Of a stretch of 57,845 nt of DNA, positions 1-57,845 are shown in pieces; position 1 is the first letter of the stretch; the number at the start of each line of letters is the position of its first letter. Below the pieces are notes generated by a model. The model saw only the letters and a program-made list of their open reading frames with translations. It made no database searches and was not told where the DNA came from. The position numbers and the translations under genes were made by a program. The stretch is from Octadecabacter sp. (GTDB lineage: Bacteria; Pseudomonadota; Alphaproteobacteria; Rhodobacterales; Rhodobacteraceae), in contig JABBAI010000062.1 in assembly GCA_018608045.1 (NCBI GenBank), forward strand, positions 1 to 57,845, written 5' to 3'.

Positions 1-776
1 CGGGAGACGGAACCGTCGGTAAAGCCTTGGAAGTATTGGACCAAGTGGCATCATATGGCCGCCCGGTGCGATTTTCCGAACTCCTCGATGCGTCGCCTTT
101 TCCCAAAGCGACGCTTTACCGATTCGTTCAAACCTTGACCAATCAGGGCATGTTGTCGTTCGATCCGGACCGCGCAATGTATGCCCCTGGTGTGCGTTTG
201 GTGCGTCTGGCCCATGCTGCATGGCAGACCGCATCACTGGCCCCCATAGCTGCGGCACATATCGATCAGCTGAGCGTGGACGTTGGTGAAACCGTCCATC
301 TTGCCCAGCTTGATACAGCGCAAGTGATCTATGTCGACAAACGCAATGCGGCCGAACCGGTGCAGATGTACAGCCAGTCGGGCAAAGTCGGTCCCGCCTA
401 TTGCACAGGTGTGGGCAAGGTCATGCTTGCGTACCTGCAAGAACCCGCCTTGGCAGAGGTTCTTAATCAGCAAAGCTACCACCGCTTCACGGATACGACC
501 CACACAACGCCCGAAAGTCTGCGCGCCGAACTGTCTGACATTCGCGCAAATGGCTACGGGTTTGACCGTGAAGAACATGAACCGGGGATCATTTGCGTGG
601 CCTTGCCGATCCTGACCGAAACGAACCGCGTGCTTGGGGCCTTGTCGGTCACCAGCACGACGACCCGCACAAATCTCGCGGGGCTCGAAAGCCTCGCTCC
701 TCGCATTCGCGCGACGGCTCAGGCCATCTCGAAAGAAGCCGCAAGCTGGCACTTTCCGGTCAACGCCAACACTTAA
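1..776 (+). CDS. IclR-family transcriptional regulator (5' end outside window)
   Basis: The frame is open from the first bases of the window, and the residues before the internal TTG (GDGTVGKALEVLDQVA) read as a normal IclR N-terminus, so the gene begins upstream. The first ~60 residues form the winged helix (FSELLDASPFPKATLYRFVQ). The remainder is the effector-binding domain, with typical IclR text such as YCTGVGKVMLAYL and GYGFDREEHEPGIICVALPI. IclR proteins repress or activate catabolic operons in response to a small ligand, which cannot be read here. The stop is 18 bases before an ABC ATPase gene with a good ribosome site (AAAGGA) between them, so the two are probably co-transcribed and the regulator may control that import system. 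Confidence 0.93.
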   Translation, partial: GDGTVGKALEVLDQVASYGRPVRFSELLDASPFPKATLYRFVQTLTNQGMLSFDPDRAMYAPGVRLVRLAHAAWQTASLAPIAAAHIDQLSVDVGETVHLAQLDTAQVIYVDKRNAAEPVQMYSQSGKVGPAYCTGVGKVMLAYLQEPALAEVLNQQSYHRFTDTTHTTPESLRAELSDIRANGYGFDREEHEPGIICVALPILTETNRVLGALSVTSTTTRTNLAGLESLAPRIRATAQAISKEAASWHFPVNANT

Positions 777-794
777 ACTGAAAGGACCGACATC

Positions 795-1856
795 ATGTCC
801 GGTGTAACGCTTAATAAAGTCATCAAGAAATACGGCGATGTCCAAGTGATCCACGGCATTGACCTTGAGATTGAGGACGGTGAATTTTGCGTCTTCGTCG
901 GCCCATCAGGCTGCGGTAAATCCACATTACTGCGCATGGTTGCAGGTCTTGAGGAAACGACAGGTGGATCAATGTCCATCGGGGATCGTGATGTCACAAC
1001 CATGGACCCGTCTGAGCGGGGGGTGGCCATGGTTTTCCAGACCTACGCTTTGTACCCGCATATGACCGTGCGTGAAAACATGGGCTTTGGTTTGAAAATG
1101 AACCGCCACCCCAAGAAAGAGATCATTGAGAAAGTCGCCGAAGCCACGCGCATCCTCAAGCTCGAAGATTACCTCGAACGCAAACCTGCCGCCCTGTCCG
1201 GTGGTCAGCGTCAGCGCGTGTCGATTGGTCGTGCAATTGTGCGCGGGCCTGATGTGTTCTTGTTCGACGAACCGCTGTCCAACCTCGACGCTGAACTGCG
1301 GGTTGAAATGCGGGTCGAAATCGCGCGTCTGCACAAAGAAATCGGCGCGACGATGATCTATGTAACCCACGATCAGGTCGAGGCTATGACGCTGGCTGAT
1401 AAGATTGTTGTGCTACGGATGGGCGAAATCGAACAAGTCGGCGCGCCCATGGATCTGTACCGCGACCCCGACAATAAATTCGTGGCGGGCTTTATCGGGT
1501 CCCCCGCGATGAACTTTATGGATGGCGTTGTCGGGAACGGCGAAATCGAAATCGCCGCGCTCAAGGCGTCCGTGCCGATGAACATCGCCGCCGCCTATAA
1601 AGGCAAAGCCGTCAGCGTGGGGCTGCGCCCTGAACACCTGATGATTGATCCTGCGGGTGATGCCCTGCGCGTTGACCTCACCGAAAGCCTTGGGGGCGTC
1701 AGCTACGCCTACCTCATGTCGGAGAACGGCGAACGCATCGTGGTTGAAGAACGTGGCGATGACCGAGTGTCTGAGGGTCAGATGGTTGGGCTCACGTTTG
1801 AAGACCGCCGTTTCTACCTGTTCGACGCAGAGACCGAGGCCCGCATCCGCACGTAA
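795..1856 (+). CDS. ABC importer ATP-binding protein, MalK/UgpC type
   Basis: A 353-residue ATPase with Walker A GPSGCGKST (residues 34-42), Q-loop VFQTYALYPHMTV, signature LSGGQRQRVSIGRA, Walker B VFLFDEPLSNLD and the H-loop histidine in YVTHDQVEAM. A C-terminal TOBE-like regulatory domain of about 110 residues follows (VGLRPEHLMI). This length and domain order are those of ATPases energising sugar or polyol importers (CUT1: MalK, UgpC). No permease or binding protein lies downstream; they may precede the IclR gene outside the window. The substrate cannot be inferred. A strong hairpin terminator follows. Confidence 0.93.
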   Translation: MSGVTLNKVIKKYGDVQVIHGIDLEIEDGEFCVFVGPSGCGKSTLLRMVAGLEETTGGSMSIGDRDVTTMDPSERGVAMVFQTYALYPHMTVRENMGFGLKMNRHPKKEIIEKVAEATRILKLEDYLERKPAALSGGQRQRVSIGRAIVRGPDVFLFDEPLSNLDAELRVEMRVEIARLHKEIGATMIYVTHDQVEAMTLADKIVVLRMGEIEQVGAPMDLYRDPDNKFVAGFIGSPAMNFMDGVVGNGEIEIAALKASVPMNIAAAYKGKAVSVGLRPEHLMIDPAGDALRVDLTESLGGVSYAYLMSENGERIVVEERGDDRVSEGQMVGLTFEDRRFYLFDAETEARIRT

Positions 1857-1870
1857 CCGTCTACCAGTTC

Positions 1871-1913
1871 AAACGACAAAGGGCGGGTCATTGTGACCCG
1901 CCCTTTGTCGTTT
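1871..1913. terminator. Bidirectional intrinsic terminator, 20-bp perfect stem
   Basis: Bases 1871-1890 and 1894-1913 are perfect complements with a 3-base loop. The stem starts AAACGACAAAGGG on the + strand, so transcripts from either side end with a U-containing arm. It separates the converging ABC ATPase gene and soeC. Confidence 0.85.
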
Positions 1914-1926
1914 CAATTCGGTTGGT

Positions 1927-2799
1927 TCAGCGCTTGCCGTAATACAAGCCGACAACGTGTTCTGCTTCTGCAAAGAACAACCACCGCGCTGCGAACACGC
2001 CGACAAGGTGGCTCAGCACGGCGAAGGCGGCCAAGACGTGACTGTGGCTCATCATCAGCAAGACCAGCGGCAAACCGACCATCAACACAATCGCCAGAAT
2101 GCGCAGCTTGGCCGCATGTTTGCGCCCGATCACATGGACAAATTCCTTTAACAGGTAATTCGTGCCCGTGTGGGGTGGTTCAAACGCGCGCACGTCGCCA
2201 CGTGCCCCAAGACCCGTCGCAGTCGCCAACGTCGTGCCTGAATTTTTCAGTGCTTTGTCACCCAGAACCCAATGGGCAATCTGCGCGATACCCGCAATCG
2301 CCAGAAGCGGTATTGCAATCGCGACCTCACCCGACAGCAACGCGCCGCCCGCGATACAAATGGTCAGGAACATGATCGGCGTCGTGACATTGTGCCAGCG
2401 TGGTACCGTTTTGATCTGGGTGTAGATCATGGATGTGGTGAACACGGTTCCGATCGACAAGATCGCGCCGATGATCCCGATGGGTGTCCAAATCTGGCCC
2501 ATAAAGATCGCGCCAATCGCATAGATGCCCATGACCAAAAGCGCTGCGACCGCGCAAATGCCTTCGCGCGACAGCCAGCTTGACCGCCATTGTTTGAATG
2601 CCTTCAGCGCGCGTTCGGGATGCCCCAAATGGAACGTGGACGCGATAAGGCCGCCAACGGCCAAAAGATAGGCGATGGTAAAGAACACGAACGACACAAA
2701 CCCAGTCGCGCTGGGCATGCCAAATCCAAGAAACGCCAGCAATCCAAAGCCGAGGCCAGAGAGTGTCGAGAATAAAATAACGGACGGTGCAGGATGCAT
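1927..2799 (-). CDS. soeC: Sulfite dehydrogenase membrane anchor SoeC (DmsC family)
   Basis: A 290-residue protein with about eight hydrophobic helices starting at residue 5, matching the DmsC/NrfD-like quinone-reactive anchor of DMSO-reductase-type complexes. Its ATG overlaps the soeB stop (TAATG), so the two are translationally coupled. In the SoeABC sulfite-oxidising enzyme this subunit holds the cytoplasmic Mo and Fe-S subunits on the inner membrane and passes electrons to the quinone pool. The sulfite substrate is inferred from the xsc operon; the anchor sequence alone would also fit DMSO or tetrathionate reductases. Confidence 0.88.
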   Translation of the reverse strand: MHPAPSVILFSTLSGLGFGLLAFLGFGMPSATGFVSFVFFTIAYLLAVGGLIASTFHLGHPERALKAFKQWRSSWLSREGICAVAALLVMGIYAIGAIFMGQIWTPIGIIGAILSIGTVFTTSMIYTQIKTVPRWHNVTTPIMFLTICIAGGALLSGEVAIAIPLLAIAGIAQIAHWVLGDKALKNSGTTLATATGLGARGDVRAFEPPHTGTNYLLKEFVHVIGRKHAAKLRILAIVLMVGLPLVLLMMSHSHVLAAFAVLSHLVGVFAARWLFFAEAEHVVGLYYGKR

Positions 2800-3581
2800 T
2801 AGGATTTCCCCCCGTTTTTCGAAGCACCTGGCATGGCGTCCAAAGCCTTATCAAGCCAGCCGAGGAAACCCGTGGTCTCCGTCGCGATGGGTTCAAGGAA
2901 CGGCGCAAGGATATCGACGTCTTCACTGCGATCACGGTCCTTGGGACGGGGCGGCAGGTATTTGTTCACAGGCTTGGTGCCCATTTCAGGCATCAAATCC
3001 ATCCCGCCTCGTTCGCGAGTCAGGACGGACACGTTGCTATCGGGATCGGCGAAATCGCCAAAGTGGCGCGCATTGCTGGGGCAGGTGCGCACACAGGCGG
3101 GTTCGCGGTCCCGTTCTGGCAGGTTTTCGTTATAGATACGGTCCACGCACAGCGTGCACTTCTTCATGACCTTTTCTTCGGCGTCCATTTCGCGCGCGCC
3201 GTACGGGCAGGCCCATGCGCACAATCCGCACCCGATACAGTCTTGTTCGTTAACCAGCACGATCCCGTCCTCGACCCGCTTATAGCTGGCACCTGTCGGG
3301 CAAACAGTCACGCAGGGCGCGTCTTCGCAATGCAGGCAGGACTTTGGGAAATGGACCAATTGCGCGGGCGCGTCTTTGGGCTGAATTTCGTAACTGTGCA
3401 CACGGTTCAGAAAGGTGCCCGACGGGTTGGCCCCGTATGGGTCCTGATCAGACAGCGGCGCGCCGTAGTTTTCAGTGTTCCACCCCTTGCACGAAATCAC
3501 GCAAGCATGACAGCCCACGCACGTATCCAGATCGATCACGAGGCCGAGCTTTTTGGCCGTAGAAGTCGGGAGAGTTGTCAT
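2799..3581 (-). CDS. soeB: Sulfite dehydrogenase iron-sulfur subunit SoeB
   Basis: A 260-residue DmsB-type ferredoxin with four [4Fe-4S] cysteine groups: CVGCHACVISC, CLHCEDAPCVTVC, CIGCGLCAWAC and the split group CTLC...CVRTC. No signal peptide, so it is cytoplasmic and bridges SoeA and SoeC. I start it at 3581 (MTTLPTSTAKK), because this ATG overlaps the stop of the preceding small ORF and the residues further upstream are not ferredoxin-like. The sulfite role is inferred from the downstream-of-xsc context. Confidence 0.92.
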   Translation of the reverse strand: MTTLPTSTAKKLGLVIDLDTCVGCHACVISCKGWNTENYGAPLSDQDPYGANPSGTFLNRVHSYEIQPKDAPAQLVHFPKSCLHCEDAPCVTVCPTGASYKRVEDGIVLVNEQDCIGCGLCAWACPYGAREMDAEEKVMKKCTLCVDRIYNENLPERDREPACVRTCPSNARHFGDFADPDSNVSVLTRERGGMDLMPEMGTKPVNKYLPPRPKDRDRSEDVDILAPFLEPIATETTGFLGWLDKALDAMPGASKNGGKS

Positions 3582-3718
3582 GTGATTGCCCCTGTTTGGG
3601 TGGATAGGATTTGAACGACGGGTTCTTCTTTGCTGGCGTCCCATGTGGCGACCATCCAGATGAAACTGCCGATCATCAACGCAAGCGCTGCAAAGATCAG
3701 GATTAGGGTATTTTTCAT
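3578..3718 (-). CDS. Small single-helix membrane protein between soeA and soeB (46 aa)
   Basis: An ORF too short for most gene callers. Its ATG (3718-3716) overlaps the soeA stop as ATGA, and its own TGA (3580-3578) overlaps the soeB ATG in the same way. It thus fills the only gap between two subunit genes with exact coupling on both sides. The product has a two-residue N-terminus after Met, a hydrophobic helix at about residues 4-25 (LILIFAALALMIGSFIW) and a short polar tail ending QTGAIT. I do not recognise it. Position and coupling suggest an accessory or assembly subunit of the sulfite dehydrogenase. Expression is not shown. Confidence 0.7.
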   Translation of the reverse strand: MKNTLILIFAALALMIGSFIWMVATWDASKEEPVVQILSTQTGAIT

Positions 3719-6546
3719 TTCCCTAACTTCCATGCTTGCGACTTTGGCCCTGTGCCGATGGGTGATTTTTGCGCGGGCGTTACGGGCTGGGATTCTTTGG
3801 GCGCCGTCGTCTTTTCGATTTTCACGCGCAAATCAAACCAGGCGGCTTGGCCTGTGACGGGATCAGAATTCGACCACCGCATCCCGTCGGCCTGTTCGGG
3901 CAGCAGTTCGTGGATCAGGTGGTTGAGCAGGAACCCTTCGGTCGCCTCAGGCGCGTCCTCTTCGAGCGCCCATGCCCCTTTGCGTTTGCCAATCGCGTTC
4001 CACGTCCAGATCGTGTTTTCGTTCAACGCGGCCATGTGGGCGACGGGCACAGTGATGACGCCGCTTGGCGATGTGACCTTGGCCCAATCACCGTCTTTGA
4101 ATTTGTTTTCTTTCCAAATCTTGGTCGGCACATACAGCGGGTTCACGCCATGGATCTGGCGCAGCCACGCGTTCTGTGTGCCCCAGCTGTGATACATCGC
4201 CATAGGCCGCTGCGTCAGCGCGTGAACAGGGAATTCGTTTGTGTCGATCAGGTTGTCAGACAGCGGCGCGTACCAGATCGGCAGCGGGTCCATCGTGTCT
4301 TTGATCTGTTGGCGCAGATGATCCGGCGGCTGCACACGGCCATGCCCTTCGGCGGCGAGTTGCATACGGCGCAGCGGTTCGACGTAGGGCGTAAAGATGT
4401 ACGGCTGCACGCTATCAAAGAAGCCCATTTTTACGGCCCAATTCTGATAGGCCATGTTGAAAGGCTTGTAATAGGACGCCTCGGTCGGGACTTCAGAATG
4501 CCAGAAGCCACCGTTCTTTATGTAGGCGTCAAGCTGGCCTTGGTTCGGATCACCGCGCCCGTCTTGCAGCCCGTCCTCACCCATGCGCCAACCCGCTAAG
4601 GGGCCAACACCGGGGCGGCGGATGTGGTTGGTGATGTAGTCGGCATAGTCTTCGTACTTTTGCGATCCGTCGTCGTTCACGAAACCGGACAAGTTCAACC
4701 GCGCACCCAGTTCGCACAGCACAGATTGGAACCCGCGCACATCGCGGTCGGGTTCGATCACGGGCCAGCGGATTGCGTCGGCCACGGCGTCCGCTTCGCA
4801 GATCGGGCGATCGAGGAGGCTGATACAATCGTGGCGCTCAAGATATGTCGTGTCGGGCAGGATCAAATCGGCAAAGGCCACCATTTCCGATGAATAGGCA
4901 TCTGAATAGATGATGCGTGGGATGACATATTCGCCCGTTTCTGCGTCCTTGTCGGTCAACATCTCCATCACGCCGGTGGAATTCATGGACGAATTCCACG
5001 ACATATTCGCCATATACATGAACAGCGTGTCGATCTTGTAGGGGTCGCCCGCATGCGCGTTGGAAATCACCATGTGCATCATGCCGTGCGCCGACAGTGG
5101 GTTTTCCCATGTAAACGCCTTGTCGATGCGGATCGCGCTGCCGTCTTCTTTCAACAGCAAATCATCGGGTCCGTGGGGATACCCAAGGTGCGGGCCGTTG
5201 AGCGCCGCACCGGGCGTAACTTTGCCGTGGGGCTTGGGATGGGCTGTCGCGGGCTTGGGGTAGGGCGGTTTGAACCGCATACCACCGGGTGTTTCCACGG
5301 CACCAAGGATGATCTGCAAGGTGTGCAATGCGCGGCACGTCTGGAACCCGTTGGAATGCGCCGAAATCCCGCGCATCGAATGCATGGATACGGGGCGACC
5401 GATCATTTTATCATGCTTTTTGCCACGGAAATCTGTCCATGGGCGGTCCAGTTCAATCGCTTCTTCAAACGCGACGTGCGCCATATCGGCGGCCAACTGT
5501 TTGATACGATCCGCCGAAATGCCAGTCGCATCTTCGACCTTTTCAGGCGCGTATTGTGGATCAAGGAAACGATCTGCCATCAAATGGAACACAGGGCGGT
5601 GCGTGACACCCGCGTGGCGGTGCGTCGTGCCTAAATCAGGTTCAACGCCGATGCCGTTCCATGGGGCCAATTCACCTGTGCGCTTATCGATGACCAATGG
5701 TTCGCCGTTCTCATCGCGCATCAACAAACCGTTTTGATCCGACTTGGGGTCTTCGTTCACGATGCAAGACGCATTGGTGAACCGCGCGAGGTAATCAAGG
5801 TCCAGCTTACCCGCCTTAAACAATTCATGAATGATCGCCATAATCATCAAGCCATCGGTGCCCGGTGTGATGCCGAACCAATCATCGGCCACGGCGTTAT
5901 ATCCAGTGCGGATCGGGTTCACGCCAACAACGCGCGCACCGCGGGCTTTGATTTTGCCGATGCCCATCTTGATCGGGTTGCTGTCGTGGTCTTCAGCGAC
6001 GCCGAACAGCACGAACATCTTTGTGTGGTCCCAATCGGGCTGACCAAATTCCCAGAACGCGCCGCCCATCGTGTAGATGCCAGCCGCGGCCATGTTCACC
6101 GAACAAAACCCACCGTGCGCGGCGTAGTTTGGCGTGCCGAACCCTTGGGCCCAAAGCGACGTGAACGATTGCGACTGATCGCGGCCTGTGAAGAACGCCA
6201 GTTTGGACGGGTCTTCTTCGCGAATAGGGGCAAGCCACTCGGTCGCAATGCTCAGCGCTTCTTCCCATGAGATTTCTTCAAACTCACCCGATCCGCGCGG
6301 TCCGACGCGCTTCATCGGCGCTTTCAGGCGGGATGGCGCGTTGACCTGCATGATGCCCGCAGACCCCTTGGCGCACAAAACACCTTGGTTGACGGGGTGG
6401 TCTTTGTTGCCCTCGATATAGGCGACCTTACCGTCTTTCATATGCACGTCGATGCCGCAGCGACACGCACACATGTAACAAGTCGTCTTGCGGATTTCGT
6501 CGGATACCTTGGGGGACAGGTCCAGATCTGGTTGGTCTTTGGGCAT
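3715..6546 (-). CDS. soeA: Sulfite dehydrogenase molybdopterin subunit SoeA
   Basis: A 943-residue member of the DMSO-reductase superfamily. The N-terminal [4Fe-4S] ligands are C23, C26, C30 and C58 (CYMCACRC ... GVLCAKG). Molybdopterin-guanine-dinucleotide-binding regions follow, with a C-terminal domain near HALTQRPMAMYHSWGTQNAW. There is no twin-arginine signal, so the enzyme should work in the cytoplasm, as known for SoeABC of Allochromatium and Ruegeria. Sulfite is released by Xsc, encoded at the head of the same strand-block, and SoeA would oxidise it to sulfate. The 12-base gap from the exporter gene indicates one operon. Other DMSO-reductase-type substrates cannot be excluded from sequence alone. 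Confidence 0.9.
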   Translation of the reverse strand: MPKDQPDLDLSPKVSDEIRKTTCYMCACRCGIDVHMKDGKVAYIEGNKDHPVNQGVLCAKGSAGIMQVNAPSRLKAPMKRVGPRGSGEFEEISWEEALSIATEWLAPIREEDPSKLAFFTGRDQSQSFTSLWAQGFGTPNYAAHGGFCSVNMAAAGIYTMGGAFWEFGQPDWDHTKMFVLFGVAEDHDSNPIKMGIGKIKARGARVVGVNPIRTGYNAVADDWFGITPGTDGLMIMAIIHELFKAGKLDLDYLARFTNASCIVNEDPKSDQNGLLMRDENGEPLVIDKRTGELAPWNGIGVEPDLGTTHRHAGVTHRPVFHLMADRFLDPQYAPEKVEDATGISADRIKQLAADMAHVAFEEAIELDRPWTDFRGKKHDKMIGRPVSMHSMRGISAHSNGFQTCRALHTLQIILGAVETPGGMRFKPPYPKPATAHPKPHGKVTPGAALNGPHLGYPHGPDDLLLKEDGSAIRIDKAFTWENPLSAHGMMHMVISNAHAGDPYKIDTLFMYMANMSWNSSMNSTGVMEMLTDKDAETGEYVIPRIIYSDAYSSEMVAFADLILPDTTYLERHDCISLLDRPICEADAVADAIRWPVIEPDRDVRGFQSVLCELGARLNLSGFVNDDGSQKYEDYADYITNHIRRPGVGPLAGWRMGEDGLQDGRGDPNQGQLDAYIKNGGFWHSEVPTEASYYKPFNMAYQNWAVKMGFFDSVQPYIFTPYVEPLRRMQLAAEGHGRVQPPDHLRQQIKDTMDPLPIWYAPLSDNLIDTNEFPVHALTQRPMAMYHSWGTQNAWLRQIHGVNPLYVPTKIWKENKFKDGDWAKVTSPSGVITVPVAHMAALNENTIWTWNAIGKRKGAWALEEDAPEATEGFLLNHLIHELLPEQADGMRWSNSDPVTGQAAWFDLRVKIEKTTAPKESQPVTPAQKSPIGTGPKSQAWKLGK

Positions 6547-6558
6547 GTGGGTGTCCTC

Positions 6559-7323
6559 TTAGGTGAATTGTGTGCGGATCAAACCAAGCGAGGCAAGGCC
6601 GATCAAAAGGATAAGACAGAACGGGCGATAATAGGGCGCAAGCCGTTCGGTGAAAAATTGCTGCCCGATGATAACACCGATCATGGTTGGAACGGCGAAT
6701 ATGAGGCCACGTATGACGCTGGTGACATCCATGATGCCCGAGAAGATCAAAATGAGCAGCGAAATGACGGATGTCAGGAACAGATAAAGCACCAGCGATG
6801 CGCGCATGACGTTTGCGGGCGATTGTGCGGCCAGCACATAAATGGCGACAACCATACCGCCCACAGAGGCAAGGCCCGATGCGATGCCCGCGACGATCCC
6901 CGTGCCGTATAGCCCGGATTTGGTCGCCAGAAACGGCATGCGGATTTTGGCCAGCAGAGTGGCCGCAAGGATAACAATAATTGAGAGAGCGACTGTTTTC
7001 GATGCCGCTACGGGGAGGCTCGCCGTGAGGAAGATACCGATGGGCCAACCGATCATTGATCCACCCGCCAGCCCGTAGGTCATGGTTTTGTCCGCACCAG
7101 CCCAGCCGTTTTTCAACATCAGGATTGATGCCGACATCTCAAGAAACCAGAGCATCGGGATAAGCGAAATGGGCGGAAGGATCACAACGGCAGTCGCCAT
7201 GACCATGGCCGACAGGGCAAACCCTGAAAACCCGCGCACGATCCCTGCCAACATCGCAAGGCCAGCGATGATCAGGAATTCGTTTTGCGTCAGGTCAGCG
7301 GCCGTCAGGACCCAATCCATCAC
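6559..7323 (-). CDS. TauE/SafE-family sulfur-anion exporter
   Basis: A 254-residue integral membrane protein of the TSUP (TauE/SafE/YfcA) family, with about seven or eight hydrophobic segments and family features GIVRGFSGFALSAMVMA at residues 28-44 and a second repeat starting near GIVAGIASGLASVGG. Its start overlaps the ackA stop (7320-7323). In taurine-degrading bacteria carriers of this type are proposed to export sulfite, sulfate or sulfoacetate; here it sits between the sulfite-producing and sulfite-oxidising genes, which fits relief of sulfite stress. Confidence 0.88.
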   Translation of the reverse strand: MMDWVLTAADLTQNEFLIIAGLAMLAGIVRGFSGFALSAMVMATAVVILPPISLIPMLWFLEMSASILMLKNGWAGADKTMTYGLAGGSMIGWPIGIFLTASLPVAASKTVALSIIVILAATLLAKIRMPFLATKSGLYGTGIVAGIASGLASVGGMVVAIYVLAAQSPANVMRASLVLYLFLTSVISLLILIFSGIMDVTSVIRGLIFAVPTMIGVIIGQQFFTERLAPYYRPFCLILLIGLASLGLIRTQFT

Positions 7324-8381
7324 ACGGCCCCCAACGTCACAGCGTCTAACGCGATCTGGCGTTCTTCGACGGCCTTCACAACATGCACAGGCACGTCGCC
7401 AAGAAATTTCAGATGGCTCATGATCTGGTCACGGATCGGCGCGGAATTCTGTCCGATACCACCCGTAAACGCGACTGCGTCAACACCGCCCATCGCCACG
7501 ATTGCGGACCCCGCATGACGCGCGGCCCAGTAGCAGAAATGATCCACAGCAAATTTGGCCTTTGGTGTATCGGCAGCCAGCAGCAGGCGCATATCATTTG
7601 CCCCGCCAAGACCCTTCAGGCCTGAATCCTTGTTCAAGCGCCGCGATGCTTCGGCCGCACCGTGGATGTCTGCCATGCGCAACACGGCCATGCCATCAAT
7701 CGCGCCGGACCGCGTGCCCATCGTCAAACCATCCAGCGGGGAATATCCCATTGATGTCGCCACCGATTGCCCCTTATGGATCGCGCACAAAGACGCGCCA
7801 GACCCAAGGTGGAAGGCCAACAGGCGATCGGGAAGCTTGTCTTCAAACTGGGTCACGATCCACGCATAGGACAACCCGTGAAACCCGTAACGGCGAATGC
7901 CCATGGCGCGGTCACTGTCGGGGATCGCGTAGGCCGTCGCCACGTCCGGATTGGTCGCATGAAACGCGGTTCCGAAGGATGCAAACTGCGCCATATCGGG
8001 CGCGAGGGCTGCAATCGCGCGGATACCAGCCAAGTTGTTGGGGTTATGCAAGGGCGCCAGCGGGGTCGCGGCCTCAATCCCGGCGATGACATCATCGGTG
8101 ATGCGACACGGCTGCACCAACGACGTACCACCATGAACAACGCGGTGCGCCACAGCTGTCAGTTGATCGGTGGTGATGCCCTGCGCTGCAAAACTTTGCA
8201 AAATCGCGTTCAGCGCTGCACCGTGATCCGGCGCGGCGATATCTTTGTCGTCTGTGCCAAGGTCGATGTGTGCCAATGGCCCGCCAATACCGCTGACTTG
8301 GCCAGCCATAACTTCCGTCAGATCAGCGCGAAACAGCGCCACCTTGATAGAGCTAGACCCTGCATTGACGACAAGGATCAT
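7320..8381 (-). CDS. ackA: Acetate kinase
   Basis: A 353-residue ASKHA kinase with phosphate-binding motifs ILVVNAGSSSIKVALF (N-terminus), AHRVVHGG, AFHLGSGASLCAI, TRSGAIDGM and AFTGGIGQN. It is about 45 residues shorter than the E. coli enzyme, but the motifs are in order. It interconverts acetyl phosphate + ADP and acetate + ATP. In this operon it would drain acetyl phosphate formed by Xsc and gain ATP. It overlaps pta by 4 bases upstream and tauE by 4 bases downstream. Confidence 0.92.
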   Translation of the reverse strand: MILVVNAGSSSIKVALFRADLTEVMAGQVSGIGGPLAHIDLGTDDKDIAAPDHGAALNAILQSFAAQGITTDQLTAVAHRVVHGGTSLVQPCRITDDVIAGIEAATPLAPLHNPNNLAGIRAIAALAPDMAQFASFGTAFHATNPDVATAYAIPDSDRAMGIRRYGFHGLSYAWIVTQFEDKLPDRLLAFHLGSGASLCAIHKGQSVATSMGYSPLDGLTMGTRSGAIDGMAVLRMADIHGAAEASRRLNKDSGLKGLGGANDMRLLLAADTPKAKFAVDHFCYWAARHAGSAIVAMGGVDAVAFTGGIGQNSAPIRDQIMSHLKFLGDVPVHVVKAVEERQIALDAVTLGAV

Positions 8382-9304
8382 GCAGACGCCGCCACGATTG
8401 CGCCCAGCGCGATTGAGGACAATCGTGCCGCCGAAGGGTCAGCCCGCGACGTCAACAGGATCGGCACGTTGGCCCCCATCACGATGCCACCCGCGCATCC
8501 CCCCGTCAGGTAGACGAAGGCTTTGAACAACGCATTGCCCGACACAATGTCTGGCACGATGATTGCATCGGCTTGGCCTGCTACGGGGTCATCTGTCAGC
8601 TTTTTGGCGGCCACCGCTTTGGGCGACATGATCAGATCAAACGCCAGCGGTCCGGAAAAATCCGCGCCCTCAACATTTGCAATCGCCCAGTCGCGCAATG
8701 CGCGACCTTCCATGGACGATGGCACGCCCTCAATGGCCGATTCAGTGGCCGACAGGAACGCCACCTTAGGGCGCGGGTTGCCAATTTTGTGCAGCAGATC
8801 GACGACTTCTTGTGTAGCGTCTTTGCGGGTATCCAAGTTCGGGTTCACGTTTACCGCGGCATCCGAAATGGTGATTGATTTCGTGCCATCAGGCGTTGTG
8901 ATGTGGAAAATATGCACGAACCGTTTGCCGGTGCGCAGACCTGCATCACGCGACACGGCAGCGCGCATAAACGCGTCCGTGTGCAACTGGCCTTTCATCA
9001 AAACATCCGCGCGGCCTTCACCACAGGCCAATGCGGCGGCGGCACCTGCTTCGGCTTCACCAACGGTGTCGATGATTTCAAATCCGGAAATATCCCAGCC
9101 CAGCTTGTCGGCCTCGGCCTCAATGTCGGCGCGCTCACCTGTGAACAGGGGCACCATCATATTGGCCTGTGTCGCCTCAAACGCGGCCAGCATGGGCAAT
9201 GGGGCACCTGCACGGGCAATCGCCACGCGCGGGGAAGGGGCATCTTGCGCGAGCTTGATAATATGGGCGGGTGGGATCGCCACAGCGTCAGACAGAAAGC
9301 TCAT
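8378..9304 (-). CDS. pta: Phosphate acetyltransferase
   Basis: A 308-residue stand-alone PTA/PTB-domain enzyme, much shorter than multidomain E. coli Pta. Landmarks include AGAAAALACGEGRADVLMKG, the segment around FHITTPDGTKSITISDAAVN and the C-terminal LTGGCAGGIVMGANVPILLTS. It transfers the acetyl group of Xsc-derived acetyl phosphate to CoA, giving acetyl-CoA for central metabolism. The start has ribosome site AAGGGGAT upstream. It is separated from xsc by a strong hairpin (9331-9361). Confidence 0.92.
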   Translation of the reverse strand: MSFLSDAVAIPPAHIIKLAQDAPSPRVAIARAGAPLPMLAAFEATQANMMVPLFTGERADIEAEADKLGWDISGFEIIDTVGEAEAGAAAALACGEGRADVLMKGQLHTDAFMRAAVSRDAGLRTGKRFVHIFHITTPDGTKSITISDAAVNVNPNLDTRKDATQEVVDLLHKIGNPRPKVAFLSATESAIEGVPSSMEGRALRDWAIANVEGADFSGPLAFDLIMSPKAVAAKKLTDDPVAGQADAIIVPDIVSGNALFKAFVYLTGGCAGGIVMGANVPILLTSRADPSAARLSSIALGAIVAASA

Positions 9305-9330
9305 TACAATATCCCCTTAGAAAAAAGTTT

Positions 9331-9361
9331 GGCCGCGGCAGGGATTTTCCCCGCCGCGGCC
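9331..9361 (-). terminator. Hairpin between xsc and pta (partial terminator or stabiliser)
   Basis: On the minus strand a 13-bp G+C-rich stem (9349-9361 with 9331-9343, GGCCGCGGC arms, one mismatch) with a short A-rich loop is followed by AAACTTTTTT. This looks like an intrinsic terminator, but pta lies directly behind with no obvious new promoter. It probably allows partial read-through, or protects the xsc message so Xsc outnumbers downstream products. Confidence 0.7.
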
Positions 9362-9377
9362 TAAATCATATCAATGC

Positions 9378-11159
9378 TTAAGCAAGCGTTTGCTGGCGCA
9401 TGTCGTCCTTGGAGATACCTGCAACTTTTACAGGGTTCTTCATCGCGTCACGACGGAACGGATCACCAAGCTCTTGGTTGATCATTGCCTCAATCAGCGT
9501 TGTGATGCCGTTTTCCATCTGGTCCTTGATCGCCTGTGCCAGCGCAGCCGTCAGCTCGTCTTGGGTGCGTGCCACGACGCCCTTGAGGCCACATGCATTG
9601 GCGATGCCAGCGTAGGACACATCTTCGTCCAGCTCTGTGCCGACGAAGTTGTCATCGAACCACAACGTAGAGTTCCGCTTTTCAGCACCCCACTGATAGT
9701 TGCGGAACACGATCTGCGTGATCGCAGGCCAATCGCCACGGCCAATTGCTGTCAATTCGTTGACAGAAATACCGAACGCGCCGTCACCAGCAAAACCGAC
9801 AACAGGCACATCAGGGCGACCGATTTTCGCGCCAACAATGGATGGAAGGCCATAACCACATGGGCCAAACAGGCCAGGTGCCAGATACTTGCGGGCCTCA
9901 TTGAACGACGGATAGGCGTTACCAATCGCGCAGTTATTGCCGATGTCGCTTGAAATGATCGCCTCAACAGGCAAAGCCGCCTGAATTGCGCGCCATGCCA
10001 TACGCGGTGCCATCCAATCTGGTTTGGCCTTTCGCGCACGCACGTTCCAGTCTGTGCCCGGATCGTCCTGCTCTTCTGTCATGGAGGTCAATTCTTGTGC
10101 CCATGCAGATTTTGTCTGTGCAATAAGGGCCTGACGATCCTTACGGCCAGCGTCGCCAGCTGTGTCGGCCAATTTGGCAGAAATCGCAGTTGCCACTTTC
10201 GCAGCATCGCCAACGATACCGACTGTGACCTTTTTGGTCAGGCCAATGCGGTCAGGGTTCAAATCAACTTGGATGATCTTGGCCTCTGTCGGCCAGTAAT
10301 CCATGCCGTAACCGGGCAGGGTGGAAAACGGGTTGAGGCGTGTGCCGAGGCACAACACAACGTCGGCTTTGGAAATTAATTCCATACCAGCCTTTGAGCC
10401 GTTGTAGCCCAATGGACCCGCGTAAAGGGGGTGGTTGCCGGGGAACGCGTCGTTGTGCTGGTAGCCCACACAAACAGGTGCGTCGAGGGTTTCAGCCAAC
10501 ACGCGGGACGCCTCAATTCCGCCAACAGACAGGATCGCGCCCGCACCATTAAGGATCACGGGGAACTTGGCAGAGGACAGCAAATCAGCTGCGTCTTGAA
10601 CTGCCTGTGCGCCGCCCTGTGGCAATTCAAAGTCAACGATTGTTGGAAGCTCGATGTCGATGACCTGCGTCCAGAAATCGCGTGGCACGTTGATCTGTGC
10701 GGGGGCGGATGCGCGCTTGGCTTGCATGATCACGCGGTTCAGCGTTTCGGCGATGCGTGTTGGGTCGCGCACTTCTTCTTGATAGGCCACGCAATCCGCG
10801 AACAGGTTCATCTGCTCCATCTCTTGGAAGCCACCTTGGCCGATTGTCTTGTTGGCCGCTTGCGGCGTGACCAGCAGAACCGGTGTGTGGTTCCAATAGG
10901 CCGTCTTAACAGCTGTCACGAAGTTCGTGATGCCGGGGCCGTTCTGCGCGATCATCATGGACATTTTGCCAGTGGCGCGTGTGAAACCGTCAGCCATCAT
11001 GCCGCCGGATGTCTCATGGGCACAATCCCAGAACGTGATGCCTGCATCAGGGAAAATATCAGAGATCGGCATCATGGCGGAACCAATGATACCAAACGCA
11101 TTGTCGATGCCATGCATCTGGAGTGTTTTTACGAAGGCTTCTTCGGTCGTCATTTTCAT
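9378..11159 (-). CDS. xsc: Sulfoacetaldehyde acetyltransferase
   Basis: A 593-residue thiamine-diphosphate enzyme of the acetolactate-synthase-like fold. The N-terminal domain has FGIIGSAMMPISDIFPDAGI and the conserved CAHETSGGMMADGF. The central domain has a nucleotide-fold segment. The C-terminal ThDP motif is GFAGDGAFGISVNEL to NYQWGAEKRNSTLW. Xsc converts sulfoacetaldehyde and phosphate to acetyl phosphate and sulfite, and is the signature enzyme of C2-sulfonate dissimilation. The start ATG follows an AGGGGA ribosome site. Candidate TauR boxes lie 58-90 bases upstream, and the gene heads an apparent xsc-pta-ackA-tauE-soeA-soeB-soeC operon. Confidence 0.97.
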   Translation of the reverse strand: MKMTTEEAFVKTLQMHGIDNAFGIIGSAMMPISDIFPDAGITFWDCAHETSGGMMADGFTRATGKMSMMIAQNGPGITNFVTAVKTAYWNHTPVLLVTPQAANKTIGQGGFQEMEQMNLFADCVAYQEEVRDPTRIAETLNRVIMQAKRASAPAQINVPRDFWTQVIDIELPTIVDFELPQGGAQAVQDAADLLSSAKFPVILNGAGAILSVGGIEASRVLAETLDAPVCVGYQHNDAFPGNHPLYAGPLGYNGSKAGMELISKADVVLCLGTRLNPFSTLPGYGMDYWPTEAKIIQVDLNPDRIGLTKKVTVGIVGDAAKVATAISAKLADTAGDAGRKDRQALIAQTKSAWAQELTSMTEEQDDPGTDWNVRARKAKPDWMAPRMAWRAIQAALPVEAIISSDIGNNCAIGNAYPSFNEARKYLAPGLFGPCGYGLPSIVGAKIGRPDVPVVGFAGDGAFGISVNELTAIGRGDWPAITQIVFRNYQWGAEKRNSTLWFDDNFVGTELDEDVSYAGIANACGLKGVVARTQDELTAALAQAIKDQMENGITTLIEAMINQELGDPFRRDAMKNPVKVAGISKDDMRQQTLA

Positions 11160-11216
11160 TTGGGAATCCCCTCAGTTCAAGTTTGATCGCAACCTAAGGC
11201 GTTGAAAGCTATGCCG

Positions 11217-11249
11217 TTAGGTCCAGTTGATTGTCGAATTTAGCGCCAG
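11217..11249 (-). promoter_or_regulatory. Paired direct repeats upstream of xsc, putative TauR boxes
   Basis: On the minus strand CTGGCGCTAA (11249-11240) is followed 23 bases start-to-start by CTGGACCTAA (11226-11217). The second copy matches exactly the CTGGACYTAA direct-repeat consensus that I recall for Rhodobacter capsulatus TauR. Similar pairs precede tpa and tauR in this window. Confidence 0.7.
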
Positions 11250-11335
11250 CAGTATTGAAATTAAGACTCTAGGTCTCATTTTCAGCAAGAAAAGTCCATC
11301 CTTGCCGGTGCCTGATGTGTCTTGATGCCTAAGCC

Positions 11336-12799
11336 TTAGGTCATTTCCTTTAATGTGCGGGCCAAGATATCGATTCCGTCTGCAATCCTTGGCGCCGGAA
11401 TTGAGCTGTACGCAAGGCGGTAATAATTGCGCGGTGGGTCCGATTGACCGAAAAATGCATGCCCCGGTTCAATAAGCACGCTTTTGTCCCGCAATCGTTG
11501 GGCCAAGTCCTGCGTGTCGATGTGTTCGGGCGCGCGCATCCACTGGGATGATCCACCAAAACTGCCCGATCCAGCGACCGTTAGGCCATGATTGGCAATG
11601 GCAGCGTCCATCGCATTGCGGCGTTCATGAAACGCGCGGCCCATGCGCCGCACCAGTGCGTCATAATGTCCGCGTGATAGGAAATAGGTGACGGTGCGCT
11701 GAATATGCCCCGGCGGGTGGCGCAGCACAGATGCCCGCAGCGCGCGGGCTTCGCGAATGAACGGGGCAGGACCCGCGAGGTATCCAAGGCGCAAACCGGG
11801 GAAGATGGATTTCGAGAACGAGCCGACGTAAATCACCCGCCCATTCTTATCGAGGGATTTCAGCGCAGGCGAAGGCGGCTTGAGGAACGACATCTCAAAT
11901 TCATAATCATCCTCAACGATCAGAAAATCGTCGCGCTCTGCTTTTTCCAACAGGGCTGTGCGCCGCGCCATGGGCATGGTCGCAGCCGTTGGGCATTGAT
12001 GGCTCGGCGTGGTGAACACAACATCAGTGCCGTCAGGCAAGGCCTCGGGCGGCAGACCGTCTTGATCAACAGGGATCGCATGCAAATGGCAGCGCGCCTG
12101 ATCCAAGATGCCGCGCAATGCGGGATAACAGGGGTCCTCAATCGCGGCCGTGCGCCGCTGTGTCAAAAGAACCTGCGCCGTCAACCAAAGCGCGTTTTGT
12201 GCCCCCAGTGTCAGCAGGATTTCATCTGGCTTGGCGAGGATACCGCGGCGGGGCAATGTCTGGCGTGCAATGAAATCCACCAGTTTGGGATCGTCATTGT
12301 CGAAATAATCTGCCGTCAGCGCATCAAAATCCCGCCGCCCCAGAGCCTCCAACGCGCACAGACGCCAGTTGGCGGAATCAAACAGGGACGGGTCCGCCTG
12401 ACCGTAGATAAACGGATAGCGGTATTTGGACCAATCGGCAGGTTTGGTCATCACATCGGGCGTGATGAACCGCTGACCAATCGCACGTGTCCAATCGACT
12501 GTACTTGTCTCGGTCGCTTTGGCGGGAAATTGCGGTGGTTCTGGCGCGTTTTCGGACACGAAATATCCCGACCGCCCATGGGCCACGATGTAATCATCCG
12601 CAAGCAATTCGGTAAACGCCAGCGTCACTGTGATGCGGCTGACACCTAGGTGCTGCGCCAGTTTTCGCGACGACGGCAATTTCTCACCTGGGCGAAACCG
12701 ACCCGCCAAAATACCCTCTGCCACCAGTTGGCGGATTTGGGTTTGTAACGTGCCCTCAGAATCGGGCTGCAAAAAGAAGGTTTCAACGGGAAGCGCCAT
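11336..12799 (-). CDS. tauR: TauR, MocR-type regulator of taurine genes
   Basis: A 487-residue GntR/MocR fusion. Residues ~15-80 are a winged helix (LPSSRKLAQHLGVSRITV), followed by a linker and a full aminotransferase-like domain with the PLP-lysine region VGSFSKSIFPGLRLGYL. MocR regulators sense a PLP adduct; TauR of Rhodobacter activates tpa and xsc in response to taurine. Its position between xsc and tpa, with direct repeats in all three upstream regions, supports this identity. Its own repeats (12813-12844) run opposite to tauR, which would fit autoregulation. Confidence 0.9.
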   Translation of the reverse strand: MALPVETFFLQPDSEGTLQTQIRQLVAEGILAGRFRPGEKLPSSRKLAQHLGVSRITVTLAFTELLADDYIVAHGRSGYFVSENAPEPPQFPAKATETSTVDWTRAIGQRFITPDVMTKPADWSKYRYPFIYGQADPSLFDSANWRLCALEALGRRDFDALTADYFDNDDPKLVDFIARQTLPRRGILAKPDEILLTLGAQNALWLTAQVLLTQRRTAAIEDPCYPALRGILDQARCHLHAIPVDQDGLPPEALPDGTDVVFTTPSHQCPTAATMPMARRTALLEKAERDDFLIVEDDYEFEMSFLKPPSPALKSLDKNGRVIYVGSFSKSIFPGLRLGYLAGPAPFIREARALRASVLRHPPGHIQRTVTYFLSRGHYDALVRRMGRAFHERRNAMDAAIANHGLTVAGSGSFGGSSQWMRAPEHIDTQDLAQRLRDKSVLIEPGHAFFGQSDPPRNYYRLAYSSIPAPRIADGIDILARTLKEMT

Positions 12800-12812
12800 G
12801 GGCCTGTCTTAA

Positions 12813-12844
12813 CTGGCCCCAAGCCGCGCGTAAACTGGTCCTAA
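12813..12844 (+). promoter_or_regulatory. Paired direct repeats upstream of tauR
   Basis: CTGGCCCCAA (12813-12822) and CTGGTCCTAA (12835-12844), 22 bases start-to-start, read on the + strand, opposite to tauR. They lie 14-45 bases before the tauR ATG. They resemble the repeats before xsc and tpa. Confidence 0.55.
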
Positions 12845-12851
12845 CGACGCG

Positions 12852-14702
12852 CTATTGTTGCTGGGCGACAGCGGCGGCAAATGCACGGCTGTCCACTGCC
12901 AAGTTAGACTGTGAAAACGGCGTCTTATCATCCGTCGCGCTGAAGAACTGGCTGTCCACGGCGATGATTTTCCAGTCCCCGTCAATGTTAAGCAAGAACG
13001 GTGATCCGCTGTCGCCTTGCGCCGTGTCACATTCGTGGAGGATCGAATTGTCTTCAAACGCCTCAACGATGCGGCAGCCCACGTTGCCCGACATGTTGTT
13101 GCCCGTGTCCCAAGAATATCCTGCCTGATTGACGATCAATCCAGCGCGCCCGATCGCCGACAGCTCATCCGATGTGAGCTCGTGAATATCAAGGAACCCG
13201 ACGCTGTCGCCCAACGGCTTGTCCAACACGATCAGCGCCCAATCATGGCCGTTGCCGCCCCCAGCGGGCTGGGTTTCAGGATCGTACGCTGGATCAAATA
13301 CCGCACCTGTGACTTTGGCCGTCCCCATGGATCGGCCAAGCGATAAACCCGCAGAAAAGCTGACGGGTGTCAGCGTTTCGTCACCCGTGTCGGTCACACA
13401 ATGGGCTGCCGTCAGAACCAAGGATGGCCCAACAAGCGTTCCTGTGCAGGTCCCGCTTTGCAGTTCAATCGACCCGATCGCAGCCCATGGCATCTGCGTT
13501 GCATCGACCAGAATACGATCGTCGCGGCCAAAGAAGTGGTTTTCCAAACCGGCAGGGCGGGACCGACCAAGGCAATCGGCGGTGTCGCTGAAGGCTTCGC
13601 AAGTGCCATTGCCGTTCTCGACCTCGTTACAAATCCCGTCGAATGCGGAGTTGCAGGTGTCCGTGCGATTGCGCAGATACGCCACAGCGGAACAATCGGT
13701 CACGTCTGTGCCAGAAGTGCAGTTGTCTGTCCCGATACCGGGTTCATCACATTCATTGTCATTGGCCCAACGGCAGGAATCTTCCCCGCCGAGCGCCATC
13801 GCACGGCAATCCGTGGCGTCCGTGCCTGGTGTGCAATAGATCGTCCCTCCAAAATTGGCATCATCGCACTCGCCGTCATTGGAATATTCACAGGTGTCAT
13901 CCCCAAGGGACGCACGCAGTGGATCGGGCACAAGCGCCAACAAGCGCGCCAAGGCTTCGGGGGATGTGCCAAACATATCGCAATCGGTGGCGTCGGACCC
14001 GTCCACACATTGCCCGCCGCCGCCATACCGCAATTCATCGCAGGCACCGTCGTTGGCCCATTCGCAGCTGTCATCATCGACCCCGGCGGCCAGAATGCGG
14101 CAATCTGTGGCATCGGTTCCGGCGTCACAATAGCCACCACCGCCATATTGGGCTTCGTCGCATTTGGCGTCATTGGCGTATTCACAGGAATCGTTGCCGC
14201 CGCCAAGTGCTGGCGCCAGTTCCGCACTCGTGTCAAAGTTCTGGATGCAATCGGTTGCGTCCGTTCCCGGATTGCACGCACCCGAGCCGCCAATATCAAG
14301 ATCGTCGCATTCACCGTCATTTGACCAACGGCACGTGTTGTTGCCAAGACGGCCAATCGTCAAAACAGGCAGGTTAAGCGCCTGCGCGCGTTCCATGAAT
14401 TCGCTTTCGCGTTGGGTCTGCCAGATCGCGCAATCGTTGGTGTCGGACCCATCCACACAGGCCCCCGTGCTGTTGTAACGATATTCGTCACATTCACCGT
14501 CATTGGCAAATTCGCATGAATTGTCCGTGATCCCTGCGCTCAGCAATCGGCAATCGGTCGTGTCCGTGCCGTCGTCGCAATACCCTTGCCCGCCATACCG
14601 CGCCTCATCGCATTCATTGTCGTTTGCGTATTCACAAGAATCTTGCGCATGGGCCGGAAGCGCCACAAGAAAGGTCAGCAGGATCAATAGGGAACGAAGC
14701 AT
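12852..14702 (-). CDS. Secreted trypsin-like serine protease with eight four-cysteine acidic repeats
   Basis: A 616-residue exported protein. Residues 1-20 are a signal peptide ending AHA. Residues 21-380 hold eight copies of a ~34-residue unit with pattern C-x4-ND-x2-CDE-x8-C-x7-DC and acidic residues around each second cysteine. Residues ~400-616 are an S1 protease domain with catalytic H434 (LTAAHC), D487 (HDWALIVL) and S565 (GDSGSP). The repeats look like metal- or calcium-stabilised disulfide knots, perhaps for surface attachment; this is inference. The gene lies between tauR and tpa on the same strand but has no evident link to taurine and may have been inserted there. Confidence 0.88.
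   Translation of the reverse strand: MLRSLLILLTFLVALPAHAQDSCEYANDNECDEARYGGQGYCDDGTDTTDCRLLSAGITDNSCEFANDGECDEYRYNSTGACVDGSDTNDCAIWQTQRESEFMERAQALNLPVLTIGRLGNNTCRWSNDGECDDLDIGGSGACNPGTDATDCIQNFDTSAELAPALGGGNDSCEYANDAKCDEAQYGGGGYCDAGTDATDCRILAAGVDDDSCEWANDGACDELRYGGGGQCVDGSDATDCDMFGTSPEALARLLALVPDPLRASLGDDTCEYSNDGECDDANFGGTIYCTPGTDATDCRAMALGGEDSCRWANDNECDEPGIGTDNCTSGTDVTDCSAVAYLRNRTDTCNSAFDGICNEVENGNGTCEAFSDTADCLGRSRPAGLENHFFGRDDRILVDATQMPWAAIGSIELQSGTCTGTLVGPSLVLTAAHCVTDTGDETLTPVSFSAGLSLGRSMGTAKVTGAVFDPAYDPETQPAGGGNGHDWALIVLDKPLGDSVGFLDIHELTSDELSAIGRAGLIVNQAGYSWDTGNNMSGNVGCRIVEAFEDNSILHECDTAQGDSGSPFLLNIDGDWKIIAVDSQFFSATDDKTPFSQSNLAVDSRAFAAAVAQQQ
13563..14642 (-). repeat. Eight tandem ~34-residue coding repeats in the protease
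   Basis: Units start near residues 21, 61, 122, 171, 211, 269, 308 and 348 of the protease. Each has four cysteines and a conserved D-x2-DC end (for example DGTDTTDC, DGSDTNDC, PGTDATDC). Units 2-3 and 5-6 are separated by ~30-residue linkers. They are divergent at DNA level, so they are old rather than recent duplications. Confidence 0.85.
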
Positions 14703-14752
14703 GGAAAACAGCCTTTGAAAATTTCAATGGCGTCAGTGTGGCGCAAAACAAA

Positions 14753-14780
14753 GGGCTGGGTCCACCTTTGATCCCAGCCC
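14753..14780 (-). terminator. Intrinsic terminator after tpa
   Basis: Minus-strand stem GGGCTGGG / CCCAGCCC (14780-14773 with 14760-14753), a 12-base loop, then TTTGTTTTG. It lies 22 bases past the tpa stop and ahead of the protease gene, so tpa is probably monocistronic. Confidence 0.75.
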
Positions 14781-14801
14781 GTCTGAATTTTATCGCCAGA
14801 T

Positions 14802-16190
14802 TTAACCGAAGACGCGTGTCAGTGCCCCGTCCAGCGCTTCGGTGATCTGGTTGATGTCGTCCTTCGTGGCAATCAAAGCGGGCGAGAAACACAGCGTGTT
14901 GTTCTTAGTCGGGATTGAACGGTTTGTCGCGCCGATGATCACGCCTTGCTGCATACAATCTGCCACAACCTGACCAACCATCTTTTCATGCATGGGGTCT
15001 TTGGTGGTGCGATCCGTCACGAGTTCTGCGCCAACAAACAGACCTTTGCCACGCACATCACCGATGACTTTGTGCTTCTCGGACAGGGCCCACAGGTTAT
15101 CAAGCATGTGATCGCCCATGGCGACCGTGTTGGCCAACAGGTCTTCGTCCTCAATAATGCGCATGTTTTCCAAAGCCGCCGCAGGACCCGCCGTGCAACC
15201 GCCAAACGTGGAAATATCACGGAAGTAGTTCATCGGATCAGCGTGATCGTCTTTGAACAGATCGAACACGGCCTCTGATGTGACACAGCACGAAATCGCG
15301 GCGTAACCGGATGCCACACCTTTTGCCATCGTCACGAAATCAGGCTTGATGCCGTATTGCTGATAGCCGAACCATGTGCCCGTGCGGCCAACGCCACAAA
15401 CCACTTCGTCGATGTGCAGCAGGATTTCGTATTTCTTGCAGATTTCTTGAACGCGGTCCCAGTAGCCTTCGGGCGGGGTGATCACGCCGCCACCAGCCGT
15501 CACAGGCTCAAGGCACAGGGCGCCAATCGTGTCAGCACCTTCGCGCAGGATCACTTTTTCAATCTCGTCCGCGGCCCAAACGCCGTAGTTTTCCTCAGGC
15601 GCGCCGTCCTGTTCGTGCTTGCGGTATTCCATGCAGTGCGGGACGCGGATGAAACCGGGCGCGAAGGGGCCATACTGTGCGTTACGTTCGTCCTGACCGC
15701 CAGCCGACATCGTCGCCAGGGTGGAGCCGTGGTAGTCGCGATCGCGATACAAAATTTTATGCTTCTTGCCGCCATAGCGCTTGTGCGCAATCTGGCGCAC
15801 CATCTTAAAGGCTTTCTCGTTCGCCTCAGAACCGGAGTTCGCGTAATATACGCGCGTCATGCCAGGCATCTTTGTAATCAGCTTTTCTGCATACATCGCA
15901 CCGGGGATGGACCCGACCGTGCCACCAAAAAAGTTCATCTTGAGGATCTGGTCGCGCACGGCATTCGCAATGCTTTCACGACCGTAGCCGACATTGACGG
16001 TCCAAACGCCACCCGACACCGCATCGATATGTTCTTTGCCGTGCTGATCCCAAACCCGCATTCCTTTGCCTTCAACAATGATGCGAGGCTCGCCTGTCTC
16101 AAACCCTTTGTGCTGAACAAGGTGATGCCATACATGGGCGCGGTCGGCTTCAACAACGTGGCTCAGATCGTTTGGTGTCATTCCGTCCAT
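14802..16190 (-). CDS. tpa: Taurine--pyruvate aminotransferase
   Basis: A 462-residue class-III PLP aminotransferase. Landmarks: GGVWTVNVGYGRESIANAV, YYANSGSEANEKAFKMVRQ, the substrate-binding LHIDEVVCGVGRTGTWFGYQ and the PLP lysine in FVTMAKGVASGYAA. Tpa moves the taurine amino group to pyruvate, giving sulfoacetaldehyde and alanine. An alanine dehydrogenase to recycle pyruvate is not in the window, nor is a TauABC taurine importer. The function is inferred from close fit to the Tpa group plus xsc and tauR nearby; other omega-aminotransferases share the fold. Confidence 0.92.
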   Translation of the reverse strand: MDGMTPNDLSHVVEADRAHVWHHLVQHKGFETGEPRIIVEGKGMRVWDQHGKEHIDAVSGGVWTVNVGYGRESIANAVRDQILKMNFFGGTVGSIPGAMYAEKLITKMPGMTRVYYANSGSEANEKAFKMVRQIAHKRYGGKKHKILYRDRDYHGSTLATMSAGGQDERNAQYGPFAPGFIRVPHCMEYRKHEQDGAPEENYGVWAADEIEKVILREGADTIGALCLEPVTAGGGVITPPEGYWDRVQEICKKYEILLHIDEVVCGVGRTGTWFGYQQYGIKPDFVTMAKGVASGYAAISCCVTSEAVFDLFKDDHADPMNYFRDISTFGGCTAGPAAALENMRIIEDEDLLANTVAMGDHMLDNLWALSEKHKVIGDVRGKGLFVGAELVTDRTTKDPMHEKMVGQVVADCMQQGVIIGATNRSIPTKNNTLCFSPALIATKDDINQITEALDGALTRVFG

Positions 16191-16266
16191 TTTAGGGACC
16201 TCCGCTTGGAATCAGGGGCGCCAAGATGACGCGATGCCATACTATCTCGATTTTGCGGGGTGTCGG

Positions 16267-16299
16267 ATAGGGCCAGTGTTGCCCGTGCGGTAGGGCCAA
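16267..16299 (-). promoter_or_regulatory. Paired direct repeats upstream of tpa, putative TauR boxes
   Basis: On the minus strand TTGGCCCTAC (16299-16290) and CTGGCCCTAT (16276-16267), 23 bases start-to-start, the same spacing as before xsc. A possible -10 element TAGTAT lies at 16244-16239, placing the nearer repeat against the -35 region as expected for an activator. Confidence 0.6.
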
Positions 16300-16328
16300 T
16301 TGCCGCAATGTTAATTGTATTTAAGCCC

Positions 16329-16359
16329 TTGACCCTCCCGTGACGGGAACCTTTATGCC
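16329..16359 (+). promoter_or_regulatory. MerR-type copA promoter with CueR operator
   Basis: The -35 TTGACC (16329-16334) and -10-like TATGCC (16354-16359) are 19 bases apart, the over-long spacing typical of MerR-family promoters. The spacer contains the inverted repeat TCCCG-TGA-CGGGA. The ATG of copA is 21 bases past the -10. Confidence 0.7.
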
Positions 16360-16380
16360 ATAGGTGAAAAGGGGCCAAAT

Positions 16381-18537
16381 ATGACAACGATGCGGTTTGA
16401 AATCAGCGGGTTAAATTGCGGGGCCTGTGCGGCGCGCGCCGAAAAAGCGATGTCTGGCGTCGCGGGTGTGACGTCCGCGCATGTGAATTTTGCCGATCAT
16501 ACCGCGACCGTGGATGCTGATCGGGCGCTTTTTGCGCAAATCGAAAGCGCATCAACGACGGCGGGCTACCCCGCGACACTGATCGCACAACAGGCACAAC
16601 CCCAAACCCGCGAGGATGAAACACCCGCCCTGCGCCGTGCCACTTTGATCGCCGCTGCGCTGACATTGCCGATCTTCATTGTCGAAATGGGTGGCCATAT
16701 CTTTCCCCCCATTCACCATGCCATCGCGCAAACCATCGGCCTGCAAACCCTGTGGGTCGCGCAATTCATCCTTGCCAGTATTGTTCTGATCTGGCCGGGG
16801 CAGGATTTTTACCGCATTGGCGTGCCAGCCTTGTTGCGCCGCGCGCCTGATATGAATTCTTTGGTGGTTTTGGGGGCAACTGCGGCGTGGGGCTATTCCA
16901 CCATTGCGACGTTCGCGCCCCAAATCCTGCCCGCCGGATCGGTCGCTGTCTATTTTGAAGCCGCCGCCGTGATCGTCACGCTGATCCTGCTTGGTCGCTG
17001 GCTTGAGGCGCGGGCAAAAGGGCGCACCGGTGCAGCCATCAAACGGCTGATCGGGTTGCGCCCTGATACGGCATCCGTGCTGCGCGATGGGACGTTCGTT
17101 TCGATCAACATTGCTGATGTCGTTGTGGGCGATATCATTCAACTGACGGCTGGCGAACGTATCCCCGTTGACGGGGATGTGGTGACAGGCACGGGCTTTA
17201 TCGATGAAAGCATGATTTCGGGGGAACCGATTGCGGTCGAAAAGACCGCAGGCGACACCGTTGTTGCGGGGACATTGAACGGGGCCAACACATTGACCAT
17301 GACGGCCAAGGCCGTCGGGTCTGATACGATGCTTGCCCGCATTATCGACATGGTTGTCGCCGCCCAAGGGGCACGCCTTCCGGTGCAGGATTTGGTCAAT
17401 AAAATCACGCTGTGGTTTGTGCCCGCCGTGATGGTCATTGCCGCTGCGACGGTTGCGATCTGGTTGCTGCTTGGGTCGTTGCCGATTGCGCTGGTCGCTG
17501 GTGTGTCGGTGCTGATTATCGCATGCCCCTGCGCCATGGGTTTGGCGACGCCCACTTCTATTATGGTTGGAACAGGTCGCGCCGCTGACCTTGGCGTGCT
17601 GTTTCGCCGTGGTGATGCGTTGCAATCCCTTGAAGGAGTAGACGTCGTGGCCTTTGACAAAACCGGCACCCTGACGATGGGCGCGCCAGTGGTCGCGTCA
17701 AATACACTGCGCGCTGATGATTTGGCCGCCGTTGCCGCTGTTGAGGCCGCGTCAAATCACCCCTTGGCCGCCGCGATTGTCGCGCTTGCGGGGCGCCACC
17801 TTCCGACGGCAACGGACGTCGAAACAGTGCCTGGTCACGGCATACAAGGCATGGTTGCGGGTCGGCGCATCGTCATCGGCAATGTGGCGATGATGGCGTG
17901 GGACGGGGTGAGCGCACAGGCCGATGTGCCCGCAGGACAAACCCCTGTCATGGTCGCGATTGATGGCACATTCGCAGGGACACTGGGCTTGTCAGACGCA
18001 CCCAAAGCAGATGCCAAATCCACCGTTCAAAACCTTCAGGCCCAAGGTATCGAAGTGGTGATGGTGTCCGGTGACACGCAAACGGCCGCAGATGTTTTGG
18101 GTGCAGCGCTTGGCATTGACCGCGTCATTGCGGGGGTTCTGCCCGATGGCAAAGCGGATGTCGTTCGTGATTTCCAATCCAAAGGTCACCGCGTGGCGTT
18201 TCTCGGGGACGGGATCAACGACGCGCCCGCGCTGGCATGCGCTGATGTCGGCATCGCCATGGGCAACGGCACAGATGTGGCCGTGGACAGCGCTGATGTG
18301 GTGCTGGTGTCCGGTAACCCCATGGGGGTCTTGCGGGCGATCACGATCAGCCGTGCCACATTGCGCAACATCCGCCAGAACCTCGGCTGGGCGTTTGGGT
18401 ATAATGTCGTGCTTATTCCTGTCGCGGCGCTGGGGTGGTTGACCCCTCAGCTGGCGGCGCTGGCAATGGCCGCGTCAAGCGTGCTGGTTGTCACGAATGC
18501 GCTGCGGTTGCGCTGGGTCAAGGTGGCGCGCGCATGA
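16381..18537 (+). CDS. copA: Copper-exporting P1B-type ATPase
   Basis: A 718-residue heavy-metal P-type ATPase. One N-terminal metal-binding domain has GLNCGAC (C13, C16). The intramembrane ion-binding CPC is at residues 382-384 (IIACPCAMGLATP), the phosphorylated aspartate is D426 in DKTGTLT, and the hinge is GDGINDAPAL. About eight membrane helices. The CPC motif and the CueR partner support Cu(I) export from the cytoplasm. It overlaps cueR by 4 bases. Confidence 0.95.
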   Translation: MTTMRFEISGLNCGACAARAEKAMSGVAGVTSAHVNFADHTATVDADRALFAQIESASTTAGYPATLIAQQAQPQTREDETPALRRATLIAAALTLPIFIVEMGGHIFPPIHHAIAQTIGLQTLWVAQFILASIVLIWPGQDFYRIGVPALLRRAPDMNSLVVLGATAAWGYSTIATFAPQILPAGSVAVYFEAAAVIVTLILLGRWLEARAKGRTGAAIKRLIGLRPDTASVLRDGTFVSINIADVVVGDIIQLTAGERIPVDGDVVTGTGFIDESMISGEPIAVEKTAGDTVVAGTLNGANTLTMTAKAVGSDTMLARIIDMVVAAQGARLPVQDLVNKITLWFVPAVMVIAAATVAIWLLLGSLPIALVAGVSVLIIACPCAMGLATPTSIMVGTGRAADLGVLFRRGDALQSLEGVDVVAFDKTGTLTMGAPVVASNTLRADDLAAVAAVEAASNHPLAAAIVALAGRHLPTATDVETVPGHGIQGMVAGRRIVIGNVAMMAWDGVSAQADVPAGQTPVMVAIDGTFAGTLGLSDAPKADAKSTVQNLQAQGIEVVMVSGDTQTAADVLGAALGIDRVIAGVLPDGKADVVRDFQSKGHRVAFLGDGINDAPALACADVGIAMGNGTDVAVDSADVVLVSGNPMGVLRAITISRATLRNIRQNLGWAFGYNVVLIPVAALGWLTPQLAALAMAASSVLVVTNALRLRWVKVARA

Positions 18538-18920
18538 ATATCAAACACGCCTCAGGGGTGACGGGACTGCCCGCGAAAACCATTCGTTACTATGAAGACA
18601 TCGGGTTGGTGAAACCTGACCGCGCCGACAACGGATACCGCGATTTCAGTGATGTACATTTGCACAAACTGTCCTTCCTTGCCCGTGCGCGCGACCTCGG
18701 GTTTTCGATTTCTGATTGCCGTGATTTGTTGGCGCTTTGGGAAGATCAGGACCGCGCCAGCAGCGATGTGCGCGCCATCGCCAAACAGCACCTCACCGCG
18801 ATCGAGGCCAAGATTGCAGGCCTGCAAGACATGCGCGCGACCCTTGCTGATCTGGTCCAAACCTGCGCGGGCAACGACCGCCCTGATTGTCCGATTATAG
18901 ATCGATTGCGCAAAGGTTAA
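18534..18920 (+). CDS. cueR: CueR, copper-responsive MerR-family activator
   Basis: A 128-residue MerR protein. I start it at 18534, whose ATG overlaps the copA TGA and gives the normal N-terminus MNIKHASGVTGLPAKTIRYY. The winged-helix domain is followed by a dimerisation helix and the metal loop C-AGNDRPD-C, the two-cysteine, seven-residue spacing of Cu(I) sensors. It would bend the over-long copA promoter on copper binding. Confidence 0.94.
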   Translation: MNIKHASGVTGLPAKTIRYYEDIGLVKPDRADNGYRDFSDVHLHKLSFLARARDLGFSISDCRDLLALWEDQDRASSDVRAIAKQHLTAIEAKIAGLQDMRATLADLVQTCAGNDRPDCPIIDRLRKG

Positions 18921-19007
18921 CGCGCGATCCATAAAACAACCTAAACGTGCCCAATTCTTGCCAAATAGCTTTGCGACCTTGTCCTCAAGCTTTGGATGAG
19001 GATCGAT

Positions 19008-20399
19008 ATGCCGCAAATTTTATACATCGTTTATTGGGTTTTGCGCCTTGGCCCGATTGGTCTTGGGATTATGGCGTCTCTGATCCTTGGGCTCGGGTTG
19101 TACCTTCAGGTTCTGCAAAACGAGGGTCACGCCGACGATGCCGCCGCTTTGCTTGCCGGTCCACCAGCCGCCGTCGATGTCGCAAATTTTGATCCGGACC
19201 TGCATGCGACTGAGCAAGGCGAAGTGGTCCTGCGGGGGCAGGCCGTGTATGATTTCGCCTATGAATTGAGGCTTGAAAAAGACACCGGTGATGATGATGC
19301 CTTTATGGTGCCCCTCGTGTCGTCGACGTCATTCGATGACACCGAAATTGTCGGCATCGCTTTCTTTTATGAAACCGGCTTCGACTTTGACCGTCTGACA
19401 CCTGAATTCTTGATGAACGGTGTCGTGGATTTTGGCGACGTTGGCCCGATCATGGAATATAACGGAAGCATCAGCGGCCTTGGCCGTTGGAGCGATTTGA
19501 CCGAAGATGCGTTTTTCGAAAAAGGCCTGAAATTCAGTGATGATCTGGTCGTGATCTGGCCCTATCTCCATGGTCGAGAGGACAAGTTCGCGCCACCTAA
19601 GGCTGATGAAACATCAATGTTCGGGCTGTTTTCAAAGATCGCGGGCGGATTGGTCCTGCTGGCATTGGCAAAGCTGGTGTTTGCGTCCAAGCCAGTCGAC
19701 ACACCTACAGTGCAAGGCCCGACAGCGGCAGACACCCCGCTGGCCGCCGCGTTTGAACCCATCCCACCCGCCAACGCAGCCGATGCAATGCCGCTTTGGA
19801 AACAGCGCGCTGAGGGCAAGTTTGAAACCCTTTTTGGCGAATTTGAAACGCCTTCTTCAGCCACCCCTGACGGAGATACACCCAGCGCGCCACGCTTTGA
19901 TGCAGCTCCAGCCAAGGCCATGACACGCGCAGAAACTTTGACGCAGCGCCAATCGAACATTCAACCACCGCTGATCACCCCGAAACGGTCTGGCCTTGGC
20001 GTGCGCAAAGTGTTGATCGGGATTGTCGCAGGTTTGTTCGTTCTGGGCCTTGTGTCGACCGTGTCCGATTTGATCGCCAAATCCACGGCATCCGATTTAG
20101 CGACAATAACAACGCCCCAAGACATTGCTGCAGCGACTGTTGCTGACCTTGTGGTGCCAGATGCAGACCCTAATCGTCATTGGACGGATATTGATGTGAC
20201 ACCCGTGATTGAATGGTTTGTGGCTAAATCCATCCTCGCGGTTTCTGGTGATGTGGAAGCAATGACCACGCTTGGCATGATTGTTGGCGGTCTGTTGGTC
20301 ACGCTGTTTATGCTTCGCGTTTACATCACCGCGCGGCTCGCCTCGACCTTGGGGCGGCGACGGTCTTACAGCTTTGACGATCTCACGACAGGGGGCTAG
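19008..20399 (+). CDS. Unknown membrane protein, four predicted helices (463 aa)
   Basis: I do not recognise the family. I start it at the second ATG (19008), which has GAGGA at the right distance. Predicted helices are near residues 9-33, 204-226, 335-355 and 421-442. The region at residues ~35-200 is acidic and may form a folded domain (repeated VV/IVG and DDTEIVGIAFFYE text). Residues ~230-330 are Pro/Ala-rich and probably disordered. It converges on mipZ with a 17-base gap. Base composition is like its neighbours. Confidence 0.75.
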   Translation: MPQILYIVYWVLRLGPIGLGIMASLILGLGLYLQVLQNEGHADDAAALLAGPPAAVDVANFDPDLHATEQGEVVLRGQAVYDFAYELRLEKDTGDDDAFMVPLVSSTSFDDTEIVGIAFFYETGFDFDRLTPEFLMNGVVDFGDVGPIMEYNGSISGLGRWSDLTEDAFFEKGLKFSDDLVVIWPYLHGREDKFAPPKADETSMFGLFSKIAGGLVLLALAKLVFASKPVDTPTVQGPTAADTPLAAAFEPIPPANAADAMPLWKQRAEGKFETLFGEFETPSSATPDGDTPSAPRFDAAPAKAMTRAETLTQRQSNIQPPLITPKRSGLGVRKVLIGIVAGLFVLGLVSTVSDLIAKSTASDLATITTPQDIAAATVADLVVPDADPNRHWTDIDVTPVIEWFVAKSILAVSGDVEAMTTLGMIVGGLLVTLFMLRVYITARLASTLGRRRSYSFDDLTTGG

Positions 20400-20416
20400 T
20401 GGCGGCGAAGCCTACC

Positions 20417-21226
20417 TTAGAAACTCACCTCAACGCCCGGCAGGTTCAGCGATTTGATCAGTTCACGCAGTTCTTGGCGGGCTGCGACGTTAGAGATGTT
20501 CAATCCCTTGATGCCCAAATCGCGCAGGTCCAGCAATGTCAGGCCGCGCGGGAACAGTTCGCGAAAAATGACACGTTCGTTGAACCCCGGTGCGGTGCGA
20601 AATCCGATGCGGCGCGACAGTTTTTCAATCGCAGCTTCCATCTTTTGCTTGTTCACCATGTTCTGCGCACCCATGCGATTGCGCACGACAATCCAGTCAA
20701 TCGGTTCAAATCCGGCCTGTGCGCGCAGCTGACGGGCGTTCCACACCATCTGGCTGTAAACGGACGGGCCAGAAATCGTTTCACCATCCGTGTCGATGTG
20801 TGCCAGCAGATCAAAATCGATAAAGCTGTCGTTAAGCGGCGTGATCAGCGTATCAGCGAGCGAATGGGCAACCTGAGACAGGCGCGTGTGGCTGCCGGGG
20901 CAATCGATCAGGATGAAATCACTGTCAGGTTCAAGACCAGCAACCGCCACTGACAGCCTGTGATCAAAAATGTTTTCACCGCTTTGCAGAGTCGACGGGT
21001 CGACCTCGGGCAGGTCGTGATAGGTCGGGGTTGGTAAATCCAAACCCTTTTCCGCCATAAACTTTTTACGATTCTCAACATAGCGGCCCAGTGTTTTCTG
21101 GCGCAGATCCAGATCAAGCGTGCCGACCTTATGGCCCATGCGCGACAGGGCTGTTGCCACGTGCATCGACACGGTGGATTTGCCCGCACCGCCCTTTTCG
21201 TTACCCACGACAATAATGTGTGCCAC
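20417..21226 (-). CDS. mipZ: MipZ-like ParA-family division-plane ATPase
   Basis: A 269-residue P-loop ATPase with deviant Walker A GNEKGGAGKSTVSMH at residues 8-22, the switch region GTLDLDLRQKTLGRYVENR, Walker B FILIDCPGSHTRLS and a C-terminal helix-rich part. The alphaproteobacterial MipZ family forms gradients from ParB-bound origins and blocks FtsZ assembly near poles. No parB lies beside it, as is usual for mipZ. Confidence 0.9.
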   Translation of the reverse strand: MAHIIVVGNEKGGAGKSTVSMHVATALSRMGHKVGTLDLDLRQKTLGRYVENRKKFMAEKGLDLPTPTYHDLPEVDPSTLQSGENIFDHRLSVAVAGLEPDSDFILIDCPGSHTRLSQVAHSLADTLITPLNDSFIDFDLLAHIDTDGETISGPSVYSQMVWNARQLRAQAGFEPIDWIVVRNRMGAQNMVNKQKMEAAIEKLSRRIGFRTAPGFNERVIFRELFPRGLTLLDLRDLGIKGLNISNVAARQELRELIKSLNLPGVEVSF

Positions 21227-21582
21227 TGCCTGTCATCCCTTTGTGCCCTCGGATCGTTGTCCGAAGCGTCGGCGTAACTATACCCAGCAGCAGACGCAAG
21301 GCAAAGAGGGATTGACTTGTGACGCGCCAAGCCCCATTGGCCCCTCAAGGATGATGCTGGCTGCCGCGTGAGCAGGCGCAGACGCGCAAAGGTGCATCTC
21401 CTTAGGTTCCCAACATCACGCAGGGGTGCCACGCCAATCGGCGGGCCTACTGAACACAGGCATGGGCATTCGGCCCACCGCGTAGCTTTTGGCGTATCCC
21501 TTTTGCGATGTTCCAACCGTTCGGGTTGGGACGATACTTTTATGCGGGCATCCATGTGTCCGCCCCGATCCAAGGATTACAA
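21227..21582 (+). promoter_or_regulatory. 356-base intergenic region and leader before the RNA helicase gene
   Basis: I see no protein gene here. A hairpin TTCCAACC / GGTTGGGA (21511-21518 with 21524-21531), followed by CGATACTTTT, stands 51 bases before the helicase ATG and may act as an attenuator. The divergent mipZ promoter must lie at the left side. Long structured leaders are known for several RNA-helicase genes; function here is unproven. Confidence 0.4.
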
Positions 21583-22899
21583 ATGGATTTCGATATGCTG
21601 GGCCTCGCGCCCCGACTGATTGCTGAACTGAAACGCCAAGGCATCGTTGACCCGACGCCGATTCAGGCACAGGCAATCCCCCACGCGATGAATGGTCGCG
21701 ACGTCATGGGCCTTGCCCAAACAGGCAGTGGTAAAACCGCCGCCTTCGGTCTGCCGATGATCGACATGCTGCTGAAAGAACAAGGCAAGCCCGAGGCAAA
21801 GACCGCCCGCGCGCTGATCTTGGCCCCAACGCGCGAATTGGCGAAACAAATTCAAGAAAATCTCGCCGCGTATACGACTGGCACACACCTGAAAACGATG
21901 CTTGTTGTCGGTGGCGCTGGTATTACAGGCCAAATCCGCAAGCTTGAACGCGGCGTTGATTTGTTGGTCGCGACACCCGGTCGTTTGATCGACCTGTTGG
22001 AACGTCGTGCTGTTCGTTTGGGAGACACCAAATTCTTGGTTCTCGATGAAGCTGACCAAATGCTCGATATGGGGTTCATCCACGCCCTGCGCCAGATCGC
22101 ACCGCTTTTGGCGACACCGCGCCAGACCATGCTGTTTTCGGCGACAATGCCGAAGCTGATGGGCGAACTCGCGGGCGCGTTTCTTGACAGCCCGATCCGC
22201 GTGCAGGTCGACGCGCCGGGTAAACCTGTTGATCGGATCGAACAATCGGTTCACTTCGTGGCCAAAGCCGCCAAGACGGACCTGCTGATCGAATTGATCG
22301 ACAAACACCGCGATGAACGCGCCATTGTGTTTGGCCGCACGAAGCACGGGTCCGAAAAGCTGCACAAGCTTTTGACCAGTAAGGGGTTTTCGACGGCCTC
22401 TATCCACGGCAACAAATCCCAAGGTCAACGCGACCGTGCCATCACCGATTTCAAGGCCGGCAAGGTCAAGATCTTGGTGGCGACAGATGTGGCCGCCCGT
22501 GGCCTCGATATCCCAGAGGTAAAGCACGTTTATAACTACGACCTGCCCAACGTGCCTGAAAACTATGTCCACCGTATTGGTCGCACGGCCCGTGCTGGTG
22601 CTGATGGTATGGCAATCGCATTCTGCGCACCTGATGAAATGGGTGAATTGCGCGATATCCAAAAGGCGATGAAGGCTGACATTCCCGTTGCGGGTGGTCG
22701 CCCTTGGGAGAAATCCGAGGAAGAAGCCAAGCCAAAGCGCGGCGGAGGTGGCGGTGGTCGTCGCTTCGGCGGTGGCGGCGGTGGCGCTGGCCGTGGTGGC
22801 AAGCCCGGCGGTGGTCGCCCCGGTGGCGGCGGTGGTCGTCCCGGTGGTGGTGGCAAACCCGGTGGTGGCGGTGGCAATCGTCGTCGCAAACCGAGCTAA
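21583..22899 (+). CDS. DEAD-box ATP-dependent RNA helicase with Gly-rich tail
   Basis: A 438-residue RhlE-like helicase. I start at 21583, preceded by AAGGA. Motifs in order: Q-motif with PTPIQAQAIP, motif I AQTGSGKT, Ia PTRELAKQ, Ib TPGRL, II DEAD, III SAT, IV-V IHGNKSQGQR and DVAARGLD, VI HRIGRTARAG. The last ~60 residues are almost only Gly, Arg, Lys and Pro, an RNA-binding tail. RhlE-type helicases help ribosome maturation, RNA decay and cold adaptation. Confidence 0.94.
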   Translation: MDFDMLGLAPRLIAELKRQGIVDPTPIQAQAIPHAMNGRDVMGLAQTGSGKTAAFGLPMIDMLLKEQGKPEAKTARALILAPTRELAKQIQENLAAYTTGTHLKTMLVVGGAGITGQIRKLERGVDLLVATPGRLIDLLERRAVRLGDTKFLVLDEADQMLDMGFIHALRQIAPLLATPRQTMLFSATMPKLMGELAGAFLDSPIRVQVDAPGKPVDRIEQSVHFVAKAAKTDLLIELIDKHRDERAIVFGRTKHGSEKLHKLLTSKGFSTASIHGNKSQGQRDRAITDFKAGKVKILVATDVAARGLDIPEVKHVYNYDLPNVPENYVHRIGRTARAGADGMAIAFCAPDEMGELRDIQKAMKADIPVAGGRPWEKSEEEAKPKRGGGGGGRRFGGGGGGAGRGGKPGGGRPGGGGGRPGGGGKPGGGGGNRRRKPS

Positions 22900-22989
22900 C
22901 CCCGCGCCCAATCGCTCAAAAGTTGCATCTTTTGGCATTTACTGTTAGTTAAGTGCCCAAAGATAAAAAGAAAAAATGGCAGTCCCTTC

Positions 22990-23454
22990 ATGAGCCCCGT
23001 GTTCACATCCGTCTTACGTGACTTTGTCGCGCCCCTGTTCCGTCGTCCAAAAGGATTGCAAGTCGCAGCCCTTTGCACGCGCGGCAGTGGTGCGGACAAA
23101 CAGGTTTTGTTGGTCACAAGCCGTGGGACAGGCCGTTGGATCATCCCCAAAGGCTGGCCCATTCGCGGTCTGGCATCGTCCCAAGCCGCGTTGCAAGAAG
23201 CATGGGAAGAAGCAGGCGTCAAAGGTGCGACCGCCGACACTGACCCCATTGGCAGCTATGCCTATGACAAAACCATGGGCAGCGGCCTGCCTATGCCAGT
23301 GGAAACATTGGTCTATTCCGTCGCCGTGAACGGCCTTGAGAATGATTTCCCAGAAGCCGGACAGCGCAAACGCCAGTGGGTCACCCCGCAAGAAGCCGCC
23401 AACATGGTGGACGAACCTGAGCTTAAATCCATCCTGCGTGTTCTTCCCGTCTAA
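22990..23454 (+). CDS. Nudix hydrolase
   Basis: A 154-residue single-domain Nudix protein. The Nudix box runs from GWPIRG to QEAWEEAGV at residues ~53-75; the metal-binding EE pair is kept, while the first Glu of the consensus is Leu and the Arg before the core is Gln. The sequence resembles the diphosphoinositol-polyphosphate-phosphohydrolase-like branch. The substrate cannot be told. Confidence 0.87.
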   Translation: MSPVFTSVLRDFVAPLFRRPKGLQVAALCTRGSGADKQVLLVTSRGTGRWIIPKGWPIRGLASSQAALQEAWEEAGVKGATADTDPIGSYAYDKTMGSGLPMPVETLVYSVAVNGLENDFPEAGQRKRQWVTPQEAANMVDEPELKSILRVLPV

Positions 23455-23524
23455 AAAATCAGCAAAAAGCATTGATTTGAAGCAGTGATGCTGACAAGTG
23501 TTTCGCCGACTTCAGGGGGACACC

Positions 23525-25012
23525 ATGTCAGATAATAACGGCGATCTGCGCCATCTCGATACGCTAGACCGTGATCTGGCGCGCTTTTCTCGGCTTGAAA
23601 TGGCAACACAGTACGCAGGACGGCCAATGGTTGGCCCCGCTATTTCGTTGTTGTTTATCGTGTTGGCTGGCCTCGCCGCCGCGCTGTTCTTTGGGCAAAC
23701 CAACAATTCCATGATCGTGATCGTGGCGACCTGTTTGGGGGCTTACATGGCTCTCAACATTGGTGCGAACGACGTGGCCAACAACATGGGCCCCGCCGTG
23801 GGCGCGAATGCGTTAACCATGGGCGGCGCGATCGCGATCGCAGTTGTGTTTGAATCCGCTGGCGCATTGATTGCGGGCGGCGACGTTGTCAGCACAATTG
23901 CCAAAGGCATCATCGCGCCCGAAAGCATGGGGGACGCATCCACCTTTGTCTGGGCCATGATGGCCGCCCTTCTGTCGGCCGCGTTATGGGTGAACCTTGC
24001 CACATATGTCGGTGCACCTGTGTCGACGACCCATTCGGTTGTCGGGGGCGTGATGGGCGCTGGTATTGCGGCCGCCGGATTTGGGGCCGTCAGCTGGGAC
24101 ACAATGGGCGCGATTGCCGCGTCTTGGGTGATTTCCCCGGTGCTCGGCGGCGTGATTGCCGCGTTCTTCCTGTTCGTTATTAAATCCCGCATCATCTACA
24201 CCGATGACAAGATTGCCGCTGCGCGCCGTTGGGTGCCCATTCTGGTGGGTATCATGGCCGGTGCGTTTGGGGCTTATCTCGCGCTCAAGGGCCTCAAGAA
24301 GCTGATCAAGATTGATATGCCCACGGCGTTGATGATCGGTCTTGGTATTGCGGTTTTGGTCTGGTTGGTGATGATCCCCGTGATCAAAAAACAGTCCGAA
24401 GGTCTGGAAAACCGCAACAAGTCCCTCAAGGTTTTGTTTGGCATACCGCTGGTCGTGTCTGCCGCGCTGCTGTCATTTGCCCACGGCGCCAACGACGTCG
24501 CCAATGCGGTCGGCCCACTTGCCGCGATTGTTCAAGTGTCCCAATCGGGAAATTTCACTGACAGCTTCGGCATCCCGTTCTGGGTCATGGTGATCGGCGC
24601 ATTCGGTATCTCGTTCGGGCTATTCCTGTTCGGCCCCAAGCTGATCAAAATGGTCGGCAGCCAGATCACCAAATTGAACCCGATGCGCGCCTACTGCGTG
24701 GCCCTTTCAGCGGCCATCACGGTGATCGTGGCGTCATGGCTTGGTCTCCCCGTCAGCTCTACGCATATCGCTGTGGGTGGTGTGTTCGGGGTCGGCTTTT
24801 ACCGTGAATACGATGCCGAACGTCGCCTGCGCCTTGCCCGCGAAGGGATGCCGGATCGCCCTGCTTATTCGGTCGAAGAACGCCGTCGCCGCAAGCTCGT
24901 GCGCCGGTCCCACTTCATGACGATCATCGCCGCATGGATCATCACGGTGCCCGCCGCAGCCCTTCTATCCGCGCTGATCTTCTTTGTGTTGAACTCGGTC
25001 CTCGGCGCGTAA
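23525..25012 (+). CDS. pit: Pit-family inorganic phosphate transporter
   Basis: A 495-residue permease with ten or more membrane helices and the two inverted PiT signatures: LNIGANDVANNMGPAVGA near residue 80 and FAHGANDVANAVGPLAA near residue 325, each followed by a PVSTTH/PVSSTH segment. It takes up phosphate, probably as a metal-phosphate complex, coupled to H+ or Na+. The start at 23525 follows CAGGGGGA. A terminator follows at 25037. Confidence 0.94.
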   Translation: MSDNNGDLRHLDTLDRDLARFSRLEMATQYAGRPMVGPAISLLFIVLAGLAAALFFGQTNNSMIVIVATCLGAYMALNIGANDVANNMGPAVGANALTMGGAIAIAVVFESAGALIAGGDVVSTIAKGIIAPESMGDASTFVWAMMAALLSAALWVNLATYVGAPVSTTHSVVGGVMGAGIAAAGFGAVSWDTMGAIAASWVISPVLGGVIAAFFLFVIKSRIIYTDDKIAAARRWVPILVGIMAGAFGAYLALKGLKKLIKIDMPTALMIGLGIAVLVWLVMIPVIKKQSEGLENRNKSLKVLFGIPLVVSAALLSFAHGANDVANAVGPLAAIVQVSQSGNFTDSFGIPFWVMVIGAFGISFGLFLFGPKLIKMVGSQITKLNPMRAYCVALSAAITVIVASWLGLPVSSTHIAVGGVFGVGFYREYDAERRLRLAREGMPDRPAYSVEERRRRKLVRRSHFMTIIAAWIITVPAAALLSALIFFVLNSVLGA

Positions 25013-25036
25013 TCCCCGCACAGATTAAACCAACAG

Positions 25037-25063
25037 CGCCACCCCTGACTGGGGTGGCGTTTT
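25037..25063 (+). terminator. Intrinsic terminator after pit
   Basis: Stem CGCCACCCC / GGGGTGGCG (25037-25045 with 25051-25059), loop TGACT, then TTTT. Confidence 0.85.
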
Positions 25064-25107
25064 CATGTCAGCGGGCCGAGCGTCACAAACATCTAACCTC
25101 AAACGCA

Positions 25108-25135
25108 AAACGCCGCCCACGAGGGAGCGGCGTTT
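25108..25135 (-). terminator. Intrinsic terminator after rpmE
   Basis: Minus-strand stem AAACGCCGC / GCGGCGTTT (25135-25127 with 25116-25108), then TTGCG. It ends the rplS-rpmE transcript. Confidence 0.8.
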
Positions 25136-25158
25136 CAGTCTTCCGAAAGGGTAATGGC

Positions 25159-25380
25159 TTAGAAGCCAAGGCCTTCGTACTTTTTCTTGAACTTGGAAAC
25201 GCGGCCACCAGTGTCCATCAGGCGTGCGCCTGCACCCGTCCATGCAGGGTGCACAGTTGGATCAATATCGAGCTGCAGGCTGTCGCCTTCTTTGCCCCAT
25301 GTTGTTTTCATCTGGTACGGAGTGCCATCTGTCAGTTTGACTTCGATGACGTGGTAATCGGGGTGGATATCTTTTTTCAT
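25159..25380 (-). CDS. rpmE: Ribosomal protein bL31
   Basis: A 73-residue L31 with [20 protein letters not shown] and the C-terminal [13 protein letters not shown]. It lacks the CxxC zinc ligands, so it is the zinc-independent form. It lies 11 bases after rplS on the same strand, followed by a terminator. Confidence 0.95.
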
Positions 25381-25391
25381 GATGCCAATCC

Positions 25392-25778
25392 TTACGCGTC
25401 TGCGCCGCTGGACAGCGGACGATAATTTGTTTTCTCGACGATACGTGCGGACTTACCGCGACGCGAACGGAGGTAGTACAACTTGGCGCGACGAACGCGA
25501 CCACGACGAACAACAGTGATTTCGTCGATGTTGGTGGAATACAGCGGGAACACACGTTCAACGCCTTCACCGAATGAGATTTTGCGAACTGTGAAAGAAC
25601 CAGCAATACCTTTGCCGTTCTTACGAGCGATACAAACGCCCTCGTAGTTCTGAACACGTGTACGAGTACCCTCGGTCACGCGAAAGCCAACACGGATCGT
25701 GTCACCGGCTTTGAAGTCTGGGATAGTCTTACCCAGTGCGGCGATTTGTTCCGCCTCGAGTTGTGCGATCAGGTTCAT
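25392..25778 (-). CDS. rplS: Ribosomal protein bL19
   Basis: A 128-residue L19 with typical text [20 protein letters not shown] and [20 protein letters not shown]; the tail is extended by ~15 residues beyond the short bacterial form. It has an AGGAGA ribosome site. It is separated from trmD by a BLUF gene and a 258-base region, so it probably has its own promoter. Confidence 0.97.
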
Positions 25779-26036
25779 GATCGTCTCCTAATATTCACGC
25801 GGTTTATCCGCGGATGTGAGGGCTGCCAGAGCTTTGGTCTTCATCGGGTCGATCACGTCGCCCACCAAAGGTGTTAACTGCCTATGCTTTCTGTTGGGCG
25901 GGTTCGCGGTGAAGACGTCACGGCCATACCAAACAGGTCCAACGAATCCATTCGGATCGTTGACTAGCGCGGTATAGGGGGGGGAGGGCTGTGTGGCAAG
26001 GGGTTTGGACGGGCTGTATCGCGTCAAATCCGGCGG
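25779..26036 (-). promoter_or_regulatory. rplS upstream region with an 18-codon leader ORF
   Basis: The minus strand of this gap carries ATG at 25844 to TAG at 25788 (MKTKALAALTSADKPREY), ending 9 bases before the rplS ATG. Its stop TAG lies against the rplS ribosome site, so it could couple or modulate L19 translation. No ribosome site of its own is obvious, and chance cannot be excluded. The rest of the gap shows no gene. Confidence 0.3.
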
Positions 26037-26453
26037 TCAGCCGTGCTCTGCCGCGACCTTTGCTTCCAGCTTGGAAAATACAGCGAGGACATCTTCCGGT
26101 GTCGCACGATCAAGCGCCCCATCAGCGACCTCATCCGCACTCCAAAGCCATGATTTTGCAGCGTCGTGCAGCATATCCCAATCCCCGAACATGCGGGTTT
26201 CAATCGGCCCCGACACAAGCTGCGTGATGTTGACGTGGCGATCATCGCGCGCGATGCGCTCATAGGTGGCGTCCACCATGTCGGCGGGGCCCTCAAGAAG
26301 CTGTAAGAAAACATCTTGGCGACACACCAGCGCGCCGGTGATTCCATCGCGGTTGTTACAGCGCCGCGCGTCCAAAAGAATGCCACTAAGAAGTGCGCTA
26401 TCGTAGCCAAAGGGCTGGGACGAATAAATGACTTGTTTGAGTTCCATACACAT
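26037..26453 (-). CDS. Stand-alone BLUF blue-light photoreceptor
   Basis: A BLUF domain of 136-138 residues with no effector domain; I cannot decide between the ATG at 26453 and 26447. Counting from 26447, the flavin-site residues are present: Tyr8 (IYSSQ), Asn31 (CNNRDGITG), Gln49 (FLQLLEG) and Trp90 (FGDWDM). BLUF proteins bind FAD, switch hydrogen bonding on blue light and act through a partner protein. The gene sits between trmD and rplS, an unusual place. A short C-terminal helix pair (residues ~110-136) may be the partner surface. Confidence 0.9.
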   Translation of the reverse strand: MCMELKQVIYSSQPFGYDSALLSGILLDARRCNNRDGITGALVCRQDVFLQLLEGPADMVDATYERIARDDRHVNITQLVSGPIETRMFGDWDMLHDAAKSWLWSADEVADGALDRATPEDVLAVFSKLEAKVAAEHG

Positions 26454-26497
26454 ATATACGCCGCGCGCTGGCAGATGTAACGGACAAACGATGCGGC

Positions 26498-27289
26498 TTA
26501 TTCGCCGCTGTGTTTTGCCCATAAATCTGGTCGTCGGTCTTGCGTGATTTTCTCGGACATTTCACGCCGCCACTGCGCGACCTTTTTGTGATCTCCTGAC
26601 GTCAGAACAGGTGGGATGTCGTGTCCTTCCCATGTCGCGGGTCGGGTATATTGCGGGTGTTCCAGAAGCCCGTTTGAATGGCTTTCCTCAATTGCGGAGT
26701 CCGAATTCCCCAACACACCCGGCAACAGGCGCACGCAGGCATCAATCAGGGTCATCGCAGGCAATTCACCCCCCGTCAGCACGTAATCGCCCATCGATAT
26801 TTCGATGATGTCATAGTGGTCCAGCACCCGTTCATCGACCCCTTCAAAACGACCGCACAGCAATGTCACACCGTCCTGTTCGCTCAGGTCTTGGGCGATT
26901 TTCTGGGTAAACGGCACACCGCGCGGGGACAGATAAATCAGCGGCATCCGCCCCTTCGCGCGCCTGCGCGTATCCCCGATGGCATTGGCCACCACATCCG
27001 CGCGCAACACCATGCCCGCGCCACCACCCGACGGGGTATCATCAACATTGCGGTGCTTGCCGACGCCATAGCGGCGCAGGTCCGTCGCGTTCAGCTGCCA
27101 AATCCCGTCCTTGAGCGCCTTTCCCGTCAGGCTTTCGCCCAACAAACCGGGGAAGGCATCTGGAAACAGCGTGATAACTTGCGCAGTCCAAGCATGGGCA
27201 AGCTGTGGCTTACCCGTCATCAATTCTTGGGGCTTGGCGCTGACCTGCACGGACTTGCGGCCCATGGATTTGTTCGGTTTATCGGTCAT
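26498..27289 (-). CDS. trmD: tRNA (guanine-37-N1)-methyltransferase
   Basis: A 263-residue SPOUT methyltransferase. Trefoil-knot motifs include LLCGRFEGVDERVLD, EISMGDYVLTGGELPAM and LPGVLGNSDSAIEES. The first ~32 residues (to LAHAWTAQVITLFPD) extend beyond the usual start, but the ATG at 27289 overlaps the preceding gene's TGA. It methylates G37 of tRNAs reading CNN codons, preventing frameshifts. Confidence 0.96.
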   Translation of the reverse strand: MTDKPNKSMGRKSVQVSAKPQELMTGKPQLAHAWTAQVITLFPDAFPGLLGESLTGKALKDGIWQLNATDLRRYGVGKHRNVDDTPSGGGAGMVLRADVVANAIGDTRRRAKGRMPLIYLSPRGVPFTQKIAQDLSEQDGVTLLCGRFEGVDERVLDHYDIIEISMGDYVLTGGELPAMTLIDACVRLLPGVLGNSDSAIEESHSNGLLEHPQYTRPATWEGHDIPPVLTSGDHKKVAQWRREMSEKITQDRRPDLWAKHSGE

Positions 27290-28079
27290 GTCTGTGCCCT
27301 TTTCAAATGGTCGGCCTTGGCGGTTATTGATGCTGCGTCTGACAGACCTGCGCGGTTCAACGCAAGCAGATCATCGATCAGCGTATCATCGGGGCCTTTG
27401 TTCATCACGTCATGGGGTTTGAGGTGTTTGCGCAAATGCGCTGGCAGCTCAATCAGATCAATCAAGGGTCGCGCGGGGTTTTCATCCGCGTGTGCCAAAT
27501 CCTCTAGATCGATCGTATAGACTGTGCCTGTGACAGCCTTGGCTACGGCTTCGGTCACATCGACCAGATTGGCGGCGCTGGCATAGGTTTGCATATACTC
27601 GGCCTCGTCCATCACCAGCCGTGTGGTGCGCAAATTGTGCGTATAGGTGGATCGCAGCCAATCGCTGTGGTCCCGCGTAATGAACAGAAATACGACATCG
27701 GCCTCATGGCCGAAAACATCGCAAATCACATCTTCAGTGCGCGCCATCAACGCTGGGGTCGCCTCGTATCCCGTGTGCCCATCGCGCCCCAGCATCCGCC
27801 CCGCAAGCTTTTCGTCCGTAATCAGGACACAGCGGTTCTTGGGCTCAATCGTGGTCAACACAGCGCGCAGGTCATCGCCGAACTGATCCAGCAACGCCGC
27901 CGTCTCAACCGTGAATACCGGATCGCCATGCGCGCGGCACCGTTCGCCAAATGCACAGGGAACACCAAGGCGCTACGGGGGTAAATATGTTTGCTGTTGG
28001 CGCGCAGGTAGTGCTGGGCGGACGTTGTGCCAGTCTTGTGAAAACCGGCGTGAACGATCACCCGCCGCCCTGGCATCAC
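27286..28079 (-). pseudogene. Sulfotransferase-like gene split by a frameshift
   Basis: The first part (28079 to about 27950) starts in an ATG overlapping the rimM stop. It encodes VHAGFHKTGTTSAQHYLRAN, the phosphosulfate-binding loop of sulfotransferases. The second part, in another frame, runs to 27286 (FVFLFITRDHSDWLRSTYTHNLR and on). In the second frame the text upstream of its first start, ERCRAHGDPVFTVETAALL, is also protein-like, so one indel lies around 27915-27965. The whole would be ~264 residues. It may be a mutation, a programmed shift or a sequencing error. Gene-order position rimM-X-trmD is unusual. Confidence 0.7.
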
Positions 28080-28603
28080 TCGGTCTCGGTTGGGTCGTCA
28101 AACAATCCGCGCGGGGGATCTAGCACAATACGGCCCGCGGCCAAATCAACTGTCGGCACGATGGTGGCGCTGAACGGCACCAACACGGTGTCTTTTTGCG
28201 CAGGGCTTATGATCTCAAGCAGATCTTCCGCGCCATTGGTTTGCACGGCCTTCACACGGCCCAATTCGTTGCCGCCCGTGTCATACGTCATGCAGCCAAC
28301 CAGATCGGCGTGGTAAAATTCGTCATCGGGCAGGGACGGCAGTTGATCGCGCAAGGCGAACAATTCCGTGCCGTTCAATCCGTCGGCTTCTTCTTTGGTG
28401 GTGATGCCGTCCACGCGCGCGATCAAGCTGCCTTTGGTCTGGCCCTTGATGACGATTGTGGTGATGACCACGCCGTCGCCGCGCGTCAGCGGCGTGTAAT
28501 CCGCAATCGTTTCCGGATCGGCGCAAAAAGATTTTATGCGCACGTCCCCATGGACCCCAAAGGACCCCGATAACGCACCAACGATAATTCTGTCATCTGA
28601 CAT
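28076..28603 (-). CDS. rimM: 16S rRNA processing protein RimM
   Basis: A 175-residue protein. N-terminal RimM domain MSDDRIIVGALSGSFGVHGDVRIKS and a C-terminal PRC-barrel (FYHADLVGCMTYDTGGNELGRV). I start at 28603, preceded by TAGGA at a 7-base distance; upstream residues are not conserved-looking. It aids maturation of the 30S head with S19, and its gene follows rpsP as usual. Confidence 0.95.
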   Translation of the reverse strand: MSDDRIIVGALSGSFGVHGDVRIKSFCADPETIADYTPLTRGDGVVITTIVIKGQTKGSLIARVDGITTKEEADGLNGTELFALRDQLPSLPDDEFYHADLVGCMTYDTGGNELGRVKAVQTNGAEDLLEIISPAQKDTVLVPFSATIVPTVDLAAGRIVLDPPRGLFDDPTETE

Positions 28604-28651
28604 GATAATTCCTAGCGGTGGGGCAGCGCGATGCCGCCCCACCAGACCTGA

Positions 28652-29101
28652 TTACTCAGTTGCTGTTTCTTCAGTCGCTGCTTCTTCAACAGGCGCTTCT
28701 TCTACAACAGGTGCTTCTTCAACTGCTGGTGCTGCTGCGGCTTCAGCGGCGGCCTCTGCTGCGGCTGCGGCTTTGGCGGCTTTTTCTTCGACGCGATCTT
28801 GTGCAGCTTTGCCCGGCGTACCCTTCTTAAGGTTTGCGCGATCTTTCTTTGGCAATACGCCAGCGGCTTCGAGGAAACGGGAAATGCGATCCGTTGGCTG
28901 TGCGCCTTCGCCCAACCAGTACTGAACACGTTCCATGTTCATTACAACACGGTCTTCCGCGTCCTTGGCGAGAAGCGGGTTATATGTGCCCAGCTTTTCA
29001 ACGTAGCGACCATCGCGCGGCATGCGGGAATCCGCAGCAACAATACGGTAAAACGGGCGCTTCTTGGAGCCACCACGGGCGAGGCGAATTTTCATAGCCA
29101 T
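28652..29101 (-). CDS. rpsP: Ribosomal protein bS16 with long Ala/Glu-rich tail
   Basis: A 149-residue S16. The core [36 protein letters not shown] occupies the first ~80 residues. It is followed by a ~65-residue tail of Ala, Glu, Val and Pro ([27 protein letters not shown]). The tail is longer than in E. coli (82 residues total) and is probably disordered. Start 29101 is nearest the AAGGA site. Confidence 0.96.
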
Positions 29102-29105
29102 GAGT

Positions 29106-29414
29106 TTAGTTTCCTTTGGGTTTGTCGATATGTGTTTTGTGATGCTGAATGACTTCAGCGATGATGAAGTTGAGGAACTTCTTGGCAAATTCGGGATCCA
29201 AGTGGGCCCCGTTTGCCAAATCTTCTAGCCGTGCGATCTGTGCGGCTTCGCGCGCGGGATCGGACGGGGGAAGGTCGTGGCTGGCTTTGAGTTTCCCCAC
29301 AGCCTGCGTATGTTTGAACCGTTCACCCAGCGTATAAACGAGGATCGCATCAAGGCGGTCGATGCTGTGACGGTGTTCTTTGAGGATGTCGGCGGCGCGT
29401 TCAATGTCGCTCAT
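29106..29414 (-). CDS. Chorismate mutase (AroQ type)
   Basis: A 102-residue all-helical AroQ domain: [24 protein letters not shown] carries the expected Arg and Lys, followed by [13 protein letters not shown] and a C-terminal helix. It converts chorismate to prephenate for Phe/Tyr synthesis. It overlaps the GNAT gene by 4 bases and lies 4 bases before rpsP, so it is co-transcribed with translation genes. Confidence 0.92.
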
Positions 29415-29977
29415 GTCATCGCTCCCTTGTGGTGGCGCCAGATGTTCACGACGGTCCTGTCGTCTTCGTCGTAAAATTCACCGCCCGGCGCGTTGGCGAT
29501 TTGTGTTTGTTTGGCGTCGAACGTGGCGCCCAGGGCGCGTGCAACGGCGACAGAAGGCGCGTTGCCCTCATCGATATGGGATTGCGCCGTGTTCGTGCCC
29601 AGACGGTCCCACATCATGGGAATGACTTTGCGCATCGCCTCGGTCACGTAGCCTTTGCCTTCATGGATGGCATCATACAGCGTCCAGCCGAATTCTGGTT
29701 CTGCGTGGCGCTGGGGGTGGAACACGCCAAAGCCGCCGATCGCGTGATCGGGCTGCGTTTTAAGCGCCGCGATGAAAAGACCATACCCGCGCAACATCCA
29801 ATAGGCGCTAAGGTGTAGAAAATGGCTTTCGGCCATCTCGCGTGGGATTGGGCCGCCCGTAAACTTCGCACGCTCGGACGTTTTGAACGCGACATAGGCG
29901 TTCGCGTCAGAAAACTGCGGTGCGCGCAGGATCAGGCGTTCGGTCTCAAGCGTGGGGATAGTCACGGTCACGGTCAT
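29411..29977 (-). CDS. GNAT acetyltransferase, RimJ/RimL-like
   Basis: A 188-residue GNAT protein starting TIPTLETERLILRAPQFSDANAYVAF, a typical RimJ/RimL-type start; later FGVFHPQRHAEPEFGWTLYDAIHEGKGYVTEAMRKVI forms the acetyl-CoA-binding region. Its stop overlaps nothing essential, and its start overlaps the ffh stop by 4 bases. The acceptor is unknown. Confidence 0.88.
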   Translation of the reverse strand: MTVTVTIPTLETERLILRAPQFSDANAYVAFKTSERAKFTGGPIPREMAESHFLHLSAYWMLRGYGLFIAALKTQPDHAIGGFGVFHPQRHAEPEFGWTLYDAIHEGKGYVTEAMRKVIPMMWDRLGTNTAQSHIDEGNAPSVAVARALGATFDAKQTQIANAPGGEFYDEDDRTVVNIWRHHKGAMT

Positions 29978-31479
29978 TTCTTTTTACCGAACCCCGACAG
30001 GCCGGGGGGCAGGGCCGCGCCGCCACCAAGGCCGGGCATGCCGCCAAATCCGCCGCTTGGCATCTTCGCGCCAAGTGCCTTGGCCGCTTCTTCCATCGCC
30101 GCAGGGTCGTTCATGTCGGGTGCGCCGCCTTTGCCGAACATGCCTTTCATGGCTTGCTTCAGCATCCCACCTTTGCCCATTTTACCCATCTTCTTCATCA
30201 TGTCCGACATCTGGCGATGCATTTTGATCAGCTGGTTGAGTTCGCGCACTTCAAGGCCCGCACCAATCGCGATGCGTTTCTTGCGTGACGCCTGCAACAG
30301 CTGAGGGTTGACACGTTCTTTCTTAGTCATCGAATTGATCAGCGCGATCTGGCGTTTGAGAACGCTGTCGTCCATGCCGGATTCTTCGATCTGTTTGGCG
30401 GCCTTTTTCATGCCAGGCATCATGCCCATCATGCCTTCCATGCCGCCCATTTTCATCATTTGGTCCAGCTGCATTTTCATGTCGTTCATGTTGAAGCGGC
30501 CCTTTTGGAACCGTTTCATCATGCGTTCGGCCTGATCGGCCTCAATCGTTTCTTGCGCCTTTTCGACCAGCGACACGATATCGCCCATGCCAAGGATACG
30601 GCCCGCGACGCGTTCGGCGTGGAATTCCTCAATCGCATCCATTTTTTCGCCAAGACCGACAAAGCGGATCGGGCGGCCTGTAACGGCGCGCATGGACAAC
30701 GCAGCACCGCCGCGCCCGTCGCCGTCCATCCGTGTCAGGACCACACCGGAAATCCCGATACGTCCGTCAAAGTTTTCAGCGGTCGTCACGGCGTCTTGTC
30801 CGGTCAGACCGTCAACAACCAACAGCGTTTCGCGGGGCCCCGCAACATCGCGCACCGCTTCGACTTGTTGCATCAGTTCTTCGTCAATCGAAAGGCGTCC
30901 AGCAGTGTCGAGCATATAGACGTCATAGCCACCAAGGTTCGCCGTCGTCTTGGCGCGCTTGGCGATCTGCACAGGGTTTTCACCCTTCACGATGGGCAGC
31001 GTATCAACGCCGATTTGCACACCCAAAATCGCCAACTGCTCCATCGCGGCAGGGCGGTTCACGTCAAGCGATGCCATAAGGACTTTTTTGCCCTCACGCT
31101 CCGTCATGCGTTTCGCCAGCTTCGCGGTGGTTGTCGTTTTACCCGAACCTTGCAAACCGACCATCAGGATCGGCGCAGGTGGGTTGTCGATCTTCAGGGC
31201 ACCGTCGCCACCGTCACCCGCAAGAACGTGCACCAATTCGTCGTGCACAATCTTCACAACCTGCTGACCGGGGGTCACAGATTTCGTAACAGACTGACCG
31301 GATGCCTTTTCTTGTACCGCTTTGATAAAATCACGCGCAACGGGCAGGGACACGTCAGCCTCAAGAAGGGCAACACGCACTTCGCGCAGGGCTGTCTTGA
31401 CGTCGTCCTCGGACAACGCACCTTGCTTGGTGAGGCGATCAAAGACGCCGCCTAGGCGATCTGACAGTGACTCGAACAT
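29974..31479 (-). CDS. ffh: Signal recognition particle protein Ffh
   Basis: A 501-residue SRP54. I start at 31479 (MFESLSDRLGGVFDRLTKQG). NG domain: G1 GLQGSGKTTTTAKLA, DTAGRL, G4 TRMDGDGRGGAAL. The M domain at residues ~325-430 is Met-rich (MKMQLDQMMKMGGMEGMMGMM) and holds the RNA-binding segment. A Gly/Met/Ala-rich tail ends GLSGFGKKK. It targets nascent membrane proteins to FtsY and SecYEG. The SRP RNA gene is not in the window. Confidence 0.97.
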   Translation of the reverse strand: MFESLSDRLGGVFDRLTKQGALSEDDVKTALREVRVALLEADVSLPVARDFIKAVQEKASGQSVTKSVTPGQQVVKIVHDELVHVLAGDGGDGALKIDNPPAPILMVGLQGSGKTTTTAKLAKRMTEREGKKVLMASLDVNRPAAMEQLAILGVQIGVDTLPIVKGENPVQIAKRAKTTANLGGYDVYMLDTAGRLSIDEELMQQVEAVRDVAGPRETLLVVDGLTGQDAVTTAENFDGRIGISGVVLTRMDGDGRGGAALSMRAVTGRPIRFVGLGEKMDAIEEFHAERVAGRILGMGDIVSLVEKAQETIEADQAERMMKRFQKGRFNMNDMKMQLDQMMKMGGMEGMMGMMPGMKKAAKQIEESGMDDSVLKRQIALINSMTKKERVNPQLLQASRKKRIAIGAGLEVRELNQLIKMHRQMSDMMKKMGKMGKGGMLKQAMKGMFGKGGAPDMNDPAAMEEAAKALGAKMPSGGFGGMPGLGGGAALPPGLSGFGKKK

Positions 31480-31691
31480 GGTAAGCGTCCTTTGCGTCGT
31501 TACATCATATGCCCCCAATATAGGGAGCGGCTCAAAGCAGTATAACCCCAGTGGGCGCAACGCGCTGACTGGGGGCGATCCTTACTCATGTAAGGACCGG
31601 AGGGACAAAGCTCTCCGGAGTTAGGTTGCGTTTAGGGTTTCGCCGCGCCTGAGTCAACAGATGGGTCAACAGAAGCGTCATCACGCGCGCG
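31480..31691 (-). promoter_or_regulatory. ffh upstream region with three stacked hairpins
   Basis: In the minus-strand direction there are CCGGAG / CTCCGG (31618-31613 with 31602-31597), then TCCTTAC-ATGA-GTAAGGA (31596-31579), then CCCCAGT / ACTGGGG (31574-31568 with 31552-31546). The two first hairpins abut exactly. No U-run follows any of them. This may be a structured leader or a small RNA gene on either strand. It contains no ORF I would call. Confidence 0.45.
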
Positions 31692-32180
31692 TCACGCTTT
31701 CATCCAATCGCTGACCTTGGCAGAAGCGGCCAAAGCATCGCCCGCAGGCACCGTGTGTTTGGCGATGTTGTGGCGCCCTTCGTCCATGCCGTCCCGCACA
31801 TACAAGGCTATCATGCGGTTGGGGTCCTGATCGGCTGGGCCGTTGCGGGAATAGCGCATCACGCGGGTGGATTGGACCTCATCTAGGGGCCACGCGTGTC
31901 TGTGCATCCCTCAGATATCACGGTGGCGCAGCTCTGCCTCGCCCGTCGCGGCATTCAGCACCAACATGGATTTTTCGACGCGAAACAACGCGTAGGGGAT
32001 CGAAATCCCCGCGGTCGCGGCCAGCCATGTGAAAAGCATCAAATTGGGCACAGTAGCGACGCTGACCAAAAGCGCGGCGGCCGCTATGCCAGCCAGTGAA
32101 ATGATTGCTTAGAACAACGGCCCCTTCCAACGGGTAAACCGCAAGACCAATAAATCCGGTGTGTTGGTTGTTAATTTCAC
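31692..32180 (-). pseudogene. Broken membrane protein gene with two in-frame stop codons
   Basis: One continuous frame runs from GTG (32180, overlapping the upstream gene's TGA as GTGA) to 31692, interrupted by TAA at 32111-32109 and TGA at 31913-31911. Text on all sides is protein-like: TNTPDLLVLRFTRWKGPLF-stop, then a two-helix hydrophobic stretch and RVEKSMLVLNAATGEAELRHRDI-stop, then HAWPLDEVQSTRV to SAKVSDWMKA. It resembles the intact neighbour upstream (VLN-x3-G-x2-ELR motif after two helices), so the two are diverged tandem paralogs. Function unknown. Confidence 0.8.
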
Positions 32181-32668
32181 GCGGCCTCGCGCCAATCGTT
32201 CACATCGCGGGCCAGCATGCGGACGCGATGGATATGTTTTTTGTAGGTGTTCAAGTTGTAGCTGCCCAAATCCATTCCCTTGTCGATCCGCACATTCAAA
32301 TAGCCGTACCGCGTCGCTGATGTTGCCGCAGATTTAATGTCCAACCTCTGACTGGCATAAAACAGGTCGATATTTGCCAAATCGAACCATTGGGACTGAT
32401 ACCGGAAAAACATCTTCCGCCGCAGTTCAAGCCGACCTGAGGTTTTGTTTAAGACCATCTGCGTGCGTCGTGGCGACATGATCGTAATTAAACCCAAAAT
32501 CGCAGGAAACACCCCGACCAAAAGCCAAACCCAAAGCGGCGCATCGGTGCCGGGCAGCAGAAACAGAATCGAAAATATCAGCAAAAACAGCGGCGCAAAC
32601 AGCAAAAAGCCGCCCCATTCGCGGCACTCGATAACCAATGTGTCTGGTGATGGTTGGGTGATTTTCAT
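32177..32668 (-). CDS. Two-helix membrane protein of unknown function
   Basis: A 163-residue protein with two hydrophobic helices at about residues 21-38 and 46-63 and a cytoplasmic PH-like second half starting RTQMVLNKTSGRLELRRK. I do not know its role. It is intact, and its stop overlaps the GTG start of the damaged paralog. Its start lies directly at the end of the truncated DoxX gene, with no clear ribosome site. Confidence 0.72.
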   Translation of the reverse strand: MKITQPSPDTLVIECREWGGFLLFAPLFLLIFSILFLLPGTDAPLWVWLLVGVFPAILGLITIMSPRRTQMVLNKTSGRLELRRKMFFRYQSQWFDLANIDLFYASQRLDIKSAATSATRYGYLNVRIDKGMDLGSYNLNTYKKHIHRVRMLARDVNDWREAA

Positions 32669-32963
32669 GGGCTGCAGTCAAACGCGGCCCAAGCAGTAGC
32701 AGATGAAACAAGACCGCGGCAATCATGGTGCAGACCAAAAGCGCCGCGCCGATCCATTGCATGCCGGGGACCCATAACAGAACCGCAGATCCGACTTCGA
32801 TTGCGCCCGTAAGATAGCGGAACCATTGGCCCCACCCGATCGCGCCGAATGTGGCGACCATCATTTCTGCGCCCGCCAGTTTGGCCAATCCTGCCGCGCC
32901 AAAGGCCAGCGTCAAAAGGGCAGTGATGGCCAGCAGGCCGTATTTCTTAAGAGTAGGGGACAT
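32669..32963 (-). pseudogene. DoxX-like membrane protein, C-terminus lost
   Basis: The ATG at 32963 follows AAGGA. Residues 1-92 give three of the four DoxX helices (LLAITALLTLAFGAAGLAKL, FRYLTGAIEVGSAVLLW, IGAALLVCTMIAAVLFHLLL). Beyond about 32687 the text stops looking like DoxX and the frame runs on to 32427 inside the next gene, in a different frame from it. The fourth helix and normal stop seem deleted. DoxX proteins are often linked to quinone or redox stress, matching the azoreductase gene upstream. Confidence 0.65.
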
Positions 32964-32983
32964 GATATTTTCCTTATTTGGTT

Positions 32984-33497
32984 TTATTGGATGATGTCTT
33001 TGGCCGCACGAACGTCGACGTCCGTAATCCCGATAAAGCCAAGAAACAGTTTGAGGTGAGGCGTGAGGAAATCCATCTGCGATCCTAAGGGCACACCGCC
33101 AGATGCGACCGCGACAATGGCATTTTTACCTTTCAAAAGCCCCTCAGGACCGTCGGGCAAATACTGAAACGTCACACGGTGCCGCGCGACCAGATCCATC
33201 CATGCCGGGACTCGCAAAGTTGTAGAACGGTGCGCCGATGATGATCGTGTCTGCCGCTTGGAGTTCAGCAACAAGCACGTCAGACAAGGCAAGGCGCGCT
33301 TTGTCGGCGTCCGACCGCGTTGCGGGATCAGTCAGGCGCGCATCTGCCCACGCGCCATCAATCTGGGGCAGGGGCGCGGCGGCTAGATCGCGGTATGTAA
33401 CGAGGCCCCCGATCTCTGCGACCAACTTGGCAGACGCCGCGCGGCTGGTGCTGGTCGTAAGGTTGGCGGAAGAATCGATATGTAGAATGTGGATCAT
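32984..33497 (-). pseudogene. azoR: FMN-dependent azoreductase gene with frameshift
   Basis: From ATG 33497 (GAGGA upstream) the frame gives the AzoR N-terminus ILHIDSSANLTTSTSRAASA and the FMN segment TIIIGAPFYNFA. It then leaves frame near 33205-33216. The other frame resumes with AWMDLVARHRVTFQYL, GPEGLLKGKNAIVAVASGGV and FLGFIGITDV to the stop at 32984. The usual four or five residues between NFA and AW are missing, so a short out-of-frame deletion is the likely lesion. AzoR reduces azo compounds and quinones with NAD(P)H. Confidence 0.78.
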
Positions 33498-33602
33498 GCT
33501 GAAGTCCTCATGCAAGTGTGATGACAGGCATATGGCCTTTGCGCCCACGAACGCTATATCCAGTATTCAATAGTTGATGTTCAAATTTGCACAGGAAAGA
33601 TC

Positions 33603-34481
33603 ATGGACAACTGGGACGAAATCAGGACGGCCTTTCAAGTGGCCCGTATCGGGACCGTCAGCGGTGCGGCAGAAATTCTCAGAGTGCATCATGCCACCGT
33701 GATCCGTCATATTGATGCGCTTGAACAGCGGCTCGGGGTGAAATTGTTCCAACGCCACGCGCGCGGCTACACCGCAACAGAGGCAGGGCAGGATCTGATG
33801 CAGGTCGCCACGGCCACGGATGATCAATTCACGCAGCTTGCGGGTCGCATTCGCGGGCAGAGCGATGGTGTGTCAGGGGATTTGGTGGTTACATCATTGG
33901 TGATGTTATCGCCGGTGCTGACGCCAGTGCTGGCGCAATTTCGCCGCGAAAATCCCGATCTGACCGTGCGGTTCCTGACGGGTGCACGCCTGTTTCGTCT
34001 GGAATACGGCGAAGCCCATGTTGCCATCCGCGCCGGCGAAGCGCCAAGTCAACCAGACAATGTCGTCCAGCCGTTCTTTTCCCAAACCATGCATCTAGTC
34101 GCTGCCCCGTCTTACATCGAACAACATGGTACACCTGACGGTATCGATGATCTGGTCAATCACTGGTTCATAGGGCACGACAACATCGACAGCCGCGCGC
34201 CGTTCATTAGGTGGCTTGCCGAAAAAGTGCCGGAAAACCGCATCGTGTTTCGCATAACAGACGACCGCGCCATGGTTGATGCGGTCGTATCTGGTGCGGG
34301 CATCGGATTCGTGTCCACTTGGGACATGCGCCAGCATCCCGAGTTGATCGAGGTCATGCCGTCCCAAAAGGAATGGACTGCGCCTTTGTGGTTGGTGACC
34401 CATGTGGATTTGCACCGCACCACCAAGGTTCAGGCGTTTTTGAAGTTCTTGAAAGAGAAAGCGAGCGATTGGGAGGTCTAG
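33603..34481 (+). CDS. LysR-family transcriptional regulator
   Basis: A 292-residue LysR protein with winged helix at residues 9-60 (IGTVSGAAEILRVHHATVIRHIDALEQRLG) and a substrate-binding domain (LSPVLTPVLAQFRRENPDLTVRFL). It is divergent from the azoR-doxX genes across a 105-base gap, the classical arrangement for control of that pair. It appears intact although its presumed targets are broken. Its stop codon shares bases with that of the converging ArsR gene. Confidence 0.92.
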   Translation: MDNWDEIRTAFQVARIGTVSGAAEILRVHHATVIRHIDALEQRLGVKLFQRHARGYTATEAGQDLMQVATATDDQFTQLAGRIRGQSDGVSGDLVVTSLVMLSPVLTPVLAQFRRENPDLTVRFLTGARLFRLEYGEAHVAIRAGEAPSQPDNVVQPFFSQTMHLVAAPSYIEQHGTPDGIDDLVNHWFIGHDNIDSRAPFIRWLAEKVPENRIVFRITDDRAMVDAVVSGAGIGFVSTWDMRQHPELIEVMPSQKEWTAPLWLVTHVDLHRTTKVQAFLKFLKEKASDWEV

Positions 34482-34807
34482 TCGGTATCGGTTAGTTCAG
34501 CAGCTAAGAATCGTTCAAAATCGTCAAGGTTCACGGCTTCGAACTGCCCGAAGCTTTGCATCCAGATGGACGCTTCGCGCATCGCGTCCGGTTCCAGCTT
34601 GCACCACTTCACACGCCCGCGCTTTTCTTGGCTGATCAGTCCCGCTGCGGTCAGCACGCCCAGATGTTTTGAAATCGCAGCCAGCGACATCTCGAATGGG
34701 TCGGCCACATCTGTCACAGCCATATCGTCCTCAAGCAGCATCGCGAGGATGGCGCGGCGGGTGGGGTCGCCCAGGGCGGCAAACACAGTATCAAGGGGCA
34801 TCGACAT
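34478..34807 (-). CDS. ArsR/SmtB-family regulator
   Basis: A 109-residue winged-helix protein: LDTVFAALGDPTRRAILAML, then EMSLAAISKHLGVLTAAGLI as recognition helix and RGRVKWCKLEP as wing. It lacks the paired Cys or His metal sites of true metal sensors, so it is probably one of the non-metal members often found beside SRPBCC or glyoxalase genes. No such partner is seen here. Convergent with the LysR gene. Confidence 0.88.
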   Translation of the reverse strand: MSMPLDTVFAALGDPTRRAILAMLLEDDMAVTDVADPFEMSLAAISKHLGVLTAAGLISQEKRGRVKWCKLEPDAMREASIWMQSFGQFEAVNLDDFERFLAAELTDTD

Positions 34808-34955
34808 AGCCCCATGAAGCGCAAGGGGGCTGAAACGTCAACCAAATGGTTGAATATCGTAAAGGGCGCTGTGGGTGGGTCGTGTGCCAAATCGTGACGA
34901 TTTTTATTCATAAATATACTTATAAAACAAAGTCTTGTGGCGCTCCAACTGTGCG

Positions 34956-34984
34956 TTGACTCTGCGCGCGCTTAACCCTAGAAC
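34956..34984 (+). promoter_or_regulatory. Probable sigma-70 promoter of the F0 operon
   Basis: TTGACT (34956-34961), a 17-base spacer, then TAGAAC (34979-34984), 28 bases before the atpI GTG. Confidence 0.5.
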
Positions 34985-35011
34985 CACGCCAACTACGGAA
35001 GGGGACTCCTC

Positions 35012-35341
35012 GTGACCGACCAGAACGATCCCGCTGACCGCCTCAAGGCGCTAGAAGCAAGGATCAAGGCGGCCAAGGGCGAGGAACGCAAACCCCACTC
35101 CGAGGAACATTATTCGCAGGCCAATATGGCATGGCGCATGGTGATTGAATTGGTAGCCGGTCTCGCGATCGGTTTTGGCATCGGGTACGGATTGGACGCT
35201 GTGTTCAACACCACGCCAATCTTTATGGTGCTGTTTATATTCTTCGGACTCGCAGCCGGTGTTAAAACCATGATGCGATCCGCCGCAGAGATGCAGAATG
35301 AAGCGTTGGCTAAAGAAGCTGACAAAGTGAAGGAAGACTGA
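35012..35341 (+). CDS. atpI: ATP synthase protein I
   Basis: A 109-residue protein starting at GTG after GGAAGGGG. A polar N-terminal third precedes two membrane helices ([21 protein letters not shown] and [17 protein letters not shown]). AtpI/AtpZ-like proteins help assemble the c-ring or its Mg2+ supply. First gene of the F0 operon. Confidence 0.9.
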
Positions 35342-35342
35342 C

Positions 35343-36098
35343 GTGGCAGGCGAAGCAACAGAAGGCGGTGGACTCGAGTTTCACCCACTGGACCAATTCG
35401 AAGTGCACCGTTTGTTCGGCGAAGGACCAATCGATTGGTACACGATCACCAACGTAACCATGTGGATGGCGATTGCTGTCGTCTGCATCGTGTTGATGCT
35501 GGTTATCGGCACACGCAAACGCGCCGTTGTCCCAAACCGCATGCAGTCCATTGCTGAAACGCTCTATGGTTTCGTCTACACCATGGTCGAAGACGTAACG
35601 GGCAAAGACGGGATCAAGTTTTTCCCTTATATCTTTACGCTGTTCATCTTCATCCTGATTTCGAACCTCCTTGGCCTACTGCCCATGTCGTTCACGACCA
35701 CATCCCACATCGCGGTCACAGCGGTCCTGGCATTCGCCGTATTCTTCACCGTCACCATCATTGGTTTCGTAAAGAATGGCGCGGCGTTCCTGGGTCTGTT
35801 CTGGGTGTCGAGCGCGCCTCTGGCGCTGCGCCCGATCCTTGCAGTGATCGAAGTCATTTCCTACTTCGTGCGTCCGGTGAGCCACTCCATTCGTTTAGCG
35901 GGCAACCTGATGGCAGGTCACGCTGTTCTCAAGGTCTTCGCGGGCTTTGCACAGGTCGGCCTGCTGGTCGCGCCCATCGCAATCCTCGGCGTTGTCGCGA
36001 TCTACGCGCTCGAAGTTCTCGTGTCTGCCATTCAGGCCTATGTATTCACAATTCTGACGTGCGTTTATCTGAAAGACGCGCTTCACCCGTCACACTAA
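35343..36098 (+). CDS. atpB: ATP synthase F0 subunit a
   Basis: A 251-residue subunit a with five or six helices. The essential proton-path arginine lies in [14 protein letters not shown], and the last helix has [19 protein letters not shown]. It starts with GTG one base after the atpI stop. It conducts protons against the c-ring. Confidence 0.97.
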
Positions 36099-36135
36099 CC
36101 ACCAAACTACTGAAAAATCGTAAGGAGATTTTACT

Positions 36136-36366
36136 ATGGCTATCTTAGGCGAACTCGCACACATCGGCGCTGGCTTGGCTGCAATTGGTTCCGGCGCTGC
36201 CGCAATCGGTGTTGGTCACGTTGCTGGCAACTTCCTCGCAGGCGCACTGCGTAACCCTTCAGCCGCTGCTGGCCAGACTGCTACACTGTTCATCGGCATC
36301 GCATTTGCAGAAGCTTTGGGGATCTTTTCGTTCCTCGTAGCCCTTCTTCTGATGTTCGCGGTCTAA
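36136..36366 (+). CDS. atpE: ATP synthase F0 subunit c
   Basis: A 76-residue hairpin of two helices. The first is glycine-rich ([17 protein letters not shown]), the polar loop holds RNP, and the second carries the ion-binding Glu in [20 protein letters not shown] strong AAGGAG site and a following hairpin pair fit its high stoichiometry. Confidence 0.98.
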
Positions 36367-36384
36367 GGCATACGAACTAAGATC

Positions 36385-36456
36385 CTTACGCTCGGGGTCG
36401 GTCCATTGCGGCTGACCCCGATGTAAGACCCTAAGGCCCGTATCGCACCGCGATAC
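36385..36456 (+). other. Two intercistronic hairpins between atpE and the b' gene
   Basis: First stem CTTAC-TCGGGGTC pairs with GACCCCGA-GTAAG (36385-36399 with 36414-36427, small internal bulges). The second is GTATCGC-ACC-GCGATAC (36440-36456). No U-run follows, so they are more likely mRNA stabilisers that favour the abundant c subunit than terminators. Confidence 0.65.
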
Positions 36457-36489
36457 AATCAGACAGATTCTCTATGAGGGACACTAACT

Positions 36490-37014
36490 ATGGCTGATAC
36501 ACCAGCAGGAGCAGAAGCAGGCGGGGCAGGAATGCCGCAACTTGATTTCTCGACCTTCCCGAACCAGATTTTCTGGCTCGTGGTCACACTTCTTGTGATC
36601 TACTTCATCTTGTCCCGTGTGGCTTTACCACGCATTGGCGCGGTTTTGGCCGAACGTCAGGGTACGATAACAAACGACATTGCAGCAGCAGAAGAGCTCA
36701 AGCAGCGCGCGCTGGAGGCTGAGGCCGCCTACGACCAAGCCCTGCTAGATGCCCGTTCCGAAGCTGGTAAAATCGTTGCAGACGCCAAAGCAGACATTCA
36801 ATCCGATCTGGATGTGCAAATGCAAAAGGCCGACGCTGAGATTGCCGCGCAAACAGCCGAAAGCGAAAAAGCGATCGGCGAAATCAATGCAGGTGCTGCT
36901 GACGCGGTGAAAGCCGTCGCCAAAGACACCGCAAAAGAAATCATCGCTGCATTTGGTGGCAAAGCTGACGCAAAGACAGTGACCGCTGCTGTTACTGCTC
37001 GGATGAAGGGGTAA
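36490..37014 (+). CDS. atpF': ATP synthase F0 subunit b' (b-prime)
   Basis: A 174-residue b-type stalk: one N-terminal helix ([28 protein letters not shown]) at residues ~33-60, then a long Ala/Glu/Lys-rich coiled coil. Alphaproteobacteria and phototrophs have heterodimeric b/b' stalks; the next gene is b. Confidence 0.95.
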
Positions 37015-37017
37015 GAC

Positions 37018-37590
37018 ATGAAACTTAAACTCGCCGCCCTCATCACTTTGGCCGCATCGCCTGCCATGGCCGCGTCAAAGAACCCGTTTTCTGCCGACTT
37101 CTGGTCCTTGTCCAACACGGACATGATCGTTCTGATCGCCTTCGTCATTTTTGTCGGTGTGCTGATCAAGTTCGGCGTGCCCGGTATGCTGACCGGCATG
37201 TTGGACAAGCGCGCTGTCGGGATCAAATCTGATCTGGACGAGGCAAGGGCCCTGCGCGAAGAAGCACAGACATTGCTGGCCTCCTATGAGCGTAAGCAGC
37301 GTGAAGTTCAAGAACAGGCCGACCGCATCGTCGAGAACGCCAAAGAAGAAGCAACACTCGCCGCAATTCAGGCCAAAGAAGACATTGCCACATCCGTGAC
37401 ACGTCGTCTGGCCGCCGCTGAAGATCAAATCGCAAGTGCCAAGGCCTCTGCGATCCGCGATGTGCGCAATCAGGCTGTCAGCGTCGCTGTGGCCGCCGCA
37501 CAAGACGTGATTGCCAAGCAGACAACGGCAGCCGATGCCAACAAGCTGATTGATGATGCAATCGTCGAAGTCGGAGCAAAACTGCATTGA
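37018..37590 (+). CDS. atpF: ATP synthase F0 subunit b
   Basis: A 190-residue subunit starting 4 bases after b'. The first 18 residues look like a cleavable signal ([15 protein letters not shown]), followed by the membrane helix [20 protein letters not shown] and a coiled-coil stalk. Last gene of the F0 operon; F1 genes are elsewhere, as typical for this order. Confidence 0.95.
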
Positions 37591-37612
37591 TCGAATTTAC
37601 ATAGTTTGGAAC

Positions 37613-37641
37613 GGGCCTGCGCACATCGCGCGGGCCTTTTT
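37613..37641 (+). terminator. Intrinsic terminator of the F0 operon
   Basis: GGCCTGCGC / GCGCGGGCC stem (one G-U pair) around ACATC, followed by TTTTT. Confidence 0.82.
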
Positions 37642-37645
37642 CGTT

Positions 37646-38413
37646 TCAGGACCGCATTTCGTGGTCATACCGTTTTTGCGCAACCGCTTCGTTGCGGTCG
37701 GCCTTGTCCTGATCAAACAGCGCGTCTTCCACAAAGCCCAAATGCGCCTCAACCGCTTTGCGCGCGCCATCTGCATCACGGGCTTGCAGGGCATCGTTGA
37801 TCCGTCGGTGCTGGTCCAACAACGTGTCGCGTGTCGTGCGTTGCTTGAACATGATCTGACGGTTGTAGAACACACCCTCGCGCAGCAATTGATACATCGA
37901 TCGCATCATATGCAGCATGATGACGTTATGGCTCGCCTCGATAATGCTCAGGTGGAAGTCCGCATCAAGGCCTGCTTCCTCGCTCGGGTCACGTTTGGAA
38001 TGCGCCGCTTCCATCTTCTTGAAAATCGCGTCGATGACCTTGAGGTCCGTATCCGTCCCCCGCATCGCAGCACGTTCAGCGGCCAATCCCTCCATATCGC
38101 GGCGAAACGCGATGTAGTCGAACACCGCCTCGCCGTGACCCGCAAACAGACGAACCAAGGTGTCCGAGAACGCGGACCCCAACACATCGCCCACAAACAC
38201 GCCTGACCCCGCGCGGGTGGTCAACAACCCGCTGGCCTGAAGCCCGGTCAGTGCCTCGCGCAGGGATGGGCGTGACACGCCAAGGCGGTCCGACAGCTCG
38301 CGTTCCGATGGCAGGCGTTCCCCCGGTTTCAGAATGCCGCGCAGGATCAACTGTTCGATCTGGCGCACCACGGAATGGGAAATCTTTTCAGGCTGGACGG
38401 GTTCGAATGGCAT
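37646..38413 (-). CDS. FadR-type GntR regulator, probable glycolate-operon regulator (GlcC-like)
   Basis: A 255-residue GntR protein. Winged helix at residues ~10-75 (LPSERELSDRLGVSRPSLREALTGL) and an all-helical FCD effector domain with metal-ligand type residues (DADFHLSIIEASHN). Length equals GlcC/PdhR/LldR. Its upstream palindrome TTGGT-N11-ACCAAT recurs before glcD at 53315, so I infer it controls both itself and glcDEF. LldR or PdhR function is the alternative. Confidence 0.88.
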   Translation of the reverse strand: MPFEPVQPEKISHSVVRQIEQLILRGILKPGERLPSERELSDRLGVSRPSLREALTGLQASGLLTTRAGSGVFVGDVLGSAFSDTLVRLFAGHGEAVFDYIAFRRDMEGLAAERAAMRGTDTDLKVIDAIFKKMEAAHSKRDPSEEAGLDADFHLSIIEASHNVIMLHMMRSMYQLLREGVFYNRQIMFKQRTTRDTLLDQHRRINDALQARDADGARKAVEAHLGFVEDALFDQDKADRNEAVAQKRYDHEMRS

Positions 38414-38447
38414 AGCTGCCCCTTTTAAGATCTGGCCCTATCGGTAG

Positions 38448-38469
38448 TTGGTAAAATCATATGACCAAT
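38448..38469. promoter_or_regulatory. Operator palindrome upstream of the FadR-type regulator
   Basis: TTGGT (38448-38452), 11 bases, ACCAAT (38464-38469). The AAA after the left arm and ATAT before the right arm are shared with the glcD site. It lies 35 bases before the ATG. Confidence 0.7.
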
Positions 38470-38487
38470 CGCGCAAACCCGCAAACG

Positions 38488-38518
38488 AAAAGGGGACCAC
38501 CAAACGGCGACCCCTTTC
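38488..38518 (-). terminator. Intrinsic terminator after the OmpA lipoprotein gene
   Basis: Minus-strand AAAGGGG (38518-38511) pairs with CCCCTTTT (38495-38488) around a 15-base loop; followed by CGTTT. It sits 20 bases past the stop. Confidence 0.72.
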
Positions 38519-38537
38519 CAATCAATGCCAGATCATC

Positions 38538-39197
38538 TTAACCGTTTGGCGTTATCGTGATCTCAACGCGGCGGTTCTGCGCGCGGCCCTCAGCTGTCAG
38601 GTTGGATGCAATTGGCGCATCCTCACCGCGACCAATGGACCGGATTCGGCTCGGTGATACACCAGACGAGATCAACGCTGATGATACGGACTGAGCACGG
38701 CGCGCAGACAGGTCTTGGTTGAACGCGGCACCGCCTGTGTTGTCGGCGTGGCCAATGACATTCACCGTCGTATTTGGGAAGTTGTTGATGGAAGACGCCA
38801 GCGCGTTCAAATCGTTGCGCAGACCACCTGTCAGCGTTGCATCACCCGTCGCGAACAGAATATCCTGAGGCAAGGTCACAACCAGCTGGCTGCCTGTGTT
38901 TACGATCCGTGCGTTCGATCCAAGTTGCTGGCGCAATTCGGCCTCTTGACGGTCAAGTGCGGCACCATTCACACCACCAATACCGGCACCGATGGCTGCA
39001 CCAACAAGCGCGCCATTGCGGCGTTCTTGTGCTGTGTCACCCAACAGAAGACCGGCGACGGCACCAATACCGGCACCAATGGCGGCCTGGGATTGTGCGT
39101 TGCGGTTCGGGTTGTTTGGATCGGTCATTGTCTCGCAGGCTGTCAGAACCATGACGCCAGACAAAGCAACGGCGAGGGACATTTTGGACAGGGTCAT
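38538..39197 (-). CDS. OmpA-family outer-membrane lipoprotein
   Basis: A 219-residue protein. The signal ends in lipobox LTAC with Cys21. A glycine-zipper segment follows (IGAGIGAVAGLLLGDTAQ, VGAAIGAGIGG), then an OmpA-like peptidoglycan-binding domain from ~residue 105 with VNVIGHADNTGG and SIGRGEDAPI. Likely an outer-membrane to murein anchor of the YiaD type. Terminator at 38488. Confidence 0.93.
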   Translation of the reverse strand: MTLSKMSLAVALSGVMVLTACETMTDPNNPNRNAQSQAAIGAGIGAVAGLLLGDTAQERRNGALVGAAIGAGIGGVNGAALDRQEAELRQQLGSNARIVNTGSQLVVTLPQDILFATGDATLTGGLRNDLNALASSINNFPNTTVNVIGHADNTGGAAFNQDLSARRAQSVSSALISSGVSPSRIRSIGRGEDAPIASNLTAEGRAQNRRVEITITPNG

Positions 39198-39335
39198 TCT
39201 ATTAATTCCTATTTGGCACCGACGTGGTGCGCTTGATTGGTTTTATATCAGGCAAACCGCACTGTTATTCAATAACGCAGGGCGTGGCAGCGGGGTTCCG
39301 CCGAAGGTCTGCGTTTTATTCAATGAAATCGAAGG

Positions 39336-40169
39336 TTACCCAGCATCTTCGCGCGCGGATTCAAACGCCAACATCGCGCGCTTCACCGGAAGACCCCAAT
39401 GATACCCGCCAAGGCCGCCTGATTTGCGCAACGCGCGGTGGCACGGAATCAACCATCCAACGGGATTGCGTCCAACGGCGGTCCCCACGGCCCGCACCGC
39501 ACGCGGGCTGCCGATGGCATTCGCGATTTCACCGTATGTCGTGACGTGGCCCGACGGGATCGACAGCAACGCTTCCCACACCTTGAGCTGGAACGGCGCG
39601 CCAATCATATGCAACTTGGTTTCGCCCTCCATGGACAGCGCCGCATTGACCCATGTGCGGATCGCGTAAGGGTCTTTGGTGAACGCGGCGTTGGGCCAGC
39701 GCTGCGCAAGATCGGCATGGGCGTCCTCCTCAGATTGCTCGGACGTGAAACCGATGCCGCAGATGCCGCGGTCCGTCGCCATGGCAATCACAGGGCCAAA
39801 GGCGGATTCAAAACAGCCCCACCGGATCACTAGCCCCGCACCGCCTTTGGCATAATCCCCAGGCGACATGGCCTCCCATTTCAGGAACAGATCATGCAGC
39901 CGCCCCGATCCCGACAGCCCAACAGCGTCCGCCGTCGCAAGTGTGGTGAAATTTTCCGCCAACATGGTTTTGGCATGATCCAGCCGGAGGTATTGTTGAT
40001 AGCGCTTCGGCGACACCCCGACCCATCGTGAAAACACACGCTGAAAATGCGCGGGCGACATGTCCATGCGCTGCGCAAGCTCGTCCAAGGACAGCGGCGC
40101 ATCGGCGCTATCAATTTCGCCCAAGGCGCGGCGGATCACGTGGTAATGATATCGGTCTGATTGTTCCAT
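39336..40169 (-). CDS. Ada-like AraC/methylated-DNA--cysteine methyltransferase
   Basis: A 277-residue fusion. I start it at 40169 (MEQSDRYHYH). Residues ~5-100 are an AraC-type helix-turn-helix domain, and residues ~115-277 are an O6-alkylguanine transferase with the acceptor cysteine in LIPCHRAL and the arginine finger near GSPRAVRAVG. The N-terminal zinc domain of E. coli Ada that takes methylphosphotriesters is absent. It repairs O6-methylguanine and may regulate its own gene. Confidence 0.92.
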   Translation of the reverse strand: MEQSDRYHYHVIRRALGEIDSADAPLSLDELAQRMDMSPAHFQRVFSRWVGVSPKRYQQYLRLDHAKTMLAENFTTLATADAVGLSGSGRLHDLFLKWEAMSPGDYAKGGAGLVIRWGCFESAFGPVIAMATDRGICGIGFTSEQSEEDAHADLAQRWPNAAFTKDPYAIRTWVNAALSMEGETKLHMIGAPFQLKVWEALLSIPSGHVTTYGEIANAIGSPRAVRAVGTAVGRNPVGWLIPCHRALRKSGGLGGYHWGLPVKRAMLAFESAREDAG

Positions 40170-40259
40170 GCCATGAACGTAACGACGGGCGCGCGGCCTT
40201 GCGACCCGAATGTTGCGGTTTGGGTTGTCGCCGCGCGCACAGACGGGCAAAAGGGGCGC

Positions 40260-40913
40260 ATGGCAAAACTGACCAAACAGCTCGACTATCACACGATCAG
40301 GGAAATCTTTACGCGGTTTCATGCGGGCGAACCCGAACCTGTGGGCGAACTCGATCATGTGAACGTCTATACACTGGTCGTCGCCGTGGCATTGTCCGCG
40401 CAAGCGACCGACAAAGGCGTGAACAAAGCCACGGCTGAATTGTTCAAGATCGCCGATACGCCACAAAAGATGCTCGACCTCGGGTTGGACGGTGTGATCG
40501 ATCACATCAAAACCATCGGGCTTTATCGCAACAAGGCCAAGAACGTCATCAAGCTCAGCCAGATTTTGGTGGATGACTATGACGGCGTTGTGCCCAATTC
40601 CCGCGCGGCGCTTCAATCGCTTCCCGGTGTCGGGCGCAAAACGGCCAATGTCGTGTTGAACATGTGGTGGGCCCAGCCCGCGCAAGCCGTGGACACGCAT
40701 ATCTATCGCCTTGGCAATCGCAGCGGCATCGCACCGGGCAAAGACGTGGACGCGGTTGAACGCGCCATTGAAGACAACATTCCCGCAGATTTCCAACTTC
40801 ACGCGCACCACTGGATGATCCTGCACGGGCGCTACATCTGCGTGGCACGCAAACCCAAATGTCAGGCCTGTCACATCCGTGATTTGTGCCTTTTCGAGGA
40901 AAAAACCGAATGA
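40260..40913 (+). CDS. nth: Endonuclease III
   Basis: A 217-residue enzyme. I start at 40260 (MAKLTKQLDY), after AAAGGGGC. The helix-hairpin-helix LPGVGRKTANVVLN carries the catalytic Lys, the catalytic Asp is in AVDTHIYRL, and the [4Fe-4S] loop has C-x6-C-x2-C-x5-C at the end. It removes oxidised pyrimidines. Divergent from the Ada-like gene: two DNA-repair genes share this promoter region. Confidence 0.96.
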   Translation: MAKLTKQLDYHTIREIFTRFHAGEPEPVGELDHVNVYTLVVAVALSAQATDKGVNKATAELFKIADTPQKMLDLGLDGVIDHIKTIGLYRNKAKNVIKLSQILVDDYDGVVPNSRAALQSLPGVGRKTANVVLNMWWAQPAQAVDTHIYRLGNRSGIAPGKDVDAVERAIEDNIPADFQLHAHHWMILHGRYICVARKPKCQACHIRDLCLFEEKTE

Positions 40914-41899
40914 ATTCTCCCGTAAATTTCGACGTCATCGGCATCGGCAACGCAATTGTCGACGTGATTTCCCCCTCCAGCGATACGTTTCTGGACCAGA
41001 TGGGCATCACCAAAGGCATCATGCAACTGATCGCACGCGACCGCGCCGAATTGCTGTATGCGTCGATGGACAGCCGTGTTGAGGCACCGGGCGGATCCGT
41101 TGGAAATACATTGGCGGGCATTGGCGAACTCGGCCTGAAAACCGCCTTCATCGGTAAAGTCAAAGACGACGCGCTGGGTAAATTCTTTGCCGCATCGTTG
41201 GAAAAAGCGGGCACTGCATTCCCTCTGCCACCCCAGACTGTTGACCTGCCGACGTCGCGGTCGATGATTTTCGTGTCCCCCGACGGGGAGCGTTCGATGA
41301 ACACATACCTTGGTGCGGGGGCTGATATTTCGTCGCGCGATGTGCCCGACGTATTCGGCACAGGCCTGTTGTTTCTTGAGGGATACTTGTTTGACAAAGA
41401 CGACGGCAAAACCGCGTTTTCCGAAGCGGCTGTAAAGATGAAAGCCGCAGGCGGGCGATCCGCGATCACGATCTCTGATCCGTTCTGCGCCGAACGCCAC
41501 CGGAGCGATTTCAAACACCTGATTGCTGAGGACATGGACATCGCCATTGGCAACGCAGCTGAATGGATGACGCTGTATGAAACCGACGATCTAGATGATG
41601 CCTTGCGCCAAGCCGCCGCCGTTTGTGACATCGTGGCCTGCACACGGTCTGGCGATGCGGTTTGGGTCCAGCAGGGCGATCAGCGGTTCACGGCGGATGT
41701 CGTTCCGGTGACACCCGTGGATGCTACAGGCGCGGGCGATCAATTCGCTGCGGGTTTCTTGTACGGGATTTCTACAGGCCGAACGCTGGATGTTGCGGCG
41801 CAAATGGGCGTGTTGTGCGCCGCAGAAGTCATCGGCCACATCGGCCCACGGCCGGAAGTCAGCATGATTAAAGTCTTCTCAGAACATGGCCTGATCTAG
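40910..41899 (+). CDS. PfkB-family kinase, adenosine-kinase-like
   Basis: A 329-residue ribokinase fold. Start overlaps the nth stop (ATGA). N-terminal GIGNAIVDVI, substrate glycines PGGSVGNTLAGIGELG and the catalytic DATGAGDQFAAGFLYG. Sequence style is of the adenosine kinase group; ribokinase or fructokinase activity cannot be excluded. Confidence 0.9.
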   Translation: MNSPVNFDVIGIGNAIVDVISPSSDTFLDQMGITKGIMQLIARDRAELLYASMDSRVEAPGGSVGNTLAGIGELGLKTAFIGKVKDDALGKFFAASLEKAGTAFPLPPQTVDLPTSRSMIFVSPDGERSMNTYLGAGADISSRDVPDVFGTGLLFLEGYLFDKDDGKTAFSEAAVKMKAAGGRSAITISDPFCAERHRSDFKHLIAEDMDIAIGNAAEWMTLYETDDLDDALRQAAAVCDIVACTRSGDAVWVQQGDQRFTADVVPVTPVDATGAGDQFAAGFLYGISTGRTLDVAAQMGVLCAAEVIGHIGPRPEVSMIKVFSEHGLI

Positions 41900-41963
41900 G
41901 GGCGCGTCGCCAACCACGCGGCATTGCCCAAACCCCTATTTATTCGCCGACTAAGGACACCCC

Positions 41964-42326
41964 ATGGATTTCGCATACGACGATCAAAACATTTTCGCCA
42001 AGATTTTGCGGGGAGAAATTCCCAACACGACTGTGTATGAGAACGATCATGCGCTGGCGTTCCGTGATCTTTACCCTCAGGCTCCGGTGCATGTGCTCGT
42101 GATCCCCAAAGGGCCCTACATCACGCTCGATCACTTTGCCCGTGATGCGTCAGCCGACGAGCAGGTCGGCTTCATGCAGGCCGTTGCTGAGGTGTGCCGC
42201 CTTGAAGGCGTCGATGCAGGATTTCGCGCGATTTCCAATGCCCGCGAGGACGGCGTCCAAGAAGTTCCACACTATCATATGCACATCTTGGCGGGTCGCA
42301 ACCTTGGTCCGATGCTCGCGGGTTAA
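41964..42326 (+). CDS. HIT-family hydrolase
   Basis: A 120-residue protein with IFAKILRGEIPNTTVYEND and the triad HYHMHILAGR. HINT-type nucleoside phosphoramidase or dinucleotide hydrolase. The stop overlaps the converging ABC ATPase stop by 4 bases. Confidence 0.94.
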   Translation: MDFAYDDQNIFAKILRGEIPNTTVYENDHALAFRDLYPQAPVHVLVIPKGPYITLDHFARDASADEQVGFMQAVAEVCRLEGVDAGFRAISNAREDGVQEVPHYHMHILAGRNLGPMLAG

Positions 42327-43249
42327 TCCCGCGTCAGATCAAGAAACACATCTTCCAGATCAGGTTCTTGCGTGCGCACGTCCTTAATCCCGATCCCAGC
42401 ATCATGCACCACTGACAGGATTTGGTCAGCGCGTGTCAGGCTTGTTTTATAGGTAAATGCCAAGGTGCCATTGTCGCGCTTTGTGCCGGAAATTCCGTTC
42501 GGCAGGGCGGGCAAATCAGCGTCACCGTCTGGCGTGATCACCATCGTTTTCGCATCTAGCTTGCTCAGCAGGTTCGCGGTCGTGTCATTGGCGATGACCG
42601 TGCCGTGGTTGATAATCGCGATCTGGTCACACATTTCCTCGGCTTCTTCTAGGTAATGCGTCGTCAGAATAATCGTCATACCTTCGTCATTCAGACGGCG
42701 TACGTTCTGCCAAAGCATTTTACGCAGCTCGATGTCCACGCCTGCTGTCGGTTCATCCAGCACGAGGATTTGGGGGCTGTGCACCAACGCTTTGCCCAAC
42801 AACAACCGCCGCCGCATGCCACCGGACAAAGACCGCGCATGGGCGTGCGCCTTGTCGGTCAAGCCGGTGAGTTCAAGCAGTTCATCCGTGCGCCGCTGCG
42901 CCTTTGGCACGCCGTACAGCCCCGCCTGAACGTCCAGTGACCCGCGCGGTGTAAAGAACGGGTCAAGGTTGGGTTCTTGCGGCATGATCCCGATGCTGGC
43001 CCGTGACTGACGCGGGTTTTTGTCCTGATCGAACCCCCAGATCGTCACGTTGCCCGATGTCTTGGTGACCAGACCTGCCAGAATGTTAATCAACGTAGAC
43101 TTGCCCGCCCCGTTTGGCCCAAGCAGACCAAAGATTGATCCGCGCGGCACCACCAGATCAACACCGTTCAAGGCGTCTTTGGCAGCGGATCGCTTGGTTG
43201 CTGCGTAGGTTTTGCGCAGGTCCGTGATCTCAAGGGCGTTCTCGGTCAT
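42323..43249 (-). CDS. ABC exporter-type ATP-binding protein, orphan
   Basis: A 308-residue ATPase. I start at 43249 (MTENALEITDL). Walker A GPNGAGKST, signature LSGGMRRRLLLGKAL, Walker B ILVLDEPTAGVD and H-loop LTTHYLEEAE. It is of the CcmA/DrrA group that pairs with a separate permease for drug, lipid or polysaccharide export. No permease gene adjoins it. Confidence 0.9.
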   Translation of the reverse strand: MTENALEITDLRKTYAATKRSAAKDALNGVDLVVPRGSIFGLLGPNGAGKSTLINILAGLVTKTSGNVTIWGFDQDKNPRQSRASIGIMPQEPNLDPFFTPRGSLDVQAGLYGVPKAQRRTDELLELTGLTDKAHAHARSLSGGMRRRLLLGKALVHSPQILVLDEPTAGVDIELRKMLWQNVRRLNDEGMTIILTTHYLEEAEEMCDQIAIINHGTVIANDTTANLLSKLDAKTMVITPDGDADLPALPNGISGTKRDNGTLAFTYKTSLTRADQILSVVHDAGIGIKDVRTQEPDLEDVFLDLTRD

Positions 43250-43342
43250 TGGTATTTTCCCGTCTTGTTCGCGTGGGGCAGGATCGCTAAAGTCCCCCAA
43301 CATCAAAGGCACCTAGCGTGCCCCCAGCCCAGAGGCAAATTC

Positions 43343-43516
43343 ATGACACTCTCCGCACCGGAAACCAAGATCACAGACCAATGGCGGATCGCCTGTGACG
43401 GTGGCGAAGGCGCATTGGGCCATCCCCGCGTCTGGCTGCAAATCGCCAAGAAACAGGGCTGGGTCGAATGCCCGTACTGCGATTGCAAATACGTCCACGG
43501 TGAGGCTGCCGATTGA
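43343..43516 (+). CDS. Small zinc-finger protein (57 aa, CHCC type)
   Basis: From ATG 43343: a single C-x8-H plus CPYC motif (ACDGGEGALGH ... VECPYCDCKY). This resembles the NDUFS6/Zn-finger accessory domain that alphaproteobacteria carry as a free protein and that is related to the mitochondrial complex I subunit. It overlaps the next gene by 4 bases. An exact role here is not shown. Confidence 0.85.
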   Translation: MTLSAPETKITDQWRIACDGGEGALGHPRVWLQIAKKQGWVECPYCDCKYVHGEAAD

Positions 43517-44118
43517 TACAAATCACACGGGCAGTGGCCGGGGTGATTGCCCTTGCGGTTGCTGTGACGCTTTGTGTTCGCACAGGCATGACGATGCAGG
43601 AAAACGGCGCGTCGGTGGCGGGCGCGCTGTGGATTGATTACCGTTTTTTCACAATTTGGGCGAACACGCTGGTCGGTCTGGTGTGCGCAGCGATTGCGCT
43701 GGGTCGTGTGCCGCCGCACTGGTTGACGGCTGGTCCTGCATTGGCGATTGCCCTTGTCGCGGGGGTCTATCACGCACTGCTGGCCGAGGGTCGCAACCTG
43801 ACAGGCCTTGATCTTGTCGTGGACACGATGTTGCACACTGTTGTCCCCGCCGCGTTTATTTTGTTCTGGATGTTGGCCCTGCCCAAGGGTCGCCTCGCAT
43901 GGCGCGACCTGATAATCTGGAGCGCCTATCCCATCGCCTATTCCATCTACGCCATCTTGCGCGGCACGTTTGACGGAGTGCATCCGTACTTTTTCCTTAA
44001 CTTGGATCAATTAGGCGCGGGCGGTGTCGCCATTTGGGTCGTGGGGCTTACATCAGTGTTCCTTGTGGTCGGCGCGATCATGGTGGCCTGCGCACGAAGG
44101 TTCGCCGCAACCGCTTGA
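43513..44118 (+). CDS. Six-helix membrane protein, Pr6Pr-like
   Basis: A 201-residue protein with about six helices, acidic/aromatic loops FFTIWANTLV, DTMLHTVVPAAFILFW and HPYFFLNLDQLGAGG. This pattern matches the Pr6Pr family, whose function is unknown. It is coupled to the zinc-finger gene by a 4-base overlap. Confidence 0.75.
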   Translation: MIQITRAVAGVIALAVAVTLCVRTGMTMQENGASVAGALWIDYRFFTIWANTLVGLVCAAIALGRVPPHWLTAGPALAIALVAGVYHALLAEGRNLTGLDLVVDTMLHTVVPAAFILFWMLALPKGRLAWRDLIIWSAYPIAYSIYAILRGTFDGVHPYFFLNLDQLGAGGVAIWVVGLTSVFLVVGAIMVACARRFAATA

Positions 44119-44178
44119 GCGATTGAACCCGCCCTCAGTCCCCGTTACCAAAGGGTTCTGCACAAGGGGATTACACAC

Positions 44179-46968
44179 ATGGCGTTCGGCAAAGGCTGTC
44201 ACCTTCATTTGATCGATGGATCGGCGTTCATCTTTCGCGCGTATCACGCACTGCCACCGCTCACGCGCAAATCGGACGGCTTGCCGATCGGGGCCGTGTC
44301 GGGATTTTGCAATATGCTGCAACGCTATGTTGAAGGCAACATCGGGGGCGATGTCACGCATGTTGCGGTGATTTTCGACAAAGGCAGCCACACGTTTCGC
44401 AACGATATGTATGACCAATACAAAGCCAACCGCGACGCCATGCCAGAGGATTTGCGCCCCCAGATGCCGCTGACCCGCGATGCGACCCGCGCCTTCAACA
44501 TCGCCTGCGAAGAGATTGAGGGCTTTGAAGCGGACGACATCATCGCGACCCTCGCGCGCCAAGCTCGCGAAGCAGGCGGGGCCTGCACGATTATTTCCAG
44601 CGACAAAGACATGATGCAACTGGTCGGCGACGGCGTGGTGATGATGGATGCCATGAAAGGCAATAAAATCATCGACGTAGACGAAGTGCATGAAAAGTTC
44701 GGCGTCGGCCCTGACCGCGTGATCGACATTCAGGCGCTGGCGGGTGACACCGCCGACAACGTCCCCGGCGCGCCTGGTATCGGCATTAAAACCGCCGCCT
44801 TGCTCATCAACGAATACGGATCGCTAGAAGAATTGCTGGACCGCGCGGGTGAGATCAAACAACCCAAACGCCGCGAGACCCTTATCAACCACCGCGACCA
44901 GATTGAATTGTCCAAACGCCTCGTGACGCTGGACGACGCAATGGACTTGCCGTTCACCATCGATGATCTTGAGGTGCGCGATCCTGATCCTGATGTCCTG
45001 TTGGCGTTCTTGGCCGAAATGGAATTCCGCACCATCGTCAAACGGATTTCCGAAAAGCTGAACGTCGAAGCACCCGTGATCCAAGACACCGCACCCACGC
45101 CTGTGGACGCCCCCGAACAGCCCCCCTTTGACGCTGAGAAATACGAATGGGTGCAGGACGCCACAGCCTTGCAAGCATGGATCGACCGCATCTATGCGCG
45201 CGGCTACGTCGCTGTCGATACCGAAACCACGGCCCTCAACGAAATGCGCGCTGACCTTGTTGGTGTGTCGCTGTGCGTTGAAGCTGGGCAAGCCTGCTAC
45301 ATCCCGCTGACTCACAAAGGCGGCGCTGCGGATGATTTGTTTGGTGACGATGCGCTGGCCGACGGGCAGATGGATTTCGAAGATTGCCTGACGCTTTTGA
45401 AACCCATGCTGGAGGACGACAGTATCCTCAAGATCGGGCAAAATATGAAATACGATGCCAAGATTTTTAAGTGCGTCGGCATCACAGTTGCCCCCATCGA
45501 CGACACGATGTTGATGTCTTACGCGATGAACGCGGGCACGCACCGCCATTCCATGGATGTGCTGTCCGAACAATACCTCGGCCACACCCCGATCCCGATC
45601 AAACCGCTGTTGGGCGCGGGTAAATCCGCGATCACGTTTGATCGTGTCCCCGTGGATGAGGCCGTGAAATACGCAGCTGAGGACGCCGACATCACCCTGC
45701 GCCTGTGGCAAATCCTCAAACCTCAGCTGCACAAAAAGCAGGTCACGTCAGTCTATGAAACGCTGGAACGCCCCTTGGTTCCCGTACTGGCGAAAATGGA
45801 AATGTCCGGCATCAAGGTGGACCGCGATACGCTGTCGCGCATGTCCAACGCCTTTGCGCAGAAAATGGCAGGGCTCGAGGATGAGCTGTTTGAACTGGCG
45901 GGCCATAAATTCAACGTTGGATCGCCCGCACAGGTCGGTGAAATTCTGTTTGACGAAATGGGGCTTGAGGGCGGCAAAAAGGGCAAGACGGGGAAATATT
46001 CGACCGGCGCCGACATCCTCGAAGACCTCGCGACGGAACATGAATTTCCCGCGCGTGTTCTGGATTGGCGCAGCCTGAGTAAGCTGAAATCGACTTACAC
46101 GGACGCGCTTCAAACCCACATCAACGCTGACACGGGCCGCGTGCATACGTCCTATTCGATCACGGGCGCGAACACAGGCCGTCTGTCATCGACGGAACCA
46201 AACCTGCAAAACATACCCATCCGCACGGATGAGGGCCGCACAATCAGAGAGGCGTTTATCGCTGAGGATGGCAAAGTCCTCGTGGCGCTGGATTATTCCC
46301 AGATTGAACTGCGCATCCTCGCCCATGTCGCCAACATTCCCGCATTGAAACAGGCGTTTAAAGACGGCCACGACATCCACGCTATGACCGCGAGCGAGAT
46401 GTTCAATGTGCCGCTGGATGAAATGACAAGCGACGTGCGCCGCCAAGCCAAGGCCATCAATTTCGGGATCATCTACGGGATTTCGGGCTTCGGCCTTGCG
46501 CGCAATCTGCGCATCCGGCGCGCCGAGGCACAGGGGTTTATCGACCGCTATTTCGAACGATTCCCCGGCATCCGCACCTACATGGACGACACGGTGGCCT
46601 TCGCCAAAGAACACAACCGCGTTGAAACTCTGTTCGGGCGCAAAATCCACACGCCTGACATCAACGCCAAAGGGCCACAAGCCGGGTTCGCAAAACGGGC
46701 CGCGATCAATGCGCCGATCCAAGGCACCGCCGCCGACGTGATCCGCCGCGCAATGATCCGCATGGACGACGCGATTGCGCACCTGCCCGCCAAAATGCTG
46801 CTGCAAGTCCACGACGAACTGGTGTTTGAGGTCGACAAAGATGCCGCCGATGATCTGATCGCCGTTGCCAAAAATGTCATGGAAAACGCCGCCAATCCGG
46901 TCGTCAAATTCGACGTGCCGCTGGTTGTGGACGCAGGCATTGGCGCGACGTGGGCAGAGGCGCATTGA
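44179..46968 (+). CDS. polA: DNA polymerase I
   Basis: A 929-residue polymerase with three domains. The 5'-nuclease is at residues 1-290 (AVIFDKGSHTFRND, EADDIIATLA, IGIKTAALLI). The 3'-5' exonuclease is near residues 340-500 with an apparently complete set (AVDTETTALN, NMKYDAK, YAAEDADITL), so proofreading is probably active. The polymerase motifs are A DYSQIELRILAH, B RRQAKAINFGIIYG and C VHDELVFE. It acts in Okazaki processing and repair. Confidence 0.97.
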   Translation: MAFGKGCHLHLIDGSAFIFRAYHALPPLTRKSDGLPIGAVSGFCNMLQRYVEGNIGGDVTHVAVIFDKGSHTFRNDMYDQYKANRDAMPEDLRPQMPLTRDATRAFNIACEEIEGFEADDIIATLARQAREAGGACTIISSDKDMMQLVGDGVVMMDAMKGNKIIDVDEVHEKFGVGPDRVIDIQALAGDTADNVPGAPGIGIKTAALLINEYGSLEELLDRAGEIKQPKRRETLINHRDQIELSKRLVTLDDAMDLPFTIDDLEVRDPDPDVLLAFLAEMEFRTIVKRISEKLNVEAPVIQDTAPTPVDAPEQPPFDAEKYEWVQDATALQAWIDRIYARGYVAVDTETTALNEMRADLVGVSLCVEAGQACYIPLTHKGGAADDLFGDDALADGQMDFEDCLTLLKPMLEDDSILKIGQNMKYDAKIFKCVGITVAPIDDTMLMSYAMNAGTHRHSMDVLSEQYLGHTPIPIKPLLGAGKSAITFDRVPVDEAVKYAAEDADITLRLWQILKPQLHKKQVTSVYETLERPLVPVLAKMEMSGIKVDRDTLSRMSNAFAQKMAGLEDELFELAGHKFNVGSPAQVGEILFDEMGLEGGKKGKTGKYSTGADILEDLATEHEFPARVLDWRSLSKLKSTYTDALQTHINADTGRVHTSYSITGANTGRLSSTEPNLQNIPIRTDEGRTIREAFIAEDGKVLVALDYSQIELRILAHVANIPALKQAFKDGHDIHAMTASEMFNVPLDEMTSDVRRQAKAINFGIIYGISGFGLARNLRIRRAEAQGFIDRYFERFPGIRTYMDDTVAFAKEHNRVETLFGRKIHTPDINAKGPQAGFAKRAAINAPIQGTAADVIRRAMIRMDDAIAHLPAKMLLQVHDELVFEVDKDAADDLIAVAKNVMENAANPVVKFDVPLVVDAGIGATWAEAH

Positions 46969-46984
46969 GGGACGTTTAATACCC

Positions 46985-47438
46985 TCAATCGAGAAGTAAT
47001 CTATTGGCTGATGGGCATTTTCGGGACGCGATGAATTTGCGTGCTCTTGGGATTGGATCACCGAAGTATTGGTCGGGTCCACGATGTTGGCGGGCATTCA
47101 GTTCATCGGTGCAGAGCAGCGGAAAGTCGATTTTTGTGATGGTTGCATTTCATTCGAGCTGTCGTGATCGATATCGTTTCCAATACCTCACCAAGAGAGC
47201 ATCACGATTGCAGTAGCCGTGGAAATCGAAGGCAATTTGTCCGTCTGTCACGAACATATGGTCCCCCGCAAAGCCGTCGTCCGGAACAATCCATTCAGCG
47301 TAAATTTCATCGCGAGGCGTGTCTTCAAGAAAGACACCAGCCAAAATATGGCACGCTCCAAATCCGAAAAAGACGCGGTCTGGTTGATTCCAGCGCCTTT
47401 CGGGGATGTTTTTTGATTCCTGTGATGGGCCAATACAT
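46985..47438 (-). pseudogene. Broken hypothetical gene (frameshift and nonsense)
   Basis: A ~150-residue minus-strand gene. ATG at 47438 gives MYWPITGIKK, but the main frame (NIPERRWNQPDRVFFGFGAC, then HMFVTDGQIAFDFHGY) is one base off. Removing one A from the A6 run (47414-47409) restores it. An in-frame TGA at 47152-47150 then cuts the protein, yet the text continues protein-like after it (RQHRGPDQYFGDPIPRARKF) to the stop at 46985. The family is known only as hypothetical, as far as I can tell. Confidence 0.6.
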
Positions 47439-47473
47439 GACGCTGTGTTTAGCGATCGGATCGGGACGATGCA

Positions 47474-47511
47474 AAACGGGCGCGCTGAGGGGAGGATCAG
47501 CACGCCCGTTT
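47474..47511 (-). terminator. Intrinsic terminator after hsp20
   Basis: Minus strand: AAACGGGCG-x-GCTGA pairs with TCAGC-x-CGCCCGTTT around an 8-base loop, then TGC. It lies 11 bases past the hsp20 stop. Confidence 0.8.
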
Positions 47512-47521
47512 CGTTTCAGTC

Positions 47522-47989
47522 TTAGTTGACCTTTTCGGCCTCGATCACATCAGCCGCTTTACCCGCAGATTTCGCAATTTCAATCCGGCGGGGTTTCAGC
47601 GCTTCGGGTACTTCGCGCACCAGATCGATGTGCAACATGCCGTGTTCGTGGGCCGCGCCTGTGACCTTCACATGATCGGCCAGATGGAACCGGCGGCTAA
47701 ACGCACGGGTCGCGATGCCACGGTGCAGGTAGGTGCGCTCCACGTCATCATCGGCCTTTTTCGCCGTCACGTGCAGGGCGTTTTCCTTGACCTCAACATG
47801 GAGGTCTTCGTCGGCAAATCCGGCCACGGCGATGAAAATACGCCAGCCGTCATCGGCGGTTTTTTCAATGTTGTAGGGTGGGTAGCTCTGGCTGCCTTGG
47901 TCGTTGGACATGATGCGATCCATCATATCGGTGATCTGGTCAAAACCGACAGTGGCGCGGTGCAGCGGGGCAAGATTCAAAGTACGCAT
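47522..47989 (-). CDS. Small heat-shock protein, Hsp20/IbpA family
   Basis: A 155-residue chaperone from ATG 47989 (MRTLNLAPLHRATVGFD). The alpha-crystallin core begins YPPYNIEKTADDGWRI, with the repeated hydrophobic strands and the end motif GMLHIDLVREVPEALKPR holding the variant of the G-x-L site. It binds unfolding proteins without ATP. Its promoter and 5' leader show heat control, see 47990-48044 and 48087-48115. Confidence 0.94.
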   Translation of the reverse strand: MRTLNLAPLHRATVGFDQITDMMDRIMSNDQGSQSYPPYNIEKTADDGWRIFIAVAGFADEDLHVEVKENALHVTAKKADDDVERTYLHRGIATRAFSRRFHLADHVKVTGAAHEHGMLHIDLVREVPEALKPRRIEIAKSAGKAADVIEAEKVN

Positions 47990-48044
47990 AGCGTGTATCC
48001 TTTTCAAAGCGATAACAATTTGTGCCTTCCCGAAACGGGCAAGG
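47990..48044 (-). promoter_or_regulatory. ROSE-like RNA thermometer in the hsp20 leader
   Basis: The ribosome site AGGA (48001-47998), 8 bases before the ATG, can pair with UCGCU (48012-48008), the U-Y-G-C-U anti-SD motif of ROSE elements. The pairing TATC-g-CTT / AAG-GATA leaves the characteristic bulged G. A second hairpin, CCTTGCCCG / CGGGAAGG (48044-48025), lies just upstream. At low temperature the site would be closed, and opened by heat. Folding was done by eye. Confidence 0.6.
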
Positions 48045-48086
48045 CAGGTGGTAACGGGACCCATCATTGGCATCCCGATGAAGATT

Positions 48087-48115
48087 ATTTGGGGGGCAGT
48101 TGTGCAGGTTTCAAG
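48087..48115 (-). promoter_or_regulatory. Sigma-32 (RpoH) promoter of hsp20
   Basis: Minus strand CTTGAAA (48115-48109), 14-base spacer, CCCCAAAT (48094-48087), close to the known heat-shock consensus CTTGAAA-N13/14-CCCCATNT. The leader to the ATG would be ~90 bases. Confidence 0.72.
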
Positions 48116-48133
48116 ACCTGCCTCATCGCGATT

Positions 48134-48946
48134 TTAGGGGCGCACGAACAAGGCACCCGTATCGGCGTGTTCACCTTGGCGGATCACACGCGCGGACGTT
48201 GGGGGGGAGCCGAACAATCCGCGCCCTTGCGCCAACGCCAGTCGCAAAATGGCAATCGGTTCCGCCAGATCCGCGCCGAGGGAAATTTTCTCTCCGTCCA
48301 GTTCGGCCATCGCGGACACAACTGACACAAGACGTGGCACACCGTTTTCATCGCGAAAAATGGGCGCGCCGGAGCTTCCGAAATTCACGCTGCAATCCAT
48401 GACCAACACGCCGTCTTGATGGCCAAGGATGTTGCAGGTTTCTTGCAACGATGGCGCCTCTGATCGATCTTGCGCATAGGACACCACGCTGATTTCGGTG
48501 CCGCTGCGCACGGAGTTCGAGACTTCAAAAGGTGTGATGCGCGTCGATCTGATTGGGCGATCCAGCTGCAACAGGGCCACGTCATAGCGCACGGTATCCG
48601 GCGACGTGTCTTCTGTGTGGGCGTATGACGGATGCAAAACAGCGCTGCGCACAGTGCGGCTGGCCTCTGCGCGGCCACCGCGCAAACCGGCATGAAATTC
48701 GATGCGGGAGGGGTCGAACTCGGACCCGCTGGCGCGATCAAACATGCAATGCGCTGCCGTCAAAACCAGATCAGGGGCGATCAGCGCGCCAGTGCAAAAC
48801 CCTCTGCCGTCAAGGTCCAAACGGCCCACGGCTTCCCAGCCACGGGCGTCATTTCCGGTTGAAAGTTCCTGAAGTGCTGTGGTTTGGGCCTGCGCGCCAA
48901 AGGCAGTCGTAACCAAAAACACCAATGAAATAAGAATTTTTTGCAT
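48134..48946 (-). CDS. Secreted trypsin-like serine protease
   Basis: A 270-residue exported protein. Signal peptide residues 1-20 (ISLVFLVTTAFGAQA). S1 triad H66 (LTAAHC), D122 (YDVALLQLD) and S192 in GSSGAP, where the usual GDSGGP is changed to S-S and G-A; the catalytic serine itself is kept. Two further cysteines (C51/C67) form the His loop. It is related in style to the protease at 12852 but lacks the repeats. Substrate unknown. Confidence 0.9.
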   Translation of the reverse strand: MQKILISLVFLVTTAFGAQAQTTALQELSTGNDARGWEAVGRLDLDGRGFCTGALIAPDLVLTAAHCMFDRASGSEFDPSRIEFHAGLRGGRAEASRTVRSAVLHPSYAHTEDTSPDTVRYDVALLQLDRPIRSTRITPFEVSNSVRSGTEISVVSYAQDRSEAPSLQETCNILGHQDGVLVMDCSVNFGSSGAPIFRDENGVPRLVSVVSAMAELDGEKISLGADLAEPIAILRLALAQGRGLFGSPPTSARVIRQGEHADTGALFVRP

Positions 48947-49019
48947 GTTTCGCCCACTTGTTTCCCCATGATTAATGCGCGTTTAGGGCACAAATGTGGC
49001 ACGGGCTTTCAGGGCCATC

Positions 49020-50339
49020 CTAGCGCAGGATCGGCACCTGCGGCGCGCGCTTACCGGGTGCGTCGAGCGCGGGTGGCTTTGGCCCACCGCTTGCCCAGTC
49101 CAGCAATTCCACGGTGTGCACAATCGGCACGTCTGTGCCGCCGCCAATCTGCATCATGCAGCCGATGTTTCCGGCGGCGATGATATCAGGGTTCACGGCC
49201 TCAAGGGTTTGAACTTTGCGCGTCTTAAGCTGCTTTGAAATCTCGGGCTGCATCAGATTATAGGTGCCTGCCGATCCGCAACACAGATGGCTGTCCGCAG
49301 GTTCGGCGACCTTAAAGCCAGCACGCCGCAGCAAATCCTTTGGAAAGGTTTTGATCTGTTGGCCATGCTGCAACGAACAGGCCGCGTGATAGGCCACGGT
49401 GACGTCCGGCGCGCCGCCTTCTGGTAGGTCCAGTTTCATCAACACTTCGGACACATCCATAGCAATCGCGGCCACCGCTTTTGCATCCTCTGCCAGATCG
49501 GTTTCACGGAACATATGCCCGTAATCCTTCACGGTTGTGCCGCAGCCCGACGTGTTGATGACAATGGCATCAAGGCCGCCTTTGTCCATTTCCGCCCGCC
49601 ACGCGCGGATGTTTTTGGCGGCAGTGCCATGGCTTTCTGCCGTCTTGCCCATGTGATGGGTCAGCGCGCCGCAACAGCCTTGCCCCTCAGCCACCACAAC
49701 CTCTGCGCCCAAACGGGTCAGCAGGCGGATCGTGGCATCATTGATATCCGTGTTCAGCGCCTTTTGCGCACAGCCCGTCATCAGCGCGACACGCATCTTT
49801 TTATCTTTGGCGGGGAAGGTCTGGGGGTCATCATTGCGCGACACAGGCGGGATGGTTTTCGGTGCCATTTCAAGCATGGCACGCAGGCGCGGATCGGGCA
49901 TCAGGCGCGCAAAGGGGCGGCCAATCTTTGCGCCAAGCAGCGCCAAACGAAACCGCATCGGGTAGGGCAGAATTTTCGCAAGGGTCCAGCGCAACACACG
50001 ATCCGACAGGGGGCGTTTATAGGTGTTTTCAATGTATTCGCGCGCGTGATCGACCAGATGCATGTAATGCACGCCACTGGGGCAGGTCGTCATGCAGGCC
50101 AGACAGGACAGGCATTTGTCGATATGGCCCACGGTCTTTTCGTCCGGCACACGCTCGTTTTCAAGCATGTCCTTGATCAGGTAAATCCGCCCGCGCGGAC
50201 TGTCGAGCTCATCGCCCAAAACCTGATAGGTGGGGCAGGTCGCCGTGCAAAATCCGCAATGTACACAGGTGCGCAAAATCTCGTTGGCGCGCGCCGTGCC
50301 AGGGTTCTTAAGCTGCTCATGGGTAAATGTAGTTTGCAT
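49020..50339 (-). CDS. glcF: Glycolate oxidase iron-sulfur subunit
   Basis: A 439-residue protein with two ferredoxin motifs (CVHCGFCTATCP at residues ~26-37, CLSCLACMTTCP at ~77-88) and two C-terminal CCG domains (GCCGALTHHMG, LCCGSAGTYNL) of the heterodisulfide-reductase type. With GlcD and GlcE it oxidises glycolate to glyoxylate, passing electrons to quinone. It is the last gene of the operon. Confidence 0.95.
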   Translation of the reverse strand: MQTTFTHEQLKNPGTARANEILRTCVHCGFCTATCPTYQVLGDELDSPRGRIYLIKDMLENERVPDEKTVGHIDKCLSCLACMTTCPSGVHYMHLVDHAREYIENTYKRPLSDRVLRWTLAKILPYPMRFRLALLGAKIGRPFARLMPDPRLRAMLEMAPKTIPPVSRNDDPQTFPAKDKKMRVALMTGCAQKALNTDINDATIRLLTRLGAEVVVAEGQGCCGALTHHMGKTAESHGTAAKNIRAWRAEMDKGGLDAIVINTSGCGTTVKDYGHMFRETDLAEDAKAVAAIAMDVSEVLMKLDLPEGGAPDVTVAYHAACSLQHGQQIKTFPKDLLRRAGFKVAEPADSHLCCGSAGTYNLMQPEISKQLKTRKVQTLEAVNPDIIAAGNIGCMMQIGGGTDVPIVHTVELLDWASGGPKPPALDAPGKRAPQVPILR

Positions 50340-50340
50340 G

Positions 50341-50664
50341 TCAGGCCCCCGACGAATTGGTGATCAAAAATAGAAACGTAAGCGCGAAGGTCGGGACAAG
50401 CGCCCACAACATGCGCGACCAGATGTCAGACGTCGGTCGCGTCCACAAACGGGGTGCGAGGGCGGACGCGCCGATGACGACGCCCATCAGGGCTGGCAAT
50501 GTGATCAGACGCGCGGTTTCGGGCAACATGGGCCCCAGCGCGATGACACCCAACGCGCCGAACGCCGCCGCCGCCACCAACCGCCAGTCCCACAAAAGTG
50601 CGGCCATCGCGGTTGCACCGATGCAGGGGATAACAACGAAGGTGAAGCCAAGGCTCGATATCAT
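50341..50664 (-). CDS. Small membrane protein within the glc operon (107 aa)
   Basis: Three or four hydrophobic helices (FVVIPCIGATAMAALLWDW, LVAAAAFGALGVIALGP, LITLPALMGVVIGASALAP, ALVPTFALTFLFLIT). It overlaps the glcE stop by 4 bases and ends 1 base before glcF, so it is co-translated. I do not recognise the family; it might be an anchor for the otherwise soluble GlcDEF complex or a transport helper. Confidence 0.78.
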   Translation of the reverse strand: MISSLGFTFVVIPCIGATAMAALLWDWRLVAAAAFGALGVIALGPMLPETARLITLPALMGVVIGASALAPRLWTRPTSDIWSRMLWALVPTFALTFLFLITNSSGA

Positions 50665-51851
50665 CCCATCAATCCTGCATTCAAAATGCCACGCGGATCA
50701 AACTGCGCGCGCAGCCCTTTGGACAGCGCCGTCACGGTCGGGTTTTCAGGCTGAAAGACCGGCACGGCGGCGCGCACAGCGTCGGGTGCCTTGATCAATG
50801 TTGTATGTCCGCCGGCGCGTCCCGCGTTGTGTTGTAAATTCGTGTGCAGTACTTCTGCTCCGGCTACCGTATCATTGTGTCGCGCTGAATCCTGATGATA
50901 GTGCGCGGCCTCGCTCAGATGGTCGTCGTAGGCTGCAAGCCAGATCAAACCACCACCCCAATCCAGGGCGTAGTCAAACCCATGCATCTGTTGCAAAACA
51001 TCGATGAATGCGGGCGTTTCGCTTGGTTTCACCGATATCCGCCAAACGGCTGGCGCATCTGAAAAACCGTGAACATTTGTGGCGCTGTCCCAAATTTCTT
51101 CGGATGTTTTTTTGTCAGGCTGCTCGGTTAAATCACCAAACTCAGCGAGGAGCGTTTTCAGCTGTCCCATGCGATACGCAACCGACGCCTCAAAGCCCTC
51201 AATGCGCAAAGATACCGCTTGATTGTAAGCCGCCCCCGTCACCTCATATGGTGATCCCAAGGCTTTCGACATGGCCTCTACAGCGCGCGACAGATCTAGG
51301 CCATTCAAATAAAGTGTCGCGCTGGTTTCGGGCTTGGGAAGTACCTTCAATGATACCTCGGTCAACACGCCCAAAGTACCATAGGCCCCGCTCAACAATT
51401 TGACCAAATCATAGCCCGTGACGTTCTTCATCACCCGCCCGCCGTTCTTGGTAATCACGCCGGCCCCGTCGACAAACCGTACACCCAGCATGTGATCGCG
51501 GCACGCCCCCACAGAAATGCGCCGTGACCCGCTGATGTTGCCAGATACGACGCCACCAATGGTCGGCACGCCGTCCGTTCCAAGCATCGCACGGTGATCC
51601 ATCGGTTCAAACGCAAGGCGCTGATTTTCACTGTCTAACGCGGCCTCGATCTCGGCCACAGGCGTGCCTGCTTGGGCCACAATCGTCAGCGCGCCGGGTT
51701 CATACAGGCTGATCCCTGACAAGCCGGATGTGCTTAGGGCTTCGCCGACGACAGGATTTCCAATCGGGCGCGTGCCGCCGCCGCTGATGCGCAACGGGCC
51801 TTTGGCGGACGCAATCACATCGGCCAGTTCTTGTTCGGTTTGGGGGGTCAT
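50661..51851 (-). CDS. glcE: Glycolate oxidase FAD-binding subunit GlcE
   Basis: A 396-residue FAD-linked oxidoreductase. I start at 51851 (MTPQTEQELADVI). The PP-loop is LRISGGGTRPIGNPV and the flavin segment VPTIGGVVSGNISGSRRISVGA. It lacks the C-terminal oxidase half found in GlcD. Between glcD and the small membrane gene. Confidence 0.94.
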   Translation of the reverse strand: MTPQTEQELADVIASAKGPLRISGGGTRPIGNPVVGEALSTSGLSGISLYEPGALTIVAQAGTPVAEIEAALDSENQRLAFEPMDHRAMLGTDGVPTIGGVVSGNISGSRRISVGACRDHMLGVRFVDGAGVITKNGGRVMKNVTGYDLVKLLSGAYGTLGVLTEVSLKVLPKPETSATLYLNGLDLSRAVEAMSKALGSPYEVTGAAYNQAVSLRIEGFEASVAYRMGQLKTLLAEFGDLTEQPDKKTSEEIWDSATNVHGFSDAPAVWRISVKPSETPAFIDVLQQMHGFDYALDWGGGLIWLAAYDDHLSEAAHYHQDSARHNDTVAGAEVLHTNLQHNAGRAGGHTTLIKAPDAVRAAVPVFQPENPTVTALSKGLRAQFDPRGILNAGLMG

Positions 51852-51859
51852 CTTGCCCT

Positions 51860-53299
51860 CTATTCTGCGGCAATGCGGCGGGACTGGCTTGAAACAAGCG
51901 GAAACACTTTGGCGGGATTCAATAGCCATTGAGGGTCAAACACATCTTTCACCGCCATCTGGATTTCCAGATCTTGGGGCGCAAACTGGTGGCTCATCAA
52001 ATCGCGTTTTTCGATGCCGACGCCGTGTTCGCCCGTCAAACATCCGCCCGCATCCACGCAAAGCTTTAGGATCTCGGCACCCATGGCTTCGCACAATTCA
52101 AGATCGCCGGGCTTATTGGCGTCATAACAAATCAGTGGATGCATGTTGCCGTCGCCTGCGTGAAACACGTTCCCAACCTTGAGGCCGTATTCCTCCGACA
52201 ACTCCCCAATGCGGCGCAGCACCATGGGCAATGACGACACGGGGATCGTGCCATCCAGACACATATAATCGCTGATTTGGCCAATCGCGCCGAACGCCGA
52301 TTTGCGGCCCAGCCAGATGCGCGCGGCCTCATCCGCTGTTTTCGCTTCGCGCAGCTCAACAGGGTCATGGCGGCGCGCAATATCGAGGATCACAGCAAGC
52401 TGTTCGTCAATTTCCTCAGGCGCGCCCTCGACCTCAACGATCAACAGTGCCTCGCAATCGGGATATCCGGCTTTGGCATACTTTTCGGTGGTTTCGATAC
52501 ACAGACGATCCATGAATTCGATCGCCACAGGCAACACGCCCGCCTTGATGATGTCGGCCACGCAGGCACCCGCGACTTCGTTGTCATTGAACGCCATCAA
52601 CACAGGACGCGCGCCTTCCGGCTTGCGCAAAATCCGCAGCGTGGCTTCTGTGACAACACCCAGTTGGCCTTCGGATCCGCAGATCAGCCCCAACAGATCA
52701 AGACCACCCGCATCCAGATGTGCGCCGCCAATTTCGGTCACGGTGCCATCCATCAGCACCATCGTGACACCCATCAGATTGTTAGTGGTCACGCCGTATT
52801 TCAGGCAATGCGCCCCGCCTGAATTCATCGCGATGTTACCCGCAATCGCACAGGCCAACTGGCTGGACGGGTCGGGCGCGTAAAAGAAATCCATTTCCTC
52901 AACCGCGCCTGTGACGCTTAGGTTGGTGCGCCCTGATTGCACGCGGATGTAGCGGTCATCGTAGTTGGTTTCTAAAACGCCGTTCAGGCGCGCAGTTCCT
53001 AAAATCACGCAATCCGCCGTCGGCAAAGCCCCACCCGCAAGAGACGTTCCAGACCCGCGCGGCACGACAGGGACGCCCATGTCATGACAAATCTTCAGCA
53101 CCGCCGCGACCTCTTGTGTGGAGGTCGGCAGCACCGCACACAGGGGCGGACATTTGTAAGCGGTCAAGGCATCGCACTCATAGGCGCGCACTTGGGATTC
53201 GGTGTGGATCACCGCCGCGTCGGGCAAAATGGATTGTAAACGTTCAACAATCTGCGCCTTTCGGGCTAGAATGTCTTGATTTGGTATTGGCATTTCCAT
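51860..53299 (-). CDS. glcD: Glycolate oxidase catalytic subunit GlcD
   Basis: A 479-residue FAD-binding oxidase from ATG 53299 (GGAGGA 7 bases upstream). FAD motifs VVPRGSGTSLAGGALP and GNIAMNSGGAHCLKYG; C-terminal active-site region HAGDGNMHPLICYD and GEHGVGIEKRDLMSHQF. D-lactate dehydrogenases are similar, but the E and F partners define glycolate oxidase. Roseobacters use it on algal glycolate. Confidence 0.95.
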   Translation of the reverse strand: MEMPIPNQDILARKAQIVERLQSILPDAAVIHTESQVRAYECDALTAYKCPPLCAVLPTSTQEVAAVLKICHDMGVPVVPRGSGTSLAGGALPTADCVILGTARLNGVLETNYDDRYIRVQSGRTNLSVTGAVEEMDFFYAPDPSSQLACAIAGNIAMNSGGAHCLKYGVTTNNLMGVTMVLMDGTVTEIGGAHLDAGGLDLLGLICGSEGQLGVVTEATLRILRKPEGARPVLMAFNDNEVAGACVADIIKAGVLPVAIEFMDRLCIETTEKYAKAGYPDCEALLIVEVEGAPEEIDEQLAVILDIARRHDPVELREAKTADEAARIWLGRKSAFGAIGQISDYMCLDGTIPVSSLPMVLRRIGELSEEYGLKVGNVFHAGDGNMHPLICYDANKPGDLELCEAMGAEILKLCVDAGGCLTGEHGVGIEKRDLMSHQFAPQDLEIQMAVKDVFDPQWLLNPAKVFPLVSSQSRRIAAE

Positions 53300-53314
53300 G
53301 GGTACATCCTCCGA

Positions 53315-53336
53315 TTGGTAAAGAAATATAACCAAT
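53315..53336. promoter_or_regulatory. Operator palindrome upstream of glcD
   Basis: TTGGT (53315-53319), 11 bases, ACCAAT (53331-53336); 17 of 22 positions equal the palindrome before the FadR-type regulator at 38448. It lies 16 bases before the glcD ATG, right above the ribosome site, where a bound repressor would block transcription. Confidence 0.72.
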
Positions 53337-53379
53337 TTGACCCCGTGTCTATGCGGGAGTTCCCAGATAGGGTGCGGTC

Positions 53380-54099
53380 ATGGATTTCATGACAGATTTC
53401 AACAGCCTGAACGGGCTTGATGCCATTGCGGTGGCGACCCTCATTATGGTGTGGGCGGCTCTGACTTGGATAATCGAACATCCCACGGCCGCGCGCCCGT
53501 CTGTGACCGTCGTGATGTCGGAATACCGTCGTGAATGGATGCGCGTCATGATCACCCGCGACACGCGCATCTTTGACGCCCAGATCATCGCAAGCCTGCG
53601 CCAAGGCACCGCGTTCTTCGCCTCCACCAGCCTGCTGGCCGTGGGTGGTGTTCTGGCGCTGATCGGCAATGTTGAACCCCTGCGCGGTGTGGCGCAAGAA
53701 ATCACAACGGTGCAAAGCCCGACACTCGTGCTGCAAATCAAGCTTGGCCTTGTTTTGTTTTTGCTTGGTAATGCGTTCCTAAAATTCGTCTGGTCTAACC
53801 GCGTGTTCGGCTACTGTTCGGTGATGATCGCGGCGGTCCCGAACGATCCCGCTGACCCGATGGCACACCCCATGGCGTCCAAAGCCGCAGAGCTGAACAT
53901 CCGCTCTGCGGTGAACTTCAATCGCGGTTTGCGGTCCATGTATTTCGCGCTGGGCGCAGTGGCGTGGCTGGCGGGGCCAATCGCGTTGTTCGCCGCCGTT
54001 ACCGTCACATCTTGGGTCATCTGGAGCCGTGAATTCGCATCAGTGCCGCGCGCCATTATCATGGAAGACATGCCCGCAGACGAAGACACCAAAGCGTGA
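53380..54099 (+). CDS. DUF599 membrane protein
   Basis: A 239-residue protein with four helices (IAVATLIMVWAALTWII, STSLLAVGGVLALIGNVE, IKLGLVLFLLGNAFLKFVW and the last near FALGAVAWLAGPIALFAAV). The intervening RREWMRVMITRDTRIFDAQII and NFNRGLRSMYFA are typical of DUF599. Function is unknown. Confidence 0.9.
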   Translation: MDFMTDFNSLNGLDAIAVATLIMVWAALTWIIEHPTAARPSVTVVMSEYRREWMRVMITRDTRIFDAQIIASLRQGTAFFASTSLLAVGGVLALIGNVEPLRGVAQEITTVQSPTLVLQIKLGLVLFLLGNAFLKFVWSNRVFGYCSVMIAAVPNDPADPMAHPMASKAAELNIRSAVNFNRGLRSMYFALGAVAWLAGPIALFAAVTVTSWVIWSREFASVPRAIIMEDMPADEDTKA

Positions 54100-54134
54100 T
54101 TTGGCGCGGCGGCCCGTATCGTTATTCTAGCTCC

Positions 54135-54469
54135 ATGAAATATCTTATCCCCCCTGATCCTTTGCCGCGTCCCCCGTTCTCGCCGACGCCCCTGTTGTTG
54201 AAAACGTCACTTATAGCGATGGCCGCTTTGACGTGACCCTGTCGCACGCCGATACGGGGTGGGAAGATTACGCCGACGGTTGGCGCGTTGAACTGGCCGA
54301 TGGTACGATCCTCGGCACCCGTGTGTTGACGCATCCGCATGTGAACGAACAACCTTTTACACGGTCCATGTGGTTGTTGTTGCCACCCACCGCAAACGAA
54401 GTGTTCATTCGGGCTTCGGATTCAGTCGGCGGCTGGGCAGATGATACGACACCGTTTACGCTGTATTAA
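54135..54469 (+). pseudogene. Frameshifted small secreted protein
   Basis: ATG 54135 starts MKYLIPPDPL, which soon ends, while another frame from about 54160 gives the end of a signal peptide (FAASPVLADA) and a mature domain PVVENVTYSDGRFDVTLSHA, DTGWEDYADGWRV and HPHVNEQPFTRSMW, to stop 54469. One missing base, or two extra, in or after the C6 run at 54149-54154 would join the two into ~111 residues. It may be a mutation or a homopolymer reading error. Function unknown. Confidence 0.6.
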
Positions 54470-56541
54470 CGCCGCCCTTCGCGCAGCCACGCACCCACGA
54501 CCAACAACGCCGCCAACAGCAACGCCAACCATGCGGGTAACAACGGTGTGACGCTGACGTCTGCGGTGCGATAGGCGTCGCGCGGGGTGATGCCGATCCA
54601 GCCATTGCCTACGGCGGGGCGACCCGCACGGACATCGCGCAAGGAGGGTAATCCGTCAGTCATCTTGACAATTCCGCCATTCGTGCTTGCGACCAAATCG
54701 GCCAGTAATTCACCGCTCGCAATCGTTTGTTCAAATTCGCGCGGCGCAGAGGGGCCAAGCGCGATGACGGTTTCAACATCGCCGTCGCGAAGGCGGTAAA
54801 GGCCGACCTCGGACGCCTCCCATAGCAGCTCAAAACGGCCCGGCGTGACCTCATCCAAGGTCACGACAGTTTCGGTCCCATCGGGATGAATGATCGTGAC
54901 CTCACCGGTTGTATCCTCAAGCGTGCGGCGGATGATCCGCATGGACAGCCCATTGGGTTCGACCCACATGGCTTCTTCTTCCAGTTCCGGTTCTTTCATC
55001 ATCCAGTGTGCCAGACGGCGCAGCAGTTCCAACTGTGGCCCGCCCCCTTCATAGCCACGATCCCACAGCCATGAATGATCCGACGCTATCAGCGCAACGC
55101 GCCCCTCACCAATGCGTTCCAACATCAACAATGGCTGGCCGTCGATGCCCGACATTACGGCATCGGACCCTTCGGTTGGTTCAACTTCGATCTGGCGGAA
55201 CCAGCGGCCCCAAGTCGGTGTGCCATCCTCGGACGCGGGGGTGGGTGAAAACGCTTCAAGTCCTTCGGTGACGGGATGGCGCTGGCCAAGGTCGGTGATC
55301 AGCGGCGTGAACCCTTGTTCATAGACACGCGCGGTGGGTGCACCGGGCAACACCGCCCCAAGCGGGGATCGGTAAATCGAATCCGCCGATGCATAATCAG
55401 GCCCAGCAGAAATCAAAACCGCGCCACCGTTTTGCACATATATCCCTATATTTTCGAGGTACAGAGACGGCAAAATCCCGCGCCGTTTGTAGCGGTCAAA
55501 AATGATCAGATCGAATTCATCGACCTTTTCCAAGAACAGCTCTCGGGTGGGGAAAGCGATCAAGGACAGTTCATTCACCGGCACGCCGTCTTGCTTTTCA
55601 GGGGGGCGCAAAATCGTGAAATGCACCAAGTCCACGCTACTGTCGGACTTCAATAAATTGCGCCAGGTGCGTTCCCCCGCGTGGGGTTCGCCGCTGACAA
55701 GCAGCACGCGCAGACGGTCACGCACGCCATTGATCTGGATCACGGCCTCGTTGTTGCGATCGGTCAATTCGCCTTCAATGAAAGGGGTCGCGAATTGCAT
55801 GACGTTCATGCCGCCATGGGGCAGATCAATCGGCAATTCGACGTCTTCGTTCACAGGGATCTGGAAGGACAGCGGTGCGCCGCCATCAATCGCAATGCTC
55901 AGCCCCACTAGACCTGTCTCGGGAGCGGCCCCTTGGTCTTCAACGCGTAAAGTCAGGGTGACAGGTTCACCGAGGATCGCAAAGGCAGGCGCGTTGCTGA
56001 CCACAAGGCGGCGGTCCCAGTCGTCATCGCGCCCCGTAAGCAACACATGTAGCGGGGCGGGCAGGACTGTCGGGGCGGCGGGAAGATCGTGCACGCGCCC
56101 GTCCGTCAGCAATACCATGCCCGCAACACGTGCTTGGGGTTCTTCGGCCAACGCTTCTGACAGGGTGGTCATGAGTTCGGTGCCCGCGTCCCCTTCACCG
56201 TCGCCCAAGGTCAGGACGCGCAATTCTGTGTTGGGGCGGCGGGTGACTTCGGCTTGCAGGTTTTCCAAGGCCTCAGATGTTTGGCTTTCACGATCCGAAA
56301 TCCGCTGGCTCGCGCTTTCGTCGACCAACGCGATCACGATGTCAGACAGATTGGCGCGGTCTTCTTGTTGCAAGCTTGGGTTCGCAATGGCGCCCAAAAT
56401 TACGATGGCCGCCAAGGCGCGCAGGCCCCAGCCCAGAAGCCTGCGCCAGACGGCAAAGATCAATCCAACGGCGGCAAGCGCTGCTAGAGCATAGAGCACG
56501 ACAAGGGGGACCAACGGGTCCAGAATGATGTTTGCGATCAT
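54466..56541 (-). CDS. Large membrane protein of the BatA/DUF4159 neighbourhood (691 aa)
   Basis: Two N-terminal helices (residues ~7-28 and 35-52), a long exterior portion with a von Willebrand-A-like start (IVIALVDESASQRISD) and a GATase-like part (residues ~370-470: LIIFDRYKRRGILPSLYLENIGIYVQ, GGAVLISAGPDY), then a final helix (PAWLALLLAALLVVGAWL) before the Arg-rich end. Such genes follow BatA-like DUF4159 genes in many alphaproteobacteria. Function unproven. Its stop overlaps the previous gene's stop. Confidence 0.78.
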   Translation of the reverse strand: MIANIILDPLVPLVVLYALAALAAVGLIFAVWRRLLGWGLRALAAIVILGAIANPSLQQEDRANLSDIVIALVDESASQRISDRESQTSEALENLQAEVTRRPNTELRVLTLGDGEGDAGTELMTTLSEALAEEPQARVAGMVLLTDGRVHDLPAAPTVLPAPLHVLLTGRDDDWDRRLVVSNAPAFAILGEPVTLTLRVEDQGAAPETGLVGLSIAIDGGAPLSFQIPVNEDVELPIDLPHGGMNVMQFATPFIEGELTDRNNEAVIQINGVRDRLRVLLVSGEPHAGERTWRNLLKSDSSVDLVHFTILRPPEKQDGVPVNELSLIAFPTRELFLEKVDEFDLIIFDRYKRRGILPSLYLENIGIYVQNGGAVLISAGPDYASADSIYRSPLGAVLPGAPTARVYEQGFTPLITDLGQRHPVTEGLEAFSPTPASEDGTPTWGRWFRQIEVEPTEGSDAVMSGIDGQPLLMLERIGEGRVALIASDHSWLWDRGYEGGGPQLELLRRLAHWMMKEPELEEEAMWVEPNGLSMRIIRRTLEDTTGEVTIIHPDGTETVVTLDEVTPGRFELLWEASEVGLYRLRDGDVETVIALGPSAPREFEQTIASGELLADLVASTNGGIVKMTDGLPSLRDVRAGRPAVGNGWIGITPRDAYRTADVSVTPLLPAWLALLLAALLVVGAWLREGRR

Positions 56542-57845
56542 TGGCCCAACCGATCCAACAGATCAGGCACATGGACCTGATCCGATTTATAATTGCCCGT
56601 TAGCACATGCATGATCAGGTTCACACCAAACCGCAGTGCAATTTCGCGCTGTCGTATCCCCGCCTGACCCCGCCCGATGGGCACCAGCTGATTGCCCAAG
56701 CGATCCGTCGCCCACGCAGCCGCCCAATCATTCCCGCCGACGACGACAGGCGTCACCCCATCGTTAAGGTCACGAAACGGCATGCCGTCTTGAAGTTCAG
56801 CACCCGCAGGGGCGGCTTCAACCCAGACATCGCGGCTGGGATGGCGGCCTGGAAAGTCCTGCAATAGATAAAAGGTGCGCGTCAGAACATGGTCCTGTGG
56901 GATCGGTTCAAGTGCTGGGATATCGAGGCCGCGCGCAATCGCCTGAAGCTTGCGACCTTCGGGGGATGACGACCCGAAGCGCGCCAAATCCGCATCGCGC
57001 GTGTCAAACAGGATCATCCCGCCGCTGCGCAAATAGCGGTTCAACTTGGCATATGCTCCGCGGGTCGGAAGCTGTTGGTCCGCGGTCATAGGCCAGTAGA
57101 TAAACGGGAAAAACGCCAATTCATCGACTTCGATATCAATGCCGACGGGGATGGATGGTTCAATCGATGTTCTTTGGAACAACGTGTTTGATAGCCCGTA
57201 AAGGCCTGCATCCGACATCTCGTCCACGCGGGTGTCACCGGTGATAACATAGGCAAGCACCACATCAGCGGTCGATGAGACGGCGAAACTGTCGTCTTGT
57301 GCACGCGCGCCCGGCGCGATCATCAGCGCGATCAAGGCCACCGCGACAGTCGCCGCACGCGGCCCCCGAAGGCGCCCCGACAGCGCGAGGGATGCGATGA
57401 TATCAATCGTCAACATCACCAAGGCCGCCGTCAGCAACCAGCCTTTAAGAAGCGTTTCACGCACGACGTCCAATCCTTCTACTGCAATCCGCGCGGGCCA
57501 GAGGGCGGGGGCCAATACCTGATCCGTGCCAATGACGTTCACGGCGATGCGGCGGTCTTCGCCCGCGTAAAGTCCGGGCAGGAGCGTGGCGGAGGGCACG
57601 GCGGTTGCGATGTCTTCGCCTGCCACGCCCGGCAACGTGTCAGCTCGTTCAAGATCGCCGAACGCGGTCAAAACGTGCTCAGGTTTCCACGATGTCCCAG
57701 CGAGGTCTTCTTCGGTCGGCGCTGAGGGACGAGTCGAAATCGCGAGGCGTTCGAGCATCTGAACAAACAAGCCTGAAAGCGGCAAAGTGGACCATTCGGC
57801 GTTGGCGGTGACATGGAACAAAACGACAGATCCGTCGCCTAAATC
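56538..57845 (-). CDS. DUF4159/BatA-type protein (N-terminus beyond the window)
   Basis: The frame is open to the window edge; the edge residues DLGDGSVVLFHVTANAEWS are protein-like and typical of the middle of these ~900-residue proteins. A transmembrane segment near VREGL/LLTAALVMLTIDIIASLALSG and a second at VALIALMIAPGARA precede the DUF4159 domain (VVLAYVITGDTRVDEMSDAG to FGVNLIMHVLTGNYKSDQVHV), an ~210-residue GATase-like fold. It overlaps the 691-residue gene by 4 bases. Confidence 0.88.
   Translation of the reverse strand, partial: DLGDGSVVLFHVTANAEWSTLPLSGLFVQMLERLAISTRPSAPTEEDLAGTSWKPEHVLTAFGDLERADTLPGVAGEDIATAVPSATLLPGLYAGEDRRIAVNVIGTDQVLAPALWPARIAVEGLDVVRETLLKGWLLTAALVMLTIDIIASLALSGRLRGPRAATVAVALIALMIAPGARAQDDSFAVSSTADVVLAYVITGDTRVDEMSDAGLYGLSNTLFQRTSIEPSIPVGIDIEVDELAFFPFIYWPMTADQQLPTRGAYAKLNRYLRSGGMILFDTRDADLARFGSSSPEGRKLQAIARGLDIPALEPIPQDHVLTRTFYLLQDFPGRHPSRDVWVEAAPAGAELQDGMPFRDLNDGVTPVVVGGNDWAAAWATDRLGNQLVPIGRGQAGIRQREIALRFGVNLIMHVLTGNYKSDQVHVPDLLDRLGQ

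Follow-up and report, generated by a model that had tools for sequence, protein, structure and literature searches.

A short open reading frame between soeA and soeB as a likely translational relay and, in some Rhodobacteraceae, a conserved membrane microprotein

Results

A small membrane ORF fills the soeA-soeB junction

The window analyzed here, a stretch of 57,845 nucleotides from Octadecabacter sp., carries soeA, soeB and soeC on its minus strand, with a small ORF between the first two genes (Table 1). The domains of SoeA, SoeB and SoeC fit a putative enzyme of the molybdenum/iron-sulfur/DmsC type, and the name Soe is taken from the first-pass annotation and homology, not from a curated model. 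The small ORF runs on the minus strand from an ATG at 3718-3716 to a TGA at 3580-3578, and its 46 codons encode MKNTLILIFAALALMIGSFIWMVATWDASKEEPVVQILSTQTGAIT. SoeA ends in ...GGGAAATGA, and the soeA TGA at 3717-3715 shares an ATGA with the start of the small ORF. The soeB gene starts at 3581 (MTTLPTS...) within an ACATGA that it has in common with the end of the small ORF. Within soeA, 15 nt further upstream, another in-frame ATG would give a 51-residue form of the protein.

Table 1. Features of the soe locus in the window
Feature	Positions	Strand	Basis
soeA, molybdopterin catalytic subunit, putative upstream relay partner	3715..6546	-	translation; Molybdopterin and Molybdop_Fe4S4 domains; 3' end TGG AAG TTA GGG AAA TGA
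ATGA overlap, soeA stop/small ORF start	3715..3718	-	sequence; same place as the -4 soeA/soeB overlap in 21/26 loci outside the family
Small ORF, conserved core of 36 codons: basic N end, membrane helix, SFIWF..TWD..EEPV motif	3611..3718	-	alignments; dN/dS 0.16
Small ORF, variable tail, candidate relay segment kept open	3578..3610	-	tail pN/pS 0.84 (33 pairs); total lengths in relatives 36-77 aa
ATGA overlap, small ORF stop/soeB start	3578..3581	-	sequence; same ending in 89/96 distinct relatives
soeB, iron-sulfur subunit, putative downstream relay partner	2799..3581	-	translation; Fer4_11 and related domains
soeC, DmsC-type membrane anchor; one-base overlap with soeB (TAATG)	1927..2799	-	translation; DmsC domain E = 8e-18; gap of -1 in 107/136 loci

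The first-pass annotation had described a 46-codon ORF locked between the two genes by an ATGA overlap at either end and containing one membrane helix. All of this is borne out by direct reading of the sequence, and we confirmed that the small ORF is real. Its product has a single hydrophobic helix, with a top 19-residue Kyte-Doolittle mean of 2.64 among the ten segments listed. Averaged over 96 distinct relatives, net charge amounts to +1.3 on the N-terminal side of the helix and -1.7 on the C-terminal side, and the protein is therefore predicted to adopt an N-in/C-out topology.

Searches with 18 members of the family recovered only scattered matches in one or two members each, the best at E = 0.013 in Pfam and E = 0.009 in NCBIfam, none of them credible. 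Neither CydX nor CcoS was among the Pfam and NCBIfam matches listed for these members, and the best match in the PDB (E = 0.3) was not credible either. DUF6336 matched the window protein at E = 0.02 with 15.6 bits, below the cut-off of 25, and was dismissed. The window protein also had no match on plasmids.

The first 36 codons are conserved as a protein in part of the family

SoeB is encoded in 149 of 198 genomes of the Rhodobacteraceae, at 150 places. We examined the soeA-soeB junction at 147 of these, leaving out three at contig starts (G118, G061 and G194), and found the same small membrane ORF at 18 junctions, in one case degenerate (L081). A profile of its core matched 37 of 394 family genomes at E <= 1e-4, with one strong place per genome and the next match at E = 0.007. 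A scan of named genomes confirmed 100 stretches, from which 80 loci were kept (Octadecabacter, Yoonia, Loktanella, Roseovarius, Marivita, Nereida and others). These 80 were combined with the 30 profile places that we fetched, some loci coming from the same species, and the small ORF lay between soeA and soeB on the same strand in 110/110 loci. With strong places limited to one per genome and all 30 fetched from the 37 at soeA-soeB, the search for copies elsewhere in the genome gave no others. The 110 loci yield 96 distinct proteins, of which 70 start on the soeA stop and 89 end on the soeB start through ATGA-type overlaps.

An alignment of 75 rows shows no variation at F19 and W26 and at least 90% conservation at L5, I8, S18, W21, F22, T25 and D27. 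We compared 33 disjoint pairs with 72-99% DNA identity and obtained pN of 0.090, pS of 0.410 and dN/dS of 0.16 for the core, with 128, 75 and 324 differences at codon positions 1, 2 and 3. The same DNA read in the two shifted frames gave pN/pS of 1.40 and 2.52. The tails of these pairs have pN/pS of 0.84, and we therefore conclude that about 36 residues are selected and the tail hardly at all; the tail looks nearly neutral. Synonymous-site bias, which the first-pass annotation had put forward as a check, is thus present, both in dN/dS and in the predominance of third-position differences. Judged by these substitution patterns, the first 36 or so codons encode a conserved single-pass membrane protein under purifying selection, and their conservation as protein is far above chance.

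This protein is patchily distributed. Among class genomes outside the family, 285 of 289 were searched, and a single weak match was found (E = 0.006, within a 289-residue frame). soeA is present in 73 of the 289, and the small ORF is absent from all 26 junctions read outside the family, which were the best-scoring among 70 soeA places. Its core changed state 11 times on the tree, or was lost 28 times if it was gained only once, and this patchiness implies that Soe works without the core in many relatives. Conservation of the ORF in relatives with the same gene order, a further check proposed earlier, was accordingly seen in part: the ORF is kept, but only in a minority (18/147 junctions, 37/394 family genomes). 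SoeC columns did not track the presence of the core clearly more than SoeB columns did, with 4/290 against 4/250 at p < 1e-8 and 2 against 1 at p < 1e-12 in a crude comparison confounded by descent.

Two places in these collections are unusual. The contig of L240 is filed as a gammaproteobacterial metagenome-assembled genome, and its small ORF is one residue off that of Roseovarius sp. 217 (L241); this contig is probably mis-binned. Genome G112 (L062 and L143) has two soeB-like places, with 82% and 62% identity to the SoeB of the window.

Inserts of other sequence mostly keep the same frame

At the 26 loci examined outside the family (L266-L291), soeA and soeB overlap or touch without any insert, at -4 in 21, +1 in four and -8 in one. 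Among the 147 family junctions, soeA and soeB overlap directly in 58. Short inserts occur with the core in 17 and without it in 46, and long ones with the core in one and without it in 20; the rest are two unusable soeA ends and three places with no soeA match. On a FastTree phylogeny of 202 rows, switches between overlap and insert number at least 32, so the inserts do not go back to a single event.

We compared the 43 core-less inserts of 20-260 nt, omitting three shorter than 20 nt, with shuffled versions placed in random phase over 300 rounds; the soeB start in relatives was assigned by homology to residue 1 of the window protein. Strict bridges, whose start codon sits on the soeA stop and whose own stop sits on the soeB start, were found in 35/43 inserts, whereas the shuffles gave 7.0 +- 2.4 with a maximum of 15. 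By a loose definition, all 43 inserts were bridged against 10.2 +- 2.7 (maximum 20) in the shuffles, a count that includes one insert (L072) bridged through another frame and failing in the relay frame.

A large genus around G055 gave a similar picture. There, soeB is present in 50 of 58 genomes, and we read 48 loci (G727 and G709 were left out). Four of these are overlaps, and the gap equals 1 modulo 3 in 41 of the 44 inserts, including one core ORF and two whole genes. With this genus added, the relay frame is kept in 75 of 83 core-less short inserts and lost in eight (p = 3e-27, descent ignored).

Frame keeping goes with the presence of a start codon. When a start codon lies on the soeA stop, 69/73 inserts are in frame, compared to 6/10 when it does not (Fisher p = 0.006). 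Counting every relay-frame start close to the soeA stop, 79/79 ORFs terminate between -1 and +17 nt from the soeB start, compared to 1/4 inserts with none, a contrast limited by descent and small numbers and by limits that were set post hoc, after the in-frame result. The landing is at exactly +4 in 73 of the 79 relay ORFs, which span 10-87 codons. In five related loci (L323, L325, L328, L329 and L338), soeA ends in TAA or TAG rather than TGA; L325 and L338 are out of the relay frame and the others are in frame. By eye, several inserts have a Shine-Dalgarno-like stretch ahead of soeB, and soeB might therefore start independently in these cases.

Long inserts, neighboring junctions and background

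In junctions longer than 200 nt, chains of ORFs bridge 27/28, and spacers are bridged in 24/24 cases between soeA and the core ORF and in 4/4 between the core ORF and soeB; these counts were made with wide limits and without a shuffled control. Several junctions hold the core ORF plus a separate relay ORF. Others contain whole genes; among nine of the inserted proteins, searches recognized alpha/beta hydrolases, a LysE-type transporter, DUF6882 proteins, a methyltransferase-like protein and an Imm10-like protein. Whole genes occur between soeA and soeB at L195, L181, L221, L252, L219, L218 and L220, and at family loci such as L020, L045, L086 and L105. They are mostly joined through short overlaps, and the small ORF, where present, usually adjoins soeB. 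The insert of about 790 nt at L049 holds a single 265-codon open frame that reaches from soeA to soeB. Our impression is that part of it resembles an out-of-frame DUF6882 gene, as if the relay frame had outlasted the gene.

At the soeB-soeC junction, the gap is -1 in 107/136 loci and exceeds 20 nt in only two (L245 and L253; 37 and 99 nt), each of which contains a relay ORF (12 and 32 codons). A gap of 18 nt (L015) was not bridged in the tested frame. As a background, we looked at same-strand gaps of 20-260 nt in general. Within the window, one of 19 contains an exact stop-to-start ORF, and this is soeA-soeB. In 400 kb of a relative, with genes called by a simple script, 2/95 such gaps were bridged strictly, one of them soeA-soeB, and 10/95 loosely.

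Relay peptides and the origin of the inserts

The relay peptides have pN/pS of 0.83 over 14 pairs, compared to 0.10 for soeB of the same pairs, with uncertain alignments for the low-identity relay pairs (0.62-0.72). Relay DNA has a pS of 0.21 in these pairs, below the 0.45 of soeB; therefore, either the figure is biased by the choice of pairs or the DNA itself is constrained.

We also searched for the inserts in a 380 kb sample of one relative. Twelve of 99 inserts, core ORFs included, match elsewhere in this sample, nine of them at one same place and 11 from the relative's own genus, and control pieces of soeB gave no matches. The window insert had no match elsewhere in these 380 kb. An origin from repeats is therefore supported for a part of the inserts only.

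Discussion

Together, these results make it likely that the frame between soeA and soeB is a termination-reinitiation relay that couples SoeB to SoeA; in some lineages, it also encodes a conserved membrane microprotein. A gap of about 20 nt is reported to nearly abolish coupling by termination-reinitiation (PMC10666635), so that DNA inserted between the two soe genes would uncouple them unless an ORF joined both ends. The same source describes coupled or overlapping pairs as enriched in subunits of complexes. We infer the behavior of the ribosomes as follows: those finishing soeA would reinitiate at the shared ATGA and translate the short ORF, then terminate at the second ATGA and start anew on soeB. 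SoeB would stay coupled to SoeA despite the DNA inserted between genes that overlap outside the family. The soeA-soeB inserts have the features of such a relay, with a start at the upstream stop, a stop at the downstream start and a frame without peptide conservation. By sequence comparison, inserts of other sequence retain both the frame and the coupling, and their peptides bear little sign of selection.

The main rival explanation, which we regard as unlikely, is that inserts are translated as a shield against Rho polarity, lest long untranslated RNA be exposed between soeA and soeB, and that reinitiation itself is not selected. Polarity through Rho loading onto untranslated RNA is described as established (PMC12548453). 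Open insert frames and chains of ORFs in long junctions are likewise predicted by shielding. The exact landing at +4 (73/79), however, exceeds what shielding needs. Inserts of 24-58 nt, which are short for Rho loading, are also open. Their relay ORFs have 10-21 codons, and seven of these come from a single group of related species. These short relays speak against Rho as the sole cause.

We consider it quite improbable that the small ORF is simply a dedicated gene for a SoeABC subunit with ordinary coupling, the other inserts being mostly its decayed remains. Such a gene would account for the linkage in 110/110 loci and for the purifying selection, and the core ORF and other inserts do occur within one genus (L299). 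Decaying genes, however, would not hold the frame in 75/83 inserts; frame loss would be expected as commonly as in neutral DNA, and the contrary is seen. The inserts that match elsewhere in the relative (12/99) and the junctions with a core ORF and a separate relay ORF also argue against this explanation. We reject chance open frames in short GC-rich DNA as exceedingly improbable. In its favor, between 19 and 32 of the 43 inserts lack stops in their other frames too. Chance leaves the phase unexplained (75/83), however, and shuffles gave only 7.0 +- 2.4 strict bridges where 35/43 were seen, against a background of 2/95.

The first-pass annotation had taken the precise coupling at both ends of the small ORF as the mark of a real subunit or assembly factor. 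A conserved small membrane protein tied to soeA-soeB stands, but the double ATGA fails as the argument for it. The 5' ATGA is the soeA-soeB overlap outside the family too (21/26 at -4), and inserts of other sequence are coupled equally precisely (79/79 with a relay-frame start). Coupling therefore indicates a relay and not, by itself, a subunit.

Apart from the relay, in the lineage of the window and in some others of the Rhodobacteraceae, the first 36 or so codons encode a conserved single-pass membrane microprotein of predicted N-in/C-out topology. Our comparisons show purifying selection on this microprotein and its linkage to soeA-soeB, and it is probably an accessory Soe subunit or assembly factor acting next to the membrane anchor SoeC. 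As expected of a SoeABC subunit, the gene is tied to the soe operon and the protein is conserved (110/110 loci, dN/dS 0.16); presence wherever the complex is, also expected of a subunit, was not found (18/147 family junctions, 0/26 outside). CydX is a small single-helix subunit of a respiratory enzyme, and the microprotein resembles CydX-like subunits in its size, its one helix and its place in the operon of a quinone-linked enzyme. It differs in that none of the 18 members has a credible Pfam match and in that its association with the enzyme is putative. SoeABC belongs with DmsABC and other CISM enzymes, and SoeC matches DmsC and is encoded in the same operon. One review gives SoeABC as three subunits and no further one, in agreement with the first-pass annotation, and places the expected quinone site of SoeC on the cytoplasmic side (PMC8076601); here, an additional small ORF lies between soeA and soeB. 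In Ruegeria pomeroyi, soeA, soeB and soeC are listed under the consecutive tags SPO3559-SPO3557 (PMC4334477), and no fourth soe gene is reported in the titles or abstract openings of the literature on soeABC and sulfite dehydrogenase that we found.

The nearest precedent for the coupled inserts is provided by the MIRUs (mycobacterial interspersed repetitive units), named as inserts that join with -4 spacing in a source that also names short ORFs merely delivering ribosomes (PMC12548453). Unlike MIRUs, the inserts described here comprise many sequences and lengths (10-87 codons) at one particular junction, which accepts whole genes too, and one kind of insert encodes a conserved membrane protein. 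Classic termination-reinitiation at ATGA or TGATG junctions, described as enriched within one complex (PMC6728339, PMC10666635), links two neighboring genes, whereas at soeA-soeB a third ORF of almost free sequence would carry the coupling across an insert. Synthetic nonfunctional ORFs that encode nonsense peptides just upstream of a target are reported to raise its translation (PMC13255528), but these are engineered and do not lie between two subunits. Apart from the remark on MIRUs (PMC12548453), the excerpts of the coupling literature that we found contain nothing on sequence-free relay ORFs.

For studies of small proteins, these results carry a caution, because a small ORF with tidy ATGA overlaps is not evidence of a functional peptide. 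They also offer a natural experiment on translational coupling at one junction, with at least 32 overlap/insert changes and many lengths and sequences, in which the frame is kept nearly every time and losses occur where the start codon near the soeA stop has gone. For the widespread sulfite-oxidizing enzyme, they would add a conserved membrane protein that has no family model. A more speculative reading, to which we give limited credence, is that the soeA-soeB junction acts as a nursery for new genes and that the microprotein arose by de novo gene birth from a translational relay in the Rhodobacteraceae. If this is true, selection for coupling would keep any DNA that lands there open and translated, so that random peptides are made continuously. 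The junction may then represent a route by which random DNA is kept in translation long enough for a gene to form.
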